In this document: positions 1-63,610 of the stretch, piece after piece
Position numbering within the stretch: the first letter of the stretch is position 1
Layout: each line of letters begins with the position of its first letter
IMG/VR virus record: IMGVR_UViG_3300009155_000004
Span: 1-63,610 of that record
Reading direction: 5' to 3' (one strand)
Length of the DNA stretch: 63,610 nt
Origin: a virus
Translations under genes and position numbers: made by a program
Notes under the pieces: model-generated
What the model was told of the DNA's origin: nothing
Database searches by the model: none
The model's input: only the letters and a program-made list of their open reading frames with translations

Positions 1-123
1 CAATATAATAAATTATCAACCAAGTTAACACCCGTAATTAAATTACTAGTACTGAACTTCAAGTACTCAACCGGAGCTCTACCAACGCTTTCTATTAACA
101 ATATATATGTCTCTCCTGTTCCG
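1..123. repeat. Terminal direct repeat, left copy
   Basis: These 123 bases are identical to 63488-63610. They lie inside a coding frame that continues across the joined ends, so the repeat is either an assembly overlap of a circular or permuted genome or a short true terminal redundancy. The sequence alone cannot separate these. Confidence 0.98.
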
Positions 124-437
124 TTTGCATTCTCATGGTATTTCACAACCATATTAAATATGCCCTTCACAAAGTAGTATATATTATTGTTTGCCTGATC
201 AACATACGAACCAATTGTTGTATATGTGCCCGGCAATGTTATGCCCATAGCCAATGCTGCGGCCCTTAATCCAGACACTTTGGTGTTACCCATTACATTC
301 TGCACGGAACCAACATTGGTTGAGTCAGATGTACCTACACGGATGTTTCTAGCATCTCTATATTGACCATTAGGGATAAGCCTCTCATCGAGGTCTTTGT
401 TCATTATGCCAGCGGCAAAGTTTCTTTTTAATTCCAT
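1..437 (-). CDS. N-terminal part of the giant tail stabilization/BACON protein (continues at 63610)
   Basis: The ATG is at 437-435. Read on the minus strand, this gives about 112 codons that join in frame to the frame running from 63588 (equivalent to position 101) down to 57706, for a full protein of about 2072 residues. The first residues contain the motif NKDLDERLIPNGQYRDA, typical of the N-terminus of P22 gp10-like or head-to-tail stabilization proteins of podoviruses, which is established family knowledge. The gene lies directly downstream of the two ring/adaptor-like genes (2022-440), the expected place for a tail stabilization protein. The split is only a consequence of where the circle was opened. 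See the entry at 57706-63610 for the remaining domains. Confidence 0.85.
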   Translation of the reverse strand, partial: MELKRNFAAGIMNKDLDERLIPNGQYRDARNIRVGTSDSTNVGSVQNVMGNTKVSGLRAAALAMGITLPGTYTTIGSYVDQANNNIYYFVKGIFNMVVKYHENANGTGETYILLIESVGRAPVEYLKFSTSNLITGVNLVDNLLY

Positions 438-439
438 AG

Positions 440-1333
440 TTATTTAATCCACTTATCTCTACCACGAAGAACCATTAATAATCTTCCTGGCTTAAGGTTA
501 CTCAATCTGATTTTAGCATTTCTTAGCATCGCTGACTTCTCTTCTCTTGCGCGCCTTACAATGTACTCCTGAACGCCAATTCTGTTGTTTAGAATGCACC
601 ATTTAATGTAAGAGTAGATAAACTCTTCAGCAAACTTGTGAACCTTTAATTGTGATGGGTCTGCGCTTTCAAGACCATCAGAGATATATTCAAGCACGAT
701 CAATCTGCCTGATACAGCTGATGAGAAGTTAATCACACCAGATGCTTTGTCAATTACAAACTTAGGGTTGACATTCGCTTCACTTGTCTCCATCCCAAAG
801 CGTCCGCCAATTCCATATCTAAAGTACCAGTAGCCATCATAGAACCATCCTTCTCTTCCGTAGTACCATCCATCAATATAAGCAATCTCCATTGCTGTAT
901 TCTTGATGCGTGAGATATCTAATTCAGATTGACCGGTGATAATGTTGCCATCTTGATCATAGATGAAATCATCTTTACTATCTTGCAAATATGCGTTAGC
1001 GTAATTAACTGTTGTGTTCTCAGTCAATTTGAATAATACGCCATTTGCTTCTAAAGAAATTCTAATATAGTCAACATAGTCAGGAGGTAAGATGAACTTC
1101 AAGTCATCCTTAACCTTCATCTCAAGAACTTTTTTGTTTCTTAGTGCGTCATAGTTTAGTTCCTGTAATGCTCTTTTTGCGTGGAACAACACATTATAAC
1201 GTGTCGCATTGTCAATCAATTTGTCAGGCCCAACATACATAAGCATGAAGTTGTTGACAATATCAGCCAATGTTGTATTCTGCCCTTCACCCCAAAGGTT
1301 TGAGTCGTTGTAATATTCTTGGTTTGTTGACAT
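440..1333 (-). CDS. Ring or tail-adaptor structural protein (297 aa)
   Basis: This is probably a head-tail connector or tail-ring component. Its N-terminal third has the pattern MYVGPDKLIDNATRYNVLFH followed by KRALQELNYDALR and an ILPPDYVDYIRI strand, a pattern I associate with adaptor/ring proteins of Bacteroidota podoviruses. The middle is rich in Tyr, Trp and Gly (YYGREGWFYDGYWYF). The C-terminus is basic. The start overlaps the stop of the upstream 229-aa adaptor gene at 1333, so the two are translationally coupled, and the next gene downstream is the stabilization protein. The role is inferred from position and this pattern; no catalytic motif is visible. Confidence 0.6.
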   Translation of the reverse strand: MSTNQEYYNDSNLWGEGQNTTLADIVNNFMLMYVGPDKLIDNATRYNVLFHAKRALQELNYDALRNKKVLEMKVKDDLKFILPPDYVDYIRISLEANGVLFKLTENTTVNYANAYLQDSKDDFIYDQDGNIITGQSELDISRIKNTAMEIAYIDGWYYGREGWFYDGYWYFRYGIGGRFGMETSEANVNPKFVIDKASGVINFSSAVSGRLIVLEYISDGLESADPSQLKVHKFAEEFIYSYIKWCILNNRIGVQEYIVRRAREEKSAMLRNAKIRLSNLKPGRLLMVLRGRDKWIK

Positions 1334-2022
1334 TATTGTTGTTGTTGATTATTTTGTTCCTCCGCAGTTGCTATTGCAACAATCTCATTTTCTCTAATAG
1401 TAACACCAGCAAACTTCAATATCTTGATAATCAAGTCGTTCTGAAATATATCAGCTACTTCAAAGTCTTTATAATCTGGAGCCGATTGGTCAAACAATGG
1501 TGCTTGCGTTGCCGGATCGGTGTAGTATGTCCACTTAGGGTCTAATGGGTATCTATTGTAAACAATTGACACGTTAGTCTGAATCGTTGATGGATAGACA
1601 GTTATTGTTGTGCCAGCTTGTGAGTATGCCGGATAGTATGTTGTTGGAGCTGTGTGATTAGAAAACAAAAAGTAAGGCAATTTGTTTTTCTCAATTCTCT
1701 CAACATCCTTAAGACTATACAATACATTTGTTACGCTGTACAAGTCTGTAGGCAGATTGTATATGCCACCAGAATATGTCAATGCAGCGCTGGTAGAAAA
1801 CTTATCAATGCTCTCAGACAAAAGCTTGGCAATGTCCGAGCTGCCACTATACGATACCCCTGTATTCCTCTTAACAAGCCACTTATTGTATTGATAGAAC
1901 ATATCTTCAAATACCTCTAATTGTGCTTGTCTGGCAAATGCATTGAATTCATCAGGAGTAAGATATCCATTGTTATCCTTATTAAGGAAGAACATTACGG
2001 TATTTCTTACGTTATTTATCAT
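1333..2022 (-). CDS. Head-tail adaptor/ring-like protein with an EF-hand-like loop (229 aa)
   Basis: This gene starts a short late unit (2022 to 440 and onward). The protein opens with a helix, then the loop DKDNNGYLTPDE at about residues 15-26, which fits the canonical 12-residue EF-hand (Asp1, Asp3, Asn5, Gly6, Glu12), flanked by helices. The rest is a mixed beta region (YNLPTDLYSV, TTYYPAYSQAG, TITVYPS) and a helical end with a Gln-rich tail (NNQQQQ). Related phage proteins carry a similar 'GYxTPxEFN' segment usually lacking the full set of ligands; that comparison is from memory. Position between capsid-associated genes and the stabilization protein suggests a connector ring. A promoter box lies 7 bases before the ATG. 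Confidence 0.6.
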   Translation of the reverse strand: MINNVRNTVMFFLNKDNNGYLTPDEFNAFARQAQLEVFEDMFYQYNKWLVKRNTGVSYSGSSDIAKLLSESIDKFSTSAALTYSGGIYNLPTDLYSVTNVLYSLKDVERIEKNKLPYFLFSNHTAPTTYYPAYSQAGTTITVYPSTIQTNVSIVYNRYPLDPKWTYYTDPATQAPLFDQSAPDYKDFEVADIFQNDLIIKILKFAGVTIRENEIVAIATAEEQNNQQQQ

Positions 2023-2029
2023 TGTATCG

Positions 2030-2037
2030 CAAAGATA
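2030..2037 (-). promoter_or_regulatory. Bacteroidota-type -7 box (TATCTTTG) for the 229-aa adaptor gene
   Basis: The plus strand reads CAAAGATA. The box ends 7 bases before the ATG at 2022, implying a leader of only a few bases. It lies immediately downstream of the T-run of the terminator at 2046-2068. No convincing -33 element was seen. Confidence 0.6.
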
Positions 2038-2045
2038 ATAAAAAA

Positions 2046-2068
2046 ATAGCAGGGACTTGCCCTGCTAT
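2046..2068 (-). terminator. Intrinsic terminator after the 97-aa gene
   Basis: Perfect 9-bp stem (ATAGCAGGG at 2046-2054 with CCCTGCTAT at 2060-2068) and a 5-base loop, followed on the minus strand by a run of seven T. It ends the unit containing 2409-3155 and 2094-2387. Confidence 0.85.
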
Positions 2069-2093
2069 CTTAATGAATGAAAGAAAGAAAAAA

Positions 2094-2387
2094 TTAAGCG
2101 ATTGCTACAGTAGTAACGCTGATACCGCTTGGTAATGTTGGCGTAATGAACTGCAAAGGTGCAGAGTTTGGTTTGTTGATAGCGATGATTGCATCAATGA
2201 TTGCATTTACAGTTGAAGTAGTTGCATTCGTTGTGTGAGTAATAGTAACGATGTCTGTAGACGCGCTAGCAGCAGTGTACGCAATAGTAACGGTAGTATC
2301 AGAAGCTTTAGCTACTAAACCGATGTTGTCTAGGCCGATCAAAACCGTTCCGGTAGTCGATGCCTCAATTTTTAAAAATTTGCTCAT
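2094..2387 (-). CDS. Small Thr/Ala-rich structural protein (97 aa)
   Basis: No enzyme motif is present. The composition (Thr, Ala, Ile, Val, alternating beta-like strands such as TVTIAYTAAS and DIVTITHTT) and the location between capsid and adaptor genes suggest a small virion component such as a decoration or head-fibre protein; that is inference. I chose the ATG at 2387 (MSKFLKIEAS) rather than the TTG at 2399 because the box TATATTTG ends 9 bases before this ATG and would include the TTG in the leader. A strong terminator follows the gene. Confidence 0.65.
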   Translation of the reverse strand: MSKFLKIEASTTGTVLIGLDNIGLVAKASDTTVTIAYTAASASTDIVTITHTTNATTSTVNAIIDAIIAINKPNSAPLQFITPTLPSGISVTTVAIA

Positions 2388-2396
2388 AGTTGTATG

Positions 2397-2404
2397 CAAA
2401 TATA
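2397..2404 (-). promoter_or_regulatory. -7 box (TATATTTG) for the 97-aa gene
   Basis: The plus strand reads CAAATATA. It ends 9 bases before the ATG at 2387 and would give this small structural gene its own short transcript ended by the terminator at 2046-2068. Confidence 0.5.
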
Positions 2405-2408
2405 ATAA

Positions 2409-3155
2409 TTATTCTTGACTAATTCTATTAAGCATCTCTTCTGTCTCAATGCCTTCTTGAGTTTTGAAATACGCAGCGATTGCATTAATTGGATCTTCAC
2501 CCAAAGGAACGCTCATCATTTTGCGTTTGTTATCTTTCAAATTAAAGAATACATCTCTTTGTGAGTTTCTAAGGCTCAAATAAGACATCTCAATATACTT
2601 TGCTGCTTTGTTGCGTAATTGCAAGTCAGAGTCGTCAATCATCTCTAAGAAGTCTTCTGGATTGTTTCTGGCATACACCATGATGTCTCTTCTGATTTCT
2701 TGCGATGTCATTTTCTCTACACGAGATCCAATCATCACACGCAATACTGCCATTGCTGTGTCAATGCTAATTTCTCTTGCTGCAATTTGTGCGTCAAGTT
2801 CAAAGTTCAAATACTCAAGTTTCTCAGTTGCGTCTTTCTCTGGATCGAACTCTTCAAAAATATCTCCGTTAGATGGATGTAATGCTAGAAACTTTTGTAA
2901 TACTGGGTTATTCTTTTGAACAACCAATACGCCATCTTCAAATACAACTGGCTCTAAAATGTAATTGCCATCCTGCTCGTCTTCAAATGGAGACTTTTGG
3001 TTTCTGGCATATCTTAGTGCTCTGTTAGTGTTTGTCGCTTCATCGAAGTGTAATAAAGGGAAACGCTTGGTGTTGCGAGAAGGCAACATGAAAGATAATG
3101 GAGGTGCTACGTCCTTCAGAACGTACACTCTGTCTTTGATTTCTGGTTTTTTCAT
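2409..3155 (-). CDS. Late structural or head-associated protein (248 aa)
   Basis: The family was not recognised with certainty. The protein is mainly helical and charged. Its N-terminal 60 residues form a basic, Pro/Arg-containing segment (LPSRNTKRFPLLHFD) and the centre is rich in Glu/Asp (FEEFDPEKDATEKLEYLN). It lies directly after the major capsid gene, so a head-completion or neck role is likely but unproven. It has its own promoter (3176-3183) behind the capsid gene's terminator, with a 20-base AT-rich leader lacking a Shine-Dalgarno site. Confidence 0.6.
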   Translation of the reverse strand: MKKPEIKDRVYVLKDVAPPLSFMLPSRNTKRFPLLHFDEATNTNRALRYARNQKSPFEDEQDGNYILEPVVFEDGVLVVQKNNPVLQKFLALHPSNGDIFEEFDPEKDATEKLEYLNFELDAQIAAREISIDTAMAVLRVMIGSRVEKMTSQEIRRDIMVYARNNPEDFLEMIDDSDLQLRNKAAKYIEMSYLSLRNSQRDVFFNLKDNKRKMMSVPLGEDPINAIAAYFKTQEGIETEEMLNRISQE

Positions 3156-3175
3156 TTGATTAAAATTTTACATTG

Positions 3176-3183
3176 CAAATATA
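3176..3183 (-). promoter_or_regulatory. -7 box (TATATTTG) for the 248-aa gene
   Basis: The plus strand reads CAAATATA, 20 bases before the ATG at 3155. It directly follows the T-run of the capsid gene terminator, so transcription stops and restarts here. Confidence 0.6.
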
Positions 3184-3192
3184 AACAAAAAA

Positions 3193-3213
3193 AGTGGGGC
3201 TATTAACCCCACT
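3193..3213 (-). terminator. Intrinsic terminator of the major capsid gene
   Basis: Stem AGTGGGG (3193-3199) with CCCCACT (3207-3213), 7-base loop, then TTTTTTTG on the minus strand. It lies 26 bases beyond the capsid stop codon. Confidence 0.9.
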
Positions 3214-3238
3214 TAATTTATTGATTGATAATTACTTA

Positions 3239-4639
3239 TTAGTTACGGAACAAGAAGAAGTTGTTAGCTCCCAAGGTGCACAATGCACGCTCAGACAAGA
3301 AATGAACTTGCATAGCATCCAAGTCACTAGTAGTTGCACCACCAGCAGAACCAGTGATCCAAGTTTTGTAACGACGATCTTCAGTTTCGCTAGCTCTGTA
3401 ACGAACGTGCAAGAATGGACGTTTAGCGTTCTTACCTAACACTTGATCATAAACGCTGGTAGAACCTGCTGGCACCAACACACCATTTACAACACCACCA
3501 TTAAGACCACCACGCAAAGTAGCATCGTTAAGGTATTTCCAGTCAGTTTTGTAGAACTCATAGCTACCACGTTTGAAGCCTTTGAAGCCCAAAGTTAATG
3601 CCATGTTCTCGTCATTGTCAAACAAACCAAAGCTTGTTCCACCTGCACCATAGCTGTTTTGAGCAGCCAACATATCATCAATATCCAAAGAGAATTGACG
3701 ATTGATGAATAATGCGTTTTCTTGGATAGCTCCTTGTTTGTCAAGACGTTGCAAGATAGCATCAAAGTCAGCTAATGCAGTTGGGTTTCCACCGCCCCAC
3801 ACGTTACCACGGCTATTAACAACGTAGAATAAACCTTCAGAACCCTTGTTTCCAACGTCACCAGTAGCTGCGATAGCACCAGAGTTAGCTTCAGCAGGAA
3901 CTGCTTCAACCATAGACATTTCCAAATAGTCATCAAAACGTAAACGAGTTTCGTGCTCTGATTTCAAATACCACAAGTAACCTGTAGCACCGTTCTCAGT
4001 AGTAACTTCTACCCATCCGATTTGAGCCATGTCAGAACCAGAAACTTCATATTTGTCTTTGATAATGATTGGGCTGTTAGAGAAGATATCATCTTGTCCT
4101 TCCAAAGAACCAGTCATACCATTAGAACCTTTTTTGAATTCAGAACCGTAAACAAATGCAGTAGATGCAGTTGATACAGGGATAGTTTGTCCACCACCAG
4201 CATAGTATGCTACAGTGAAAGTCAAACCACTAACAGCAGTGATAATTGCTTTGTCACTTTGAGTTCCACCTGCATTCCTAGATAAGAATACAGTTTGACC
4301 AACTCTGAAGTTACAAGCAGTGATACCTGAGTCAGCTACAGTCCAAACAGCAGTATCATCACTAGCAGCACCAGCTGAAGTACAGCTAGAATACTTTGTG
4401 TGCAAACGACCTTGTTCAGCCCATTTGATTAAGTCGGAGTTACTTGGCATCTCCGCACCGACCATGCGTAAGAAAGATGCAATTGAACGATTACCATATC
4501 TTTCAAATTCTTTCTCGTAAGTATCAGGAAGATACTGGTTCAAGAAGTTGAAGTTGGTAATATAGTTAGTAGGCAATGTTGCCTTTACTGATGAGGGGGT
4601 TAATGCGAAACCCGGACTCGATAATACTGAACCAGCCAT
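3239..4639 (-). CDS. Major capsid protein (466 aa)
   Basis: It forms the shell of the head. The call rests on length, on the order portal, scaffold, this gene, and on its expression signals: an extremely A-rich leader and its own terminator, as expected for the most abundant virion protein. The N-terminus contains FLRMVGAEMPSNSDLIKWAE followed by QGRLH, a segment I associate with capsid proteins of Bacteroidota podoviruses including crAss-like phages. Residues about 85-150 are Thr/Ser/Gly-rich and may be an inserted surface domain (inference). An HK97-type fold is expected from the family, not seen directly. Confidence 0.85.
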   Translation of the reverse strand: MAGSVLSSPGFALTPSSVKATLPTNYITNFNFLNQYLPDTYEKEFERYGNRSIASFLRMVGAEMPSNSDLIKWAEQGRLHTKYSSCTSAGAASDDTAVWTVADSGITACNFRVGQTVFLSRNAGGTQSDKAIITAVSGLTFTVAYYAGGGQTIPVSTASTAFVYGSEFKKGSNGMTGSLEGQDDIFSNSPIIIKDKYEVSGSDMAQIGWVEVTTENGATGYLWYLKSEHETRLRFDDYLEMSMVEAVPAEANSGAIAATGDVGNKGSEGLFYVVNSRGNVWGGGNPTALADFDAILQRLDKQGAIQENALFINRQFSLDIDDMLAAQNSYGAGGTSFGLFDNDENMALTLGFKGFKRGSYEFYKTDWKYLNDATLRGGLNGGVVNGVLVPAGSTSVYDQVLGKNAKRPFLHVRYRASETEDRRYKTWITGSAGGATTSDLDAMQVHFLSERALCTLGANNFFLFRN

Positions 4640-4662
4640 GTTTTTTTATTTTTTGTTTTTTT
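4640..4662 (-). promoter_or_regulatory. A-rich ribosome-entry leader of the capsid gene
   Basis: On the minus strand the 23 bases before the capsid ATG are almost only A, with T and C interruptions and no Shine-Dalgarno sequence. This is the form of efficient initiation region known in Bacteroidota, where upstream A content rather than GGAGG drives initiation. Confidence 0.6.
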
Positions 4663-5754
4663 TTATTTTTTGTTGCTTTTTATAACTAATCTGTTGCCGT
4701 GGTCGTTGTCAAGAGAAGTTACCTTAAATCCACTTTTGCCCATATTTTCTGGTACGGATCTTACACCTCCCATATCTATGTTCTTTGATTCCTTTGCGAT
4801 TGTCTCTACTGCCTCAGATTTTCCCTGATCGTAGAAATATTTTGCAAAACCCTCCGGATTCCTGGCAACTGCTATCGCCCTATGATACGCAGCCGGATCT
4901 TTCATAAAACCGTTGTCATCTAAGAATGTCTTGATAAACTCGGTCAAATTAGATTGATCCTTCTTAATCGCTTCTGTCTCACCTGGTTTGTAAACAAATT
5001 CATTATCTCCAACTTTAAATCCAAAACCTTTGAATTCATTAGAGAATAACTCGTCAGTTTTCTTGGCGAAATATTCAGCTCTTTCTCTCTGCGCCTGTTC
5101 AACTTCTTTGGCACTCTGGGCATATTGCTTAAAAGCGGTGTACTGATCTTTTTCTTCATCCGGAATCCCAGCACCTCTTGACTCAAGAGGAACTTTGTAT
5201 TGGTCCTTCAGTTTGTTAAAGTAGTCCTTCGCTTTTGTAAGCTCTTGTTTGTGTGCTATTCGTTTCTTCTTAACATCCCTTTCATCGTCCATGTCTTCAT
5301 CGTACTTAAACTTGTTCTCAAGTTCAAATGCAACTTCATCATCGTCAAGGTCAGGGTTGTTTTGCTTATAGTAATCGAACAGCAACTTATTTGGGTCTTC
5401 GTTATCAATGTCTCTATTTACTTTATAGAAATCATCAATGCCTCGACCTGTTTCCTTTTTGAACTTTAAAAACGCTGAGACATCCTCTGGTAACTCTTCA
5501 GTTTGATTTCTCTCTTGAAGCAAGTCATCCAAAGTATTAATCTCTTTGTTATACCTATTCTTAATAAAGGACAGAACGTCATTCTCTTCAAGTTCCCTTT
5601 GCTGTGGAGCAATTGGTTCTTCAATTCTAACAGGCTCTTCAACCTGTTCTACTGGGTGCTGTTCTTCGTGCTTGGCTAGTAACTCCTGTTCGATTTCTTG
5701 AACAGACTTTTCTTCACCGAAACTCACAGCTTTTACTGATGTGAAATTCTCCAT
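4663..5754 (-). CDS. Capsid scaffolding protein (363 aa)
   Basis: A highly charged, helical protein lying between the portal and the major capsid gene, the usual place of a scaffold. Residues 1-60 are Glu-rich (EEPVRIEEPIAPQQRELEEN), and the centre has long acidic/basic helices (DLDDDEVAFELENKFKYD, KKKRIAHKQELTKAKDYFN). The C-terminus is basic (SLDNDHGNRLVIKSNKK), which in scaffolds usually contacts the capsid protein. No protease motif was seen. The ATG at 5754 is preceded by a 27-base AT-rich leader and the box TATTTTTG at 5782-5789. Confidence 0.75.
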   Translation of the reverse strand: MENFTSVKAVSFGEEKSVQEIEQELLAKHEEQHPVEQVEEPVRIEEPIAPQQRELEENDVLSFIKNRYNKEINTLDDLLQERNQTEELPEDVSAFLKFKKETGRGIDDFYKVNRDIDNEDPNKLLFDYYKQNNPDLDDDEVAFELENKFKYDEDMDDERDVKKKRIAHKQELTKAKDYFNKLKDQYKVPLESRGAGIPDEEKDQYTAFKQYAQSAKEVEQAQRERAEYFAKKTDELFSNEFKGFGFKVGDNEFVYKPGETEAIKKDQSNLTEFIKTFLDDNGFMKDPAAYHRAIAVARNPEGFAKYFYDQGKSEAVETIAKESKNIDMGGVRSVPENMGKSGFKVTSLDNDHGNRLVIKSNKK

Positions 5755-5781
5755 ATATTTTATTTGATTAATTTTTCGCTA

Positions 5782-5789
5782 CAAAAATA
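5782..5789 (-). promoter_or_regulatory. -7 box (TATTTTTG) before the scaffold-capsid unit
   Basis: The plus strand reads CAAAAATA, 27 bases before the scaffold ATG at 5754 and just outside the portal gene's end. It would drive scaffold and capsid together to the terminator at 3193-3213. Confidence 0.5.
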
Positions 5790-5796
5790 GTGATTT

Positions 5797-8229
5797 TTAT
5801 TTTGGTTCAAATTGAGCCAAATCAAAACCATCTAAAGAGTCTTCGCTTGATTCAAAATCAATGGCAGGCAAGTCTTTCTTGCGTTGCTCAATTAACTTTG
5901 ATTGGTGTGTGCTTTGCATATCAATACGCTTGTCTTTAGCCATTTCTTTTTGCTCGTCAATTGTCTTAGCTGCATTTACCTCTAATCCTTTCAACTGCAT
6001 ATTCATCTCAAACTCCATTTGCATTAACTGCATTTTAAGTTGAGCTTCTTGCTTCATCTTCTCAATCTCAAACGCTGACTCGGCTTGCTTTAATTGCGCC
6101 TTCGCTTGGAATTCTGCCTGAACCTTTTGCAAGTTAGCTTGTGCTGCTGCCTGAGTAGATTGGATATTAGACTGCGTTTGCATCTCCATCTTTTGTTGCT
6201 CACGCTCCATGTCCTGCTCTTGCTTCTTCCTGCGTTTTAACTTAAGAAGCTCATTTGCTAATTTAATATTGCGAATTTCACGAATATCAATAGCGTCTTC
6301 AAGATCAATCTGGTCACGTTGTAGCGACGCTTGGATGTTAGCCTCAAGCTGAGACTTCTCCTCTTCGTCCGGAGATACTTCAATAAAGATACCAAAATCA
6401 TGTAAGTATAAGTCTTTTACGTCTTCCAATACACCAACATTGTACTTACCAATTTGGTTTATAAATTCTTCTTTGAACTCAGAATACTCAAGCACGTCAG
6501 AAATACGGCAAGATAATGCCTCCGCCAATCTCTTCGTAATGAATAATGTTCCGTCTAAGATATGTCTTGTTGCTGTGTTTGAATTAAGTGCAGCTAATTT
6601 CTGTACGCCAACCAATGATCTTGGATCAGGCATAGAGCCGTCTCTTGCTTCGTTTAAGCCAGTTACGTCCCTAATCATACTCAAGTAGTGGTTGTAAGAA
6701 TTAATCAACGCTGTGATCTTTCCTTGGCCGCTATTTGAGTTTAACTCTTGAATTGGAATCTTGCCTTGGTTGAACTCGCCATCTTGATTGTAAGAACGAC
6801 CAATGACACTACCCGTTTGGAAGTATAACTTAAGCGCGTCCTCTGGATTATAGTTTGCGCCATTACCCAAGTCAACATCATTCATACCATCGGCATCAAT
6901 GTATACACCATCTGGCACAACCTTAGCAATAACCTGTTGTAATTTAAGATGCGTAATTTGAATCAAATCAGCAAACGTAATCATACGCTTAACTAATGAC
7001 TCAATCACACCCTTGTACATTCTTGGGGCCATTGCGATATAGTTAGGCAAAGCATACTGCGTCGCAGACTTTGGTCTAACCATGTTCTTGCTGAGTTCCC
7101 ACTTAAGCAAATAGCTTGAGCCTAACACCATGACACCTTCGTACCATACGTCAATTCTCTTTTCTATTTTCTCAAATCTTTCGTCAGTCCCAGTTGGTGG
7201 GTTAAAGTTTTCATCCTTGCGAATGACACGAGTACCACCATTATCCAAAAACTTCTTCTTGTAGACAAATTTCTTATCGGTTTTATAATTGAAATATAAT
7301 AATGTTACGACATCTCTGTCGAATAATGTGTTCCTGTATGGTCTAATAATGTTGTACTGAGTGAACCAGATACTACTTAACTTAGATATTTTGTCAAGCT
7401 CCTCTTTGGTAATGGTCGGGTCAATCTTAATTAACTCACCAATATGTACTTGCTTGATCTCTCCATAGTAGAAGCAGTCGTCAAATGTTGGAGACTCTGT
7501 GTATGAATAAACAACAGACGCAGGGTCAACGTACTCAACCCTAATGCCGGCTCCTGCTTGGAACGTGTGTTTAACCATTCCGATACCCAAGACAGTCATG
7601 TCATAATCAACACGCCTTTTAACTTCTTGGTATCTGTTCTGTTCAAACAATGTATCAATCGCAATCTCTTCAGCAATCTCAATGGCAGGCTTATAGTTAA
7701 GCTGCATATGAAGATTAAGCTCTTGATCGTTCTCTGGCAAATCTTTAGGATTCGTATTGAAGGCATTGATACCAAATTGTTCTTGCGTTTGCACCAAGAA
7801 GTCTTTTGCTACCATATCCTTCTCAATCATCTCTTTGTAACCTGAACGCTTGCCGGCAGCTAACTCATCTTGAGCAAATGCCTTTACTGCGTACATTCTG
7901 TCAGACATACCGTTAACAACGATATCGACAAACTTAGGGATAATTGGAACTGGTTCCCAGTTAAGATTCAAGTAAGATAAGTCACCGTCAACGGCTAACT
8001 CATCCTTGTACTTTTGTACAGGCTGTTCACCACGAGCGTATAGTCTTAGCTTATGAAACTCAATCCACTGGTTGTAGAAACGACAAGAATTAGTATCTCT
8101 TCTGAACCATTCGTAAGAGATGGCTCGTCCCACTTTGATACCATATTCCTTGGACGCTTTTTCTGCATCAGTAGCCAGCTGACTCGGAAATGATGTTGGG
8201 CTTATTAATTCTTGAGTTGTTTGATCCAT
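5797..8229 (-). CDS. Portal protein (810 aa)
   Basis: It forms the dodecameric DNA gateway at the head vertex. Evidence is size, the position between TerL (overlapping by one base at 8229) and scaffold, and a long C-terminal coiled coil (about residues 640-770) very rich in Gln, Glu, Lys and Met (REQQKMEMQTQSNIQSTQAA), as in the barrel domains of podovirus portals. The body contains EYVDPASVVYSY and GLNEARDGSMPDPRSL, a segment typical of Bacteroidota phage portals as I recall them. No promoter was seen in front, so it is read with terL. Confidence 0.9.
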   Translation of the reverse strand: MDQTTQELISPTSFPSQLATDAEKASKEYGIKVGRAISYEWFRRDTNSCRFYNQWIEFHKLRLYARGEQPVQKYKDELAVDGDLSYLNLNWEPVPIIPKFVDIVVNGMSDRMYAVKAFAQDELAAGKRSGYKEMIEKDMVAKDFLVQTQEQFGINAFNTNPKDLPENDQELNLHMQLNYKPAIEIAEEIAIDTLFEQNRYQEVKRRVDYDMTVLGIGMVKHTFQAGAGIRVEYVDPASVVYSYTESPTFDDCFYYGEIKQVHIGELIKIDPTITKEELDKISKLSSIWFTQYNIIRPYRNTLFDRDVVTLLYFNYKTDKKFVYKKKFLDNGGTRVIRKDENFNPPTGTDERFEKIEKRIDVWYEGVMVLGSSYLLKWELSKNMVRPKSATQYALPNYIAMAPRMYKGVIESLVKRMITFADLIQITHLKLQQVIAKVVPDGVYIDADGMNDVDLGNGANYNPEDALKLYFQTGSVIGRSYNQDGEFNQGKIPIQELNSNSGQGKITALINSYNHYLSMIRDVTGLNEARDGSMPDPRSLVGVQKLAALNSNTATRHILDGTLFITKRLAEALSCRISDVLEYSEFKEEFINQIGKYNVGVLEDVKDLYLHDFGIFIEVSPDEEEKSQLEANIQASLQRDQIDLEDAIDIREIRNIKLANELLKLKRRKKQEQDMEREQQKMEMQTQSNIQSTQAAAQANLQKVQAEFQAKAQLKQAESAFEIEKMKQEAQLKMQLMQMEFEMNMQLKGLEVNAAKTIDEQKEMAKDKRIDMQSTHQSKLIEQRKKDLPAIDFESSEDSLDGFDLAQFEPK

Positions 8230-10442
8230 TATTTGTCTATTATCCTGCTATTATACCCTTCGTTCTGGTATCTCGCAAATTTAATGCTTATTTTTGATTC
8301 TTTTTTTTCTGGCACATATAAGTGCTTTTGGTTCGCCATTATCGCTAAACCACTGCTAATTGTTGCATCAAATTTAGTTCTATTGTTGATATCAAACCTT
8401 GCCCAGTCCTCAAGTGTCCTTGTGAAATACATTGAGCCCATCTCGTCAGCATCTCTGTACACATTCTCAAAGTCTATGCCAACGTGCTTTTCAATGTACG
8501 TCTCAATAGCGGACGCGTGTGCTTGCTTCACGTCCTCAGATGAGTTAGGTATCCCACCAATCTCTTTCTCTGTCTTAGAGAGCTTGTGGGTGGGTTTGTC
8601 TGGCCTGTTTAACGCAAAGTTTCTGTACCCTCTGTTCTTGAAGTGATATAGTAGCCTTGGCTTGTTATTCTCCACAAGCACCGGCATACCATAGAACACA
8701 CACGCCATCAATACCTCCTCAAAGAATATCTCTGCCGTCTGTGGCCTTGCCACGTACTCTAAGAAGAATTGGTTGCTTGGCGCATCCTCCATGCTGAACT
8801 TCGTCATGCCATGGAGCGATCCGTTAGATCCACCTCCACCCACAACACCTGAGATGTCATAAGGGTCACATCCAAACGCGCCAAGGTGCTCATTGCCAGG
8901 ATAGAACAAACTACCCCTTTTAATAAAGTTATTTCTTAAATTCTCTGGTGGAACCCACGACACAAGGAACCGGCCCTTATTGTCTGGCGTCCAAACAACT
9001 TGACTATCCTTCACCCCGTCCTTCCAATGGAAGTAACCTCTTGTGAGAACCCTGTCCTTGATTAATGAGTCATTGTAGTCAATCTGTTGATAGATCTTCG
9101 TAAGATTAAACAAGGATGCCTTGCTCTCATCCCTGAACGCGTGTGATTCTGTGCGTGGGAACTGCCTGTAAAATTCGTTTAATGAATCTGAGTCGCTCTT
9201 CAAAGATGCAACCTCATTGTTCCAATACTCAATTACACCAATCTTAATCATCCTGCCATCGATACCCTTAATAGGCTTAGATGGTGTGTCAAACACCGGG
9301 TGACCATACTCGTCAATATATCCCTCGAAGTTCCATTCCATTGGGATAAATAATGAATACAGACCACTCTTTGTTTGCCCGTTCTCATTCTTCTTCCTTG
9401 GATCAGAGTCCTCGTATAATTTCTTAAAGTTAGAACCACCCTTGTCAAGCGCATTCGATGTAGAACCCATCATACACTTACCAATGATCCTACTACCCAG
9501 ACGCAAACACGTCTTGGTTACACGCCAGTTATTCTGTATGTTATTTGGCGCAAGCCATTTACCGCTCTCATCCTGAATGAGCATCCGTAATTTTTCTCCG
9601 TCATAACTGTTGTCACCTGTGTTCTTCCAGTCAATCGTGGTATTAAGACCCTCTAAGTGATCCTCCTCAGCCTTGGCAATACTCTTTCTTGTGAACTTAG
9701 ATGCCGGCACACGATACGCAAGCTCAGTCTTTGGCTTGTCCATACCATCTTGTATTGGCTTAAAAAAGAATGGATAGCTCAAAGATATATTCACGACCTT
9801 GTCTGTGAACATTTTCTTTGCATCATCTCCCGTCTTTGATAAGATACCAAACCTTGCATCCTTTGTAATTGTCGCTTGGTTGACCATCTCAGAGCTACTC
9901 ATAAATGAGAAACCTGAACGTCTATTTTTTAGATAGCACATACCAAAGCACCTATCGTCAGCCTTGCAAGCCTCCCAGAATATAAAGAATATCCTGTTAC
10001 TTTCACGGAAATCAGGTAAACCAACGTCTATCTTGCTCCATTGCAAGTACATATAATGTGTGCCGGTGATATATGTCGGGATGCTATTATTAATAAACCA
10101 GAATCCATTATCTCTACGATTGAACTCTTGATCTATGTAGTCATCCCACTTAGCTTTGAACTTATTGTCAGTCCTGTCCCAGTCAAAGATTGTCTTAATC
10201 TTTTGTAATTCTCTAGGATACTCAACGACCTCCCAGTGATTGCTTCTATTCTCAACATCTTCAGGCTGAGCTGGCAAGGCTATGTTAACACCATTAATGT
10301 TATATATCTCACCGATGGTTCCATCCTTAGATATAATGACAACGTCATATTTATCATTGTGGCCATACTTCCAGCTATTTGTAAGGTTGCCTTTCTCGAT
10401 AACCTTCGCACTAATAATATCTTTCTCAATTGTGTATAGCAT
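8229..10442 (-). CDS. terL: Terminase large subunit, TerL (737 aa)
   Basis: This is the packaging motor and headful nuclease. The ATPase region lies at about residues 120-400, with a basic turn NRRSGFSFMSSSEM near residue 170 in place of a textbook Walker A, followed by GILSKTGDDAKKMF. The segment FPRTESHAFRDES is near residue 410. The C-terminal nuclease half has GAFGCDPYDISG near residue 524, containing the first acidic metal ligand expected of the RNase H-like fold, and later basic and acidic patches. The gene overlaps its neighbours by single bases at both ends. The deviating P-loop seems typical for this phage group but should be checked by alignment. Confidence 0.9.
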   Translation of the reverse strand: MLYTIEKDIISAKVIEKGNLTNSWKYGHNDKYDVVIISKDGTIGEIYNINGVNIALPAQPEDVENRSNHWEVVEYPRELQKIKTIFDWDRTDNKFKAKWDDYIDQEFNRRDNGFWFINNSIPTYITGTHYMYLQWSKIDVGLPDFRESNRIFFIFWEACKADDRCFGMCYLKNRRSGFSFMSSSEMVNQATITKDARFGILSKTGDDAKKMFTDKVVNISLSYPFFFKPIQDGMDKPKTELAYRVPASKFTRKSIAKAEEDHLEGLNTTIDWKNTGDNSYDGEKLRMLIQDESGKWLAPNNIQNNWRVTKTCLRLGSRIIGKCMMGSTSNALDKGGSNFKKLYEDSDPRKKNENGQTKSGLYSLFIPMEWNFEGYIDEYGHPVFDTPSKPIKGIDGRMIKIGVIEYWNNEVASLKSDSDSLNEFYRQFPRTESHAFRDESKASLFNLTKIYQQIDYNDSLIKDRVLTRGYFHWKDGVKDSQVVWTPDNKGRFLVSWVPPENLRNNFIKRGSLFYPGNEHLGAFGCDPYDISGVVGGGGSNGSLHGMTKFSMEDAPSNQFFLEYVARPQTAEIFFEEVLMACVFYGMPVLVENNKPRLLYHFKNRGYRNFALNRPDKPTHKLSKTEKEIGGIPNSSEDVKQAHASAIETYIEKHVGIDFENVYRDADEMGSMYFTRTLEDWARFDINNRTKFDATISSGLAIMANQKHLYVPEKKESKISIKFARYQNEGYNSRIIDK

Positions 10443-10711
10443 TATTTGCCCCTTCTCTCAGCAAAGCCACCTTTTTTCTCTTGGATGTGTACGTTGCCCG
10501 TGATCATGTTGCGCTCTTCTTCTATCCTTGATAGAATCTCGAACGCATCAAAGATAGCCAACTTCTTGGTTGCCGCTGCATTTTTTAATTTGTCAGCAGA
10601 CACGTCACCCTCATCACCTGTCAAGATTTGCTCTTCAGCAACCTTAATAAGTTCTTTGATGGCCATCTCGCCTGCCTTGATTATTTTTAATTTATATTCT
10701 TCAGTTGTCAT
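10442..10711 (-). CDS. Candidate terminase small subunit (89 aa)
   Basis: A short helical, charged protein immediately upstream of terL. The ATG at 10711 (MTTEEYKLKIIK) is chosen over a non-ATG start at 10723; it overlaps the upstream stop codon by ATGA. The central helix pair (GDEGDVSADKLKNAA, IFDAFEILSRIEEERNMI) and basic C-terminus (KKGGFAERRGK) fit a small DNA-recognition subunit, but the call is by position. No helix-turn-helix is obvious. Confidence 0.5.
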   Translation of the reverse strand: MTTEEYKLKIIKAGEMAIKELIKVAEEQILTGDEGDVSADKLKNAAATKKLAIFDAFEILSRIEEERNMITGNVHIQEKKGGFAERRGK

Positions 10712-11259
10712 AATACGATGCAAATATTTCTTTCAAACATTCTGTACAGTTTTTTTCCGTCAATATCAAACCTGTACTCTGTGTCAGGCTGATACGATAC
10801 CAATGTGCCAGCAGGGATATCAATGGCATCACTAATGTATGCGAGCTTACCAATCAATGGCTGCTCTACGCCAACCTCAAATACAGACAGATCCTTTTGC
10901 TTCTCAATTGGCTCCACAAAGCAATAAGGCGAGTGGGCCATCCATTCACTATTATTCTTTTTGTATAGGAAGAACTGATCAAAATCTAAAATGTACAAAT
11001 TATCTTTAAGGTGCGACATTGACTTGCGCTCCTTACCCTTCATATCGTAATAACTTCTAAATACATTATGATGAACCACAAGCTCATCTCCTGACTCAAT
11101 TGGACCATCATAGCCAATTGGTGTATTAATTACTGTAGCGAACCTATTGGTGGCCTTATGGTCTTCTTTTGATGTGCTAATAATTAGCCCACTCTCCCTA
11201 ACATTGTCGTAAGATTTACCACCAACCGGTTCTACAATAAAGTAGAACGGGGATCTCAT
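10708..11259 (-). CDS. Protein with tandem GroES-like segments (183 aa)
   Basis: The first 90 residues follow the co-chaperonin pattern: an opening strand ending EPVGGKSYDNVRESGLIIST (mobile-loop-like), then TVINTPIGYDGPIESGDELV and HHNVFRSYYDMKGKERKS, which parallels the GroES 'xGxVxxxPIxxGDxVxxHH' core. A second, weaker copy may begin at YCFVEPIEKQ and continue through GKLAYISDAIDIPAGTLVSYQ. It lies just upstream of terS/terL, far from the true groES. It may help capsid folding or occupy a chaperonin, or the fold may serve a structural role. The family link is inference. Confidence 0.5.
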   Translation of the reverse strand: MRSPFYFIVEPVGGKSYDNVRESGLIISTSKEDHKATNRFATVINTPIGYDGPIESGDELVVHHNVFRSYYDMKGKERKSMSHLKDNLYILDFDQFFLYKKNNSEWMAHSPYCFVEPIEKQKDLSVFEVGVEQPLIGKLAYISDAIDIPAGTLVSYQPDTEYRFDIDGKKLYRMFERNICIVL

Positions 11260-11480
11260 TATAAAAAGTCTATATTAAATTCAATTGATACAGGCATATT
11301 ATGTGTGAACTTCTTCCACACTAATACTTCTTTATCTCTTTCGATGTATATTAAAATAGCCCCATCATTCGTTGATAAAATTTGATGAATGACATAGCTA
11401 CCGTTAAGAACTGACTGACCTACAACGTAGTTCATTGCGTTCTTGTAGTCAGTACCAACTGCTATCTTTCTGATTATCAT
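11259..11480 (-). CDS. Small unknown late protein (73 aa)
   Basis: The ATG at 11480 (MIIRKIAVGTDY) is used because it overlaps the stop of the upstream gene, as is the rule here; an alternative start at 11543 would run deep into that gene. Residues suggest a small beta-barrel (VGQSVLNGSYVIHQI, GAILIYIERDKEVLVWKKF). No family recognised. Confidence 0.6.
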   Translation of the reverse strand: MIIRKIAVGTDYKNAMNYVVGQSVLNGSYVIHQILSTNDGAILIYIERDKEVLVWKKFTHNMPVSIEFNIDFL

Positions 11481-11731
11481 ATAACAAGCACCCAGCCGGA
11501 TGTCTTTTTGATATACAGGTTCTCTGTGTCTGCTTGAAAACACAAAGCTCCTGGGCTAACAGTTAACGCAGTTCTTGCAGCAGCATTCGCTACACTGTAT
11601 GTATTTTTGTACACATAGTCTCTAAGTGCAGATAGTTGAATGTTTACTGTAGATAAATCGCTATTTGAAGACAACAATAATTCTGTGCCTGTTAAATCTG
11701 TATCTTTTGTATAACTTGATATTTTAGCCAT
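11477..11731 (-). CDS. Small fibre- or baseplate-associated protein (84 aa)
   Basis: It begins MAKISSYTKDTDLTGTELLL, the pattern of short N-terminal adhesin/fibre segments in many phages, and ends with CFQADTENLYIKKTSGWVLV, a strand pair common in fibre tips. It probably associates with the tail-fibre genes transcribed just before it. No catalytic residue is visible. It overlaps both neighbours by a few bases. Confidence 0.5.
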   Translation of the reverse strand: MAKISSYTKDTDLTGTELLLSSNSDLSTVNIQLSALRDYVYKNTYSVANAAARTALTVSPGALCFQADTENLYIKKTSGWVLVI

Positions 11732-11987
11732 TTTTGTATTCTCCTGTTTGTAAGTTTACTGTGATGTTGCCATACTCTTCTGACAACTCATGCTGAAACA
11801 ATTGTAGGTCTTTTGCAACACCTTCAATTCTTTCAATAAATTCTTGTTTTGCTACGTCCGCACTTACCATTTGAGCTTTTGCTCTTGATACTTGTATTTC
11901 TACGTCTGCAATTGAGTCCTTTAAATATCGTAAGTCACGATTTAAATTCACTAACTTTTCTAATTGGTCTTCTTTAATTTTATTCAT
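11724..11987 (-). CDS. Coiled-coil protein (87 aa)
   Basis: It is almost entirely predicted alpha-helix with heptad-like spacing (LEKLVNLNRDLRYLKDSIAD, VQVSRAKAQ, FIERIEGVAKDLQLFQ). It lies between the candidate spanin and the fibre-like gene and overlaps both by 4-8 bases. Unknown function; a lysis accessory or a small tail component are both possible. Confidence 0.55.
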   Translation of the reverse strand: MNKIKEDQLEKLVNLNRDLRYLKDSIADVEIQVSRAKAQMVSADVAKQEFIERIEGVAKDLQLFQHELSEEYGNITVNLQTGEYKNG

Positions 11988-12379
11988 TTTAATAATTTAT
12001 ATAGTATGATTGCTAAGATAACCAACAGTACAAGGGGAAGACCCTTGTATAGATACTTGCTATCTTGATATTCAATTACCTTGTATGGCACTCTGTCATG
12101 CGTCACAACTCTTATTGTGTCTGGCTTGACAGTTGCCTTGAAGTATATTTTCTTTTCTTTAACGATGAACTTCAGCTTTAACACTGTGTCCTCGTATGTC
12201 ATTGTGTCCGTGATGTAAAAACTATCGGTGTGGTTGTACTCCTCAGTTATTACCGTGGTATCATGCACAATAACTTTTTCTTTATTGAATAGTGTTGGAT
12301 CCTTCTTAAGCGCACGGTTTAAGTGCCACTCAGCGGAGCATGATGTAAGTAATAATATGAGGAGTATCGACCTTAGCAC
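11984..12379 (-). CDS. Candidate unimolecular spanin, lipoprotein with C-terminal membrane anchor (131 aa)
   Basis: The N-terminus is a lipoprotein signal (LRSILLILLLTSC) with lipobox LTSC, so the mature protein would be anchored in the outer membrane through Cys14. The C-terminus is a membrane segment (GLPLVLLVILAIILYKLL) for the inner membrane. Between them lie about 95 residues rich in beta strands and Thr/Asp/Val (VIVHDTTVITEEYNHTDSFY). Spanning both membranes with one chain is the definition of a u-spanin (T1 gp11 type), which fuses the membranes at the end of lysis. The start is GTG at 12379, because no ATG precedes the signal. It lies in the lysis neighbourhood with a holin-like gene. 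Confidence 0.65.
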   Translation of the reverse strand: MLRSILLILLLTSCSAEWHLNRALKKDPTLFNKEKVIVHDTTVITEEYNHTDSFYITDTMTYEDTVLKLKFIVKEKKIYFKATVKPDTIRVVTHDRVPYKVIEYQDSKYLYKGLPLVLLVILAIILYKLLK

Positions 12380-12483
12380 TTCTTTGAGTTCTTTGCAACA
12401 GGGTTGTTTGCTGTTCCTGGCTTGCCTTTAGATGTCATCTTTTTAGGCGCTGCCGGCTTGGTGTTTTTAATGGTAATTGCCAT
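12373..12483 (-). CDS. Small basic protein (36 aa)
   Basis: Short frame MAITIKNTKPAAPKKMTSKG ending with a Lys-rich, Cys-terminal tail. It ends by overlapping the start of the spanin gene by 7 bases and follows the 63-aa basic gene. Composition resembles the other small Lys-rich virion-type proteins of this arm. Function unknown. Confidence 0.5.
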   Translation of the reverse strand: MAITIKNTKPAAPKKMTSKGKPGTANNPVAKNSKKC

Positions 12484-12485
12484 GA

Positions 12486-12677
12486 TTATTTTTTTGCTGC
12501 GTTTTTAAACATCATTTTAGCTGCGGTAGCTTTACCTACTGCAACGGCCTTCTTAGCAGGCATACCTTTTTTCTCATAGCTTTTAGCTACGCTTTCAGCC
12601 ATAGGTGCAAAGTTTTTACCCTTCTTCCCGATGTCTTTACCAGCAACGGCTTTCTTTACGATTGTAGATTTTTTCAT
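12486..12677 (-). CDS. Small Lys/Ala-rich protein, histone H1-tail-like (63 aa)
   Basis: About a third of residues are Lys and many of the rest Ala or Gly (KKAVAGKDIGKKGKNFAPMA, KAVAVGKATAAKMMFKNAAK). Such proteins in phages are often packaged with DNA. The box TATCTTTG lies 8 bases before the ATG at 12677, so it heads a unit with the 36-aa and spanin genes. Role inferred from composition only. Confidence 0.6.
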   Translation of the reverse strand: MKKSTIVKKAVAGKDIGKKGKNFAPMAESVAKSYEKKGMPAKKAVAVGKATAAKMMFKNAAKK

Positions 12678-12685
12678 ATTGCCTT

Positions 12686-12693
12686 CAAAGATA
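12686..12693 (-). promoter_or_regulatory. -7 box (TATCTTTG) for the Lys/Ala-rich gene
   Basis: The plus strand reads CAAAGATA. Eight bases separate it from the ATG at 12677. Confidence 0.55.
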
Positions 12694-12704
12694 GTTATTT
12701 TTCA

Positions 12705-12902
12705 TTAATCTACACTAGTAATAATACCATTTGTAATGTGTAAGTTTTGTTGACCAGGAGGATTTGTTGGCACAGTAAATGTGCCGGTGTATCCTGTAGG
12801 AGCACTATCTATCAACTTCCATAGTGTCTTCAGCATCCAGTCAATCGACATTGGTACGCTGACACTATACTCGTTGTAATTTTTAGGGGGCCTTAAGATC
12901 AT
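12705..12902 (-). CDS. Small unknown late protein (65 aa)
   Basis: Short frame starting MILRPPKNYNEYSV and ending in a Thr/Asn-rich tail (NLHITNGIITSVD), reminiscent of small fibre-chaperone or baseplate proteins. Only 4 bases lie between the box TATCTTTG and the ATG, so the mRNA would be leaderless. No family recognised. Confidence 0.55.
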   Translation of the reverse strand: MILRPPKNYNEYSVSVPMSIDWMLKTLWKLIDSAPTGYTGTFTVPTNPPGQQNLHITNGIITSVD

Positions 12903-12906
12903 AGCA

Positions 12907-12914
12907 CAAAGATA
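12907..12914 (-). promoter_or_regulatory. -7 box (TATCTTTG) for the 65-aa gene
   Basis: The plus strand reads CAAAGATA, overlapping the stop region of the 91-aa gene and 4 bases from the ATG at 12902. Confidence 0.55.
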
Positions 12915-13190
12915 CTACTTCTTTGTGGACTTATTGTTTGAGCCGTTACGCGCTCTGTTTGCTTTTGTCTTCTCAATCACAACGGAGCCATCCTTCTTGT
13001 GGCTTAGATCAACGCCTTTCGCTGCTCGCTTGCCATAGATGCCACGTTGGTGCGCTTCTTTATTGAGCTCTTCACGATACTTCACGCGTGCAGGGGATGC
13101 CTGATACGCTTTGTCGTATGAGTAATCTCTGCCAGTAGCTTTATTGCTGCCCGGTCTATTGTTCTTCGCTACTATTTTGTTCTTTGGCAT
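12915..13190 (-). CDS. Basic phage virion-type protein (91 aa)
   Basis: Very basic (RVKYREELNKEAHQRGIYGK, KTKANRARNGSNNKSTKK) with the core segment AAKGVDLSHKKDGSVVIEKT. Small proteins with this 'xRRxxxxxGxxxxGxDxxHKxxG ... NRxRG' layout recur in many tailed phages. They recall an HNH core but lack the second histidine, so nuclease activity is not supported. The 5' end overlaps the holin-like gene by 35 bases in another frame. Confidence 0.55.
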   Translation of the reverse strand: MPKNKIVAKNNRPGSNKATGRDYSYDKAYQASPARVKYREELNKEAHQRGIYGKRAAKGVDLSHKKDGSVVIEKTKANRARNGSNNKSTKK

Positions 13191-13380
13191 TTGGCTTAAA
13201 CTTTTCTGCTACTGTTCCAATTCCGTATGCGATAGATATGTATTCTACGGCCTCAATTGCCTTTTCGTCTTTATGTATGAACATATATGCGATTAAAGAT
13301 ATAAACCCAATGGCTCCAAGCACTCTCTTATGAGAGGCCCCTTCGCTTGACGAGAACATATCTACAAAGAATTTTTTCAT
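13156..13380 (-). CDS. Holin-like membrane protein (74 aa)
   Basis: After a short cytoplasmic start (MKKFFVDMFSSSEGASHKR) comes a hydrophobic segment (VLGAIGFISLIAYMFI), a charged turn (HKDEKAIEAVEY) and a second, weaker hydrophobic segment (ISIAYGIGTVAE), then a charged tail ending SSEEQ. Two short membrane segments with a charged C-terminus fit the small holins of Bacteroidota phages. Neighbouring membrane genes (13377-13981), the candidate spanin and the amidase support a lysis region. Confidence 0.65.
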   Translation of the reverse strand: MKKFFVDMFSSSEGASHKRVLGAIGFISLIAYMFIHKDEKAIEAVEYISIAYGIGTVAEKFKPNAKEQNSSEEQ

Positions 13381-13712
13381 TGTAATATATCTGATTGCGT
13401 ACTTGTGATCTTCATCATCATACCGCCCTCAACTCTTTTGATCTCTTGACCATTGTTCAACACAATAATTGTTGGAACGGTTTTGATCTTCATTTTTGAC
13501 TTTAGCTCAGGGAACTTATCCAAAGATAAGAAGTAATAGTTTACTGAGTTTGCCGGCTTCCATTGATAGCTGTTCTGTTTATTCCATTCATAGTTCAACT
13601 GGATAACAACTTTTCCTTTATTGATATCAGGAACACCTTGCTCAGGTTTTGAAAAGCTAATCCAAATAAGTAATATTGGCAAGGATATGAATATGGCTAA
13701 AAACTTTTTCAT
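13377..13712 (-). CDS. Membrane-anchored thioredoxin-like protein lacking CxxC (111 aa)
   Basis: An N-terminal signal or anchor (FLAIFISLPILLIWISF) is followed by a thioredoxin-like domain. The strand VVIQLNYEW takes the place of the usual catalytic strand, and KTVPTIIVLNNGQEIKRVEG matches the conserved cis-proline region closely. There is no Cys anywhere in the domain, so redox activity is lost. It may act as a periplasmic binding or chaperone-like module. It overlaps the holin-like gene by ATGA and follows another membrane protein. Confidence 0.6.
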   Translation of the reverse strand: MKKFLAIFISLPILLIWISFSKPEQGVPDINKGKVVIQLNYEWNKQNSYQWKPANSVNYYFLSLDKFPELKSKMKIKTVPTIIVLNNGQEIKRVEGGMMMKITSTQSDILQ

Positions 13713-13981
13713 CTCATTAAGCGTTCTTCCATTTTCTCAAGCCTAAGATCTATTTTCTCAACTTTCTTATCAATGTTATCTACTGTTGTTCGTAGCAATT
13801 GATCTTTTAGCTGATACTCTTCTGCTGATACCGCTGGTTTAGGTAAACTCTTCGCCTCTTCAATGTCAGATGAAAGCTTATAGTAAACACCCATTAATGA
13901 TACTAAACCACAAACTATAACCACCAAGAACTCTAATGTTAATGTAAACTTAGTGTTCTTCCCTACTTCAATATTATCCAT
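13709..13981 (-). CDS. Membrane-anchored coiled-coil protein (90 aa)
   Basis: One membrane segment at about residues 15-33 (LEFLVVIVCGLVSLMGVYY), then a linker and a C-terminal coiled coil (LRTTVDNIDKKVEKIDLRLE). The layout is that of Rz-like i-spanins or accessory lysis proteins, with the coiled coil in the periplasm. It starts the membrane-gene group and has a TATATTTG box 4 bases from its ATG. Confidence 0.6.
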   Translation of the reverse strand: MDNIEVGKNTKFTLTLEFLVVIVCGLVSLMGVYYKLSSDIEEAKSLPKPAVSAEEYQLKDQLLRTTVDNIDKKVEKIDLRLEKMEERLMR

Positions 13982-13985
13982 TATG

Positions 13986-13993
13986 CAAATATA
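13986..13993 (-). promoter_or_regulatory. -7 box (TATATTTG) for the membrane/lysis group
   Basis: The plus strand reads CAAATATA, 4 bases from the ATG at 13981, implying a leaderless message for the first lysis-region gene. Confidence 0.55.
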
Positions 13994-14012
13994 ACAAATC
14001 TATATTAAACGC

Positions 14013-14216
14013 TTATTCTGGAACAGGTGTATATTCAATTCTTTCAAGTTCGTTTAATTGGTCGTGAATATCTGCAAAATTAGGGTCGTCTAAAACTTCT
14101 AATCCTGTTATATATCTACTTGAACCATCTAAAGCAAATATTAGTTCCCAACAACCATTTTTATAGCCGTTTAATGCGTTGTATTGGTCTGGGTTTGGGT
14201 GTAATACTATTATCAT
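14013..14216 (-). CDS. Small tail-associated protein (67 aa)
   Basis: Compact acidic frame (MIIVLHPNPDQYNALNGYKN, LEVLDDPNFADIHDQLNELE). It overlaps the 250-aa fibre-like gene by 4 bases and probably belongs with it, perhaps as an assembly chaperone, as small genes next to fibre genes often do. No family recognised. Confidence 0.55.
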   Translation of the reverse strand: MIIVLHPNPDQYNALNGYKNGCWELIFALDGSSRYITGLEVLDDPNFADIHDQLNELERIEYTPVPE

Positions 14217-14965
14217 AATGATGTCATATAAGTGTTCAAAATAGTATAGTAAGTACTCGCAAGTGAAGATAAATCAGCTCCAAGTGATTGAATGGAAATT
14301 TGATTAGCAGAATACGAAGTATTTGACCTTAATAATGCAGCAGCCCCTCCAGTTTGATTTCTAGTTTGCAAAGGACTTGCTAATAAAGTATTGTTATTGT
14401 ATTGATTATATCCAAGACTTGAATTTCTAGAATACATAATAAATCCAACTGAAGAAGTTGCATTGAGTGTTGTAGCATTCGAAGAATTTATACCATTATT
14501 TCCCGAAGATGTTTTTTGAATGTTTGAACGAGTTGAAGCAAAATTAGATGTTGCAATAGGGCTTGAAGGTGTAATATTTCTAACCCATACCATTTGGTGT
14601 GCGCTATCGTCTGCATAATTTACCCTCTGTGTTGCACCATTATAATTCAAGTCAATATAAGCACTCGTTCCATTGCCTGTAAATCCTTGATTAGTTGTAA
14701 AAGTAAGAGTTGGTATTCCCGTATAAGTTACCAATCGTTTCCAATCTATTAATGCATAATTACTATTACCATCAGTTGCAAAAACTCCAAACGTGTCTAA
14801 CTTATCCCAAATTCCTGCTGCTTTCAAATCTACAAGCATTTTATTTTGTTTAAATTGTTGTGATGCACTTGGTAAAGTTGAAATATCTTTTGCATACTGC
14901 AAAATCGCTTGATAACTTGGATCAAATGATGAGCTTGCGATTATGCCATTAATTCCTAAAATCAT
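14213..14965 (-). CDS. Fibre-tip or lectin-like protein (250 aa)
   Basis: N-terminal helices (SYQAILQYAKDISTLPSASQ, KMLVDLKAAGIWDKLDTF) precede a Ser/Thr/Asn-rich beta domain (TSAYIDLNYNGATQRV, STRSNIQKTSSGNNGINSS, SLGYNQYNNNTLLAS). Similar 'LPSASQxxxQNxLVxxLKxAGIW-KLD' proteins occur in Bacteroidota phages and prophages next to tail-fibre genes, and the beta part resembles carbohydrate-binding jelly-roll domains. Host recognition is the likely role (inference). Confidence 0.55.
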   Translation of the reverse strand: MILGINGIIASSSFDPSYQAILQYAKDISTLPSASQQFKQNKMLVDLKAAGIWDKLDTFGVFATDGNSNYALIDWKRLVTYTGIPTLTFTTNQGFTGNGTSAYIDLNYNGATQRVNYADDSAHQMVWVRNITPSSPIATSNFASTRSNIQKTSSGNNGINSSNATTLNATSSVGFIMYSRNSSLGYNQYNNNTLLASPLQTRNQTGGAAALLRSNTSYSANQISIQSLGADLSSLASTYYTILNTYMTSL

Positions 14966-14968
14966 AGA

Positions 14969-15886
14969 TTATGTTGTTAAGCTACCAAATAAATACCACT
15001 CATCAGTTGCTATCTTAATTAATGTAGCACCACTATATTGAGTAGCTAATTTCAACCAACCAGAAGTGCTTCTTATTGTTACGCCACTTGTTGCGACAAC
15101 TGTGGTCTGACCAGCTCCATATTGTGATAATAAAATTTGTGTACCTGTAGGAAACGCAATGCTTGAGTTTAATGGAACAGTTAGATTATTTGCAGTTGCT
15201 ACGTTCATCTCAACTAACTTGTTTGCATCGCTTAATGCCAATGTATAGCTTGCTGTTTGTCTATTTGTTGTAATTACAGAATCTTGCTTTGCATTCCAAG
15301 TTGCTGCACTTGCTATTTTTGCATCTGCAATAGCTACACCATTCCAAGTTGCACTTGTTATTGAGCCAGGGTAGTCAAATGTATTTGTTGACCAACTTAC
15401 ATTTGATGGTGCTAATTCGTGACGCTCCCATGTGCCTGCTGCTGTAGCGTTGGATAATAATGTAATTATTGTATCACCACCACTTGGCACTGACGCAACT
15501 AATGTATTACTATTATTGTTTACTGTGATTGCACCACTGCTTTGATTATTGTTGAAGTAAAATGATATACCATTATCTAGCGTAGTTGCGTCTGGCAATT
15601 TTATTACTTGACCACCACTACCAGTCACTACATAGCTTGGCGTAGATGATGCAGTTAATACAATTTGTGTTCCGCTTGCGGCAACACTTGTAAATCCTTC
15701 AGTGAATCTATTTGCGCTTGCTTTATTTGTAAAGTTTATTGCACTTGTTGATGCTTGCATTGGCAAGTCATTACCAGCTCCATCAGATAATGTTTTTAAT
15801 GTACCATCAAGTGCAGCACTATCTCCCGTTTTAATTAAACCAGTATACGTGTCTTGCGGTTTTGTATTTATTAATGAAGTTCCCAT
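14969..15886 (-). CDS. Tail fibre-like protein (305 aa)
   Basis: The ATG at 15886 (MGTSLINTKPQDTYTGLIKT) is chosen over 15898 because it lies 3 bases after the preceding small gene. The start is the standard phage-fibre N-terminus ending LKTLSDGAGNDLPMQAST. The body is low-complexity beta (Thr, Ser, Ala, Asn, Val), with a repeated hydrophobic strand pattern and a tail domain (VATSGVTIRSTSGWLKLATQ). It was probably a receptor-binding trimer. It precedes the 250-aa fibre-tip gene. Confidence 0.65.
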   Translation of the reverse strand: MGTSLINTKPQDTYTGLIKTGDSAALDGTLKTLSDGAGNDLPMQASTSAINFTNKASANRFTEGFTSVAASGTQIVLTASSTPSYVVTGSGGQVIKLPDATTLDNGISFYFNNNQSSGAITVNNNSNTLVASVPSGGDTIITLLSNATAAGTWERHELAPSNVSWSTNTFDYPGSITSATWNGVAIADAKIASAATWNAKQDSVITTNRQTASYTLALSDANKLVEMNVATANNLTVPLNSSIAFPTGTQILLSQYGAGQTTVVATSGVTIRSTSGWLKLATQYSGATLIKIATDEWYLFGSLTT

Positions 15887-15888
15887 TT

Positions 15889-16035
15889 TTATAAGCAATT
15901 ATTCCAATTTGTATTTATATTGTTCCAATTTTGTGCATCGTATAAGTTCCAGTCAGTCGTAGCAAAGCACAAAACAGGCGGAGCTCCACCGGATTTAAGT
16001 ATTGTTGCTATTTCAATGACGATACCAATAATCAT
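15889..16035 (-). CDS. Small unknown protein (48 aa)
   Basis: Frame starting MIIGIVIEIATILKSGGAPP, with an Asn/Trp-rich end (DAQNWNNINTNWNN). It fills the gap between two structural genes: its ATG touches the previous stop and its stop is 2 bases from the next ATG. Hydrophobic start and Pro turn could mean membrane association or a small tail part. Confidence 0.5.
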   Translation of the reverse strand: MIIGIVIEIATILKSGGAPPVLCFATTDWNLYDAQNWNNINTNWNNCL

Positions 16036-16036
16036 A

Positions 16037-16291
16037 TTACCAGATCGCTACAATATTTGATGCCGCTGTTCCGGTTGCAAACACTTGAAGTACCTGTACC
16101 GGCATATATCCAACTGGATGATTAGCAAATAAAACATTATCACCACCAACTGTTTGAACAGTAATATTACCTGCGGTTCCAATGTATAGAACGCATCCAT
16201 TACTGATGCCATTCATTACTGAGGGAATTAATGCTGAATCTGATGGGGTTACCGCTGCTGCTCTATACCCCTGTAGTTTTTGATATGCCAT
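16037..16291 (-). CDS. Small virion-type beta protein (84 aa)
   Basis: Frame MAYQKLQGYRAAAVTPSDSA with Gly-rich strands (CVLYIGTAGNITVQTVGGDN) and the segment PVGYMPVQVLQVFATGTAAS. This looks like the short head-decoration or fibre proteins that in many T7- and T4-like phages carry the 'GTAGNLxVxTxxGxxVxFxNVPxGxxLPVxVxxV' pattern. Box TATATTTG lies 9 bases before the ATG. Confidence 0.6.
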   Translation of the reverse strand: MAYQKLQGYRAAAVTPSDSALIPSVMNGISNGCVLYIGTAGNITVQTVGGDNVLFANHPVGYMPVQVLQVFATGTAASNIVAIW

Positions 16292-16300
16292 AATTTTCTA

Positions 16301-16308
16301 CAAATATA
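16301..16308 (-). promoter_or_regulatory. -7 box (TATATTTG) for the 84-aa gene
   Basis: The plus strand reads CAAATATA, 9 bases from the ATG at 16291. Confidence 0.5.
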
Positions 16309-16320
16309 GTTAATTTTGGT

Positions 16321-16605
16321 TTAGCACTTCCATCTTTTTCTGGCCTGCCTTAATCTTGAATTGGGATCAGCGGCTGCCTTCGGGAAGTCTTTCATCTGCC
16401 CAGCACTGCGCGCACAGAATGACTTACGTCTCTTTGCGTCAGCACTACCAGGTTTTACATCACCCGTTACGGCGGTACGCAGACGGCTGCCTGGGTTTGC
16501 TTTACGATACGCAGCCACGCCTTTTGCTGTCATGCCGGCCCCTTTGCTTGTCGGCAAATAGTTAGCACTTTTGCCTGTTGTTGTTTTAGGTATAGACTTT
16601 GCCAT
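16321..16605 (-). CDS. Small basic protein of the DUF6321 type (94 aa)
   Basis: Pattern GKSANYLPTSKGAGMTAKGV, AAYRKANPGSRLRTAVTG and AKRRKSFCARSAGQMKD, ending RLRQARKRWKC. This matches the small basic family DUF6321 known from marine phages (recognised from memory). The two Cys (RKSFCAR and the C-terminal WKC) are the family hallmarks. Function is unknown; abundance near structural genes suggests a virion or DNA-associated role. Confidence 0.7.
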   Translation of the reverse strand: MAKSIPKTTTGKSANYLPTSKGAGMTAKGVAAYRKANPGSRLRTAVTGDVKPGSADAKRRKSFCARSAGQMKDFPKAAADPNSRLRQARKRWKC

Positions 16606-16606
16606 A

Positions 16607-16732
16607 TTATCTTCCTTGCCCTCTATATTTCTTATCAGGTTTATTATTTTTACTATGAACGCCAGGTCTACTAGCCTTCGGTTTCAGAGTGAACTTCTTG
16701 CTCGACTCCGTCTGCTTCTTTGGTTTCGCCAT
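16607..16732 (-). CDS. Small basic protein ending KKYRGQGR (41 aa)
   Basis: The frame starts MAKPKKQTESSKKFTLKPKA and has the core RPGVHSKNNKPDKKYRGQGR. The 'GVHxK ... YRGQGR' ending recurs in short phage proteins, as I recall it. It overlaps the 63-aa gene (16671-16862) by 62 bases in a different frame, so one stretch encodes two proteins. Confidence 0.6.
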   Translation of the reverse strand: MAKPKKQTESSKKFTLKPKASRPGVHSKNNKPDKKYRGQGR

Positions 16733-16862
16733 AAGGGAATAATTCGTTTAGTTTTTCTTGTCTTGCCTCACATCCGCAATCTTCGCCCACAACAGCCTTC
16801 ACAACAGCCTTTACGCCTGTCGCTTCCATTATTGCTGCAATTGTATCGCCTAATCCGTGCAT
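16671..16862 (-). CDS. Small acidic protein with a CxC pair (63 aa)
   Basis: The ATG at 16862 (MHGLGDTIAAIMEATGVKAV) is preferred over the TTG at 16871, which lies inside the promoter box. The protein has a hydrophobic helix, then DCGCEARQEKLNELFPYGET and an acidic tail. The short layout 'GxGDxIAxxxxxxGI/Vxxxxxx...CGCxxRxxxLNxxFPY' is a recurrent small phage protein form. Metal binding by the two Cys is possible. Divergent from the plus-strand regulator at 16892. Confidence 0.6.
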   Translation of the reverse strand: MHGLGDTIAAIMEATGVKAVVKAVVGEDCGCEARQEKLNELFPYGETKEADGVEQEVHSETEG

Positions 16863-16868
16863 TTTATG

Positions 16869-16876
16869 CAAATATA
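16869..16876 (-). promoter_or_regulatory. -7 box (TATATTTG) for the 63-aa gene, divergent pair
   Basis: The plus strand reads CAAATATA, 6 bases from the minus-strand ATG at 16862. It is only 2 bases away from the plus-strand box at 16879-16886, so the two promoters overlap face to face. Confidence 0.55.
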
Positions 16877-16878
16877 AG

Positions 16879-16886
16879 TATCTTTG
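16879..16886 (+). promoter_or_regulatory. -7 box (TATCTTTG) for the winged-helix gene
   Basis: A perfect TAnnTTTG match, 5 bases before the ATG at 16892, on the opposite strand to all other late-arm promoters. Confidence 0.6.
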
Positions 16887-16891
16887 TTGAT

Positions 16892-17404
16892 ATGAAAAAA
16901 ACTGGAATCAAACGATGTGAAGAAAGAATTGAAAAACAAAGAATACGCGAAGCCAAGAACCATATCCCTGCCCCAATCGAACCTATCAAGTATAATTACC
17001 TAAAATATTGGAGGCTTGTAAAGTACTGGGCACAAGTTGAGATGAAGTTAATGGAGACTGACGTGTATATGCTTTTGTACATCTACGCAGAGCGTCCGTT
17101 CACCATGACATACTTTAAGCAATATGACTCAACCTTCACACATCAACACTCAAAGTTTGACCGCTTCCTACGCGAAGGCTATATCGTTAAGTTCAGGCAA
17201 AACTATAAGACTTACGGGACCCTCTACACCATTTCATTTAAAGGCAAGAAGATCTGCGATGACATCTATAAAATCTTAGAAGGCAAGAAGCACGTCCAAG
17301 TTGGTGGTAAGCAGCACTATGTCAAGCAGGTCACCAATATTGCCCTTCGCAGAATGAAGAGAGACACTACGCCTGTAGAAGAACGACGACGTCCGCTTCT
17401 TTAA
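16892..17404 (+). CDS. Winged helix-turn-helix, MarR-like regulator (170 aa)
   Basis: The only plus-strand gene in the 20-kb late arm. The basic start (MKKTGIKRCEERIEKQRIRE) leads to a domain with MLLYIYAERPFTMTYFKQY, then FDRFLREGYIVKFRQNYKTY and LYTISFKGKKICDDIYKIL, which fits a winged helix (recognition helix, then beta-hairpin wing 'GYIVKFRQNYKTYGTLYTIS'), as in MarR-family regulators. The ATG is set by the promoter box; the frame is open further upstream but overlaps the minus-strand genes. Its 3' end overlaps groES by 38 bases tail to tail, so transcription through it would be antisense to groES. Confidence 0.65.
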   Translation: MKKTGIKRCEERIEKQRIREAKNHIPAPIEPIKYNYLKYWRLVKYWAQVEMKLMETDVYMLLYIYAERPFTMTYFKQYDSTFTHQHSKFDRFLREGYIVKFRQNYKTYGTLYTISFKGKKICDDIYKILEGKKHVQVGGKQHYVKQVTNIALRRMKRDTTPVEERRRPLL

Positions 17405-17630
17405 TCACACCGTACACCGCGCCATCAATGCGCACCTGATGCCCATTGCGCTTGTCAAAGTATATCATGTCGCCCTCTTTTACTGCCAGCACCTCGTTGC
17501 CAACACTCACAACTGTGCCTTTGCCGTAGCGCATCTCGTCATTCTCGACGTTTGTCAATAGCAAACCAGAGGAGGTCTTAGCCTCCTCGATGATTTGATT
17601 GATGATTATGTATTTATTTACAGCTCTCAT
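17367..17630 (-). CDS. groES: GroES co-chaperonin (87 aa)
   Basis: This is the heptameric lid of the GroEL chamber. It has the N-terminal strand MRAVNKYIIINQIIEE, the mobile loop AKTSSGLLLTN ending in the Leu-Leu-Leu contact that binds GroEL, then GKGTVVSVGNEVLAVKEGDM and a C-terminal strand ADVVVLLQA. At 87 residues it is slightly short (usual about 95). Its ATG overlaps the groEL stop (ATGA). The order groEL then groES is the reverse of bacterial operons. The two starts share the string ATGAGAGCT, which suggests local duplication around the junction. Confidence 0.93.
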   Translation of the reverse strand: MRAVNKYIIINQIIEEAKTSSGLLLTNVENDEMRYGKGTVVSVGNEVLAVKEGDMIYFDKRNGHQVRIDGAVYGVIKEADVVVLLQA

Positions 17631-19165
17631 TTAGCTCTCATGTTATAGATGATACAATTGGTCCCTAAGATTGTCGTAGATACACTCACAGCGTTCTCTA
17701 AGGCATTCTTTGTAACTTTTGAGGGGTCTATGACGCCCATCTCCTTTAAATCGCCTGTAGCGGCTGTTTTGACATTGTATCCAAGGCCCGTTTGTGCAAA
17801 ATTTTCTCTAATCACATCAGCATTGTCAACATTGATGCCTGCATTCTCTAAAATTATGTAGAATGGAGCCACAATTGACGCTGCCATAATCTTTCTGGCA
17901 ATACTATGCTTGTCTTTGGCCCACATTTTCTCGACAATTGACAGTAATGCGTACCCACCACCTGGCAGTATCCCCTCTTCAAGGGCTGCTTTGGTCGCGC
18001 ACACCGCGTCATCCACCCTGTCTTTCTTCTCTTTTTGCTCAATATCACTGCTTGCACCCACATAAATGACAGCAACACCACCTGCAAGGTTCGCAATGCG
18101 CTCTTCTTTGAACGCTGCATCGTCTGTTGTCATCCCTTTGATCTCTTCAATGCGAGCTTTGGCGCTTGCGCTGTCCTTTAGGATCACAACACTGGCATCT
18201 TTACCAACCACGACCTTATTTGCTTGACCAAGGTCACTAATTGTCATCAATGAGAAGTCATCACCCGTGTCATCAGTGATATACTTGCCGCCTGTCGCAA
18301 TTGCCAGGTCAGACATCAGGTCCTGCTTCTTATATCCAAATTGTGGAGGCAAGATCACTGCAACCTTTAATACTCCCTTCATCTTGTTAAGATTCAACGA
18401 GTTAAGCGCATTCTCGCCCATCTCAGAGATGATAAGTATGCTGCGATTCTGTCTGTGCACTTCTGCCAGAATGTGCTCAATGCTTTGTAGTGACGCTATT
18501 TCTTGATCTGAGATCAAGATGTACGGGTTCTCCAGCACAGCCTCTTGTCTCTTCTCGTCTGTCACCATGTACTTGCTTGAGTAGCCACGCTTGATGCGCA
18601 TCCCGTTCACCACCTCAGAGTATGTCATGCTTGTCGATGAGTTCTCAACAGTCACAGCGCCATCCTTGCCCACTTTAATGTACGCGTCAGCCACAATCTC
18701 TCCGATCTCTTTATCGTTGTTTGCAGATATTGTCGCCACGTCAAGCAAGCTGTCGTTTGTTACCGGCACAGCCATGTCGCTCAGGTCTTTGATAATCTCT
18801 TTTGATACTGCCACAATGTCTCTTAGCACAGATGGATCTTTCTCAATCCCTTCAGCGGTGTACGCGTCGATGATGGCCTCTGCGAGCACTAGGGCCGTTG
18901 AAGTTCCGTCTCCCGATATTGTCGCTGTCTTCTCGCTAGCTTCCTTCATCATTGTAACCGCAAGGTTCTCGATTGGATCGTCTAGCACAATTGACTTGGC
19001 AACAGTGACACCGTCCTTCGTTACAACAATACCACGTGTGTGATTCTCTGACTCAATCAGGACAGTCTGCCCCATTGGTCCTAATGTAGACTTGACCGCC
19101 TTCGCTATTTTGCGAACGCCACTCATCAGTCTATCTTGGTTAAATTCAATTTCTTTTACAATCAT
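17627..19165 (-). CDS. groEL: GroEL chaperonin (512 aa)
   Basis: An ATP-driven folding chamber. The ATP-binding signature TKDGVTVAKSIVLDDPIENL is near residue 50 and GDGTSTALVLAEAI near residue 85, including the catalytic Asp of GDGT. The equatorial return GILPGGGYALLSIVEK is near residue 390. It is shorter than bacterial GroEL (about 545) and lacks the Gly-Met tail, ending NCIIYNMRAK. It has its own promoter (19173-19180) right after a terminator, so it is expressed independently of the upstream genes. It presumably folds the phage capsid or a large tail protein; the actual substrate cannot be read from the sequence. Confidence 0.97.
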   Translation of the reverse strand: MIVKEIEFNQDRLMSGVRKIAKAVKSTLGPMGQTVLIESENHTRGIVVTKDGVTVAKSIVLDDPIENLAVTMMKEASEKTATISGDGTSTALVLAEAIIDAYTAEGIEKDPSVLRDIVAVSKEIIKDLSDMAVPVTNDSLLDVATISANNDKEIGEIVADAYIKVGKDGAVTVENSSTSMTYSEVVNGMRIKRGYSSKYMVTDEKRQEAVLENPYILISDQEIASLQSIEHILAEVHRQNRSILIISEMGENALNSLNLNKMKGVLKVAVILPPQFGYKKQDLMSDLAIATGGKYITDDTGDDFSLMTISDLGQANKVVVGKDASVVILKDSASAKARIEEIKGMTTDDAAFKEERIANLAGGVAVIYVGASSDIEQKEKKDRVDDAVCATKAALEEGILPGGGYALLSIVEKMWAKDKHSIARKIMAASIVAPFYIILENAGINVDNADVIRENFAQTGLGYNVKTAATGDLKEMGVIDPSKVTKNALENAVSVSTTILGTNCIIYNMRAK

Positions 19166-19172
19166 TTTGTCG

Positions 19173-19180
19173 CAAATTTA
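19173..19180 (-). promoter_or_regulatory. -7 box (TAAATTTG) for groEL-groES
   Basis: The plus strand reads CAAATTTA, 7 bases before the groEL ATG and immediately after the T-run of the terminator at 19189-19207. Confidence 0.55.
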
Positions 19181-19188
19181 AACAAAAA

Positions 19189-19207
19189 ATGCGACATATA
19201 GCCGCAT
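19189..19207 (-). terminator. Intrinsic terminator upstream of groEL
   Basis: Stem ATGCGGC (19207-19201 read on the minus strand) with GTCGCAT (19195-19189), one G-U pair, 5-base loop TATAT, then TTTTTTG. It ends transcription from the 119-aa gene. Confidence 0.75.
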
Positions 19208-19232
19208 CTTTATAAGTTTGTTTGTTTTGATG

Positions 19233-19592
19233 TTAACGTTTTTTCTTTGTAGGGATTTTGTATCTTCCTTGTGATCTTTCTTCTGCCTCATTAGCCTTTG
19301 CTTGTGGCATATCTATCTTCTTTTGTTTTGCATCAGCAGCTTGATATCCGGCAGCTCTTCTTTCCCATGCCTTATTCATAACTGAATCTTGTTGAAATCC
19401 CCCTAGCTTTGACCCTCTTTTAATTTGAGTTACAGGTAAAATCTCTCTTTCGTATTTGGTCCTAGAATCTCCCATGATTTTCTCAGGAGTTCTTCTTTCT
19501 AACTGATTAGCTCTGCTTAATGATAAACTATTAATTGGCTCCGGAGTAGTACTCAACGGATAATCTCTGCCTTTTGGTTTTGGTGTTGCCAT
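19233..19592 (-). CDS. Basic, Gln/Arg-rich small protein (119 aa)
   Basis: Disordered-looking and basic (MATPKPKGRDYPLSTTPEPI, RTPEKIMGDSRTKYEREILP, MPQAKANEAEERSQGRYKIP, ending TKKKR). Probably a small virion or DNA-associated protein. It has its own promoter 7 bases before the ATG and its own terminator, making a monocistronic unit. Confidence 0.55.
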   Translation of the reverse strand: MATPKPKGRDYPLSTTPEPINSLSLSRANQLERRTPEKIMGDSRTKYEREILPVTQIKRGSKLGGFQQDSVMNKAWERRAAGYQAADAKQKKIDMPQAKANEAEERSQGRYKIPTKKKR

Positions 19593-19599
19593 AATGGTA

Positions 19600-19607
19600 C
19601 AAATATA
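19600..19607 (-). promoter_or_regulatory. -7 box (TATATTTG) for the 119-aa gene
   Basis: The plus strand reads CAAATATA, 7 bases before the ATG at 19592 and just beyond the stop codon of the 41-aa gene. Confidence 0.55.
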
Positions 19608-19608
19608 A

Positions 19609-19734
19609 TTACTTTATTTTTGGTTTTACTTTTGGTGCTTTGACGATTAGCTTCTTGATCAGATGGTTGTTTGACTTGCCGTCCTTCTCAAGCATCTTAC
19701 CGTATACCTTGCCTAGGCCTTTGTCTTTTCTCAT
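19609..19734 (-). CDS. Small Lys-rich protein (41 aa)
   Basis: Frame MRKDKGLGKVYGKMLEKDGK followed by a hydrophobic-basic tail (LIKKLIVKAPKVKPKIK). Its ATG overlaps the amidase stop codon by ATGA, so it is probably co-translated with the endolysin. Function unknown. Confidence 0.5.
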   Translation of the reverse strand: MRKDKGLGKVYGKMLEKDGKSNNHLIKKLIVKAPKVKPKIK

Positions 19735-20360
19735 GATAAACTCTTTAACATTGCGATTAGTCTCGGGCATGGGTATGTGTCGCTCTTGTCATTGCGGACG
19801 CTGACGTGAGTGTATACACCTGGCTTACCTTCTAAGGCATCCTTGCAGACTGCCCACATATTCTCGTTGTATGTCAGTGGGATATTATACTTGTCGTTCC
19901 AAAGCAACAATAGGTGCTTTACAGCCTCGATCTGCTTGTCAGTGTACTTGTGATAATACTTGTACCCTTTAAACTCCGTAGGTAGCTCCTCGACATCGCT
20001 CTGTGGCACCTCGCCGTTCACGTAGTTGTAGAACTTGTCGCCCTTCTTAGTCAAGCCGCCCCATGCACATAGCTCAATGCCAATACTTGAGCGGTCAAGA
20101 TTTTTGTACGGAAGCTTATTGTTCGCAAAAGCCTGGTTCGTTAGGCCCAAATGGTATGCCCACTTAGAACTTGGGAACCCCTGCACGATCTGGCCATCTT
20201 GCCCGATCACAACGCAAGTCGCTACCGGTGTCGCATCTGCTTGCCAGAACTTGAACACATTCTCAGCGTTCGGACCGCCAGCAGTATGATGCAAGTATAT
20301 CTGCGTCTTTGGCGTTACCTCATTCTTGTAGTTCGTAAACTCAACTTGTTTGATATTCAT
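19731..20360 (-). CDS. Endolysin, N-acetylmuramoyl-L-alanine amidase (209 aa)
   Basis: Cuts the bond between MurNAc and the stem peptide. It has the Amidase_2 pattern: zinc histidines in QIYLHHTAGG (about residue 24), SSKWAYHLGL (about residue 67), and a third in GVYTHVSVRNDKSDTYPCPR near the C-terminus. The first strand and the GQDGQIVQGFPSSKWAYHLG segment match the family core. It has no signal sequence, so it needs the holin to reach the wall. Box TAACTTTG lies 6 bases before the ATG, at the end of the HNH gene. Confidence 0.9.
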   Translation of the reverse strand: MNIKQVEFTNYKNEVTPKTQIYLHHTAGGPNAENVFKFWQADATPVATCVVIGQDGQIVQGFPSSKWAYHLGLTNQAFANNKLPYKNLDRSSIGIELCAWGGLTKKGDKFYNYVNGEVPQSDVEELPTEFKGYKYYHKYTDKQIEAVKHLLLLWNDKYNIPLTYNENMWAVCKDALEGKPGVYTHVSVRNDKSDTYPCPRLIAMLKSLS

Positions 20361-20363
20361 ACG

Positions 20364-20891
20364 CTACAAAGTTACCCAAAAATATTCAAAGTCAATTAAT
20401 GGTCTGTCCATGCCTCGACGGTATAAGTACACATCTTTGTCAAGCCCGAGAGCTTTGCAAGCATCAGTGATCGTCTCGTACAACTGTTGGCTTGCAATGT
20501 GACGTACCATGCGTACCTTTGGCTTCACCTCCTTCTTACGTGGCTTCTTGAGGGCCTCGCGTTGACTCTCGCTCATGGTGCGCTTACCACTTTGCCAGTC
20601 CTCTTGCATCATCTCGGAGGCGGTGAGCCATCTTAAATTGCTGACATTGTTGTTCTGCTTGTTCCCGTCAATGTGCCTGACAAGCTTCTTGCCATCAGGG
20701 TTTGGGACAAACGCATCAGCAACCAACTTGTGAACCATAAATATCCTAGGCCTTCTGGCAACAGATAGCGTAATCTTTCTGCATCCGTCCGCAGATGGTT
20801 GATCCTTTAAAATCTTTTTGCCTCCGCCAATTAAACTCGTGATGATTCCGGCATCACTTACCATGTAACGTTCAAATATAATTTTATTCAT
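20364..20891 (-). CDS. HNH homing endonuclease (175 aa)
   Basis: A free-standing selfish DNA-cutting gene. N-terminal NUMOD4-like part (YMVSDAGIITSLIGGGKKIL), HNH core LVRHIDGNKQNNNVSNLRWL at about residues 70-90, then a basic linker and a NUMOD1-like C-terminal DNA-binding part (YETITDACKALGLDKDVYLY). The ATG at 20891 is chosen because a TATATTTG box lies 4 bases upstream; an in-frame upstream start would lie inside it. It is the last minus-strand gene before the divide, and the amidase promoter lies within its 3' end. Confidence 0.88.
   Translation of the reverse strand: MNKIIFERYMVSDAGIITSLIGGGKKILKDQPSADGCRKITLSVARRPRIFMVHKLVADAFVPNPDGKKLVRHIDGNKQNNNVSNLRWLTASEMMQEDWQSGKRTMSESQREALKKPRKKEVKPKVRMVRHIASQQLYETITDACKALGLDKDVYLYRRGMDRPLIDFEYFWVTL
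20367..20374 (-). promoter_or_regulatory. -7 box (TAACTTTG) for the amidase gene
   Basis: The plus strand reads CAAAGTTA, 6 bases before the ATG at 20360, inside the end of the HNH coding sequence. Confidence 0.5.
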
Positions 20892-20895
20892 AATG

Positions 20896-20903
20896 CAAAT
20901 ATA
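20896..20903 (-). promoter_or_regulatory. -7 box (TATATTTG) for the HNH gene
   Basis: The plus strand reads CAAATATA, 4 bases before the ATG at 20891, the first leftward promoter of the late arm. Confidence 0.5.
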
Positions 20904-21083
20904 GGTACAATATACCATTTTTGTGTCGGTTTTTATTTTTTGGGGTCTCCCTTCTTTTATTTATACTTTACTTTTAATATTTCTTTTTTAATTTTTTTTT
21001 AAAATATAAATTAACCAATGACACTGAAAATTATTAAGTTATTGATTATCAATAAAAGTAGTAGAGGCATTGTTTATGAATAT

Positions 21084-21228
21084 CGACACAAAGTCGACAC
21101 AGAATCGACACAAGATGTCGAAAATCGACACAAAGTGGGCTGCATTGTGTCGGTTTTGGGGTGTGATTCATCACGACGTAGTAATTAAATTCATTGGAAT
21201 TAATTATTTTGTGTCGGTTTTTGTGTCG
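21084..21228. repeat. Iteron-like cluster of CGACACA motifs
   Basis: Copies on the plus strand at 21084, 21095, 21106 (exactly 11 bases apart) and 21126, and inverted copies (TGTGTCG) at 21146, 21210 and 21222; one more inverted copy lies at 20922. Most have the extended form TCGACACAAA or its complement. The pattern of 11-base phased direct copies facing inverted copies fits a protein-binding array. Confidence 0.75.
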
Positions 21229-21556
21229 GGAATGTCAGGGCAATGTCAAAAATATGTCGCAAATTTTGAGGTTGTGGGTATCCCCCCCAAACTGGATCAG
21301 CCCCCTCGAAAAGAAAACGGATCCTATCCGCATAGGGGGGGTGCCGTTTCGGAAAATTCCGTGCCGATTTTTTGCCTTTTTCCTAGGTGCTTGGTTGGGG
21401 TGCAATCGCTTCGCGCTTGCTTCCGATTTGCGCCCGTTTACTTCGCCCGTTCCCTTGTCCGTTCCATTGGGACGGGGTGAACTTTTCTCGATCTGATTTG
21501 TTCCCCGTAAACAATACGAAAATATCGTACGTTTGATTTGGTATTGTTTGCCCGTT

Positions 21557-21606
21557 AATTCCCTGTACAATCTTTGCGCGTTTATCAGGTAAATTCCCTG
21601 TACAAT
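21557..21606. repeat. Two 15-base direct repeats (AATTCCCTGTACAAT)
   Basis: Identical copies at 21557-21571 and 21592-21606, 35 bases apart, each followed by a similar T-rich stretch ending GCGTTT. They lie 175-225 bases upstream of the first early promoter and may be an operator or origin element. Confidence 0.6.
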
Positions 21607-21762
21607 TTTAAGGCGTTTCACTTTGCGCCCGTGGGATATATCCCCTCTTTATTTTCGCCCTAATAAAAAAACCTTTTTAAAAGCGCCCTTGTAAATCATT
21701 GATAATCAATAGCAATGTCACAATAATGTCATACTTTTAATTATTTTAATCTTTTTTCTTGC

Positions 21763-21771
21763 TTATTCACA
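21763..21771 (+). promoter_or_regulatory. DnaA-box match TTATTCACA in the first early promoter
   Basis: It matches the bacterial DnaA box consensus TTATNCACA and lies between the putative -33 and -7 elements of the promoter at 21781. A second identical box is at 24959-24967. Confidence 0.5.
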
Positions 21772-21780
21772 AATTATACA

Positions 21781-21788
21781 TATCTTTG
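21781..21788 (+). promoter_or_regulatory. First early promoter, -7 box TATCTTTG
   Basis: A perfect TAnnTTTG, with CTTG (21758-21761) 19 bases upstream as a weak -33. The leader of about 25 bases to the ATG at 21818 is A-rich, the usual Bacteroidota initiation region. Confidence 0.75.
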
Positions 21789-21817
21789 TATTGTTAAGAA
21801 AAACTAAAAATAACAAC

Positions 21818-22411
21818 ATGAGGAAACAAGGTCTATCGAATTACGAAAAGCAATTAATATCTAAACGTTTAGATATTATTTTCAACAAGGCAACTGCAAA
21901 GGATATCAACGACGGCAAAAATTGGTATCTAAGCGCATACAACGAAGCGCAAAAGTTAGCAAATGAGTTTAATTTATGCCCGTTAAAATGTGCCGGGGTA
22001 ATTAGTGCGCTAAGCCCAAATAACAAATGGGCGCAAAACTTAAAGGACGCGCACAAAGTATGCAAAGCATTCACTGAAAATAAGGGCGCAAACGACGTTA
22101 AGGTTTGTACGTTCAATACTAACAAGTTTAAAGCCTTTGCAATACTTAACAATTTAGTTGAAATTACAAACGACTCACGTAAAACGTATTCATTCATTCG
22201 CAATGTGGGATACCTTGACTCAGAGCGCGTGACGATTGATATATGGCATTTACGCGCTTGTTATGGCAAAGATAAAGGCACCCCAACCCCTTTAGTTTAC
22301 GACCAAATCGAAGCACTTACTTTAAGAAAGGCTAAAAAATTAGGACTAACAGGTTACAAATACCAAGCCATTATATGGGTAGTAATCAGACAAATTTACA
22401 CTTATAAATAA
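21818..22411 (+). CDS. DUF7178-like protein, possible helix-hairpin-helix DNA-binding protein (197 aa)
   Basis: First gene of the early arm. It shows the layout of the phage family DUF7178: W-YLSAYNEAQKLANEF, then AGVISALSPNNKWAQNLKDA, a central KAFAILNNL, then RVTIDIWHLRACYGK and QAIIWVVIRQ. The alternation of short helices and the conserved 'VTxDxW' segment recall the HhH-GPD fold of DNA glycosylases, where such an Asp is catalytic; this parallel is inference. ATG at 21818 follows the A-rich leader of the first early promoter. Being expressed first, it could act on host or phage DNA. Confidence 0.6.
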   Translation: MRKQGLSNYEKQLISKRLDIIFNKATAKDINDGKNWYLSAYNEAQKLANEFNLCPLKCAGVISALSPNNKWAQNLKDAHKVCKAFTENKGANDVKVCTFNTNKFKAFAILNNLVEITNDSRKTYSFIRNVGYLDSERVTIDIWHLRACYGKDKGTPTPLVYDQIEALTLRKAKKLGLTGYKYQAIIWVVIRQIYTYK

Positions 22412-22416
22412 ACGAC

Positions 22417-22584
22417 ATGATAACATACATTTTTTATACATTCGACGAAAACAGAAACAAAACGATTCACTTTGAGGTGAAATGCATTCAACCAAAAAGG
22501 ACAAAAGCCTACAAAACTGTTTTAAACTTATTCAAAAATCCACCTTTTGTTTATGGATTCGGCTTCAAACCAATAACCAAATAA
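22417..22584 (+). CDS. Small unknown early protein (55 aa)
   Basis: Frame MITYIFYTFDENRNKTIHFE, basic C-terminal half (CIQPKRTKAYKTVLNLFKNP, GFGFKPITK). It lies 5 bases after the previous stop and before an A-rich leader. No family recognised. Confidence 0.5.
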   Translation: MITYIFYTFDENRNKTIHFEVKCIQPKRTKAYKTVLNLFKNPPFVYGFGFKPITK

Positions 22585-22597
22585 AAACTAAACGACT

Positions 22598-22795
22598 ATG
22601 ATACAACTAACTGAAATTATCGGAAACGGGTTAACGCAACCTATTTTACTAGAAGTTAATTCATTTAACTATATGGTAAACAATTCAAAAGGATACGGCT
22701 CAATAGTTTACTATGGTACGGGCTGTATTGAAGTAACTGAATCAACTAAACAAATCAACCAACTAAGAATATTTGAAATTAGACGTAAAAAATAA
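22598..22795 (+). CDS. Small unknown early protein (65 aa)
   Basis: Frame starting MIQLTEIIGNGLTQPILLEV with a basic end (FEIRRKK). Probably a single small beta domain. Position between tightly spaced small genes supports it being real; function unknown. Confidence 0.55.
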   Translation: MIQLTEIIGNGLTQPILLEVNSFNYMVNNSKGYGSIVYYGTGCIEVTESTKQINQLRIFEIRRKK

Positions 22796-22799
22796 AACT

Positions 22800-23039
22800 A
22801 TGAAACAATTAACCGACAAACAACTGCTAAAATTAGACGCGCAAATTTGCGCCCTAAGTGACAAACTTACAAAGGTGTGTAATCAACACAAAGTAAGCGA
22901 CAAAAAAATGGAATTAGTGAACGTATCGTGGTGCGATTGGGACGCGTACGAAACTCAAGAGGGTATTGTAAATGCATTGCACAATATCGACATGGAACTA
23001 TCTGATCTCTCATATTACATAACACAACTAACAAAATGA
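22800..23039 (+). CDS. Small unknown early protein (79 aa)
   Basis: The ATG at 22800 (MKQLTDKQLLKLDAQICALS) is chosen over an upstream in-frame non-ATG codon. Mainly helical with an acidic C-terminal part (NALHNIDMELSDLSYYITQL). Overlaps the next gene by ATGA. Confidence 0.55.
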   Translation: MKQLTDKQLLKLDAQICALSDKLTKVCNQHKVSDKKMELVNVSWCDWDAYETQEGIVNALHNIDMELSDLSYYITQLTK

Positions 23040-23269
23040 AGCACTTAATCAGAAAATCAATTGAATTTTGCAGTGTTATTTTATTAACTGCATGTGTTAC
23101 CTTGGTAACAATGTTTATCCTTTCCTTATTGGTTGCTATAATTTCGGGCAACCCATTGGGACCCATCTTTCACAGCACTTTTATAAGTGTAGCAAGTATT
23201 ATCTTTTTCCTTACTTGTTTAATTGCATACTCTCATATTTTATCACAAAAACAAATCTATGAAGCATAA
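23036..23269 (+). CDS. Small membrane protein with two segments (77 aa)
   Basis: Two hydrophobic stretches, SVILLTACVTLVTMFILSLL at about residues 13-35 and ISVASIIFFLTCLIAYSHIL at about 50-69, joined by a short loop. Early expression excludes a simple holin; a superinfection-exclusion or host-membrane role is possible (inference). Confidence 0.55.
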   Translation: MKHLIRKSIEFCSVILLTACVTLVTMFILSLLVAIISGNPLGPIFHSTFISVASIIFFLTCLIAYSHILSQKQIYEA

Positions 23270-23636
23270 CACACTATTTCACCACTTGCACAACGCACAA
23301 ACAAACCTTATCGGTTTCAGTTACAACATTTACAACGGAGGCTTAAATCCTGACAAGGGCTACATGGTCGCAGTAAAAGGCTACGAGGAAACGGCACCAA
23401 AAGACAGCGACATTATCGCATTCGGTAGGGATTACTTTCTTCGCCACGCGACCAAACTAGCCGACCCACACTATTACATGGGCTGTTGGTACAACGACGG
23501 GGAATTTGTTTTCGACATCTCAGAAAATATCCAAACAAAGGAGGTCGCCATCGCCCTAGGTGAACAACAAGAGCAAAGTGCGATATGGGACTGCACTAGT
23601 GGTACCGAGTATCGCTTAATGCGAGAGTTCGATTAA
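23259..23636 (+). CDS. Unknown early protein (125 aa)
   Basis: The ATG at 23259 (MKHNTLFHHLHNAQTNLIGF) overlaps the end of the membrane gene. Mixed alpha/beta, acidic, with YNIYNGGLNPDKGYMVAVKG and FDISENIQTKEVAIALGEQQ. No family recognised with confidence. The tRNA-like minihelix starts 8 bases after its stop. Confidence 0.55.
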   Translation: MKHNTLFHHLHNAQTNLIGFSYNIYNGGLNPDKGYMVAVKGYEETAPKDSDIIAFGRDYFLRHATKLADPHYYMGCWYNDGEFVFDISENIQTKEVAIALGEQQEQSAIWDCTSGTEYRLMREFD

Positions 23637-23643
23637 TCACCCA

Positions 23644-23691
23644 TCCCAAGCCATAGGAATGCCGTCGGTTCGAGTCCGACCTTGGGAACCA
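23644..23691 (+). ncRNA. tRNA-like minihelix (acceptor stem, T-arm, CCA)
   Basis: A perfect 7-bp acceptor stem (TCCCAAG 23644-23650 with CTTGGGA 23681-23687) encloses a 13-base linker and a perfect canonical T-arm (GTCGG-TTCGAGT-CCGAC, 23664-23680), followed by a discriminator A and encoded CCA (23688-23691). D- and anticodon arms are absent. The CCA ends 2 bases before the ATG of the next gene. All bases of the tRNA 3' half, including the T-loop, are standard, so chance is unlikely. It could be an RNase P/RNase Z processing signal in the early message, a tRNA mimic, or a relic. Confidence 0.75.
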
Positions 23692-23693
23692 CT

Positions 23694-23954
23694 ATGAATA
23701 AATTACATCAAATCAACAAGGCGCAAAGGTCACTAGGTGCTGACTTTATGCAAGGATTAATTAACAACGGACAAGCATGGCAAATGGAAGGCTCTATGGG
23801 TCGCCAATGTATGGATGCATTACGTTCGGGCATGTGTATGTTACCTAAGAAGGCATTTACTGATGCTTATGGGAATAGGGTACCTAGCCGTGACGAACTA
23901 AAGCAAGGAAGCATGGGAACCTATGTAAACACTTTAAACTATTATAACATATGA
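23694..23954 (+). CDS. Unknown early protein behind the minihelix (86 aa)
   Basis: The ATG at 23694 (MNKLHQINKAQRSLGADFMQ) is the first after the CCA of the minihelix; an in-frame TTG upstream lies inside the RNA element and is rejected. The protein is helical with Met/Gly-rich parts (EGSMGRQCMDALRSGMCMLP). Cleavage at the tRNA-like 3' end would give this gene a 2-base leader. No family recognised. Confidence 0.6.
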   Translation: MNKLHQINKAQRSLGADFMQGLINNGQAWQMEGSMGRQCMDALRSGMCMLPKKAFTDAYGNRVPSRDELKQGSMGTYVNTLNYYNI

Positions 23955-24112
23955 CAAACGAACAAATAAACGACATGATTATGTCAATTGACTACGCTAT
24001 TAATTTAATAGAGTTAAATTACAATAGTGATATTGACGACAGGGAAATTATTGTACACAACTTACAACAACTAGACAACGCAATTGACGAATTAAAAAAA
24101 CTAAAACTATGA
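23951..24112 (+). CDS. Small acidic helical protein (53 aa)
   Basis: Frame MTNEQINDMIMSIDYAINLI continuing to an acidic, Leu-rich helix (DDREIIVHNLQQLDNAIDEL). It overlaps both neighbours by ATGA, strong evidence of a coupled gene. Function unknown. Confidence 0.55.
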   Translation: MTNEQINDMIMSIDYAINLIELNYNSDIDDREIIVHNLQQLDNAIDELKKLKL

Positions 24113-24420
24113 ACGACTTACAAAAACTAGACAGGCAATACTTTTGGGTGGAACGCCCAAAGGTAGTACTCGAGGAACTACAAAAATATTTTGACCATGT
24201 TGAAGACGTGACCTACATGAACGACGGCGCACCAAGTTTAGAGATAAATGAGAGGTACTATCTATTCATGCCGACATCAACGCGCACAAACCACGACAAC
24301 GAGGAATACAATTATTATATGATAGTGGAGAGTGAAAATTACGGCACAAACGCGCGAACAATTGAGTGTGACACCTTAGACAAAGCAATCGACGAACTAT
24401 ATCAAATAATAGCATTATGA
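24109..24420 (+). CDS. Unknown acidic early protein (103 aa)
   Basis: Contains FWVERPKVVLEELQKYFDHV, a strand-rich middle (LEINERYYLFMPTSTRTNHD, NYYMIVESENYGTNART) and a helical end. ATGA overlaps on both sides. Resembles small host-takeover proteins only in being short and acidic; no family recognised. Confidence 0.55.
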   Translation: MNDLQKLDRQYFWVERPKVVLEELQKYFDHVEDVTYMNDGAPSLEINERYYLFMPTSTRTNHDNEEYNYYMIVESENYGTNARTIECDTLDKAIDELYQIIAL

Positions 24421-24659
24421 TAACGAAACGCGAATATTTCGACAAGTTGACAACGGGCGCAAAATTGGATTACCCCGACCTTTCGATCCAAATTGATGAC
24501 ATCATCGACGAGATGCTAAGCCAATGCGAGATTGAGAACGAACCAACTGATGCCGACCTTTTGGATGCCGAGCAACAATTGAACGACCTTATCGAGCGCA
24601 ACCAAGAGCCAGTACAAGAGCCAACACAATGGTGTACAATTAAAGAGATAGAACAATGA
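24417..24659 (+). CDS. Unknown strongly acidic protein (80 aa)
   Basis: Rich in Asp and Glu (LDYPDLSIQIDDIIDEMLSQ, IENEPTDADLLDAEQQLNDL). Such charge is found in DNA-mimic inhibitors, but this is only a suggestion from composition. Coupled to both neighbours by ATGA. Confidence 0.55.
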   Translation: MITKREYFDKLTTGAKLDYPDLSIQIDDIIDEMLSQCEIENEPTDADLLDAEQQLNDLIERNQEPVQEPTQWCTIKEIEQ

Positions 24660-24925
24660 AAAGGATATCTAAACAAGCAAAGGCAATTGCTGATGCTCAC
24701 ATTCAGGCAAGGATAAACGGAACATTTGACGACCCAAATTTCAGCACAAAGGATGAACTTATACAACTATTAAATGAAGGCAAAACATTTTCGGGATTGC
24801 TTGACAGAATAGAAATGAAGTATACCTCAATCACTTCAATTTTGCTATCTAGAACAATGTTTTTCAATAGCCAAAACTACAAGAGTGGTATATACAAGGG
24901 ATTCAAAATACTTTTAGATAATTAA
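24656..24925 (+). CDS. Unknown early protein (89 aa)
   Basis: Basic start (MKRISKQAKAIADAHIQARI) then a mixed helical region (TKDELIQLLNEGKTFSGLLD). Last gene of the first ATGA-coupled series; a 65-base AT-rich gap with a DnaA-box match follows. Confidence 0.55.
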   Translation: MKRISKQAKAIADAHIQARINGTFDDPNFSTKDELIQLLNEGKTFSGLLDRIEMKYTSITSILLSRTMFFNSQNYKSGIYKGFKILLDN

Positions 24926-24958
24926 AAAACTTTACACAAAACTGACAAAACTATTTTT

Positions 24959-24985
24959 TTATTCACAAGATAACAACTAATATTG
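24959..24985 (+). promoter_or_regulatory. DnaA-box match and possible promoter before the 107-aa gene
   Basis: TTATTCACA at 24959-24967, then TAATATTG (one mismatch to TAnnTTTG) at 24978-24985, 5 bases before the ATG at 24991. The spacing between box and -7 is almost the same as at 21763-21788. Confidence 0.4.
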
Positions 24986-24990
24986 CACTG

Positions 24991-25314
24991 ATGATTACTA
25001 AACAAGATATTTTAGACGTGGCACTACAATTAGAGATGCCAATTACTGACAAGCAAATAAATTACGTTTTAGAGAACTATTCTGAGACGGGCGAAATTTG
25101 GAACGTACAAGTTGAAGACTTGTTATACCAATGCGAACCAAAAGTTTGCGACATCACGGGTGAAACCATGACTGAGGGATGGGTTGCCAATGATGGCGAA
25201 ATGTACTTCAAGTACGAGAAAGATGCCCTTGCATGGTGCATTGAGAATGGCTACGAAAGTATTGAGGATGCCTACAACGAAGAGGCAATCTACTATACTG
25301 AGTGGGAGGATTAA
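24991..25314 (+). CDS. Acidic protein with CDxTG motif, phage-conserved type (107 aa)
   Basis: Helical acidic N-terminus, then CDITGETMTEGWVANDGEMY and FKYEKDALAWC, a pattern I associate with short proteins of Bacteroidota phages. One CxxxG and a late Cys could bind metal. The gene ends just before the structured RNA, which may therefore be its 3' trailer. Confidence 0.55.
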   Translation: MITKQDILDVALQLEMPITDKQINYVLENYSETGEIWNVQVEDLLYQCEPKVCDITGETMTEGWVANDGEMYFKYEKDALAWCIENGYESIEDAYNEEAIYYTEWED

Positions 25315-25318
25315 TACA

Positions 25319-25562
25319 TTGCTCTAATGGGGTAACTCCCCATTAAAGCAACCAAGAAGTTCTTTGACGTACGGGGCGAATTAAGTGTAACAACTTAATA
25401 GGTGGGTGCTAACAATCCGTTAGCGTGAATTGACGAGGACTAGTCAATACCTACTGAAGGCGAGAATACATGGTTGCGAGAGTCCCTCGCATTGAATGAG
25501 CACGGAACAACTCAGCCAACCACACGACAAGCGCAGAGCGATACTTCGGTGTATCCGTGTGG
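25319..25562 (+). ncRNA. Unrecognised structured RNA with a three-way junction
   Basis: Stems in order: TTGCT/AGCAA plus TAATGGGG/CCCCATTA (25319-25351, 5-base loop); ATTAAGT/ACTTAAT (25380-25399); a three-way junction closed by TAGGT/ACCTA (25399-25403 with 25449-25453) that encloses GCTAAC/GTTAGC (25408-25424) and ATTGAC/GTCAAT (25429-25448); GCGAG/CTCGC (25476-25490); CCACACG/CGTGTGG (25520-25562) with an inner GATAC/GTATC stem. No open frame covers the block. A boxA-like string TTCTTTGAC lies at 25361-25369. It does not match a class I can name. Confidence 0.7.
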
Positions 25563-25611
25563 GCAACTTAACACTAAATTATAACAAACACACAACACTA
25601 AAATATAACTT

Positions 25612-25839
25612 ATGAACCTATTTAGAATTAACACCACGGCATTTCACGAGGAAGATTTCACAATCTACACCGACTTAAACAAAGAGCAAGTTACTGACAT
25701 CATCACACCCATTGTAAAAGATGAACGTGATGGTGGCTACGGTTACTACAACGACGATTTGGTTAGCGCATTAAAGAACGCATATCCAAACAACTTTATC
25801 TCACAACGATACAACGAACCTGAAATGATATCAATATGA
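25612..25839 (+). CDS. Unknown early protein (75 aa)
   Basis: Frame MNLFRINTTAFHEEDFTIYT, continuing with KEQVTDIITPIVKDERDGGY and a Tyr/Asn-rich end. A 50-base AT-rich leader separates it from the structured RNA. Overlaps the next gene by ATGA. Confidence 0.55.
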   Translation: MNLFRINTTAFHEEDFTIYTDLNKEQVTDIITPIVKDERDGGYGYYNDDLVSALKNAYPNNFISQRYNEPEMISI

Positions 25840-25988
25840 ATATAACAATAAACATTTTGGAGGTTGCAAGTGATCTTGCACACCAAAGATTAATCGAAGA
25901 CTGGGCATCAATAGGCAATAGTGATATTCCATTGTACAACGGAGAGAATTATTGTGAAGAGGCTCAAGACATTTTTAACGATTACTAA
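25836..25988 (+). CDS. Small acidic protein (50 aa)
   Basis: Frame MNITINILEVASDLAHQRLI followed by an acidic tail (ENYCEEAQDIFNDY). Supported by the ATGA overlap with the gene before it. Function unknown. Confidence 0.5.
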   Translation: MNITINILEVASDLAHQRLIEDWASIGNSDIPLYNGENYCEEAQDIFNDY

Positions 25989-26022
25989 GACACTTATTAT
26001 TTAATATTAGAAAGCGCAAACT

Positions 26023-26325
26023 ATGAAACTAACGAACGATAACTTTGTATGGGACATTGTCTCAACGAATGAGGTAACAGATGCCTACGCAAAAGGTGAA
26101 GTATTTATTTTGCACGACGATGACACAGAGACGTTGTACACGGGCGAACCAATTGACGAGAGTTTAACGTACGGCACTGAGATTGGGTGGCTTAAAGATA
26201 TAGACGACAGACAAATCTTAACATTGTTAGCAGTACGCAAGTACGGGCATCTAAAAGACCATGACCTAATATGGCGCTTTGTTGCGCTTTCAACCAACGG
26301 ACTAATTAACATGATATGCAACTGA
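26023..26325 (+). CDS. Unknown acidic early protein (100 aa)
   Basis: Contains WDIVSTNEVTDAYAKGEVFI, LHDDDTETLYTGEPIDESLT and DLIWRFVALSTNGLINMI. Looks like a small mixed alpha/beta fold. Overlaps the next gene by 10 bases. Confidence 0.55.
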   Translation: MKLTNDNFVWDIVSTNEVTDAYAKGEVFILHDDDTETLYTGEPIDESLTYGTEIGWLKDIDDRQILTLLAVRKYGHLKDHDLIWRFVALSTNGLINMICN

Positions 26326-26651
26326 TTAACGGCAAGTTCTACGTTAACGGCAAAGAAGTGCCAGTAGAGATAGGGAACAAGGAGCAAATCGCATTGCTCC
26401 AAGAAAGGCAGAAGTTAATGGATGAGGGCGCAAAGATTGACATAATAACCGACGAGGTGATAACGCATACAATCGCAGCGACATTCAAATGCCCGTCATG
26501 TGGCAAAACCAATTACATAGACGACGATAGCGAATACCACTTTGATGATTCGGACATTAAAGATTTGCTCGAATCAGAAAGTTCTTGTAATCATTGTGGT
26601 CAAGACTTTGAATTAATTTTAAGGGACGGAAAATATAAGTATATGTTATGA
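26316..26651 (+). CDS. Zinc-ribbon protein (111 aa)
   Basis: Two CxxC pairs, FKCPSCGKTNY and SSCNHCGQDFE, about 40 residues apart, form a classic zinc ribbon in the C-terminal half; the N-terminal part is a small beta/helical module (KFYVNGKEVPVEIGNKEQIA). Candidate nucleic-acid or protein-binding early regulator. Overlaps the next gene by ATGA. Confidence 0.65.
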   Translation: MQLINGKFYVNGKEVPVEIGNKEQIALLQERQKLMDEGAKIDIITDEVITHTIAATFKCPSCGKTNYIDDDSEYHFDDSDIKDLLESESSCNHCGQDFELILRDGKYKYML

Positions 26652-26926
26652 CAGAAGTCGTCTGCATTAAAACACATAGCCAAGGGATTGTCAAGGAGGG
26701 GGAGATTTACCCTCTGCTTGACACGAGGGCTGACTGCTCATGTGGTGCAACGATGTACGACATTGGAGCAACAAACAATGCCATGTACCAAACGTGTTGG
26801 TGTGGCAAGGAGTCTATAAGAAAGAGTAAGACATGGTGGTTAGATAGCAGATTGTTTGCCATCCCAAATTTGGAGGAAATATATGGAGAATTATATCTTG
26901 AAGAGGCACAGAATGGGGCTCACTAA
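26648..26926 (+). CDS. Cysteine-rich early protein (92 aa)
   Basis: Begins MTEVVCIKTHSQGIVKEGEI, with Cys groups RADCSCGATMYDIG and TCWCGKESIRK that could hold one zinc, then WWLDSRLFAIPNLEEIYGEL. The start strands resemble short SH3-like barrels. Function unknown. Confidence 0.55.
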   Translation: MTEVVCIKTHSQGIVKEGEIYPLLDTRADCSCGATMYDIGATNNAMYQTCWCGKESIRKSKTWWLDSRLFAIPNLEEIYGELYLEEAQNGAH

Positions 26927-27188
26927 GACCCTTGACGACGCAGCGCATGAGTTAAAAGATTTACTCGCATTGACCACGGGTAAAACAGTAAAAGATTGCA
27001 AAATGAGATTACAAGTAAAGCAAATATTAAATAGTTATGACATGGGGTTCCACACGACCTTGTCCGATATGGTATCGGAGTTTATGCTGATCGTTAACTT
27101 AACTGACAAAAAGAATTTAAACTACAAAGAATGCGAAGAATTATTTTTATCTTATTGCTCGGTATTGGGCAGACAAGGGCTCAAGTAG
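26883..27188 (+). CDS. Unknown early helical protein (101 aa)
   Basis: Start chosen at 26883 because a Shine-Dalgarno sequence GGAGG lies at 26872-26876, which is unusual for this genome; 26913 is an alternative ATG. Helical and charged (LDDAAHELKDLLALTTGKTV, QVKQILNSYDMGFHTTLSDM). Overlaps its neighbours by 44 and 58 bases in other frames. Confidence 0.5.
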   Translation: MENYILKRHRMGLTKTLDDAAHELKDLLALTTGKTVKDCKMRLQVKQILNSYDMGFHTTLSDMVSEFMLIVNLTDKKNLNYKECEELFLSYCSVLGRQGLK

Positions 27189-27439
27189 TTGAGAGTTTGG
27201 ATAGCCAACGGCTGACATCATTAGATACGGCTATAGGTAAGGGATGGGTAACAAGTGTATACTTGAATACGGGATACGACAAGGAGGGGTTAGATTATAT
27301 CCCTCCGATACAATTAAAGAAACTCTCAAGGATGGGCGACTATTACATACGATGTATGCTAGACGACTACTATTATTTTGAGATAATAATTATTAATTTT
27401 AAACTAGAATATATATATACAAACGACAAAGATGAATAA
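27131..27439 (+). CDS. Exported early protein (102 aa)
   Basis: N-terminal signal peptide MRRIIFILLLGIGQTRAQ with a plausible cleavage site after TRA, then a polar domain (SLDSQRLTSLDTAIGKGWVT) and an Ile/Tyr-rich end. Secretion into the periplasm early in infection would fit exclusion of competitors (inference). No family recognised. Confidence 0.5.
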   Translation: MRRIIFILLLGIGQTRAQVVESLDSQRLTSLDTAIGKGWVTSVYLNTGYDKEGLDYIPPIQLKKLSRMGDYYIRCMLDDYYYFEIIIINFKLEYIYTNDKDE

Positions 27440-27752
27440 CATAATAAAAGGCGATAAGGTATTTATTGCAAAATTAGAGGATGTAATATTCCAGTACACG
27501 GGAATAGATACAGAGGTAATCAAAAGCAAGACAAGGAAGTCAGAGATTGTAACAATTAGATTCATCCAAGCATGGCTGATGAAGAAGTACACGTTCATGT
27601 CATTGTGCAGTATTGGGAAGCACATGGGTGGACGTGATCACAGCACAATCATCCACGTGATCAAGACAATTGAGGATTGGTACGAGCAACCTAAGATGTT
27701 TGCACCTGAATTAAGGATGCTTGAGGCAATAGAGAGAGAGGTAAAGATATGA
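27432..27752 (+). CDS. DnaA domain IV-like DNA-binding protein (106 aa)
   Basis: The segment MKKYTFMSLCSIGKHMGGRD continuing HSTIIHVIKTIEDW matches the DnaA C-terminal domain, whose signature GGRDHSTVxHAxxxI recognises the DnaA box. The AAA+ module is absent, so the protein binds but cannot form an ATP-dependent initiator filament. It could occupy host DnaA boxes or phage sites such as 21763 and 24959. N-terminal 45 residues form another small helical part. Confidence 0.85.
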   Translation: MNNIIKGDKVFIAKLEDVIFQYTGIDTEVIKSKTRKSEIVTIRFIQAWLMKKYTFMSLCSIGKHMGGRDHSTIIHVIKTIEDWYEQPKMFAPELRMLEAIEREVKI

Positions 27753-27943
27753 CAATTGAATGGTTATTAAATGAATGGCCTATACTGAATGCACAATTGC
27801 CACCTCACATAATTGAACAAGCCAAAGAGATGGAGATTGCAGGTAGAGAAAGTAGTTATGCTGATGGCTATAGCGAGGGCTATAAACGAGCATTAGAATT
27901 AATTGAATGGATGATAAAAACTGAAATAAAAAGAAACAAATGA
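27749..27943 (+). CDS. Small unknown early protein (64 aa)
   Basis: Frame MTIEWLLNEWPILNAQLPPH followed by YADGYSEGYKRALELIEWMI. Short amphipathic helices; coupled by ATGA overlaps on both sides. Confidence 0.55.
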   Translation: MTIEWLLNEWPILNAQLPPHIIEQAKEMEIAGRESSYADGYSEGYKRALELIEWMIKTEIKRNK

Positions 27944-28218
27944 TAAACGAAACAAAACAAACGACATTAGAATGGTATTCCGAAATAACATCAAAAATTA
28001 AACATACTGCTGTTGAGTACTATGCTATTGAAATATGTGAATTGATGCGCAATAAATATGGAGAAGGAATAATTGATTTAGATGTTTTAAACAAAGCAAA
28101 AGAAATGGAGAAGGAGCAAGCCCAAGCTTATACAGCATTCTGTGTAGCGTGTGATAGAAAAAAATTGCCTTTACTAGAGTTTGAAGGTTGGATTACATTA
28201 CAAGGAGGTAACAAATGA
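27940..28218 (+). CDS. Unknown early protein (92 aa)
   Basis: Starts MINETKQTTLEWYSEITSKI; helical with a C-terminal LEFEGWITLQGGNK. The NETKQT string and the GGNK end recur in the 160-aa gene at 31007. Its last codons form the Shine-Dalgarno site of the next gene (GGAGGTAACAAATGA). Confidence 0.55.
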   Translation: MINETKQTTLEWYSEITSKIKHTAVEYYAIEICELMRNKYGEGIIDLDVLNKAKEMEKEQAQAYTAFCVACDRKKLPLLEFEGWITLQGGNK

Positions 28219-28379
28219 AAATACTAGAGATACGTGCGATTTTATCGCCAATTAACGAGCACAATCCACGAGCGATGAGGGTAGTATACCCCGATGTCAA
28301 GATTGAATTCAATGACTTTCAAGAAAACTTAAAAAAACAAATCGATGCACGGACGACCTACATTCAAGGGAAAAAATAG
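28215..28379 (+). CDS. Small unknown early protein (54 aa)
   Basis: Frame MKILEIRAILSPINEHNPRA with a basic/acidic C-terminal helix (FNDFQENLKKQIDARTTYIQ). Its ATG follows a perfect GGAGG at 7 bases. Overlaps the next gene by 35 bases in another frame. Confidence 0.5.
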   Translation: MKILEIRAILSPINEHNPRAMRVVYPDVKIEFNDFQENLKKQIDARTTYIQGKK

Positions 28380-28671
28380 TATCTACATTATTGACAACGG
28401 GTGCAAGGTAGAGAAGTTCGACAACGGGAATGTTGTGATATACAACACGAGAGTTGGTGGAGACTTCTACGAAAAAGTTGACCCAAGTTATTATGAGATG
28501 TATGAGAGGGATGGATTTGATTTGATGTCGATCCAACTATCTATTGACACATTTAAAATTGCATTGGAAAAGAATCCAAGCAATCAAGAAACAATTCAAA
28601 AATTAAAACAATATGAGAAAAAAATTAATTTCTATCGACCAAGAAACGATGGCAATCAAGAGGGTATTTGA
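28345..28671 (+). CDS. Unknown early protein (108 aa)
   Basis: Frame MHGRPTFKGKNSIYIIDNGC, then YNTRVGGDFYEKVDPSYYEM and a helical C-terminal part (DTFKIALEKNPSNQETIQKL). No family recognised. Confidence 0.5.
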   Translation: MHGRPTFKGKNSIYIIDNGCKVEKFDNGNVVIYNTRVGGDFYEKVDPSYYEMYERDGFDLMSIQLSIDTFKIALEKNPSNQETIQKLKQYEKKINFYRPRNDGNQEGI

Positions 28672-29122
28672 CCTTAGATTTCCATTTTGGACAAGCATTG
28701 CACTTAATATTGTTACTTTGAGTGTTATATCATTTATTCTATTGAAGGAGCGTTCAATCTTAGTAAAGTACAAGACGATGATAGTGGAGAAGTTGGTCGA
28801 GGACATTCCATTGACTGATAGCGCAATCATCAGTGAGTTGACTCACCTGGGATGTATGCAAGTGCCCGTGGCATTGGCTCAGTTTAAGATTGAGACGGGG
28901 CACTTCAGTAGTAATATATGCAAGCAAAACAAGAACATTGCAGGCATAAGAAATTCAAGGTCTAAATTAGTCATCGGCATGAAGAATGACCACTGCGCAT
29001 ATGCGACATACAGAGACTGCCTAAGAGACTATGTGGCGATACAGAACAGATACTTAACAAATATCAACCATCGTTACGCAGAGGATCCAAATTACATATC
29101 TAAACTAAAACAAATAAGATGA
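28613..29122 (+). CDS. Membrane-anchored glucosaminidase-like protein (169 aa)
   Basis: A membrane segment at about residues 26-44 (TSIALNIVTLSVISFILL) is followed by a coiled linker and a lysozyme-like domain: VPVALAQFKIETGHFSSNIC, then KNIAGIRNSRSKLVIGMKND and CAYATYRDCLRDYVAIQNRY. This is the GH73/mannosyl-glycoprotein endo-N-acetylglucosaminidase layout, with Glu of 'IETG' as the probable catalytic acid. It lies in the early arm, far from the amidase, so it may remodel wall locally or defend against superinfection rather than lyse the cell. Confidence 0.7.
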   Translation: MRKKLISIDQETMAIKRVFDLRFPFWTSIALNIVTLSVISFILLKERSILVKYKTMIVEKLVEDIPLTDSAIISELTHLGCMQVPVALAQFKIETGHFSSNICKQNKNIAGIRNSRSKLVIGMKNDHCAYATYRDCLRDYVAIQNRYLTNINHRYAEDPNYISKLKQIR

Positions 29123-29361
29123 CAGCAGTAGACACACTATGGGACATGATACCAAAAGACACTCAGAACTACATTGTTAAGCAATTCAACGGTCTTGAGA
29201 AAGCCAAAGCAATGGAGAATGATCGACTAATATCTGCACAAATGGATATGTTTCATTTTTTAAACAATTTAAAATCTGGAATGATGTATTTAGAAAAAAG
29301 AGAAGAAGCAGAAAAATTTGCTAAACAATACTACAACGAAACAAATGAAAGCGATCTTTAA
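29119..29361 (+). CDS. Small helical early protein (80 aa)
   Basis: Frame MTAVDTLWDMIPKDTQNYIV with charged helices (KREEAEKFAKQYYNETNESD). ATGA overlap with the gene before and 17-base overlap with the next. Unknown function. Confidence 0.5.
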   Translation: MTAVDTLWDMIPKDTQNYIVKQFNGLEKAKAMENDRLISAQMDMFHFLNNLKSGMMYLEKREEAEKFAKQYYNETNESDL

Positions 29362-29764
29362 GTTTAACAATGGGAATGGGGCACTGCTCTGCAATTGTTG
29401 TTCGGGCATCATTAAGACGGGGATAGACTTCTCTGACTTTGAACGCGAGGCAATGCTCGGTAATCAAGAGATGTCTGCTAAGTTCTGTAAAGCGTGCCAA
29501 GACATTGTTAAAATGGCTATTAATCTGGCACATGAATATGATGTGAAAAACCATTTAGACGTATTCACAAGTACAAGAGACTTGAGAGTGAATAAGTGTA
29601 AGCAAGGCCTTTGTTTTAACTTGTACCAAGTTAAAGACTTTCACGTAAAGGACATTGCACATCACCTTAGAATCAACCAATCAACTGTATATAAGTACGT
29701 TAAAAATTATAGAAAATTATTTGACGAAAACTTGTATTTCCAAAACTTAGTTTTAACTTTGTAG
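29345..29764 (+). CDS. Zinc-binding helix-turn-helix regulator (139 aa)
   Basis: ATG at 29345 (MKAIFKFNNGNGALLCNCCS). The N-terminal half has four Cys in two pairs (LLCNCCSGI and FCKACQDIV), the C-terminal half a clear helix-turn-helix, VKDIAHHLRINQSTVYKYVK. Probably an early transcription regulator. Upstream in-frame codons overlap the previous gene and are not used. Confidence 0.65.
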   Translation: MKAIFKFNNGNGALLCNCCSGIIKTGIDFSDFEREAMLGNQEMSAKFCKACQDIVKMAINLAHEYDVKNHLDVFTSTRDLRVNKCKQGLCFNLYQVKDFHVKDIAHHLRINQSTVYKYVKNYRKLFDENLYFQNLVLTL

Positions 29765-29768
29765 TCCG

Positions 29769-30044
29769 ATGAAAGATACTAAAGAAAAAATAACAGAAGT
29801 ATGCAACGAAATTAAAGAATTGCTACTAGAAAAAAATAGAAAATATGGAGATTCGGCACTTAATCCAATCCGTATTTTAAGTAAATCAGATTCAGTTGAA
29901 CAATTAAAAGTCAGAATTGATGATAAATTAAATAGATTGAAAAATTTACAAGAAGATGAAACCGAGGATACAATAACTGATTTGATTGGTTATCTTATAT
30001 TGCTTAAGATAAGTATAACAAAGCAAGAAATGGTTTTTTTTTGA
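29769..30044 (+). CDS. DUF1599/Nmad1-like nucleotide metabolism protein (91 aa)
   Basis: Motifs LLLEKNRKYGDSALNPIRIL, SVEQLKVRIDDKLNRLKNLQ and EDTITDLIGYLILLKI are those of the DUF1599 (nucleotide modification associated domain 1) family, related to MazG-type helical dNTP hydrolases; 'KxYGxSAxNP' and 'RIDDKLxRL' are its hallmarks. Likely acts on dNTP pools, possibly with the MazG-like protein at 38054. Confidence 0.75.
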   Translation: MKDTKEKITEVCNEIKELLLEKNRKYGDSALNPIRILSKSDSVEQLKVRIDDKLNRLKNLQEDETEDTITDLIGYLILLKISITKQEMVFF

Positions 30045-30095
30045 AAGTAAAAGTATAAGTGGAACATCAGACGTGAGTTATTGGGGAGGCAAGTT

Positions 30096-30254
30096 ATGAA
30101 AGTATACCAGAACGAGACATTCACAATAATAAAGTACAAAGAACTATACCATGTCTTTTTTACTTGGGAATATAGTCATGCATTATTTATTGACCATAGC
30201 ATCTATAGTTGCTACTGGTTTATGTTTAAACAATACCTAAAAAATCTAATATGA
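30096..30254 (+). CDS. Small unknown early protein (52 aa)
   Basis: Frame MKVYQNETFTIIKYKELYHV with an aromatic C-terminal part (HSIYSCYWFMFKQYLKNL). A Shine-Dalgarno GGGGAGG lies 7 bases before the ATG and the end overlaps the next start by ATGA. Confidence 0.5.
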   Translation: MKVYQNETFTIIKYKELYHVFFTWEYSHALFIDHSIYSCYWFMFKQYLKNLI

Positions 30255-30829
30255 ACACAACATTTGAAAAACTATCGAGCATCGACGTAACGAAGTACGT
30301 TGAGAAGAAACAAGGACAAAGTTATTTGTCATGGGCTAACGCGTGGAGACTTGCGTGTATCAATTGCCCGAACACAAGCAGAACCATCTATGAGAATGTG
30401 GATGGCAAGAACTACTTTACTGATGGCAGAACTGCATGGGTTAAAGTTGGTGTAACTATCGAAGGCGTTGAGCACATTGATCAATTGCCAGTAATGAACT
30501 TGCGCAATCAATCAGTGTTAGTTGACGTGATTACATCATTCGATGTGAATAAAGCGATTCAACGTAGCACTGTGAAGGCCTTGGCATTACATGGCCTTGG
30601 TATCAACATCTATGCCGGTGAAGACTTCGAGGAGGCTGACACATCTAAGGACGATGGCAAGCAGACTCAGATCGTGTTAAACATTGGCGATGAGAATTGG
30701 ACGAAGGCAATTGCATATGTGCAGGCTAACAGAAAACTTGGAGCCAAGAAGTTGATCGATCAATTAGCCAAGAAGTACGTGATTGATGACGTGATAAGCA
30801 CGGAGATTCAAAAAGAAATCACTCAGTAA
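30251..30829 (+). CDS. Single-strand annealing protein, DUF1071/Sak-type (192 aa)
   Basis: The N-terminal motif KKQGQSYLSWANAWRLACIN and the following VKVGVTIEGVEHIDQLPVMN, then STVKALALHGLGINIYAGED are characteristic of DUF1071 annealing proteins, which pair complementary single strands in phage recombination. A charged tail follows (EEADTSKDDGKQTQIV). Partners nearby: the RecE-like nuclease (32110) and SSB-like protein (33026), together a RecET-type system. Confidence 0.8.
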   Translation: MNTTFEKLSSIDVTKYVEKKQGQSYLSWANAWRLACINCPNTSRTIYENVDGKNYFTDGRTAWVKVGVTIEGVEHIDQLPVMNLRNQSVLVDVITSFDVNKAIQRSTVKALALHGLGINIYAGEDFEEADTSKDDGKQTQIVLNIGDENWTKAIAYVQANRKLGAKKLIDQLAKKYVIDDVISTEIQKEITQ

Positions 30830-31026
30830 TGATCAAGGATGATTGGGTTGCCTACAGACCACTACTGGCAACCCATACAATATTCGGTAAGTACGTCTCA
30901 AATGTAGACAAGAATTATTGTCTCGTCCAATTTGAAGGCGTAGCCACCAAGTGCGAGAGCAAATCAGTAACTAAAATATACGAAAACAATCTAATTAAAC
31001 AATTAAATGAAAAAGATAAACACTAA
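30829..31026 (+). CDS. Small beta-rich protein (65 aa)
   Basis: Frame MIKDDWVAYRPLLATHTIFG; the strands FGKYVSNVDKNYCLVQFEGV suggest a small SH3- or Tudor-like barrel. Starts at the stop of the annealing protein gene and overlaps the next by 20 bases. Unknown. Confidence 0.5.
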   Translation: MIKDDWVAYRPLLATHTIFGKYVSNVDKNYCLVQFEGVATKCESKSVTKIYENNLIKQLNEKDKH

Positions 31027-31489
31027 AGAGCAAGTTGCTGATAGCAATGGTGCTCAAGCAGAACAACCAGTTATTAATCAATTAATTAATGAGTTCAGAG
31101 AATGGAATCGTCAATGGGATTTGAGTCAAACAACAATGACTATAGATGAATTTAGCGAATCATTAACTAAAAAGTATCATGTATCTTTAAGCAATTCAGG
31201 CACTAATGGTATTCAAGATTCTAATCTTAAAGGAACAATTGGTTCAACAAACAAAACATTATTGCCAGACAATGTAAACACACCTGAAGAATATTTAGAG
31301 TATTTAAATGCTATTGGATATTGGGATTACGTTAAAAACTTGGAAAAGTTTAAAGAACAAATGAGCAACGAAACAAAACAAACAATAATAGAGTGTCAAT
31401 TTGAAATGGACACATCTACATCAAGTGCTACTAAATGTAAATTTTGTGGCAAAGAAAAATGGCAACACAATAACGGAGGTAACAAATGA
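31007..31489 (+). CDS. Protein with C-terminal zinc knuckle-like end (160 aa)
   Basis: Helical, polar N-terminal part (INQLINEFREWNRQWDLSQT), then NVNTPEEYLEYLNAIGYWDY and a C-terminal CKFCGKEKWQHNN, whose CxxC-x5-H could bind zinc with a further residue. Its last codons carry the Shine-Dalgarno of the following gene. Confidence 0.5.
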   Translation: MKKINTKEQVADSNGAQAEQPVINQLINEFREWNRQWDLSQTTMTIDEFSESLTKKYHVSLSNSGTNGIQDSNLKGTIGSTNKTLLPDNVNTPEEYLEYLNAIGYWDYVKNLEKFKEQMSNETKQTIIECQFEMDTSTSSATKCKFCGKEKWQHNNGGNK

Positions 31490-31716
31490 AAGAGATAAAA
31501 TTATTTTATTATAGAGCATTTAAGATTCTTACTGAAAAAGAAGCAATTGAACTTGATTTAAAATTTATTACAAATCTTTATGGTGATTTAATAAATAAAT
31601 ACAATTGTCGGAGTATTTGGAAAGATAAGAAAGGTAGAAGTTATAGGGTTTATGAATTATTTAAAGAAGAATATTTAAAACAAAATATTAAATCTACCGA
31701 GGTAACAAATGAATAA
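31486..31716 (+). CDS. Small unknown early protein (76 aa)
   Basis: Frame MKEIKLFYYRAFKILTEKEA, basic and AT-rich in codon use. ATG follows GGAGG at 7 bases. End overlaps the next start within the repeated string GAGGTAACAAATGA. Confidence 0.5.
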   Translation: MKEIKLFYYRAFKILTEKEAIELDLKFITNLYGDLINKYNCRSIWKDKKGRSYRVYELFKEEYLKQNIKSTEVTNE

Positions 31717-32101
31717 CGTAACAGAAAAAGCAAATGAACTAATATCTACTTTTGGTAAGAATTTAGCAATAAAAGTAGTTAATGAAATAATCCATTCAAT
31801 GCCAACATACCCACAATCAAGTAATTCAAAAATGAAAAGATTAGATACAATTACATTTTGGATGCTTGTAAAAGAAGAAATAAAACAAAAAAATATGACA
31901 AACGAAGAAATTAAAAAAGATGTATCTGTTAGTAGTAGACTAAAAGACATCACAGACGAAAAAGACCTTAAAGTTGTAGAATTTATTTTAGAGTACAGCT
32001 TTAAAGATGACAAAGAAATCTATACTAATGGAACAAGGTTAGTTCCTTTATATAGAGTATTAGATGCAATTGCTCAAAAAGGCGAACAATATAAAAGCTG
32101 A
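31709..32101 (+). CDS. Unknown early protein (130 aa)
   Basis: Helical and charged (VTEKANELISTFGKNLAIKV, KMKRLDTITFWMLVKEEIKQ, TNGTRLVPLYRVLDAIAQKG). AT-rich codons like the two genes before it. No family recognised. Confidence 0.5.
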   Translation: MNNVTEKANELISTFGKNLAIKVVNEIIHSMPTYPQSSNSKMKRLDTITFWMLVKEEIKQKNMTNEEIKKDVSVSSRLKDITDEKDLKVVEFILEYSFKDDKEIYTNGTRLVPLYRVLDAIAQKGEQYKS

Positions 32102-32109
32102 GGTAACAA

Positions 32110-32829
32110 ATGAACCTAGAACTATTAAAGGATGACGCCAACTATTATGGCGAGATGGGAAAGCAATTCCTATCCAACTCAGATATTGATGCCTTGTTAA
32201 GGGATCCATCAAGTTTTAAAAAGAACAAAGAAAAGACTGTCGACATGGTAAAGGGAAGTTACTTCCATACCTTGTTGATCGAGCAGAACAAAGTTTTTAA
32301 CTTTGAGATTGTAAATGCATCTAGCAGAAACACAAACATCTACAAGGATGCGTGTAAGGATGGTGAAATAAGATTATTATTGTCAGAACAAGACATGATA
32401 GTGAAGATGGCAGAGGCCATTACAAGTAACATCACAACGTACGACATGGTTTACGATGACGTAATTGGCTACGAGGTTCCAATGGTCAAGGAAATCATGG
32501 GACTGATGTGGAAAGGGAAGGCTGACATTGTAAAGGCTGACGTTATCTACGATCTGAAGACAACCTCAAAGATAGATGATTTCATGTTCAGCGCCAGGAA
32601 GTACAACTATGACTCTCAGGCATGGCTATATAATCAATTCTTTGGCAAGCCTATGGAGTTTATTGTTGTCGAGAAGGAAACTAACCGCGTTGCTGTTTAT
32701 GATTGCTCTGAGGAGTTCTTAGACAGAGGCAGAGAAAAAGTATCAAGGGCAGTTGAGCAGTACCACAAATTCTTCGGCCCAAAGAAGACTGAGGACGTAA
32801 GCAATTTTATTATTAAACAAACATTATGA
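32110..32829 (+). CDS. RecE/exonuclease VIII-like PD-(D/E)XK nuclease (239 aa)
   Basis: The catalytic core is MWKGKADIVKADVIYDLKTT at about residues 136-155, where Asp, Asp and LKT form the D-x(n)-D-x-K metal site, followed by YNYDSQAWLYNQFFGKPMEF and VEKETNRVAVYDCSEEFLDR. This fits the phage exodeoxyribonuclease VIII/YqaJ-like group that resects DNA for annealing. Upstream lies the DUF1071 annealing protein, completing the recombination pair. A GAGG Shine-Dalgarno precedes the ATG. Confidence 0.8.
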   Translation: MNLELLKDDANYYGEMGKQFLSNSDIDALLRDPSSFKKNKEKTVDMVKGSYFHTLLIEQNKVFNFEIVNASSRNTNIYKDACKDGEIRLLLSEQDMIVKMAEAITSNITTYDMVYDDVIGYEVPMVKEIMGLMWKGKADIVKADVIYDLKTTSKIDDFMFSARKYNYDSQAWLYNQFFGKPMEFIVVEKETNRVAVYDCSEEFLDRGREKVSRAVEQYHKFFGPKKTEDVSNFIIKQTL

Positions 32830-33020
32830 CAAGAGAAGAAAAATCATACATGTACCAAGGGGTATATGACGAGATATTTGGTCTATGGCCAGTATCGAAG
32901 GACGATGTGATGGATGACAAAGAGTTAATTAGCCTAATCTACCATTACAACAAAGCATTACAAGAATTATTAGACTATCTTCAAGAAAAGATGGACGCAT
33001 TAGAAACAACAGAAGAATAA
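32826..33020 (+). CDS. Small acidic helical protein (64 aa)
   Basis: Frame MTREEKSYMYQGVYDEIFGL with an acidic Leu-rich helix (KALQELLDYLQEKMDALETT). ATGA overlap with the nuclease gene suggests a small accessory of recombination. Unknown family. Confidence 0.5.
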   Translation: MTREEKSYMYQGVYDEIFGLWPVSKDDVMDDKELISLIYHYNKALQELLDYLQEKMDALETTEE

Positions 33021-33025
33021 AACAT

Positions 33026-33322
33026 ATGGCACAATTAGTATCAGTATCAATCGACGTGACTAAGATCACAAAGAGCAAGTTAAAAGATGGTAAGTATTTG
33101 AACTTTACCGTAGCACTTAACAACGAAACAAACGAATGGGGTAAGAACGTCAGCGTTTGGGAAGAGCAATCTAAGGAAGAGCGTGAGGCAAAAGACAAGA
33201 AAAACTATCTTGGATCAGGCAAAGTAGCATGGTCAGATGGTCAACTTGTCGAGCCACCTGCAAAAACCGACACAAATAAGTCTTCTAAAAAGAAAGAAGA
33301 CGTGGACGATTTACCGTTCTAA
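33026..33322 (+). CDS. SSB-like single-stranded DNA-binding protein (98 aa)
   Basis: A short OB-like beta region (VSIDVTKITKSKLKDGKYLN, FTVALNNETNEWGKNVSVWE) is followed by a Lys/Ser linker and the acidic tip DVDDLPF, the classic SSB C-terminal peptide that binds replication and recombination partners. It is shorter than bacterial SSB. One CGACACA motif lies inside its linker codons. Confidence 0.8.
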   Translation: MAQLVSVSIDVTKITKSKLKDGKYLNFTVALNNETNEWGKNVSVWEEQSKEEREAKDKKNYLGSGKVAWSDGQLVEPPAKTDTNKSSKKKEDVDDLPF

Positions 33323-33534
33323 TCTAATCACCGACAGACACATAGCATCACTTAAGGTGGTGCTTGTGTCGAGTGTTGGGAAAAGTTGCCAATTTCACTA
33401 TATATTTATTTCTTTATTCTATTTTATTTTTATTTCATTTTAAAATAAAAAAAACGACACAAATAGGTTAAAAGAATAAAAACCAATAATTTAACCTCTA
33501 AAAAATCGACATAAAACCGACACAACATGACACA
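33268..33534. repeat. Second CGACACA cluster around the SSB/primase junction
   Basis: Exact copies at 33268 (plus), 33365 (inverted), 33455 (plus) and 33518 (plus), with near matches CGACAGACACA at 33332, CGACATA at 33507 and TGACACA at 33528. These surround the start of the primase-helicase gene. Same motif as at 20.9-21.2 kb. Confidence 0.65.
33337..33370 (+). promoter_or_regulatory. Strong hairpin between the SSB-like and primase-helicase genes
   Basis: 14 bp with one bulged T: GACACA-t-AGCATCAC pairs with GTGGTGCT-TGTGTC, 5-base loop TTAAG, including one T-G pair. No T-run follows, so it is not an ordinary terminator. The 204 bases between the two genes also contain a stretch that is almost pure A/T (33411-33454). 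Possible origin or control hairpin. Confidence 0.65.
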
Positions 33535-35899
33535 AATCACAGTTTTTCGAAACATAAAAGACACGTCAACACCTTTCTTTAGGCCGATTGACGGGATACT
33601 TGCCCGAATTAAGGAAGGCAAGAATAAAGACATTATAAAACGCATCAGAGAAGAGAAGAACAAAGATGTTCGCAATGTCCTTAAACAGGAGTTGCCAGCG
33701 ATTTGTTTCTCAGGGACATTCAATACGCGAAACGATAAAGCACTTATCGATCACAGTGGATTCATTTGCCTTGACTTTGATGGGTTTGACAAGCAACACG
33801 AGTTGATTGCTAAGAAACAAGAATTAACAAAAGATAAGTACACCTATAGCGTGTTTGTTTCTCCGTCAGGAGACGGCCTTAAATTGATCGTAAGGATTCC
33901 AAAGGATGCAGACAACCACAAGCACTACTTTAAGTCCTTAGAAGGCAAATATAACAGCCCTAACTTCGATGTGAAGTGTAGTAACATCTCACGGGTATGC
34001 TACGAGAGTTATGACCCACTAATTTTTATCAATCAAAATAGTGCCGTGTGGATGGATATGTCTCAAGGCAAGTACGAGGAGATGATAACAAACGTCTCCA
34101 AGTCAACGATAAAGTTAACCGATCAGAATGAAGTTATTAGACGACTCAGGGTATGGTGGGACAAGAAATATGGCATGGTCGTAGGTGAGCGCAACAACAA
34201 TGTGTTTATTCTGGCATCAAGGTACAACAAGTTTGGTATCAATAAAGACTTGGCCATGTACGCGCTTAGTGAGTTTGCGCATGAGGGCTTCGAGATGCCT
34301 GAGATAAAAGTTATCTGCGACAGCGCATACCGAAATAAGGATGAGCACAACACAAGGTTCTTTGAAGACATCGACAAGGTTGACTCAATCAAGAAGCAAC
34401 TTAAGGCAGGTGTATCAAAAAAGGAAATCCGTCTTCAACTGAGGGAGTCAGACATTGAAGACGATGTAATAGATGCTACAATCAATAGCATCGAGGATGA
34501 CTCCCACCATGTTGAGTTTTGGGAACGATCAGAAAAAGGGGCGATTAAGTTATTGCACTATAGATTCAAAGAGTTCTTGGAGGACAATGGATACTACAAG
34601 TATTCTCCTGAAGGAACAAAGAATTACATCTTTGTGAAGGTGACCAACAACTTGATTGACAACACAACGGAGGAAGAAATAAAAGATTTCATTCTCACGT
34701 ATATTCTGAAGTGTGGTGACATGGAGGTGTACAACTTCTTTGCTGACAAGACAAGGTTTTTCAAGGAAGATTTTTTGACCATGCTATCTCACGTTGATGT
34801 TTACTTTATCTCAGACGAGAAGGACAATTCATATCTTTACTATAAGAATTGTGCTGTCAAGGTAACGTGTAAGGATATCACAATTGTTGACTATTTAGAT
34901 CTTGGTGGATATGTGTGGAAAGATCAAGTTATTGATAGAGACTTCACAATACAGCCAGTCAAAAGTTGCGACTACAAGAGATTCATCAGCAACATTGCTG
35001 GCAATGAACCAGACAGAATCATGTCGGTTGAGAGCACCATTGGTTACCTTCTCCATGGCTTTAAGAATGTTGGGTATTGCCCGGCCGTTATCATTAACGA
35101 CGAGGTCATATCTGACAACCCTGAGGGTGGAACAGGGAAGGGGTTATTTGTGAATGCCATAAGTAAGATGAAGAAAATGGTCATCATCGATGGTAAGCAG
35201 TTCAGCTTTGAGAAATCATTCGCTTATCAGCTTGTCTCGGCAGACACACAGATACTGACATTTGATGACGTTAAAAAGCACTTTGACTTCGAGAGGTTGT
35301 TCAGTATCGTTACCGAGGGGATCACGCTTGAGAAGAAGAATAAGGACGCGATTAAGATACCATTCAGTAGATCGCCAAAGATTGTCATCACGACAAACTA
35401 CGCAATCAAGGGAAAGGGTAACTCATTTGAGAGAAGGAAGTGGGAGCTTGAGTTTAAGAAGCACTATAGCAAAGACTTCACACCTGAGGATGACTTCGGC
35501 AGATTGCTATTCAGCGATTGGGATGAGGATGAATGGCTTAGGTTTGACAACTACATGATATCAAATCTTAGGCTATATCTGTGCGAAGGATTTGTTAAGA
35601 GTGACTTCAAGAATCTTAAGACGCGTAAGTTTATTGCTGAGACAGACCATAACTTCTGGGAGTGGGTGATCAATGATGGAACGATTGAAACAGAAACTAA
35701 ATATTACAAACAACAACTATATGATATGTTTGTCTCTGATAACCCTGACTTTGGTCCGAGGGCTAAGATGTCAATCTCAATGAATAAGTTTTATTCTTGG
35801 CTTGACGCGTATGGTCTTTATACGACTGGCATCCTGCCAGAGAGTGGAAGGGATGGACGAGGTAGATGGATCATGTATTATAAGCACAAACAATTATGA
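33527..35899 (+). CDS. Primase-helicase with VirE-like N-terminus (790 aa)
   Basis: The N-terminal third resembles the VirE/BT4734-type primase region: GFICLDFDGFDKQHELIAKK and YSVFVSPSGDGLKLIVRI at about residues 80-135. The C-terminal half is a D5-like superfamily 3 helicase: Walker A NPEGGTGKGLFVNAISK near residue 532, Walker B LTFDDVKKHFD near 577, and sensor region SRSPKIVITTNYAIKGKGNS near 615 with the arginine pair ERRKWELEF. It should open and prime phage DNA at the origin; the flanking iterons and hairpin support this. The ATG at 33527 lies within the last motif copy. Confidence 0.85.
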   Translation: MTQITVFRNIKDTSTPFFRPIDGILARIKEGKNKDIIKRIREEKNKDVRNVLKQELPAICFSGTFNTRNDKALIDHSGFICLDFDGFDKQHELIAKKQELTKDKYTYSVFVSPSGDGLKLIVRIPKDADNHKHYFKSLEGKYNSPNFDVKCSNISRVCYESYDPLIFINQNSAVWMDMSQGKYEEMITNVSKSTIKLTDQNEVIRRLRVWWDKKYGMVVGERNNNVFILASRYNKFGINKDLAMYALSEFAHEGFEMPEIKVICDSAYRNKDEHNTRFFEDIDKVDSIKKQLKAGVSKKEIRLQLRESDIEDDVIDATINSIEDDSHHVEFWERSEKGAIKLLHYRFKEFLEDNGYYKYSPEGTKNYIFVKVTNNLIDNTTEEEIKDFILTYILKCGDMEVYNFFADKTRFFKEDFLTMLSHVDVYFISDEKDNSYLYYKNCAVKVTCKDITIVDYLDLGGYVWKDQVIDRDFTIQPVKSCDYKRFISNIAGNEPDRIMSVESTIGYLLHGFKNVGYCPAVIINDEVISDNPEGGTGKGLFVNAISKMKKMVIIDGKQFSFEKSFAYQLVSADTQILTFDDVKKHFDFERLFSIVTEGITLEKKNKDAIKIPFSRSPKIVITTNYAIKGKGNSFERRKWELEFKKHYSKDFTPEDDFGRLLFSDWDEDEWLRFDNYMISNLRLYLCEGFVKSDFKNLKTRKFIAETDHNFWEWVINDGTIETETKYYKQQLYDMFVSDNPDFGPRAKMSISMNKFYSWLDAYGLYTTGILPESGRDGRGRWIMYYKHKQL

Positions 35900-36177
35900 A
35901 CGTAGAAGAAATTATTAAAGAGATTTGCGATGATCACGGAGTGAGGCCAGAGCAAGTAATGCGCAAGACAAGTGTGCACGAGTTGGCGGCAATCAAGGCC
36001 GTAATCGCTTATGTATTATACTGGTATGTCAACAAAACCAAGTATGAGATTGCTGACATGATGCACATCCATCATTACACTGTATGGAGGTACAAAGAGA
36101 TTGTCGAGCGACGTGTAAGACACGAGAAACCACTTGAGAAAAAGTTATTAAGTTATGTATTTAAAGAAAAGTTATGA
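35896..36177 (+). CDS. DnaA domain IV-like helix-turn-helix protein (93 aa)
   Basis: Helical protein with the order EIIKEICDDHGVRPEQVMRK, then AAIKAVIAYVLYWYVNKTKY and EIADMMHIHHYTVWRYKEIV. This is the layout of the DnaA C-terminal domain (two helices, helix-turn-helix, recognition segment), but the GGRDHS signature is replaced by HIHHYT, so it would read another sequence. Directly follows the primase-helicase with ATGA overlap; likely origin recognition or loader. Confidence 0.65.
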   Translation: MNVEEIIKEICDDHGVRPEQVMRKTSVHELAAIKAVIAYVLYWYVNKTKYEIADMMHIHHYTVWRYKEIVERRVRHEKPLEKKLLSYVFKEKL

Positions 36178-36344
36178 CAGAGAAAGAAGCAATAATCATC
36201 CTGGAATATTACAACGACTGGAGAACGGGTGAAGACATCCCCATGCAAAAACCAGCTGTAATCACAGAAGCAATTAAAGTAATTATACAAAAATTTAAAG
36301 AAAGAACCAATGTTCACGAAAGCGTGAACGAACAAAAATTATGA
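36174..36344 (+). CDS. Small unknown early protein (56 aa)
   Basis: Frame MTEKEAIIILEYYNDWRTGE, with AITEAIKVIIQKFKERTN-type helices after a Pro turn. ATGA overlaps on both sides. Small acidic/basic helical accessory of the replication block; unknown family. Confidence 0.5.
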   Translation: MTEKEAIIILEYYNDWRTGEDIPMQKPAVITEAIKVIIQKFKERTNVHESVNEQKL

Positions 36345-36604
36345 ACAACAAACCAAAATTAGAAAAGTGCTCATTTACATTTGGGCAAGAAGGCAACACC
36401 AATGGATCAACAGATACTTACGAAGAATTAACTATCGAGTGTGAGTCTGGACTTGGTATAGATAACGATGAAGGTTGTTATTATGTTTTAAAAACAGAAT
36501 CTGGTTGGAGCATAGATAATGTAAATGACTTGCAAGAGTTATTCGATAGGATTAGTAAATGCATTTATGATTCAACTAAGGGACTACCAAAAGCAAATAG
36601 CTGA
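36341..36604 (+). CDS. Small acidic early protein (87 aa)
   Basis: Contains KLEKCSFTFGQEGNTNGSTD, ECESGLGIDNDEGCYYVLKT and a C-terminal helix. Looks like a small beta-sandwich with acidic surface. Overlaps the helicase start by 38 bases. Confidence 0.55.
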   Translation: MNNKPKLEKCSFTFGQEGNTNGSTDTYEELTIECESGLGIDNDEGCYYVLKTESGWSIDNVNDLQELFDRISKCIYDSTKGLPKANS

Positions 36605-37847
36605 TCAGTCCACTGCAATATTGCAGTCAAGCCAATTCGTATACCTGGCACTTGAGGTTCGCACTGGTAAGACGCTGACATCATTACAGATAGCCTCACA
36701 AGTTGGAGCCACATCTGTCTTGTTTGTTACAAAGAAAAAAGCAATTGGATCTATACAAAGCGACTACGACAAGTTGGCTCCTGGGTATAGCCTTGAGATT
36801 GTAAACTATGAGAGCCTTCACAAGATTAATATGTCAAGTTTATCGCTCATAATACTTGACGAAGCGCACTGCTTTGGGAAGTTCCCTAAGCCAAGCAAAC
36901 GGGCAAAGGATGTGAAGGCCATTATTGACAAGCACAGATGCAAGGCCATCTACTTGTCAGGCACGCCATCCCCTGAGTCATACTCACAGATGTACCATCA
37001 AATGTGGGTGCTTGGATCTGCCTCACCATTTGCTGCCTACACGAACTTCTACAAATGGGCCAAAGATTATGTGGACATAAAGCAGCGTAAGATTAATAGC
37101 TTGTTTATCAATGACTACTCACACGGCATACAAGAGAAGATCGACGCAAGGATGAAGAAGTATCTTATCTCATTCACGCAGAAAGAGGCAGGCTTTGAGT
37201 CAAGTGTTGAGGAAGAGATTCTCAGGGTTGATATGCCAGAGATTGTAAGTAAGTTATGCGATGACCTTGTCAGAGACAGAGTAATCGAAGGTAAGAAAGA
37301 GATTATCCTTGCAGACACTGGAGCCAAGCTGATGCAGAAGCTACATCAATTATGCTCTGGCACAATAATATTTGAGTCAGGGGCATCAATGATCGTGAGC
37401 GACTTTAAGGCAAAGTTTATACGAGAGAGGTTTGCCGGGAAACGAATAGCGATATTCTACAAGTTTAAGGCAGAGCTGATGGCGATAGAATTAGCGTTTG
37501 GTGATAGTGTAACGACAGATTTGGCCACGTTTCAAAATGGGGATTGTAACAATTTTGCTATACAAATTGTTACGGGAAGGGAAGGGATTAATTTGAGCGT
37601 TGCTGATCACATTGTGTTTTACAACATTGACTTCAGTGCAACAAGTTATTTTCAGGCAAAGGATAGGATGACAACCAAGGACAGGATGCACAACAAAGTT
37701 TACTGGGTATTTTCAAAGGGTGGAATAGAAGAAAAAATATATAAAGTTGTGCAAAAAAAGAAAAATTTTACAATTTCTCATTTCAAATCTTCATACAAAT
37801 TATTATCTTTGCAGACCCATGTTAACCGAACAACAGGTACAAACTAA
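36567..37847 (+). CDS. SNF2/SF2-type DNA helicase (426 aa)
   Basis: ATG at 36567 (MIQLRDYQKQIADQSTAILQ), which places the Q-like motif at the start; an in-frame start at 36525 would add residues without family support. Walker A EVRTGKTLTSLQI (about residue 31), Walker B LIILDEAHCFGKFPK (about 95), motif III SGTPSPESYSQMYHQ, and C-terminal motifs V/VI IVTGREGINLSVADHIVFYN and YFQAKDRMTTKDRMH. An ATP-driven DNA translocase for replication or repair. Runs 29 bases into the next gene. Confidence 0.88.
   Translation: MIQLRDYQKQIADQSTAILQSSQFVYLALEVRTGKTLTSLQIASQVGATSVLFVTKKKAIGSIQSDYDKLAPGYSLEIVNYESLHKINMSSLSLIILDEAHCFGKFPKPSKRAKDVKAIIDKHRCKAIYLSGTPSPESYSQMYHQMWVLGSASPFAAYTNFYKWAKDYVDIKQRKINSLFINDYSHGIQEKIDARMKKYLISFTQKEAGFESSVEEEILRVDMPEIVSKLCDDLVRDRVIEGKKEIILADTGAKLMQKLHQLCSGTIIFESGASMIVSDFKAKFIRERFAGKRIAIFYKFKAELMAIELAFGDSVTTDLATFQNGDCNNFAIQIVTGREGINLSVADHIVFYNIDFSATSYFQAKDRMTTKDRMHNKVYWVFSKGGIEEKIYKVVQKKKNFTISHFKSSYKLLSLQTHVNRTTGTN
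37804..37811 (+). promoter_or_regulatory. -7 box (TATCTTTG) before the VRR-NUC gene
   Basis: Perfect TAnnTTTG inside the end of the helicase gene, 7 bases before the ATG at 37819. It would start a second early/middle unit containing the nuclease, MazG-like protein and ribonucleotide reductase. Confidence 0.6.
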
Positions 37848-38067
37848 GAAGATCAAAGAGTTAGAGGCAGACGGGTATTATGTATTGAAATTAGTTAAGA
37901 CTAACAAAAACGGAATTCCCGATTTATTGGCACTTCACCCTGAGAAAGGAATCCTCTTCTGCGAGGTAAAAAGAGCAGATGGTAAGTTATCACCACTACA
38001 AGAATACAGAATAAAAGAACTAAAAGAAAAAGGATTTAAAACAGAAGTACACTATGGAACAAAATAA
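37819..38067 (+). CDS. VRR-NUC-type nuclease (82 aa)
   Basis: A PD-(D/E)XK mini-nuclease: LVKTNKNGIPDLLALHPEKG then ILFCEVKRADGKLSPLQEYR. The IPDLL Asp, the E-x-K of CEVK and the Gln of SPLQEYR are the family's catalytic set. Such stand-alone domains cut branched DNA. The ATG at 37819 is set by the promoter box; the frame is open further upstream within the helicase gene. Confidence 0.85.
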   Translation: MLTEQQVQTKKIKELEADGYYVLKLVKTNKNGIPDLLALHPEKGILFCEVKRADGKLSPLQEYRIKELKEKGFKTEVHYGTK

Positions 38068-38470
38068 AACAATCAACAAGCTAATTACTTTAGCACACGA
38101 GAAAGCCAAGAATGGCGGATGGTGGGACGCAGAGCGTAACGTACCAGAATTATTAATGCTGATTGTCAGCGAGTTATCTGAAGGGCTCGAAGCTCTACGC
38201 AAAGATCATTATGCAGACAAGAAAGTTGTGACTGACCTTTACAATGACCTTATTGTGAACTCACATGACGAAGAGTTTATCTTAAACGAGTCTGACTGGA
38301 AGACATCATTTGAGAAGAGCGTTAAGAATTCATTTGAAGATGAAATGGCCGACGTTGCTATCAGATTATTTGATTTGTGTGGCGGTCTTAACGTAGATCT
38401 TGAGAAGCACATCGACCTTAAAATGAAGTACAACTCTATGCGTGGATACAAACACGGTAAAAAATTCTAA
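38054..38470 (+). CDS. MazG-like dNTP pyrophosphohydrolase (138 aa)
   Basis: Helical four-bundle with the metal-binding motif ELLMLIVSELSEGLEALRKD (E-x-x-x-E) and, later, SFEDEMADVAIRLFDLCGGL (E-x-x-D). These are the hallmarks of all-alpha NTP pyrophosphohydrolases. Overlaps the nuclease gene by 14 bases; precedes the ribonucleotide reductase, so the pair tunes nucleotide pools. Confidence 0.85.
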   Translation: MEQNKTINKLITLAHEKAKNGGWWDAERNVPELLMLIVSELSEGLEALRKDHYADKKVVTDLYNDLIVNSHDEEFILNESDWKTSFEKSVKNSFEDEMADVAIRLFDLCGGLNVDLEKHIDLKMKYNSMRGYKHGKKF

Positions 38471-38471
38471 G

Positions 38472-40328
38472 ATGAGAAAAGAAAACGAAATCCTATCGGA
38501 CATTATTGTATGGAGCAAGTATGCTAAATACATTGACAGTAAACAAAGACGTGAGACTTGGGAAGAATTAGTAACACGCAACAAGACAATGCACATGAAC
38601 AAGTTCCCTCATATGCACGCAACAATTGATGCAGCGTATGAATATGTGTATGACAAGAAAGTTTTACCTTCTATGCGATCTCTACAATTTGGTGGCAAAG
38701 CAATCGAGGTAAACCCAGTAAGATTGTTCAATTGCAGCTTCTTGCCTATTGATCATTACAAAGCATTCAGCGAGACAATGTTCTTGTTGCTGTCTGGCAC
38801 AGGTGTGGGTTACTCAGTACAACAGCACAATATCAGTCAATTGCCAGCAATCAAGAAAGCAGAGAAGACAAAGAAGTATTTAATCTCTGACAACATTGAA
38901 GGATGGGCTGACTCAATTAAGTTATTGATAAAGAGTTACTTAGGCTTAAACAATTGGAAGCCAAAGTTTGACTACAGAGCAATCAGGGCAAAAGGCGAAA
39001 GACTAATCACATCTGGTGGCGTTGCTCCGGGACCTGAGCCATTGAAGATTTGCTTGACACACATTGAAGCGATACTTGACAGAAAGAAAGAAGGTGAGCA
39101 GTTGTCATCAATTGATTGTCATGATATCCTTTGCCATATCGCGGACGCAGTATTGAGCGGTGGTATCAGACGTTCTGCAATGATTTCATTGTTTGACGTT
39201 GACGATCAAGCCATGCTTACTTCTAAGTTTGGTGAGTGGTATGAGTTAAACCCACAGCGTGGAAGAGCAAACAATAGTGCAGTAATTGATCGTTCTACGA
39301 TTACTAAGGATGAATTTCTTAGCCTTTGGAAGAAAGTTGAGTTAAGCAATAGCGGTGAGCCAGGATTGTATTTCACTAATAATGTGAACCTTGGAACTAA
39401 TCCATGTTGTGAAATTAGTCTTAACCCATTTCAGTTTTGTAACTTGGTTGAGATTAACGCATCTGACATTGAGACGCAGAAAGAATTAGAGTTGAGAACT
39501 TGGGCCGGTGCTGTGATTGGAACATTGCAGGCATCATACACAGACTTTCATTACTTGCGTTCTGATTGGAAGAAAACAACTGAGAGAGAGGCATTGCTTG
39601 GTATTGGAATGACCGGTATCGCAAGTGGGGCCGTACATAATTTAAATCTTGATGATGCTGCTAAAGTTGGTATAGATACAAACATTGAGGTTGCTGAGAG
39701 AATTGGTATTTATCCTGCTGCAAGAGTAACGTGTGTTAAGCCATCTGGCACAACATCACTTGTCCTTGGAACATCATCAGGTATCCATGCATGGCATGAC
39801 CAATATTATATCAGACGTATCCGTGTTGGCAAGAATGAGGCATTGTACACATACTTGTCAATTAGGCACCCAGAACTTCTTGAGGACGATATCTTTAACC
39901 CAACTGGGCAAGCGGTCATTTCTATCCCACAAATGGCTCCAGAAGGCGCTATTACAAGAAATTCAGAGAACGCTATTGACTTCTTAAATAGAATCAAAAA
40001 CTTCCACGAGAGATGGATACAGCCGGGGCATATCTATGGTGACAACACGCACAACGTGAGCGCAACCGTGACAATGAACAAAGAAGAGTGGCCTTCAGTT
40101 GGAGAATGGATCTGGGAGAACAAGAATAGTTTCAATGGCCTATCATTCATGCCTGAGGACTTGGGAAGTTATTTCCAAACACCATTTGAAACAATTGATA
40201 AAGAGACATATGAGAAACTTATGTTAAATTTGCACGAGATTGACGTAACTCAAATCATTGAGATGTCTGACAATACAAGCTTAATGGACCAGGCCGCTTG
40301 TGCCGGGAACAATTGCGAGATTAAATAA
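38472..40328 (+). CDS. nrdJ: Adenosylcobalamin-dependent (class II) ribonucleotide reductase (618 aa)
   Basis: Makes deoxynucleotides. LFNCSFLPID (about residue 86) gives one active Cys, LGTNPCCEISLNPFQFCN (about 309) carries the thiyl-radical Cys, catalytic Glu and the second redox Cys, VKPSGTTSLVLGTSSGIHAW (about 422) binds substrate phosphate, and the C-terminal AACAGNNCEIK holds the regenerating Cys pair. The layout is that of the monomeric Lactobacillus-type enzyme. It is shorter than that enzyme (about 740), so part of the effector or cobalamin region may be reduced. The ATG at 38472 (MRKENEILSD) is preferred over 38442, which lies in the previous gene. No small subunit or activase gene accompanies it, as expected for class II. 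Confidence 0.88.
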   Translation: MRKENEILSDIIVWSKYAKYIDSKQRRETWEELVTRNKTMHMNKFPHMHATIDAAYEYVYDKKVLPSMRSLQFGGKAIEVNPVRLFNCSFLPIDHYKAFSETMFLLLSGTGVGYSVQQHNISQLPAIKKAEKTKKYLISDNIEGWADSIKLLIKSYLGLNNWKPKFDYRAIRAKGERLITSGGVAPGPEPLKICLTHIEAILDRKKEGEQLSSIDCHDILCHIADAVLSGGIRRSAMISLFDVDDQAMLTSKFGEWYELNPQRGRANNSAVIDRSTITKDEFLSLWKKVELSNSGEPGLYFTNNVNLGTNPCCEISLNPFQFCNLVEINASDIETQKELELRTWAGAVIGTLQASYTDFHYLRSDWKKTTEREALLGIGMTGIASGAVHNLNLDDAAKVGIDTNIEVAERIGIYPAARVTCVKPSGTTSLVLGTSSGIHAWHDQYYIRRIRVGKNEALYTYLSIRHPELLEDDIFNPTGQAVISIPQMAPEGAITRNSENAIDFLNRIKNFHERWIQPGHIYGDNTHNVSATVTMNKEEWPSVGEWIWENKNSFNGLSFMPEDLGSYFQTPFETIDKETYEKLMLNLHEIDVTQIIEMSDNTSLMDQAACAGNNCEIK

Positions 40329-40329
40329 T

Positions 40330-40779
40330 ATGAGAAAAAAAGAAACAACAAAAGCTCCCAAGGTAGAAGAATCTGCCTTGGTTGAGGAAACAACCATTGA
40401 AAAACTATTAGAAGAAATTATCACAGAAGAATCTCCTGATGTAGAAGAAACAATTGCAGAGGAATCTGCCTTGGTTGAGGAAACAACTATTGAACAAGTA
40501 GTAGTAGAAGAATTTGAGGGTGCTATTGAGGGTGCTATTGAGGGTGCTATCTACGTTCCTACATTGTCAAACATTCAAAAGCAATGTGGTTTAACAGTAG
40601 AAAACTTTTTATCTATGGAATACTCTCCTTCAGTTGAATTGAAGCTTATGTTTGCAGACATCATGGAGACAATGCACAACTACCATATGTCATGCGAAAG
40701 TAAAAATCAAGCAAGATATAACGATATTATGAATCATATCTTGACTTCTTGCGAATTAGTTAATACCTTTGTAAGGTAA
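40330..40779 (+). CDS. Acidic protein with internal repeats (149 aa)
   Basis: ATG at 40330, 2 bases after the reductase stop. The first 80 residues are acidic repeats: EESALVEETTIE occurs twice and EGAI three times in a row. The C-terminal half is helical (LSNIQKQCGLTVENFLSMEY, LMFADIMETMHNYHMSCESK). The repeated DNA (for example GAGGGTGCTATT three times near 40516-40550) suggests recent slippage expansion. Function unknown. Confidence 0.6.
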   Translation: MRKKETTKAPKVEESALVEETTIEKLLEEIITEESPDVEETIAEESALVEETTIEQVVVEEFEGAIEGAIEGAIYVPTLSNIQKQCGLTVENFLSMEYSPSVELKLMFADIMETMHNYHMSCESKNQARYNDIMNHILTSCELVNTFVR

Positions 40780-40977
40780 ATGTTAGAATTCAAAAAGCCA
40801 GTACCAGTAGTCGTAGAAGGAGACAAAGATGGATACGCATTGTATGCCAGCAACTCAGGAATGCTTGAGAATGATGTGTGGTGTGTAGTTCTTTGTGATG
40901 GTGGATATGTAAGACACTACAACACCGATCAAATCCGGATATACTTCAATGCTACTTTTGATATAACAAAAAAGTAA
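40780..40977 (+). CDS. Small beta-rich protein (65 aa)
   Basis: Frame MLEFKKPVPVVVEGDKDGYA, then WCVVLCDGGYVRHYNTDQIR. It starts exactly after the previous stop. The strand pattern fits a small SH3-like barrel. No family recognised. Confidence 0.5.
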   Translation: MLEFKKPVPVVVEGDKDGYALYASNSGMLENDVWCVVLCDGGYVRHYNTDQIRIYFNATFDITKK

Positions 40978-41099
40978 TTAGCCCCGTTGATCAGGGGATC
41001 GTAAAATACAGCAAGCCTCTTGACAATGCTCAACGCAGCTGTTCTCATCGTATAGGAGATAGGGTTAGCCTTCCCGACATCGTTCAAAAAGGCAAACAT

Positions 41100-41186
41100 A
41101 GTCAGGTGGCGAAAATAGGAAGACGCTACTCACTATTGAATGTGAGTGATGTAACAACAATACAGGTTCGAGTCCTGTCCTGACTA
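41100..41186 (+). tRNA. Class II tRNA-like gene 1, Leu/Ser type, aberrant anticodon loop
   Basis: Perfect 7-bp acceptor AGTCAGG/CCTGACT (41100-41106, 41179-41185), D-arm GCG-AAAATAGGAAGA-CGC as in tRNA-Leu, anticodon stem CTCAC/GTGAG with an 8-base loop TATTGAAT, a variable region of about 15 bases and a standard T-arm ACAGG-TTCGAGT-CCTGT. Discriminator A is followed by CAC, so CCA is not encoded. If T136 is base 33, the anticodon would be TGA (Ser), but the D-arm looks Leu-like; identity is open. Confidence 0.6.
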
Positions 41187-41325
41187 CACCGGTAATGGGA
41201 AGGAAGCCCACGTTAAACTAAACCATTCTTGGCTGTCGAGCCAGGCGATTCGGTGTACCTAGATGTAAAATTGGTGCTATTGGTCTCTGAAGAACAGGGA
41301 ACACGGTTAACTGCAAGATAAGTTA

Positions 41326-41366
41326 TGACAACGGGGAAAGACCCGTACATCGGAGAGTGGCGGAAG
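41326..41366 (+). repeat. Leader unit copy A
   Basis: Forty bases starting TGACAACGGGGAAAGACCCG, containing the hairpin ACGGG-GAAAGA-CCCGT and running into the 5' end of tRNA-like gene 2. Copy B at 41591-41630 differs at about four positions. Confidence 0.7.
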
Positions 41367-41476
41367 GTTAGGGATGTCCCTGACGTGTTAGACGCTGCTA
41401 GCTAAATATAGCAATTTGGGATTAGCTCTCTAACCATAGAGTGCCCAAAATACAGGTTAGAGTCCTGTCTCTCTGG
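41351..41476 (+). tRNA. tRNA-like gene 2 with expanded D-loop and variable arm
   Basis: Acceptor CGGAGAG/CTCTCTG (7 bp, one G-T) and T-arm ACAGG-TTAGAGT-CCTGT are standard. The D-stem GCG/CGC (41360-41362, 41393-41395) holds a 30-base loop with an extra small hairpin GGGA/TCCC. Stem TGCTA/TAGCA has an 8-base loop GCTAAATA (TAA, a Leu anticodon, is inside). A long variable arm TTTGGG/CCCAAA (41415-41420, 41444-41449) contains an inner hairpin. Total 126 bases, far above a normal 85-90. Confidence 0.45.
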
Positions 41477-41485
41477 CCGTACCAG

Positions 41486-41532
41486 ATGCAACAATAAGAA
41501 TGACGGACGTGTTGCATAAGATGGTTGTCCGT
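41486..41532 (+). ncRNA. H-type pseudoknot between tRNA-like genes 2 and 3
   Basis: Stem 1 ATGCAAC (41486-41492) with GTTGCAT (41511-41517); stem 2 ACGGAC (41503-41508), inside loop 1, with GTCCGT (41527-41532). Both are perfect. It may belong to a larger RNA that includes the neighbouring tRNA-like parts. Confidence 0.6.
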
Positions 41533-41590
41533 ACCTATGTGCTACGGGTCGAACTGGGTTAAACAATAACTCGAGGAAGCATAAAAATCG

Positions 41591-41630
41591 TGACAACGGG
41601 GAAAGACCCGTGTATCAGAGAGTGGCGAAA
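41591..41630 (+). repeat. Leader unit copy B
   Basis: Second copy of the unit at 41326-41366, again ending in GAGAGTGGCG at the start of a tRNA-like gene. The paired 3' ends (ACAGGTT-GA-TCCTGTCTCTCTGG) are also shared, so genes 2 and 3 are an old duplication with diverged middles. Confidence 0.7.
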
Positions 41631-41713
41631 CCGAGCAGACGCATCAACACAATAAGTGAGGAATAGGCTATACGTTGACCCTATTCGTACAGGTTCGAAT
41701 CCTGTCTCTCTGG
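41616..41713 (+). tRNA. Class II tRNA-like gene 3
   Basis: Perfect acceptor CAGAGAG/CTCTCTG, Leu-type D-arm GCG-AAACCGAGCAGA-CGC, strong variable arm GAATAGG/CCTATTC (41661-41667, 41680-41686) and T-arm ACAGG-TTCGAAT-CCTGT. The anticodon arm is poor: the expected stem TCAAC/GTGAG has mismatches, while TCAAC also pairs perfectly with GTTGA at 41674-41678. Loop ACAATAA gives no clear anticodon. CCA is not encoded. Confidence 0.5.
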
Positions 41714-41723
41714 CAAATAACAA

Positions 41724-41741
41724 AGGGACATCAATGTCCCT
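41724..41741 (+). other. Hairpin after the tRNA-like block
   Basis: AGGGACA-TCAA-TGTCCCT, a perfect 7-bp stem without a T-run. Probably marks the 3' end or a processing boundary of the RNA block. Confidence 0.5.
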
Positions 41742-41781
41742 CTGTAACCATAATATCAGTTTAAACCTGACAAATGAACTA

Positions 41782-41892
41782 TGAAAAGAGAATTATTAAA
41801 TAGGGATGGGTCTCCGATGAGGAAATATCATTCTCCACTAATAGAAGAATTACTTAACGAACAAAAAGAAAATATATGCAAGCTCAATTAAC
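41782..41892 (+). CDS. Small basic protein (36 aa)
   Basis: Frame MKRELLNRDGSPMRKYHSPL with a helical C-terminal part. Overlaps the next gene by 17 bases. Weak evidence besides placement and start context. Confidence 0.4.
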
Positions 41893-42100
41893 TTTCAATC
41901 TTCCAGAGGACCAAATAGATTTTGAAGATGCTGTCAATGGACAGAGATGGTCTATCGCAATGTGGGAACTAGACCAATGGCTTCGGTCTCAGACTAAACA
42001 TCCGCCAGAAGGAATGTCAGATGACACATGGAAAGCACTAGATGATACTAGAGAAAAACTATATGAGATACTAAATGAGAACGCACTTAAAATTAGATAG
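41876..42100 (+). CDS. Phage-conserved small protein (74 aa)
   Basis: Frame MQAQLTFNLPEDQIDFEDAV, then AMWELDQWLRSQTKHPPEGM and a C-terminal helix. 'FNLPEDQxxFExAVNGxxWxxxxWxLDQWLR' is a layout I recall from many unrelated phages, usually in early regions. The function of this group is unknown to me. Confidence 0.7.
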   Translation: MQAQLTFNLPEDQIDFEDAVNGQRWSIAMWELDQWLRSQTKHPPEGMSDDTWKALDDTREKLYEILNENALKIR

Positions 42101-42216
42101 TAAACCTATAGATTTATGTTTGATTTGTTTTTGTAAACTCTTAAGTTAAATTTTTGTGATAATGTCACAATAAAACGCACAAATAAGAACGAATTCGCAT
42201 ATTAAAAACAAAATAA

Positions 42217-42915
42217 ATGAAAAACACATACAAAAACTACATTTATGGTCTTAGGGACCCAAGGAACGACACATATAGATATATAGGAAAAACATCTATT
42301 GGGGACGATAGACCATTAGTTCATCTTAAAGAATCACACAATAGCAGTGTAAATGAATGGATATCTGAATTAAACAAACAAGGGCTTGAGCCATTTGTAG
42401 ACATAATAGAAAAAGTTGATGACATAAATGATTTGTCAGACAGAGAAAGATTTTATATAACATATTATTCTAACACCCAAGGTATGCTTTTAAATGGAAA
42501 CAGAGATGAATATAATTCAATAAATTCTCCATCAACAGCAACAAAAGAGCAGATAAATACAACATATTTATGTATGTTAAATATGGGAGAAGTGTATAAA
42601 ATATTAAAAATAAGCACAAACTTCACAGATGGGTTGCTTGGGTATATGTTTGGTGTTAGCAGAAAAACTATATCTAATTTAAAAAAATCAAACACAGAAA
42701 CAATGTTTTTAACATATTTGAAATTGATTTTTTTTGCTAATATTGGAATTGATGGATTTTATGATTTTTATTATTCAAAGTCAAATGAATTCAAAGGGGA
42801 TTACCCAGATACTAAAAATGATTTTATAAATAGGTGTTTAATGGATTATGATTTTTGCAAGTATTGGTTTAATAAATGCTTTAAAGAAAAAAGTTTATTA
42901 AATAAAACGAAATAA
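42217..42915 (+). CDS. GIY-YIG-type endonuclease (232 aa)
   Basis: N-terminal catalytic layout with IYGLRDPRNDTYRYIGKTSI (variant of GIY...YIG), then LSDRERFYITYYSNTQG and a conserved Asn (GNRD). The C-terminal half has a helix-turn-helix (FGVSRKTISNLKKSNTE). Likely a free-standing homing endonuclease. Codons are more AT-rich than the neighbours and 116 non-coding bases precede it, both signs of a mobile gene. Confidence 0.8.
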   Translation: MKNTYKNYIYGLRDPRNDTYRYIGKTSIGDDRPLVHLKESHNSSVNEWISELNKQGLEPFVDIIEKVDDINDLSDRERFYITYYSNTQGMLLNGNRDEYNSINSPSTATKEQINTTYLCMLNMGEVYKILKISTNFTDGLLGYMFGVSRKTISNLKKSNTETMFLTYLKLIFFANIGIDGFYDFYYSKSNEFKGDYPDTKNDFINRCLMDYDFCKYWFNKCFKEKSLLNKTK

Positions 42916-43031
42916 ATCATATTATATAATGATGTATAAATCATACCTTAATGACAAGTTATGGCAATAATGCATGAATTTTACCACATAAGGCATGCAC
43001 CTTATATTGAGGTATTATAAGTCAGTAAGCT

Positions 43032-43063
43032 AATATCGCGGATCGCGATTCGCGATATTTTTC
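43032..43063 (+). terminator. Intrinsic terminator after the GIY-YIG gene
   Basis: Perfect 9-bp stem AATATCGCG (43032-43040) with CGCGATATT (43051-43059), 10-base loop, then TTT. The loop itself is palindromic (ATCGCGAT), so alternative stems exist. The surrounding 238 bases (42916-43153) hold no gene. Confidence 0.7.
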
Positions 43064-43138
43064 CATAAAGAGTAATATATTAAACAATAAGTCGGATTTT
43101 AGTCGACTAAGAGCAATATATTCAACATTTTTTTCCAT

Positions 43139-43146
43139 TATCTTTG
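43139..43146 (+). promoter_or_regulatory. -7 box (TATCTTTG) for the 113-aa gene
   Basis: Perfect TAnnTTTG, 7 bases before the ATG at 43154. Confidence 0.65.
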
Positions 43147-43153
43147 TAGTATT

Positions 43154-43495
43154 ATGACACCTAATAAATTTATCGGAACATTGTTCCAGTCTCGTGACGC
43201 AATGCATCTTGCACATTTAGACACTAATTCATTTGCCCAGCATATGGCACTTGGTGAATACTACGATGGTATTCTTGAGTTTACAGATTCGTTCACAGAA
43301 AAATACTTTGGAGCCAATGGTAGAATTCCTATTGACATTCCGGCATCTAAAAAGGAAGAGCCAAGAGAACACCTTAAAGGTATTGGCAAAATGATTGAAG
43401 CTGAGATGAATAACTACTCTCCTGATCTTCAGAACATCTTGCAAGATATGTTAGGATTAGTTAATGAGACATTATATAAGCTCACGCTTATGTAA
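43154..43495 (+). CDS. DUF5856-like, possibly Dps/ferritin-like helical protein (113 aa)
   Basis: Motifs FQSRDAMHLAHLDTNSFAQH and MALGEYYDGILEFTDSFTEK fit a helical-bundle phage protein (DUF5856) whose first helices resemble Dps (His/Asp placed as in ferroxidase-like pairs). It has its own promoter behind a terminator and so is a separate unit. Whether it binds iron is unknown. Confidence 0.65.
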   Translation: MTPNKFIGTLFQSRDAMHLAHLDTNSFAQHMALGEYYDGILEFTDSFTEKYFGANGRIPIDIPASKKEEPREHLKGIGKMIEAEMNNYSPDLQNILQDMLGLVNETLYKLTLM

Positions 43496-43535
43496 TTGTT
43501 GATAACTATCCAAGCGAATTATTAATAAATAGTTA

Positions 43536-43543
43536 TAACTTTG
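43536..43543 (+). promoter_or_regulatory. -7 box (TAACTTTG) starting the 43.5-kb leader
   Basis: Perfect TAnnTTTG, 41 bases after the preceding stop codon and 85 bases before the next ATG, giving the longest leader in the window. Confidence 0.55.
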
Positions 43544-43545
43544 TG

Positions 43546-43576
43546 AATATACTTGTGTTGGTTCATAGTGTATATT
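43546..43576 (+). promoter_or_regulatory. First leader hairpin
   Basis: AATATAC (43546-43552) pairs with GTATATT (43570-43576) around a 17-base loop and is followed by TTTTA. It may alternate with or precede the terminator hairpin. Confidence 0.45.
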
Positions 43577-43592
43577 TTTAGGGTTACTTAAT

Positions 43593-43622
43593 GGGGCCAA
43601 GAAATTGGTCCCTTATTTTTTT
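43593..43622 (+). terminator. Terminator or attenuator just before the 57-aa gene
   Basis: GGGGCCAA (43593-43600), GAAA tetraloop, TTGGTCCC (43605-43612), then TTATTTTTTT. It lies 7 bases before the ATG at 43629, so the promoter at 43536 would make a small RNA of about 75 bases unless read-through occurs. Confidence 0.8.
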
Positions 43623-43628
43623 AAACAA

Positions 43629-43802
43629 ATGGGACAAATCGAATACGTTAATCAGGAAATAAATAATTTGCACAGTTTATTAACTGACTTATATGAGTCC
43701 ATGATGGACAATGAATACAATGAAACAGTTACAATCTGTAACCAGTTGATTGATCAATTGAAAGAAATCAAATTAAATTATACTGATGAAACCTTATTAT
43801 GA
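43629..43802 (+). CDS. Small acidic helical protein (57 aa)
   Basis: ATG at 43629 (MGQIEYVNQEINNLHSLLTD), directly after the terminator; codons upstream lie in the hairpin. Helical with coiled-coil spacing. Overlaps the phosphoesterase gene by 17 bases. Confidence 0.55.
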   Translation: MGQIEYVNQEINNLHSLLTDLYESMMDNEYNETVTICNQLIDQLKEIKLNYTDETLL

Positions 43803-44901
43803 AAGAGCCACTGAATTATATAATGAAGGGCTTACAAGTGCGACACAAATCGCAAGGCAAATACTAAAGGAGGGCGTAACTTCCGAGCCATTCGACAGGG
43901 TCAGAAGAAACATCTCTTTTCAAATAATAGAAAAGGATCATCTCTTGTCTAAAGAATGTGAGACACTTGGCATTCCAATTGATAGCGTAAAACATTACTG
44001 GCATAAGGGTAAGCACTTCTCAATTAATGTCGGAAAAAACAAGCCGTTAGACTACAACGATATCAAAGAGTCAATCGTTGAGGAGATGCGCACCTACGCA
44101 CCGCTGTACCCAAACATCCAAAGAATACATGATAGTGAAGGATACCTGCTGGTCATCGACCCGGCTGACGTTCACATCGGAAAGCTTGCAAGCTCATTTG
44201 AGACAGGCGAGGAATACAACAACCAGATTGCTGTTGCCAGAGTAAAAGAAGGTGTTCAGGGCATATTAAATAAGTGTGCAGGGTTTAAGCTTGACAAAAT
44301 ATTATTCATTGGCGGCAACGACATATTACACATTGACACGCCTAAGCGCACAACAACTGCCGGCACATCACAAGACACTGATGGGATGTGGTACGACAAC
44401 TTCTTGATTGCTAAGGCATTATACATTGAGGTACTTGAGATGCTTGTGAGTGTTGCTGACGTGCACTTTACGTTCAACCCGTCTAACCATGACTATACCA
44501 ATGGGTTCTTCTTGGCTGACGTGATACAAAGTTGGTTTAGAAACTGCGACAACATCACATTTGATTGCTCGATAGCTCACCGCAAGTACTATAGATACCA
44601 TAATAATCTTATTGGTACCACGCATGGCGATGGCGCAAAGAATTCTGACCTGCCGTTATTGATGGCTCATGAGGATCCTCAAGGTTGGGCAATTTGTAAG
44701 CATAGATATGTTTACACGCACCACGTACACCATAAGACATCTAAAGACTATATTGGCGTGACTGTAGAGAGTTTACGCTCTCCGTCAGGCACAGACAGTT
44801 GGCACAGCCGTAATGGCTACACAGGAGCCCCCAAGGCTATTGAGGGCTTCCTGCATTGCAAACGTAATGGCCAAATAGCGAGAATCACTCACTTATTTTA
44901 A
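43786..44901 (+). CDS. Metallophosphoesterase with N-terminal helix-turn-helix (371 aa)
   Basis: The N-terminal 55 residues look like a small DNA-binding or resolvase-type helix set (ATELYNEGLTSATQIARQIL). The rest is a calcineurin-like phosphoesterase: VIDPADVHIGKLA (Asp, His), FIGGNDILHIDTP (GGND form of GNHD), FNPSNHDYTNG (Asn-His), LIGTTHGDGAKNSD (His-Gly-Asp) and HVHHKTSKDY (His pair). A two-metal centre is therefore complete. Possible DNA or nucleotide phosphatase/nuclease. Last early gene; overlaps the giant late gene tail to tail by 9 bases. Confidence 0.8.
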   Translation: MKPYYERATELYNEGLTSATQIARQILKEGVTSEPFDRVRRNISFQIIEKDHLLSKECETLGIPIDSVKHYWHKGKHFSINVGKNKPLDYNDIKESIVEEMRTYAPLYPNIQRIHDSEGYLLVIDPADVHIGKLASSFETGEEYNNQIAVARVKEGVQGILNKCAGFKLDKILFIGGNDILHIDTPKRTTTAGTSQDTDGMWYDNFLIAKALYIEVLEMLVSVADVHFTFNPSNHDYTNGFFLADVIQSWFRNCDNITFDCSIAHRKYYRYHNNLIGTTHGDGAKNSDLPLLMAHEDPQGWAICKHRYVYTHHVHHKTSKDYIGVTVESLRSPSGTDSWHSRNGYTGAPKAIEGFLHCKRNGQIARITHLF

Positions 44902-47900
44902 GTAGTCTGGCAAAGGGGTATTAGTAGATTTATAATATTCTTTTATTTTATACTTATCTTCACTCAATGCTCTTTTCTTAGCAATTCTCTCGGCTTGACT
45001 TACTACTGTTGATGCCTCTGAAGGTAGTAATCCAAAATCTGCAACCAATTGAACTATAGTTAACCAAGCAAGAATTTCTCTATCGTTATCTCTTAAGTAC
45101 TTTGTTGTAACTTTTCCTTGTTGATATTCTTTTTCAAATTTTCCAGAATATGCAGTATTCATTAATTCAATGAGATCAAGAGTTCTTGTTATTGTAATTC
45201 CGGCAGCACCCCAGTTTTCAAACAATTTAGCTTCTCTGTCTTCAGAAAGTTTAAACTCTGTTCCATCTTTTTCATAGCTTTCTCCGCTATATATCTTGTC
45301 ATACTGATCAAGAGCTTTATTTATAGCAGCAACAATAGCTGCATCCGTTAATGGCGCTGGAGATAAAAAGTCTTTAGCAATATTGGTTGCAATTTGTTCG
45401 TTTCTTCTTTTTCTTCTTTTTTCTTTTTCTTCTTCACTTTCCTCTACGCCCATCATGCTTAAAACGCCATTATAAATAATATCTATCAAATATCCACTTA
45501 CAATAGAAAATGTTGCCATTTCTGGAGAGAGAGCACCTAAAGATTTTGCCGCAAGTAGTTTATCTTTTTTTGTAGACACCTTAGATGTCAACGATATAAT
45601 GTCAGAATACATTCTTGTTTTTTGATTTAAAGTAAAGCCCATGAAGGCAAACAATGATTTCTTAATTGCTTGGCTTTTTGGATCTTTAGATGTCATCAAG
45701 TTACCCAATAATGCAGCATCAGATGGGTTTTGTTGCCTATCAACCATGTCTTGAGCATACTGAGCAGCTGATTTATCTACCTTATGTGTTGCCCAATCTA
45801 TATTAGATGTGTCTATTCCTTTTTTCTTAAGTTCTTTTTTATAATAAGCCATAAAAGAAGCTCTTGCAACAAATGTATCTGTATTTTTCAAGAACGTATT
45901 AAGATAATATCTGTTAGCTTTTTTAATTAATTCAATAACTTTTCCTCCTTTAGATCTAGCAGCCTCTTCTATATATTTATTTGCTGTTTTTATTGCTATT
46001 ACAGATTCTAAACTTCTGTTTGCTATTGGAAAACCACAATTATCAATCCAATCATTTACTGCGGCATCAAAAGCAGCTTTTAATCCAAGATACCCCCCAG
46101 AGTTTATAAATGTATTTACCATAACTCCTGCACTCTGTTTTGGTATTTGAGAAATACCACCAAGAACCATTGCCGCACCAGTTGTTCCTATTTCATCTAG
46201 TACTTTATTTAATTCATCTAATCTTGATTTAGGAACAAAGTTCATTCCTTTGATTTCTGCGATATATCCATTTATTCTTGCTTTTATTAAGTTAACATCT
46301 TCAGATCTACCTAATTTAGAGAAAAGTTTTGAATTAAGAAATCCATCAATTCTTCTAATTGGAGCTGCTGTTTCAATATCAATCAATGCAGCCTCGTATG
46401 CGTTTAAATTATTTGTGTCAAAATTAAAATTAATAACTCTATTCTCTCCAAGTCTTGATGGTTTTTTAGCTTCTATTAACACACCTGCTTTTTTCTTTAC
46501 AGTATAGTCCTTAGTTGACATCATGAAAGCAGATTTTTTTTCTTCTCCTATTTCTTTTTCATTATTTATTTTAGAGTGAACATCTGGGGTATAGTTTTTA
46601 TCTTTTCCAAGAGTAGAGTTGTAAATGCTAAGAGATATGTTTTCAAGGCGATCATAAATATCAGACCAAGTATCAATCCACCAATTAACAGCTTCTCTAT
46701 TTTCTTTGCCAGCAGCATCAAAAACTTCTTGAATTGTATTTGCATTCTTTCCAATTCTTTCATATACTTCTTTTATTATTTCGGCTTGAGCTTTTTGCTG
46801 CTCATCGCCTTCCATCATTTTTTCAATGCTTTGTTCTATTAAACCTTTTCTTCTTGCTAACTCATCTTCAGATTCGTTTGTTCTAACTAAAAAAGCAAGT
46901 ACTTCTCTTTCAATACTATTTTCAAGTGTAAAGAAATCTTTTACATCTTTAAATTTTTCATAGTATTCTTCTGCTTTTTGTGAAGCTTTTTTTCTTGCTT
47001 TAGCATTGCCATTAACTATGTCATTAAATCCGCTTAATCCCCTAAATAATGATGAACGATCTTGACCACTTAATGCTGTTTCAAGCAATATATTTAAAGT
47101 AGTAATTTCTTCTGCAATAACGCCACCTATTCTTTTTGAGAAAAATAATTTTAAGTCTCTGAATTTAGCTCCTGTGCTTTGAAATTTCTTTAGGTTTTCT
47201 GATCCGGCATAAGACTCAACAAGCGCACCCATTCCATCTGTTATGCCATTTGTAATAAAATTAGATAAATAATCTAAAGCTAATTTAGCGTTTTGTATAG
47301 ACATATTTTCTATGTCCATATTTAAGAATTGTTTAAGAACTACTTTTTGATCATCACTTAAATCAACAGGCAAACCAGTGACAGGATCAACTCCACTTTC
47401 TAATATTTCTTTTCCTATAGCAGACAAAGAGTTAAACATCTTAACAAGGTATTGCCTTACATCTTCACCCTTGTCAATTGCATCTTGGGTAGCATTATCT
47501 TCAATACCGTCAATTACTTCAAGAATATCGTCTATGCTCATAGAGTCATCTAATATGCCGGCATCTACTAATCCTTGGTACTCAAGAAGAAGGTCATTCT
47601 TAATTTTGTCCGCTTGTTCTTTTGCAGTATCCTCTATGTATTTATTAACGACCTTAATATCAGCCGGTTGCGTGCGCATAACCGCTTGCAATATTTGATT
47701 AGAAATAGACAAGTATTGATCAATATCAGATAAATATTTAGGATTTAATGTCAAGAAATTCTTAGCCATTAAACTAACAGTTGCCTGAACATTTTTTCCT
47801 TTATAAAGTCTTTTTATCTTTTTGATATTATCATTTGCTATTCTAATCTTGTCAGCATATTCAGCATCATTGAATACTTTTGTCATGTAATCAACAAACC

Positions 47901-50900
47901 TATTAACAATAATAGGGTTCTCAAGATTTATCTTTCCAAGTCTATTTATAATAGTTTTAGACTGCTTTGCTGTAATTTTTCCTCCTTTTTCAAGGGCAGC
48001 TATTTCGGCTGATAAGTTTTTTCTTAGCTCATTAATATACTTAACAGCATCTTTTGCAGCTTTTACCTGTAACTTAATTTGTTCTTTTAAAGCAACTGCT
48101 TCATTTATAGTTACCTTAGTAATGTCTTTTATTTTGCCAAGGATCTTATTTACAGATGGTGCTTTCTTAAGCTTTTCTCCTCTGATTTTGTTGAATTCAC
48201 GTATGATTTGCTCACGCTGAGTATCGTCTGCATTTATGTATGCTAATGACTTTTGAATATAGCTAATAGCGTTGGCGGTTGCCTTGTTGTAAGATCCATT
48301 TCTGGCATTCATAGTTTTATCCATAATCCCCTCAACATTATTCATCATTCTGTCGTATCCAGGAATAACCTTAACATCTACCCTTTGTGCACGAGTAGTG
48401 ACAACTGGCTTAGCCTTCTCAATCATGATGGCATTAGATCTATTAATGTCAAAAACACCACTTACTGCACCTCCGTACTGGTTTGTTCCCTCGTATCTTA
48501 CAATGTCCCCGTTAACGTCTGTTACCTTTGCATAGTTCCCATAAACAAATACTTCATCGCCAACCTCAAACACATCGTCCTCTATTTTTTTAAATCCAGT
48601 GTACTCAGCTTCAGGTTTTAATCTTTTTGTTGTCTGTGCTCGATAACTCTTAGGTCCTTTCCAGTTGGTAACAAGCATATCGTATCCGTTCTCTCCGGCA
48701 ACTTTAGCCACCCAAGCTGCTGCGTTGTCCGCGTCAAATGCATATTTTGTTGGATTTTTTTTATTTCCACGGTTTTTGTACTCTTGGAATCTTCTTCTTG
48801 CCTCTTCCTTGAATCCTTGTGGATCGTGAAACACGGTTCCCTTATTTGTGGTTCCGTAGAAATATACTTTATCTTTTGGAACTAAGACTGTATGCGCAAC
48901 ATCTCCAACACCGCCCTCTTTCTGGCCAGCCTTTGTGTAGTACATAGCAACGCCACCAACAGATGATATGGCAGATACCTCTTCTCTGCTTGTAAAGTTT
49001 TTATTAGATCCTGACATCGGCCTAATAACATCTCTTTTCTCGTCAGAGTAATGCACGAACAAGTAATTGCCCTTACCATCGTCTGTCAGAACTTCGTCAA
49101 CCACTTGTGGTACGTTCTTCTGTGAGCGTGACTTTGTTACGCCTTCTTTGGTCTTGGCCTTTTTGCCTTCTCTAAAGAAGCTTGACACGTCCTCACCTTT
49201 AGCAACCTTCTCAGATATGGTAATCATGAATCCAAGGATATCCTCTGGAGTCGCCTGATCTAAAAACTGTTTCTTGCCAGTAAATAGCTCAGCAAATTTA
49301 TTTATGATGTCACCTATCTTCTGTAATAATGTCTTTTGTTGTGCTGTCAATGGTCCCTTCCCGAAACCAGACTCTACTAACATACCACCAAGCTCAGCCA
49401 TGTACTCAGAGTACTTGACATTCTCGTATCCTTTTTGGCTGGCAAATGCATTCAATGCATCTGCGATATCATCAAATCCTTGAGCTCTTAGTTGAGCATC
49501 AATTCCTTCTGTAAATTCTTTGAACTTAGCTTGGTCATTTCCGAAAGCATCGTTCAACATTACTTCCCATGCCTCATGCCCTGCGGTACGGCTATCTGCG
49601 GTAGTCTTATCAAATACCACAGCGAACGGCTTGCCGTCAACAAAGATCGTTTGACCTTTGGTTCCGGTAGCAAATTCCTCAGCTGTCTGTCTCGCCTGTC
49701 TCTCGCCAATTAATGGTGTAAGGGCTTCTATAATTTGATTCTGTACATCTTCAATATTCTCTCCCACTATTACTTTCAATTCTGGAGCCACTACATTAAG
49801 TGCTTCAGCAGATTTATTTAAAGCTTGATCGAAGTTTGAAGCAACCTCTGTGATCTGAGAAAACTCTTCTGGCATAAGGGCCATCTTCTGAGGGGCAAAA
49901 TCCCTTTCTTTTGGAGACAAGTAACCTTCGTCACCTTTCTTTTTTAATGAACCATCAGCGTTTCTCATCTGTGGTCCAAAGTTTACCCAAGAATTTTGAC
50001 CTCTGGTCTCAGTGGTCATCGCTCTTCTGGCCTTTGGGGTGTACATTCTTGCGTGCACGTCCCAAGCATTCTCTTCTCCAACTGCACCAAATCCGTTACC
50101 TCTCTCTGTGTGGCCAAAGAAATCGTGAACAAATCTAAACAAGTCATTATAAAGAAGAGTCTTTCCGGTCTTGTCCTTGAAGCCAGAATCTTGAAGCAAT
50201 TTATTTTGTTTTCTTTGCTCATCTGTGATCGGGGTGTTTCCAAATCCTTGCTCAGTAGAGTAGATGTACATATGCTTGTTATTCTTCACATCGTCAATCA
50301 TCTCCTGTGCGTTAGCATATGGCTCACCTTCTCCTTGCCAGATCTCTACCTCGTATCCAGCGTCTATGATGTCCTGATGCTGCTTTGCAGTCTCATCGGC
50401 CATCGCGTTGTAAGCGTCTTGTACCTCTGGATCGTCTGGAGTGTCTTCTAGGGCCTCGTATGCGTCTGCAATTTTTGATGCGTTATCTATATCTACTGAT
50501 TCTATCTTAACACCCTCTGGCTCAACAATGCCATTTTTTTCTTTGTAAGACTTAGATATCTCTACAGTCTCTGGGTTTGGCTCATTGAATAAACGCTTTC
50601 CAGCAGGTGCTACTTTCCCTTTACTTTCTTCGGTAACGACTTGAGGTTTTGCTTCGGGTTTTCCTTGCTCCACTTCTTGGCCAACTCCGGTTTTTGGCTG
50701 TACAGGTACTTGACCTGAGCCTTGCTTTTGAATGGCATTTGCTTTATTTATTAATTCTTTACGTTTAGTTACTAATTCATTGTATCTCTCATTTAGTGGC
50801 TCCATTACTGCTTTCTTGGCAGCATCAGACATTTCTTTATTGTTCTTTATTGTAATGTACTGATCTTTTATCTGTTGTAATTCTTGATAATTGTCAGCAC

Positions 50901-53253
50901 CTTCTCTTATTTCTTCTGGAGTTAAGTTATTTATTACATCAACTCCGCCATAAATAATTGCTTCGTTTTTCTTTTTTAACTTCTCAATAGAATTGCTAAT
51001 AATTTCCTTTGTCTTTTCATCTTGAATTTCTGGCAAGGTATTGGACAACTCATTTATTTTCTTTGTATTTTTTCTTAACTCACCGCTTTCATCGCTTACA
51101 AATGGAGCAACAATCTTGGCACCTATAATTGGAGATGCAGTAATTACTCCCCCCATAATAGCTCCTGTAAGGTAAGCATCTTTTAATCCATCAAATACAT
51201 TTACATTTTTGTTATTTAGAACATATCTATCTACAAGATTACCACCTACTTGTGCAACAACTTCAGATATACCTTCTTGGTTTGCGCTCAAACCAGCTTC
51301 GGCTACATTTTCAATTGTTCTTTTAGCTGCATTCTTTAATCCTCCTTTTAGCTCTGCCCTCATAGCATCAAGCTCAAGCTTGGTTGCGCCATTAGCAGCA
51401 GCAGACATTACCCTATATGATGGTAATGCATTTTTAAGCATATTGCTTTCAATCTTTTCAGATACATATTCAAATGCACCTGTTGCAATTGATGCAATAA
51501 TTTTTTGAGACTCTGTAAAGTTTTCTTTATCTTTTATTTCATTGTATTTTGTTCCGGCAGCAGACGAAGCTAACAATCCCAATCCCCAAGCAGATCCACC
51601 TGTTGATGCGTTGATGAATAATTGAGGCAACTGTTCAGCCATAATTCCTCCAGAGACATTAAAGAAATCTCCAACTGAATTAATATCGTCAATTGATTTT
51701 CTTCTTTCAACAGCACCTTCAATTTTGGATGCCATCTCGTCCAAGAACTTTATCTTATCTGTATTTGCATAATCAACAGAAACACCAGGAGCATACTTGC
51801 CAACCATTTGAGCAGCACCCATTAATCCTGTTGTCAACCTAACACCTGATGCGCCAACTTTTGCAGACAAGTTTAATAATGTGTTGTAATTTCTTTTAAA
51901 TAAATCAAGTTCGTTTTGAAAGTCACCTAAGTTATTTACATCATTATCAATATTTTTATAGTTATCAAGCAAATCTGTATTGACAGCCATTGCCTTGTCA
52001 TATGTCTCTTTGTATGCTTGAGCTTGTTCTGGTGTAAGATTGTTTAAGTCTTTTCCATATGAAGACAATTCATTTGTAAGAGATTGAAGTTCAAGTGCTT
52101 TAGATTTGAAACTTGCTTCTTGTGCCTTTGTTTTGTTAACTACAGATGATAATGTTGCCCGAATTTGTTCAGCTTGATTTTCATCTTCTGGCATATAAGG
52201 CTGGCCAGTATTTAGGGCCCACCATTTTGCATATCCTTCAGTAATTCCTCTTTGATTGTCGCCTACAAAATCTTCAATAAGGCTGTCAGTTGCTTTCCCT
52301 TCTAACTCTTTTCTTCTAATATCCTTAGCCATTTGAAGTATTTCTTCTTCATTTGCCTTGCCATTAGGGTTTTGCTTTGCGTACATTGCTGTTGCTTTGA
52401 TAAGAGCCTTATCCCTTCCTGTCTCTGCCATAGGCAAAAGATTTGCAACATTTGCATTTTTCAAAAATGAATTGTATAGACCTGCAATTTTATCAGTAAA
52501 TGTACCTTCTCCAAATTCCTTATTTAATTGGTCTTCTGCTTCTGCAAGCTTCTTCTTACCCTCTTCTGAAAATCCAAGTTGAATATTGTCTTTTACAAAT
52601 AAGTTTTTAATATCTTCATCATCAAGTTGGATGTCGCTCTGTAATGACTTATCAAGAGCGTCAAGCTTATCTATTCTTTCCTGCGTAGGAATAGGTGCTT
52701 TTGGCTTTAAGTCTAATCTAACAGGCTCTATTGGCTTTTGCGTTGCAGCACCAGTAGGCTGTAATGATACAGTAGGAATATTCTTTTGTATAATCTTATT
52801 GGCAGTCTGTAGATCCTCGTTCAATAATGGATCGCTGGCAATATTTTTATTGCTTGCTCTTAATTGTTCAAGTTGTTTTGATGCATTCTTTATAGTTAAT
52901 GCGTCATTCTTTTGAGCAGCATCTTGAATTGTACGAGTTAACTCTTGGTGTCTTTGCCAGTCGCTTGACTCAATTTTTTTATTATACGCTGACGGATTCT
53001 TTGGAGATGCCGACAAACCAATTGGCTGACCCGAAGACGAAACAGATGCCCCAACGTCTTTTTTTTTTACCTCAGAGAAATACTTACTTTTAAAAGTATT
53101 TATGTCGTTTGTATATAATTCTTGCTCACTGAGTTTTTTATACAATTCATTTTGACCTTCTTCAGATCCATATTTAGCAACAAAATCATTGTAGCTATTT
53201 GTATATAATTGTTCGCTATATAGCTTGTCGTATAATTCTTTTGATCCTGGCAT
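44893..53253 (-). CDS. Giant polyvalent virion protein, probable DNA-ejection/lytic internal protein (2786 aa)
   Basis: It occupies the place of T7 gp16 after gp14- and gp15-like genes. Residues 1-65 hold two copies of a helical motif (LYDKLYSEQLYTN and LYKKLSEQELYTN). Two hydrophobic stretches lie near 550 and 700 (AWGLGLLASSAAG, GAIMGGVITASPIIGAKIV). A conserved-looking domain with FRFVHDFFGHTERGNG and ENAWDVHARM lies at about 1040-1130. A zincin-like part with TAGHEAWEVMLNDAFG and a later SEYMAELGGMLVES lies at about 1200-1330. A part starting NYLFVHYSDEKRDVI at about 1395-1520 may be ADP-ribosyltransferase-like. Long helical regions follow, with another hydrophobic patch near 2585. The chain was probably built from several imported modules. 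Catalysis is unproven; the zincin motif is HExxE, not HExxH. Confidence 0.7.
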   Translation of the reverse strand: MPGSKELYDKLYSEQLYTNSYNDFVAKYGSEEGQNELYKKLSEQELYTNDINTFKSKYFSEVKKKDVGASVSSSGQPIGLSASPKNPSAYNKKIESSDWQRHQELTRTIQDAAQKNDALTIKNASKQLEQLRASNKNIASDPLLNEDLQTANKIIQKNIPTVSLQPTGAATQKPIEPVRLDLKPKAPIPTQERIDKLDALDKSLQSDIQLDDEDIKNLFVKDNIQLGFSEEGKKKLAEAEDQLNKEFGEGTFTDKIAGLYNSFLKNANVANLLPMAETGRDKALIKATAMYAKQNPNGKANEEEILQMAKDIRRKELEGKATDSLIEDFVGDNQRGITEGYAKWWALNTGQPYMPEDENQAEQIRATLSSVVNKTKAQEASFKSKALELQSLTNELSSYGKDLNNLTPEQAQAYKETYDKAMAVNTDLLDNYKNIDNDVNNLGDFQNELDLFKRNYNTLLNLSAKVGASGVRLTTGLMGAAQMVGKYAPGVSVDYANTDKIKFLDEMASKIEGAVERRKSIDDINSVGDFFNVSGGIMAEQLPQLFINASTGGSAWGLGLLASSAAGTKYNEIKDKENFTESQKIIASIATGAFEYVSEKIESNMLKNALPSYRVMSAAANGATKLELDAMRAELKGGLKNAAKRTIENVAEAGLSANQEGISEVVAQVGGNLVDRYVLNNKNVNVFDGLKDAYLTGAIMGGVITASPIIGAKIVAPFVSDESGELRKNTKKINELSNTLPEIQDEKTKEIISNSIEKLKKKNEAIIYGGVDVINNLTPEEIREGADNYQELQQIKDQYITIKNNKEMSDAAKKAVMEPLNERYNELVTKRKELINKANAIQKQGSGQVPVQPKTGVGQEVEQGKPEAKPQVVTEESKGKVAPAGKRLFNEPNPETVEISKSYKEKNGIVEPEGVKIESVDIDNASKIADAYEALEDTPDDPEVQDAYNAMADETAKQHQDIIDAGYEVEIWQGEGEPYANAQEMIDDVKNNKHMYIYSTEQGFGNTPITDEQRKQNKLLQDSGFKDKTGKTLLYNDLFRFVHDFFGHTERGNGFGAVGEENAWDVHARMYTPKARRAMTTETRGQNSWVNFGPQMRNADGSLKKKGDEGYLSPKERDFAPQKMALMPEEFSQITEVASNFDQALNKSAEALNVVAPELKVIVGENIEDVQNQIIEALTPLIGERQARQTAEEFATGTKGQTIFVDGKPFAVVFDKTTADSRTAGHEAWEVMLNDAFGNDQAKFKEFTEGIDAQLRAQGFDDIADALNAFASQKGYENVKYSEYMAELGGMLVESGFGKGPLTAQQKTLLQKIGDIINKFAELFTGKKQFLDQATPEDILGFMITISEKVAKGEDVSSFFREGKKAKTKEGVTKSRSQKNVPQVVDEVLTDDGKGNYLFVHYSDEKRDVIRPMSGSNKNFTSREEVSAISSVGGVAMYYTKAGQKEGGVGDVAHTVLVPKDKVYFYGTTNKGTVFHDPQGFKEEARRRFQEYKNRGNKKNPTKYAFDADNAAAWVAKVAGENGYDMLVTNWKGPKSYRAQTTKRLKPEAEYTGFKKIEDDVFEVGDEVFVYGNYAKVTDVNGDIVRYEGTNQYGGAVSGVFDINRSNAIMIEKAKPVVTTRAQRVDVKVIPGYDRMMNNVEGIMDKTMNARNGSYNKATANAISYIQKSLAYINADDTQREQIIREFNKIRGEKLKKAPSVNKILGKIKDITKVTINEAVALKEQIKLQVKAAKDAVKYINELRKNLSAEIAALEKGGKITAKQSKTIINRLGKINLENPIIVNRFVDYMTKVFNDAEYADKIRIANDNIKKIKRLYKGKNVQATVSLMAKNFLTLNPKYLSDIDQYLSISNQILQAVMRTQPADIKVVNKYIEDTAKEQADKIKNDLLLEYQGLVDAGILDDSMSIDDILEVIDGIEDNATQDAIDKGEDVRQYLVKMFNSLSAIGKEILESGVDPVTGLPVDLSDDQKVVLKQFLNMDIENMSIQNAKLALDYLSNFITNGITDGMGALVESYAGSENLKKFQSTGAKFRDLKLFFSKRIGGVIAEEITTLNILLETALSGQDRSSLFRGLSGFNDIVNGNAKARKKASQKAEEYYEKFKDVKDFFTLENSIEREVLAFLVRTNESEDELARRKGLIEQSIEKMMEGDEQQKAQAEIIKEVYERIGKNANTIQEVFDAAGKENREAVNWWIDTWSDIYDRLENISLSIYNSTLGKDKNYTPDVHSKINNEKEIGEEKKSAFMMSTKDYTVKKKAGVLIEAKKPSRLGENRVINFNFDTNNLNAYEAALIDIETAAPIRRIDGFLNSKLFSKLGRSEDVNLIKARINGYIAEIKGMNFVPKSRLDELNKVLDEIGTTGAAMVLGGISQIPKQSAGVMVNTFINSGGYLGLKAAFDAAVNDWIDNCGFPIANRSLESVIAIKTANKYIEEAARSKGGKVIELIKKANRYYLNTFLKNTDTFVARASFMAYYKKELKKKGIDTSNIDWATHKVDKSAAQYAQDMVDRQQNPSDAALLGNLMTSKDPKSQAIKKSLFAFMGFTLNQKTRMYSDIISLTSKVSTKKDKLLAAKSLGALSPEMATFSIVSGYLIDIIYNGVLSMMGVEESEEEKEKRRKRRNEQIATNIAKDFLSPAPLTDAAIVAAINKALDQYDKIYSGESYEKDGTEFKLSEDREAKLFENWGAAGITITRTLDLIELMNTAYSGKFEKEYQQGKVTTKYLRDNDREILAWLTIVQLVADFGLLPSEASTVVSQAERIAKKRALSEDKYKIKEYYKSTNTPLPDYLK

Positions 53254-53254
53254 T

Positions 53255-54775
53255 TTAATTTAATATTCCTTTTTTACTTGAAGACACTGGTATTGGTTGT
53301 GATGATCCTGAATATTTTTCAATATCTGGGAACGCAAATTTAGTTCCGTATTTTTGATTTATCAAAGAATTCATAACATTTTTATATTCACGCTCATCAT
53401 TTCCAATTTCTATATCATACTCTTCGTCTTTAATACGCGCTTTTGTATTTGGATCATATGTAGGCTTGGCTACCCTTATTAATCTTTTGCCTTTATTGTT
53501 AAATCCTGTTCCTATTCTTAATCCAATAACCCTTCCTTCTTCTTTAGGAAATGCTACGCTAACATCTGCATTTTTTATAAGTCCAACATATTTAGAGCTA
53601 GCTTTATTCTTATATATGTCGTTTAATTGTTTAAGTCTTTCAGACATATCTAAAGCTTCTTCTCCCCCCTTTGCAATATCTTTTTGTTCAGTATATGTCA
53701 TTTGCTGCGGCTTCTCAGGCTTCTCTACTTTGTAGTCAATCTGAGATTCAATTACATCGTCTACAATTGATTTAGCCTTCTTCATCTGCTCTTCACTTAA
53801 CTTCGGTGTAAAGATACCATTCTCATCTCTTACAAGCAAAATTGTTTTGTCACGTTGAGAAGATAAAGTATTAATTTCTTTTTGTATTGCCTTCTTGTCT
53901 GCCTCAGATTTCACAGATTCCCTTTGTGCAGAAAGCTTGTCAATCTGGCTATTAATTGCCTGAATTTCTTTAGCATTGTTTGTGAAAGAATATTTCTCGT
54001 CAGTATTGTCAGCCAATACACTTGCAGCCTTTCTTGGGTTGTTTGTGATGGCATCAATAATCTCTGGCTTAGTTTTGCTATTAAACTTACCTCTAATTGC
54101 CTGAGAGATAACGTATTTCCCATTAACCATTCTTGCCTCTGACCCTAATTTTTCAACATATGAATTTACTTCTTTAGAAACATTAAGCTTGTCTACGTTC
54201 TGATTCAATCCGGCATTTATAGTTTGAACGTCATATAAATCAGCGTCACCTATAGCCTTTCCAGTTACTGGATCAACTTTAGCAATGTACATTCTGCCAT
54301 CCTTAGGATTCATAAATGTAGTCTTACCTTTTAAGTTAAGTAAGTCAGCTGTCATTTGTCTTTGATATAATTCTTGACCGGCAGCTTTGCCTTCTTCAAC
54401 TCTCTTCAATCCTTCCTCATAGTTTGCATCATACTGCTTAGTTAGGTCTGCAAGTCTTGACCATCCATCTTTACTAGTTGATACAATTCTTGAGTATTCG
54501 CTTGGAGTGATCACTCCTCTTTTAAGCAATTGGTTTTGTTCATACAAGAAATTTCTTACATTGTTTGCGCCATCCATTACAAACTGATTGAATGTAGGAG
54601 ACTTAGATCCTTGATACTTATCTACAATAGATACTACGTCAGAGTATTGCTTATCTAACTCAACTCGTTTCGCTTCTCTACCTTCTTCTACTTTGTCAAG
54701 TTTCTCTAATATGTTCTGTGTTATGCCGCCCCAATCAATTGGGTTGGTGGCTTGGTATTGTGAATATTCTGGCAT
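53255..54775 (-). CDS. Internal virion protein, gp15-like by position (506 aa)
   Basis: Helical, charged, without recognised catalytic motifs (QATNPIDWGGITQNILEKLD, coiled coil KEIQAINSQIDKLSAQRESV). Short beta module in the middle (TTFMNPKDGRMYIAKVDPVT) and at the end (VIGLRIGTGFNNKGKRLIRV). Lies between the gp14-like and giant genes, spaced by 1-2 bases, as in the T7 ejection cluster; that match is by order, not sequence. Confidence 0.6.
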   Translation of the reverse strand: MPEYSQYQATNPIDWGGITQNILEKLDKVEEGREAKRVELDKQYSDVVSIVDKYQGSKSPTFNQFVMDGANNVRNFLYEQNQLLKRGVITPSEYSRIVSTSKDGWSRLADLTKQYDANYEEGLKRVEEGKAAGQELYQRQMTADLLNLKGKTTFMNPKDGRMYIAKVDPVTGKAIGDADLYDVQTINAGLNQNVDKLNVSKEVNSYVEKLGSEARMVNGKYVISQAIRGKFNSKTKPEIIDAITNNPRKAASVLADNTDEKYSFTNNAKEIQAINSQIDKLSAQRESVKSEADKKAIQKEINTLSSQRDKTILLVRDENGIFTPKLSEEQMKKAKSIVDDVIESQIDYKVEKPEKPQQMTYTEQKDIAKGGEEALDMSERLKQLNDIYKNKASSKYVGLIKNADVSVAFPKEEGRVIGLRIGTGFNNKGKRLIRVAKPTYDPNTKARIKDEEYDIEIGNDEREYKNVMNSLINQKYGTKFAFPDIEKYSGSSQPIPVSSSKKGILN

Positions 54776-54777
54776 AA

Positions 54778-55563
54778 TTATCTTTTAGTAACTAAATAAT
54801 CTGGTACATAAAAAGGTTGAAATGGGCTAGATGATTGACCAATGTTTGGGATCATCTGAAAGTTAGCCAAAGGATTATTTTGTGAATTCTCCCAATACTT
54901 TGATTGAATTTTTGGTTGAGGCAAATCAACTGATGGATATTGATTTAAAAGTTTTTCAGGATTTGATACTGGTTGTGGTGCACCTAATTTATTTGGAACT
55001 TCTTCTTTTTCTGTCTTATACAATGGTCTAGTCTTATCATATTGAACAGCTAATGCGCCAAGCGTTCCAGCAGCACCAGTAAGACCAGCGTTAACATTTG
55101 CTTGGCCTTGTGCTCTTGCCATTTGTGCTCCCTGTAATTGAGATGTTAAGAAGTCATTTTGTTGTGCAATCTTACGAGCTTGCATCGCTTGCTCTTGTTG
55201 TGCAACAAATGTATCTCTCTCGTATTTAGCCTGATCAAGTTGAGCAGCTAATTGTAAGTCTTGATTTGTGCCTTGTTGTCCAACACCTGGCAAGCCACCT
55301 AATACAGCAGCAGCGCCAGCACCTTGTAATGCTTGCACCTGATTTGCTGTTCTTTGTGCGCCAGATTGTTGCGCTAACTGATAACCAAGCTGTGGCACTT
55401 GCACGCCAGCAACTCTGTTTTGCTCAGCCAACATTTTTTGTTGTGCTCCAATGTCAGCAGCTGATTTAGCAGCAGCTTTCTCTTGTTGTACTCCTTCGTA
55501 TGTTTGATATGCGTTAAGAGCTAATCCAGCCCCTGCAACCAATGTAGATGTTAATGCAGCCAT
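54778..55563 (-). CDS. Internal virion protein, gp14-like (261 aa)
   Basis: Begins with a hydrophobic helix (MAALTSTLVAGAGLALNAYQ) and then runs as an Ala/Gln-rich helical protein (QGAGAAAVLGGLPGVGQQGT, QARKIAQQNDFLTSQLQGAQ) with a polar C-terminus. This is the composition of T7 gp14-type ejection proteins, which leave the head and sit in the outer membrane. Gene order supports it. Confidence 0.65.
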   Translation of the reverse strand: MAALTSTLVAGAGLALNAYQTYEGVQQEKAAAKSAADIGAQQKMLAEQNRVAGVQVPQLGYQLAQQSGAQRTANQVQALQGAGAAAVLGGLPGVGQQGTNQDLQLAAQLDQAKYERDTFVAQQEQAMQARKIAQQNDFLTSQLQGAQMARAQGQANVNAGLTGAAGTLGALAVQYDKTRPLYKTEKEEVPNKLGAPQPVSNPEKLLNQYPSVDLPQPKIQSKYWENSQNNPLANFQMIPNIGQSSSPFQPFYVPDYLVTKR

Positions 55564-55566
55564 GTC

Positions 55567-55977
55567 TTATTGTTTTATAAATATTAATTCTGTGCATCCT
55601 GTAGAACCCTCCAAGAAGCCAAACTCTTTCATGCTATTTATCAATGATGGGTTCTTCATTGACGAGTAAATATATGTTTTGCCAGATAAGACTGCCATTG
55701 CTTTTGCAACCTCAATCATATAAGACAACGCATTTTTCCTCAATACTTTATCTTTTACTTCAAAGTTGCTAACGATAAATTCTAACCAGCAAATCTTTGA
55801 GTTTGTCATGTACAAAAAGCAGGCACAGATATCTACGCCATCTTTTGAAACCATAACTCCTTCTAAATTAAAAGGTAAGAAATCCTTAGCAGGGGCATCC
55901 CATCTCCAATCTTTCCACCATTTCTTTAAAATGTTCTCGTAATCAGATTCTGAAATGACTCTTGTTTCAAACTTCAT
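55567..55977 (-). CDS. GNAT-like protein, gp13-like by position (136 aa)
   Basis: Layout of an N-acetyltransferase fold: VISESDYENILKKWWKDW, strand DICACFLYMTNSKICWLEFI, helix RKNALSYMIEVAKAMAVLSG, then TYIYSSMKNPSLINSMKEFG. The acetyl-CoA loop (Q/RxxGxG/A) is degenerate, so it may be structural. T7 gp13 and its relatives, needed for assembling internal proteins, are similar GNAT-like proteins (from memory). Box TATCTTTG lies 7 bases before the ATG. Confidence 0.6.
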   Translation of the reverse strand: MKFETRVISESDYENILKKWWKDWRWDAPAKDFLPFNLEGVMVSKDGVDICACFLYMTNSKICWLEFIVSNFEVKDKVLRKNALSYMIEVAKAMAVLSGKTYIYSSMKNPSLINSMKEFGFLEGSTGCTELIFIKQ

Positions 55978-55984
55978 ATTAATG

Positions 55985-55992
55985 CAAAGATA
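55985..55992 (-). promoter_or_regulatory. -7 box (TATCTTTG) before the ejection-protein cluster
   Basis: The plus strand reads CAAAGATA, 7 bases before the ATG at 55977. It would drive the four ejection genes as one unit to 44893. Confidence 0.6.
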
Positions 55993-55997
55993 CTAAA

Positions 55998-56792
55998 TTA
56001 AGGGTAACTTTTAAATACTTCTGAAGATACTTGGAAAACTTCTACAGAATCAGTATTTGTGCTATCCAATTGCACATCCATATAGTAGCCTCTTAGTCCA
56101 AAAGATTCTGATACTGAATTCTTTACGGACAAGATAAAGTCGCCTACAGTTGGTGCGTTAAGCGTTCCTGTTGCGTCAGCAATAATTCTTATTACTGTTC
56201 TATTCGTTACAGGGTTGTACGTTCTTGTAGATGCCATGCCTGCCTTTGCTTTTGCGGCTAGCGATCCATTAATTCTATAAATGATGTCACCGCTAAATCT
56301 GCCAGGGCTATTTAAATTGACATTATCTCCAACCTTTCCGGCAAATGTAATGTCTACAAAGCCAGCGCCAGAAGAAACAAGCAAAACTTCAGATACTCCT
56401 TGAGCCGATAAGTACACCGTATTCGACTCATTATCCTCTCTACGGATATATGCAAACCACATTCCTTCCTTTCTTGTAAAGTTGTCATTGTTGATGTTGC
56501 CAGATCCAAGGTTAGATAAAACTTGGGCTCCCCAGCTATCGCTTGCCTCAAGATGCAATGTCTTAAACATCTTTTGCTCGTCAGGCGCATCGTTGAATAT
56601 TGTTCTTACAGAAGAGTTGTACTGCGTCCCATAAAAGTTGTTGTGCGTAGCATTGGTATTGTGCTTCCATATCTCGCCATCAATAAACGTATAGAAGTTG
56701 TTATTCATATTTGCCATCCAATCAGGAAAGTAAGAATGAAATGATGTCCATCCGCTCAAGACGGGAGAGTATGTTAATGTATAGTTCGCCAT
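55998..56792 (-). CDS. Tail structural protein (264 aa)
   Basis: Begins YTLTYSPVLSGWTSFHSYFP, then DWMANMNNNFYTFIDGEIWK, a segment I recall as common in structural proteins of Bacteroidota podoviruses. The remainder is beta-rich (VSEVLLVSSGAGFVDITFAG, YYMDVQLDSTNTDSVEVFQV). Likely a tail or nozzle component. Box TAAATTTG lies 5 bases before the ATG. Confidence 0.6.
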   Translation of the reverse strand: MANYTLTYSPVLSGWTSFHSYFPDWMANMNNNFYTFIDGEIWKHNTNATHNNFYGTQYNSSVRTIFNDAPDEQKMFKTLHLEASDSWGAQVLSNLGSGNINNDNFTRKEGMWFAYIRREDNESNTVYLSAQGVSEVLLVSSGAGFVDITFAGKVGDNVNLNSPGRFSGDIIYRINGSLAAKAKAGMASTRTYNPVTNRTVIRIIADATGTLNAPTVGDFILSVKNSVSESFGLRGYYMDVQLDSTNTDSVEVFQVSSEVFKSYP

Positions 56793-57736
56793 TACTGCAA
56801 ATTTAATCTTTTTTTGGCGGAGTTCTCAATCCACTTCCAATATAAGTAAGAACACCTGTTTGTATCTAATCCTTTTATATCCAATCCGATTGGATCTACG
56901 TTGACATATTTGCCTTTCACAAACATCCCCGTGCTGTCATCTATGGCTCCGGCATTATGGTAGAAGCTAACTTTATCCCACCTTGGTGATCCACACGTTG
57001 CCCATGCGAAGTCAAACTCTGGCACAACTTTGGTATCTATGCCTCGCTTCCATAGGCACCATAGTTCGGCCCACATACTGGCACACCATATCTGCACACC
57101 GTAAGGGTCACCGTCATTTTTTTTATCCTTTAATTCTCCAAGGCCAAAGTATAATGCATTGCTAACATCCTCAACCTCTTGCCAGTAATCAGCGTCAACG
57201 CCCTTCAATAGCTTCTGTGCACCACCGCTGACCATTTCGTTGGCCTCAACAATATGGTGGTCAATGACAGCCAAGTCACACATCTTTAAGAATACGTCTT
57301 CTCCCTTACTCTTGATATACTTTGCGCCAATATAACTTATCGTATCGGATAAGTAGCAGATCTTATCGTATCTATGCGTATCAAAATTCATTGGCCTTGT
57401 AAATAAAAAGTCGCAATCGTGATAAAAGATGTCACAATTCTTTGGAAATTTGTGACACACTTTCTTTAATATGTGCGGCTGAATAGATGGAGCATAGCCT
57501 TTATTCTCTCTCGTGTCCTCTGCGTAAATGAAATTTACTTTTGGATACATTCTCTGGCATCTCAACCAAGATGCCGGCAAATCACTGTCTATGGCTGCGA
57601 CAACATAAATATCCTTCTCATCTATTCCCATAGATGTAAAGTTGTTTAAGTAAACCTCAACCTGCCAGGCATAATAGTCCGTGGCAGGTTGGGCTGATAG
57701 ATAGATTAAAGAGGACAATCTACTACTGTTATCCAT
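56792..57736 (-). CDS. GT-A type glycosyltransferase-like protein (314 aa)
   Basis: Rossmann-like start (LIYLSAQPATDYYAWQVEVY, IYVVAAIDSDLP) and a DxD metal motif in CDIFYHDCDFLFTRPMNF near residue 108, the signature for sugar-nucleotide binding. A later part (GDPYGVQIWCASMWAELWCL) may bind the acceptor. It lies between two tail genes, overlapping both, so it probably decorates a virion protein (the adjacent Thr-rich tail protein is an attractive acceptor) or host surface glycans. The start overlaps the BACON protein's stop region by 31 bases. Confidence 0.65.
   Translation of the reverse strand: MDNSSRLSSLIYLSAQPATDYYAWQVEVYLNNFTSMGIDEKDIYVVAAIDSDLPASWLRCQRMYPKVNFIYAEDTRENKGYAPSIQPHILKKVCHKFPKNCDIFYHDCDFLFTRPMNFDTHRYDKICYLSDTISYIGAKYIKSKGEDVFLKMCDLAVIDHHIVEANEMVSGGAQKLLKGVDADYWQEVEDVSNALYFGLGELKDKKNDGDPYGVQIWCASMWAELWCLWKRGIDTKVVPEFDFAWATCGSPRWDKVSFYHNAGAIDDSTGMFVKGKYVNVDPIGLDIKGLDTNRCSYLYWKWIENSAKKRLNLQ
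56798..56805 (-). promoter_or_regulatory. -7 box (TAAATTTG) for the 264-aa tail gene
   Basis: The plus strand reads CAAATTTA, 5 bases before the ATG at 56792 and inside the end of the glycosyltransferase gene. Confidence 0.45.
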
Positions 57737-60700
57737 TGTGTGCCGTCCCAGTTATATGAAACGAATGATCCAGCAAATGTTGTCTTGTACCATCCAGCAG
57801 GAGCAAGTATTGTTCCTCCGGCATTGGTATATAAAGATCCAGAAGACCCAAATACACCAGTGTAGTAATATGTATTAAATGCATTGGATGCACATGATGC
57901 ACCAGATGTTAATCCATAAGCTAAGCTTTTGCTTAAAACTGGAGGCGCTGTCGTTGTGGTAGTCGTTGTACTCGTTGTTGTACTTGTGGTAGTACTCGTT
58001 GTTGTACTTGTTGTTGTACTCGTGGTTGTGGTAGTAGTTGCGCAGTTATACTTTGCAAGAACCAATCCCGTGATTGATATCTGCAAGGCATAAGTATTTG
58101 CGCCTTCATTTACATAGTACCACTTGTTCAAGCCATTGAAAGGTAATGTGCCTATTGAGTTTGTGTAAATAAAGTCACCAAGCACAGGATATGCACCTGA
58201 GCCATTATGATAAAACGTAGTTGAGTTTACACCTAAAGAACAAGAGCTATATTGTGTGCTATATCCCGTTGCATCCATAAGATATCCAGTAAACACAGGC
58301 ACAGTCGTGGTCGTTGTTGTTGTTGTAGATGTAGTCGTTGTTGTACCAATACACGTTGCGCAGTTTGCATAAAGAACTCTTGGGTTAGGAATTAAATATC
58401 CATAAGGCTGAGCAGACACAACAGCAGTAATTGTCCAGCAGTTACCATCAGATGTTTTCAATACATTGCCTACTGAAATTGCTTGAGAGTAAGCATCTAG
58501 CAATACGTCACTATATGTTGTGCCACACAATGTTGCACTATAGTAATTACCTGCTGGCAAAGTAGTTGTGGTCGTTGTGGTTCCGCAATTAAATACGTCA
58601 ACTACATTTCCAAGGTTGTCAACCTTGATTGCCTGACCATTATTTACTAAGTACCAGTTGTTGCCACCCACTAAAGGCGTTGCACCATTTTGGTCTTCGT
58701 AAACAATGTCATCAACCATTGGGAATACTGTGTATCCGTTTGAGTACATAGTAACAAATGTAGACACAGGAATAGCACAGCATAATGACGCACTCACTTG
58801 ATTGTGAACCTTGTCAACTTGTATAGGTACATAATTTACCGGTTGACTATTTACAGTAATTGTAAATGTGTTTGGTATACTTGTTCCTACGCAGTTTGTT
58901 GCAGTCACAGTTAAGTTATATTGCCCGAATCCAGACGCTGTCCCAGAAATCAATCCTGTTGTAGTGTCAAGCATTAGGCCTGCTGGCATACTATTAGTTT
59001 GACAAGGTCCTACTAATGAGAATGTTACATCTGATCCAGTGACAACTGATATTGTTCCGCTGACATAGCATTTGTAAACAACTTGACCGACATTAACCAC
59101 AACATTCTCATACAACAATGTATTAGGATTCTGTCCAGTAACAACACCACCAACTGTTCCTCCGTCAATCGAATAGTTAGACGATGTGGTTGATACGGCA
59201 AAGCTTGTCGGGTTATTTGTTGCAGCGATTTTAATGCTTACATCGTTACCTTGGATGAATTCTACATTGCCTTGAATAACAACTGGCACAGCAACCTCAG
59301 TACATCCGCAAGGAGTTACTGACAATACAACACCAAAGTTGTCAATTTTTAACGCATAGCCAGATATGTAATAATACTTACTATCTCCAGCAAATAATGT
59401 TGTTCCGGTAGAGTTCGTGTAAATAATATTTCCTTCAGAAGGTATGCTATTTTGTCCATTATAATATACAGTTGTGCTTGTGCTTCCAGCACACGCAAGT
59501 GCTGTAGTTGTATAAGGTGTTGCGCCCATTGCAATTGACCTCAATGTAGTTGCGTATGTTTGGAATGACCATGTTGTGCTGGCAATAGGAGAGTAAACAT
59601 ATAAGAAGTAACTTCCTGTTGTTTGCTTAACTTGCGTCAAGAATCCTACGCCATTATTCACTAATCCATTATACGGAGAACTTAAGTTTATATTGTCAAC
59701 GCCCAATGCAACCAATGCATTATAGTTTGCTAAACTGTTCAATCCAACGTATCCACTATCATTTATTAGGTTGTTGTTTGCATCGTATAAAACAAATCTG
59801 CAAGCACCAACACCTGTGTTGTACTTCAACTGAACATTACCTACGCTTGAGCCATAGTTAAGTTCAATGATCTCAGGGTTCAATGTGCCAGATGATGTAG
59901 ACGATCCAACACTTGGAATGTTTACTTTGTTCCTGTAGTCCCAAGTCAAGTATAAATTAGTACCACTCGCTGCATAGTTAAAGCTTGCATTGTAAAGTCC
60001 TGCGCTATAAACTGGTGTAATCTCAGTAGATGCGGCAATCAATGAATCTACATTTGCAGGGTCGTAGGTTGTATTTGTATCTAACGAATATACTTTGTTG
60101 CCCAAACTTGGATTAAATATCTTTATATTAGATCCTTGTGCATTTGTAGAGTCAGTGTAAGATGTAAGCGTAACAGTATCTCCAATCGCTGGAATGTTTC
60201 CTTGTCCGACAACATCAACACTTTGAGTATACAATGATAACCCAGTTGGCTGCATTACTACGTTTGAGTACAAAGCTCCTGATGATCCTGAGCTTGTCCA
60301 ATTCACTTTCTGTTGTGTTTGTGAACCACCTTGAGATACCTGGCTACCATTGGCAACTACAACTGTCTTAACAACAGCAGGTCTGTTAGATTGCGTTAAA
60401 ATAACATCCTGGAATGTTCCACAGGCATTTACCCTAATCCTTATAGATCTAGATGTAGCAGCTCCAATATTTGACGTAAGCGTAACTTTAATAAGTTTAT
60501 TACCTGTGCCAGCAATTTGAGAAAGCGTAGCCCATCCAGTTCCAAAACCATTGTCAATTAACGATACGGTCCAGCTCTGAGATGCAGTGATAATAAATGT
60601 GTCATACGTTCCGGCAGTTCCTTCAATAAAGAAAACTGTTTTATTTACAGAGTATGTACACAAGTTCACGGTCTTTGTGTTGCTTGCTAATACATACACG

Positions 60701-63610
60701 GCATCATAAGGATCATACGCACCAATTTTTTGAGTATCCGGCCCACTTGAGAATAAATCTCTAAACCAATCTCTCATGCCTTGAGAAGATATCTCAAACA
60801 AGCCAGACTCGTCAAGCTTCATCGCTGTGCCTCTTCTGGCATCAGTAAAGAAGATATCAGATCCCCACTTCGCAAAACTCTCAGGGTTTAAGCTAATACC
60901 ATATTCGCCCATGAATGGCACGGGCGTACCAATAACTTCAGGGATAGAAGTAATTGTGCCTCCGCCAATAGCGTCGCTTAACAAGTTCTTTTCGTAAAGA
61001 ACTCTAAATATTTTATTCTCTTGGAATACAATTAAGTCAGTGTCTCTTGAGTGCAGCTTTTGAATGGAGCCATATGCTCTGTCCAAAAACTTGAAGTTAG
61101 CTTTTGATAAGTTAAACTCATTCAATCTGTTCGTAGATGTCTCAGACTGATATATTTGCGAGTATGTGATGCCAGACTTCGCATTGCTTTGCGCATAGTT
61201 AGAAATGTATGAATTAACTCTTGGAGTATTCCCCATAATAGGCTGGTTAAAATCATCTCTAACTCTATAACTCTCAACACCATTACCAAAAGAGAATGCA
61301 TTAAAGTCATTAATCTGCAATGTTGCAATACCATTTAATACTTGCCCAACATCTCCGCTAACAGTTGAGCCATGAAGCTTTACTAAGCCGTTAGATGTAC
61401 TTACACTTGTGATTGGATATGTCGTTGGTATCTCATAGAATATCTCAGAGTTATTATCCTTTCCAATTGTTTCAAGTACTATAGGTGATTGACCAGCAGG
61501 AATATAAGTAATTTTAAATGTAATTGTATTTTGAGGAATTGAATTATAACCACCTCCATTTGAAAAATGGACTTGACTATTTACATCATATCCTTTGATA
61601 TACATTTGAATAGGATTTGGCGATAAACCATATCCATATTTTCTAAAGAAAACATTAAATGAACCATGATTTACTCCGTCTTCAGAATATTGTTTGAATT
61701 TAGTATAAATCTGATCTTCATAAAACCACTCTTCAATATTTATATAATCAGAAGAAGCAATAAATGTTTGTTCTGGTTGATCTGCTGCGCCTTCGCTTTC
61801 AGATACATCTATTCTAATAGTATCTCCAGCTTTTATGTTATCTAAAGCTAAATGAGCAAAACCACCATCTCTTTGATTAATTGTTTTAAAGTTAATAGGT
61901 CCTCCAAAAACATTGGTTCCCCCAGAATCACTTCTACAATTTATTCTCCAAGAATCCCCAATTGTATATCCAGATGTTGATCCAAATATAATAAGGCCTA
62001 CGGATCTACCAGAGGCATCTTTTAAAAGATTACCTTTCTTCAATCCTACGCTATCTTTGTTTACAGCAATGTTTGATTCAATTGGTGTAGATAAATTAGG
62101 AAACAAAAAATAACTAAATGTGCTTATACCAGCTGTATTTGTTCCAGTTATTCTAACAACATATCTAGCGTCATTAGCTCCGTTGTAATTAGGTATGGCA
62201 GTAAGCTTATTATTGCCAGTTCCGTAAAATACTGGAGTTTCTATTGCCGTATATCCCTGATAAAATCCAAGAGTTACTTCAGGATAAAAAGTATCTCTAT
62301 TATTTGCTTGTCCTTTGTTTTCAAAAACTTTTTCAGACCTGGATATTTTATTAAATAAAGATCCTTCAGATTTAATCTTAATGTAAAATCCTTCAGGTTG
62401 AGTTGTTGGAGAGTTATTTAAGAAATTTACCGCCTTCATGTCTGCTTCAATAATCTTGTATCTTTCAGCAGAACCAGTTGCTCCAGACTCAGTAGACTTA
62501 ATTGTTAAGTAAGCATCCTTTTGTACTTTGTCAATATCTGACTTAGGGATTAAGAACCAAGTATATAATCCATCTTGAAAATAATCAACCGGGAATACGT
62601 TATAATACTCTGATTTGTTTTGTTTTATGAAGAACCTATACTTTGTTGCAAAGCAAGGAGCATAATTATTTACTTTTACTTTCAATAAGTTTTGTGCTGT
62701 AGACGCACTAGCTGGCACATGAACTGTATTCCCATCAGAGGTTAACACAGTTGTCATTCTGCCATAGTCATCTAAGTATACAATCCCTAACTCATAGTCT
62801 CTGTCGCTTTTAAATGTCTTTCTTGGAATACCCTTAGTTACTACAGGTATAGAATTCAATTCAGCCTTAAGACTAACATTGATAGGCACTTGATTGCAGT
62901 CAGCAATATCATAGAACTGAGTGTAGTTGCCATAAGATAATCTGTTGCCAATATACTCTTGCGCTTTTGCTTTCAATGGCACGTTGTCAAACAACCTTGT
63001 CAATTGATCTTCTGGCAAAGCAGCATAAGCTTTGTTGTTTTGAAATTTAAACTTATTTGATAAAGCTGTCGCCTTGGTGATGTTCTCAATAATGTTTGCC
63101 GTCAATGAATAGCTGTCCTTAAATATTAACTGAACCTCTTTTACATTGCTGTCTCCAAAGTCAAAAGTAATATCAACGGTATTGTTTGCATTGACCATTG
63201 ATTTATTACTGCCTGTTCCATAGTCATATGAGAATACCTTAGGGAAGAATGCAACGTCAGAGAAAGGCGATAACGCACTATACTCATTGTCAAGGTACTT
63301 GTATCTATAAGCAAATCGTATAAATCTCTCACTGATATTATTCACGTCAGATCCATCATCGCTCATTACAATTGTAGGCGCATTTAATGGAGGAGCTAAT
63401 ATCACAGAGATGTCTTTGTCCGTAAAACCATCTAACGGATATGTTCTTGTTACATTTATTTTTCTTGGTGGGTTCAATCCATCTGTACAATATAATAAAT
63501 TATCAACCAAGTTAACACCCGTAATTAAATTACTAGTACTGAACTTCAAGTACTCAACCGGAGCTCTACCAACGCTTTCTATTAACAATATATATGTCTC
63601 TCCTGTTCCG
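57706..63610 (-). CDS. Giant tail stabilization/BACON protein, main part (start lies at 437 across the junction)
   Basis: From the internal frame at 63588 this encodes 1960 residues; joined to 1-437 the protein has about 2072. The N-terminal half (to about residue 950 of the full chain) is the P22 gp10-like stabilization/tail-hub type. Then come a BACON-like domain (QSWTVSLIDNGFGTGWATLS ... RSIRIRVNACGTFQDVILTQ, encoded around 60620-60390) and an Ig-like/He_PIG domain (GLMLDTTTGLISGTASGFGQ). The C-terminal 500 residues hold repeated modules with the pattern 'GxxIYTNxxGxxxFxGxxxWYYVxxxxxALxIxxxGxVxxxxxC', separated by Thr-rich linkers (for example STTTSTTTSTTTSTTT). Stem plus adhesive tip in one chain; receptor binding by the repeats is inferred. 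Confidence 0.8.
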   Translation of the reverse strand, partial: GTGETYILLIESVGRAPVEYLKFSTSNLITGVNLVDNLLYCTDGLNPPRKINVTRTYPLDGFTDKDISVILAPPLNAPTIVMSDDGSDVNNISERFIRFAYRYKYLDNEYSALSPFSDVAFFPKVFSYDYGTGSNKSMVNANNTVDITFDFGDSNVKEVQLIFKDSYSLTANIIENITKATALSNKFKFQNNKAYAALPEDQLTRLFDNVPLKAKAQEYIGNRLSYGNYTQFYDIADCNQVPINVSLKAELNSIPVVTKGIPRKTFKSDRDYELGIVYLDDYGRMTTVLTSDGNTVHVPASASTAQNLLKVKVNNYAPCFATKYRFFIKQNKSEYYNVFPVDYFQDGLYTWFLIPKSDIDKVQKDAYLTIKSTESGATGSAERYKIIEADMKAVNFLNNSPTTQPEGFYIKIKSEGSLFNKISRSEKVFENKGQANNRDTFYPEVTLGFYQGYTAIETPVFYGTGNNKLTAIPNYNGANDARYVVRITGTNTAGISTFSYFLFPNLSTPIESNIAVNKDSVGLKKGNLLKDASGRSVGLIIFGSTSGYTIGDSWRINCRSDSGGTNVFGGPINFKTINQRDGGFAHLALDNIKAGDTIRIDVSESEGAADQPEQTFIASSDYINIEEWFYEDQIYTKFKQYSEDGVNHGSFNVFFRKYGYGLSPNPIQMYIKGYDVNSQVHFSNGGGYNSIPQNTITFKITYIPAGQSPIVLETIGKDNNSEIFYEIPTTYPITSVSTSNGLVKLHGSTVSGDVGQVLNGIATLQINDFNAFSFGNGVESYRVRDDFNQPIMGNTPRVNSYISNYAQSNAKSGITYSQIYQSETSTNRLNEFNLSKANFKFLDRAYGSIQKLHSRDTDLIVFQENKIFRVLYEKNLLSDAIGGGTITSIPEVIGTPVPFMGEYGISLNPESFAKWGSDIFFTDARRGTAMKLDESGLFEISSQGMRDWFRDLFSSGPDTQKIGAYDPYDAVYVLASNTKTVNLCTYSVNKTVFFIEGTAGTYDTFIITASQSWTVSLIDNGFGTGWATLSQIAGTGNKLIKVTLTSNIGAATSRSIRIRVNACGTFQDVILTQSNRPAVVKTVVVANGSQVSQGGSQTQQKVNWTSSGSSGALYSNVVMQPTGLSLYTQSVDVVGQGNIPAIGDTVTLTSYTDSTNAQGSNIKIFNPSLGNKVYSLDTNTTYDPANVDSLIAASTEITPVYSAGLYNASFNYAASGTNLYLTWDYRNKVNIPSVGSSTSSGTLNPEIIELNYGSSVGNVQLKYNTGVGACRFVLYDANNNLINDSGYVGLNSLANYNALVALGVDNINLSSPYNGLVNNGVGFLTQVKQTTGSYFLYVYSPIASTTWSFQTYATTLRSIAMGATPYTTTALACAGSTSTTVYYNGQNSIPSEGNIIYTNSTGTTLFAGDSKYYYISGYALKIDNFGVVLSVTPCGCTEVAVPVVIQGNVEFIQGNDVSIKIAATNNPTSFAVSTTSSNYSIDGGTVGGVVTGQNPNTLLYENVVVNVGQVVYKCYVSGTISVVTGSDVTFSLVGPCQTNSMPAGLMLDTTTGLISGTASGFGQYNLTVTATNCVGTSIPNTFTITVNSQPVNYVPIQVDKVHNQVSASLCCAIPVSTFVTMYSNGYTVFPMVDDIVYEDQNGATPLVGGNNWYLVNNGQAIKVDNLGNVVDVFNCGTTTTTTTLPAGNYYSATLCGTTYSDVLLDAYSQAISVGNVLKTSDGNCWTITAVVSAQPYGYLIPNPRVLYANCATCIGTTTTTSTTTTTTTTVPVFTGYLMDATGYSTQYSSCSLGVNSTTFYHNGSGAYPVLGDFIYTNSIGTLPFNGLNKWYYVNEGANTYALQISITGLVLAKYNCATTTTTTSTTTSTTTSTTTSTTTSTTTTTTTAPPVLSKSLAYGLTSGASCASNAFNTYYYTGVFGSSGSLYTNAGGTILAPAGWYKTTFAGSFVSYNWDGTQWITVVDCPL
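57945..58042 (-). repeat. Tandem Thr/Ser codon repeat (12-base period)
   Basis: On the minus strand a run of ACN codons with a Ser codon every fourth position encodes (STTT)n. Two shorter Thr runs occur near 58300-58340 and 58560-58580. The codons vary in third position, so protein-level selection rather than pure slippage is likely. Confidence 0.8.
63488..63610. repeat. Terminal direct repeat, right copy
   Basis: Identical to 1-123; see the left copy. Confidence 0.98.

Follow-up and report, generated by a model that had tools for sequence, protein, structure and literature searches.

The window analysed here is the whole stretch of one virus record (63,610 nt; 63.6 kb). Its terminase shares 70% identity with that of the unclassified Podoviridae isolate MW202828 and 44% with those of Flavobacterium elemo phages, and the host is therefore probably a member of the Bacteroidota. 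Its early genes lie on the + strand, where two of the gaps between them hold structured RNA elements. The features of this region are the following.

23644–23687, + strand: second intercistronic RNA, tRNA-like, filling the gap from the stop at 23636 to the ATG at 23694
24991–25314, + strand: upstream ORF (107 aa), neighbour of the large RNA in 4/4 members
25315–25566, + strand: structured RNA element, whole (~250 nt), delimited by a four-sequence alignment, the covariance model R1 and z-scores
25319–25351, + strand: 5′ hairpin H1 (8 + 5 bp, one internal mismatch), with compensatory pairs U-A to G-C and G-C to A-U
25359–25365, + strand: 5′ strand of a possible long-range helix, LR, pairing with 25495–25501
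25374–25377 with 25482–25485, + strand: possible pseudoknot of GGGC with the H7 loop GUCC, invariant
25380–25399, + strand: hairpin H4 (7 bp), fully invariant
25401–25455, + strand: three-way junction P1/P2/P3, with one G-U to G-C change in P1
25475–25491, + strand: hairpin H7 (UGCGAG/CUCGCA), with one compensatory pair, G-C to A-U in L003
25520–25562, + strand: 3′ domain (7-bp outer stem, 13-nt 5′ linker, inner hairpin)
25612–25839, + strand: downstream ORF (75 aa), with unrelated ORFs in its place in L002 and L003

The upstream ORF carries the C-terminal motif C..TGE.M.EGW...YFKY...YYTEWE and has homologues at about 40 phage loci as well as in gp051 of Cellulophaga phage phi38:1. Directly behind it, 4 nt after its stop, begins the RNA. 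A sequence-only reading had proposed a structured RNA at 25319–25562, in a stretch without an open frame; the block itself stood, with 25315–25566 as its best limits instead, and no open frame was found in it between the stop of the 107-aa ORF and the next ORF at 25612, nor does any + strand ORF fill it. The stretch as originally delimited folds at −77.5 kcal/mol, compared with −62.6 ± 4.2 in dinucleotide shuffles (z = −3.55), and only 1 of 200 shuffles folded as well. For the consensus fold of four homologues the value is −78.7 against −53.2 ± 5.0 in column shuffles (z = −5.1; 0/200). The G+C content of the block is 47.6%, that of the genome 38.3%. Protein coding in some other frame was considered and ruled out: 1-nt indels among the homologues (alignment columns 45 and 156) would break any reading frame.

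Three homologues of the RNA, L002, L003 and L006, were retrieved from IMG/VR by protein searches with the upstream ORF and by DNA patterns taken from the block. Together with the window they are 92–96% identical over ~252 nt, and a core of ~51 nt is invariant. The upstream ORF of L006 is only 66–68% identical to those of the other members; the RNAs of the window and L006 share 95.6% identity, compared with 55–94% at third codon positions of the neighbouring genes. Compensatory changes, whose absence would have counted against the structure, are present: four pairs are altered on both sides. H1 contains two of them, H7 and the inner 3′ hairpin one each, and the pair of the inner 3′ hairpin is broken in L003. 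Of 114 paired columns (57 nested-helix pairs), 10 vary, and the probability of four or more two-sided changes arising by chance is 3e-5 by a simple count that ignores the shared ancestry of changes, among four sequences that are close relatives and in which most pairs never vary.

Two further changes, G-U to G-C in P1 and C-G to U-G in the 3′ stem, keep the pairing on the + strand only, which favours an RNA over a DNA element. A role at the DNA level, in which the inverted repeats would mark an origin or a site of packaging or recombination, would suit the location 1.9 kb ahead of a gene whose product has a DnaA C-terminal domain (PF08299) and the changes of adjoining gene content in L002 and L003. 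Given the strand-specific pairing and the position from stop to start along the direction of transcription, which the other RNA elements share, we regard it as highly improbable.

The gene behind the RNA differs among window/L006, L002 and L003, while the gene before it is constant. The distance from the end of the RNA to the next ATG is ~20 nt in L002 and L003 and 45–50 nt in the window and L006. A leader, ATTATAACAAACACACAACACTAAAATATAA, is retained in the window (25567–25611), L002 (~1180–1215) and L003 (~2505–2540), and a small ORF between RNA and leader is variably present or absent among them; this combination suggests gene exchange beside the RNA.

Every stem of the sequence-only reading is found in the refined structure. 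The perfect 8-bp stem extended by 5 bp is H1; the three-way junction has the closing stem GGTGGGT/ACCTACT and the arms GCTAAC/GTTAGC and ATTGAC/GTCAAT; and CCACACG/CGTGTGG (25520–25526 with 25556–25562) forms the 7-bp stem close to the 3′ end. On the 3′ strand of this outer stem stacks directly the inner hairpin GATAC-TTCGGT-GTATC. The junction loops at 25414–25418 (AAUCC) and 25437–25441 may kiss through 3–5 bp. Two global folds compete, one closed by LR (6/7 pairs in the window; 7/7 in L002, L003 and L006), the other by a local helix, 25359–25363/25463–25467. The window's own sequence prefers the local closure, and L003 and L006 prefer LR; H7 and the GGGC/GUCC pseudoknot are compatible with both. 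LR, H4, P2 and P3 show no covariation in the four-sequence set, and the two folds are not told apart by the four homologues because most pairs are invariant.

The block matched no Rfam family at gathering thresholds, and at E ≤ 10 the only match was a chance one to MIR161. The earlier reading, which proposed no function, had not been able to match it to tmRNA, RNase P, group I/II introns or large phage RNAs. Neither ARAGORN nor Rfam found a tRNA or tmRNA in it, and no model of a hammerhead or other small ribozyme matched at E ≤ 10. Three further classes were tried and rejected: a group I or II intron (no Rfam match; the sequence behind the block is unconserved, with no exon continuation), a guide RNA (no hypervariable stretch among the four sequences) and a type III toxin-antitoxin system (no tandem repeats seen; the RNA lies behind, not before, the constant gene). 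The block is thus far supported, by every test available, as a real, conserved, structured RNA absent from known families, and on sequence evidence it is a new family without a counterpart in Rfam.

The family is also narrow, as far as the collections searched show. R1 found no further copy among 45 other related phage records (many partial) or at 38 phage loci where the upstream gene has a relative, and none in about 440 Bacteroidota genomes (45 + 395), in which the filters were stricter, only a few candidates were scored in each genome and the search was less sensitive. DNA patterns run over IMG/VR returned only L002, L003 and L006, an extra match in L249 being rejected as chance. A lax pattern gave at least 120 stretches in genome contigs, and none among the 80 matches listed fits R1; blastn against phages and plasmids gave only chance matches of 27–31 nt.

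The junction recalls that of purine-type riboswitches, with its two 6-bp arms and loops that could pair, and an ORF follows the RNA on the same strand, so that a riboswitch or leader governing this gene was considered. Unlike in purine riboswitches, however, there is no Rfam match, the kissing pairs number 3 to 5 and are partly broken, and the downstream gene is unconserved; nor was a terminator seen. The conserved regulated gene expected behind a riboswitch is absent, and we consider cis-regulation of this kind quite improbable. With a constant upstream and an exchangeable downstream gene, an element of the boundary itself is a better fit than one that regulates the following gene in cis.

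We surveyed this boundary in other phages by inspecting the sequence after the stop of the homologous gene in two cultured Cellulophaga phages and at ~30 further loci. Where no element was recognised, the gap measured 3–36 nt, with the exception of L224 (48 nt, simple hairpin); the 14 nt recorded for L218 were measured to a spurious ORF inside its element. All larger gaps, the L224 hairpin aside, contain a structured RNA element. In phi38:1 (behind gp051) and Calle_1 it is a tRNA-Glu, confirmed by ARAGORN, with 7 nt between the stop and its start and, in phi38:1, ~20 nt between its end and the next CDS. L212, L213, L215, L216 and L218 hold tRNA-like elements without an anticodon arm. In L228 a hammerhead-like ribozyme (4247–4297, + strand) lies directly behind the stop of the homologous ORF, and its stem I includes the stop codon; the match to RF00163 (26.5 bits, E = 1.3e-4) is below the gathering score of 34, and all core residues are present. 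L227 carries a ~110-nt structured intergenic RNA (4250–4420) without an Rfam match at E ≤ 1.

Several side observations were made at these loci. In phi38:1, two near-identical tRNA-Glu genes (L284:4269–4341 and 6239–6311) lie between early genes, each ~20 nt before the next CDS, and Calle_1 likewise has two tRNA-Glu genes; ARAGORN additionally reported a doubtful tmRNA in phi38:1 (L284:7751–8110). The motif GAAGTC..TGCGACACCAA..CT.TTGCC occurs twice in L227, with a T run after the second copy. Strongly folding blocks lie between ORF calls in L218 (6186–6423; 238 nt, −73.9 kcal/mol) and L215 (1183–1436; 254 nt, −81.6), and an intergenic gap of the L218 phage (L278:9385–9452, − strand) gave a weak match to the skipping-rope RNA (RF02924; 24.0 bits, below gathering score).

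The tRNA-like elements consist of an acceptor-like stem, a D-loop-like linker and a T-arm, the anticodon arm being absent. The window has one of its own at 23644–23687, TCCCAAG-CCATAGGAATGCC-GTCGG-TTCGAGT-CCGAC-CTTGGGA followed by ACCA, that is, a 7-bp acceptor-like stem, a T-arm with the loop TTCGAGT and a 3′ ACCA. In L212, L213, L215, L216 and L218 such elements lie between small early genes, on the coding strand only, and L212, L215, L216 and L218 have more of them in other early gaps. Across 716 kb, 9 distinct elements with the T-loop consensus were found, all of them on the early strand, and shuffles gave none; since the elements were first gathered by a search that requires pairing, statistics on their pairing are partly circular. 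The tRNAs and tRNA-like elements mostly begin ~7–10 nt after the stop and often end 15–22 nt before the ATG. A second type, in L215, L216 and L218, has a loop such as AGCGAAA, AGCGATA or AGCGACA in place of the T-loop.

The large RNA resembles these elements in filling the space between stop and next ATG on the early strand. Its 3′ domain fits the tRNA-like descriptor (outer stem and stacked inner hairpin, with a linker on the 5′ side only) in the window, L006 and L002, with an A-C mismatch in L003; ~0.01 such fits are expected by chance in 250 nt, as calculated from the shuffle rate. The T-loop consensus TTCRANY and the GG in the linker are absent, the loop being TTCGGT and the linker ACAAGCGCAGAGC, and the tRNA-like covariance model R2 gave no match at E ≤ 10, for which reasons we do not class the 3′ domain as a tRNA-like element.

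A tRNA is released from its transcript by RNase P and RNase Z, which cut at its two ends, and a hammerhead cleaves itself. We therefore tentatively favour, at somewhat less than even confidence, a role for the RNA between cistrons, in cutting the early polycistronic mRNA or shielding its ends, mainly because tRNAs, tRNA-like elements and a hammerhead interchange with the RNA at one boundary. Cleavage at or beside the RNA would be carried out by host tRNA-type processing enzymes, by nucleases that recognise the fold or by the RNA itself; the upstream mRNA would gain a protected 3′ end, the downstream mRNA a short leader of its own, and a stable RNA of ~250 nt would be released. The cutting, the enzyme or catalysis behind it and its effect on expression are what we infer from the position and from the replacing elements. 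In favour of this reading are the conserved fold of a block that does not code for protein, with its compensatory changes, a gap that elsewhere holds elements known to be cut or similarly built, the ~20-nt spacing to the ATG in L002 and L003, near the 15–22 nt of the tRNAs and tRNA-like elements, and the tRNA-like element in a second early gap of the same genome. Against it, the RNA is 4–5 times as long as the other elements, in which H1, the three-way junction and H7 have no counterpart, its 3′ domain lacks the T-loop consensus and is unscored by R2 at E ≤ 10, and the next ATG is 45–50 nt away in the window and L006, not ~20. The near-invariant core, moreover, suggests a task more specific than spacing or cutting, and the 200 nt outside the 3′ domain may form a ribozyme, serve as a protein scaffold or act in trans.

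The last of these is the main rival to transcript processing: a stand-alone small RNA of the phage that would bind, for example, a host RNA-processing, translation or defence factor. We consider it possible, if rather unlikely, because the RNA is large and complex, with about ten helices and possibly two pseudoknots, and is more conserved than third codon positions of the neighbouring genes. No dedicated promoter or terminator was recognised near the block, so such an RNA would be co-transcribed with the upstream gene and freed from the longer transcript by processing; the two readings are thus compatible. No known family matches, and the searches of hundreds of Bacteroidota genomes and of other phages gave no copy, so that no target is suggested; a trans-acting role alone, moreover, leaves unexplained the swap with a tRNA, tRNA-like elements and a hammerhead at the same position. 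A further possibility, a self-cleaving ribozyme or an intron-like catalytic RNA of an undescribed type, would draw on the hammerhead-like ribozyme at the homologous position, the possible double-pseudoknot core and the strong sequence conservation. Yet no Rfam ribozyme or group I/II intron matches at E ≤ 10, the sequences behind the block differ between members without exon-like continuity, and catalysis cannot be predicted from sequence; we hold this to be decidedly unlikely.

Transcript processing by elements between cistrons is known in principle, as in mitochondria, where tRNAs between genes punctuate the transcript and are excised by RNase P and RNase Z. The likeness lies in an RNA that fills a stop-to-start gap where relatives carry a tRNA-Glu or a tRNA-like element, the difference in its not being a tRNA (ARAGORN, Rfam), in its severalfold greater length and in a 3′ domain with a non-canonical loop that R2 does not recognise. 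Hammerheads (RF00163) occur in phage intergenic regions, as does the L228 copy directly behind the homologous gene, but the window RNA has neither the hammerhead core nor an Rfam match. With orphan phage and bacterial RNAs such as GOLLD, ROOL and skipping-rope (RF02924) it shares being large, conserved, structured and phage-associated, but no similarity in sequence or model. In the open literature, searched with incomplete coverage, neither this RNA nor phage transcripts punctuated in this way were found described, and the 250-nt device and its place among interchangeable elements appear to be new.

A wider version of the processing reading, in which early operons of Bacteroidota podoviruses are punctuated by interchangeable RNA cutters (tRNAs, anticodon-less mimics and hammerheads) and the 250-nt RNA is a new such device, possibly a large catalytic RNA of an undescribed kind or one that scaffolds a host nuclease, is more speculative and, taken as a whole, unlikely. 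At one gene boundary, unrelated RNA elements substitute for each other; if all of them cut the transcript, these phages would use tRNA punctuation of the mitochondrial type with reduced tRNA mimics. This would be directly testable in the cultured Cellulophaga phages phi38:1 and Calle_1, and would help to explain how separate mRNAs arise from gene-dense phage operons in hosts whose signals of the classical kind are hard to recognise.

Elsewhere in the window, a gene for a GroEL-like chaperonin (17627–19165, − strand), identified by reading its translation, is encoded by the phage. A non-coding region at 40979–41760 (+ strand) holds ~3 tRNA-Leu/Ser-like genes of odd shape, with canonical T-arms and unusual anticodon regions; ARAGORN labels one stretch (41100–41187) 'tRNA-???', and a repeated block, GACAACGGGGAAAGACCCGT, precedes two of these genes.
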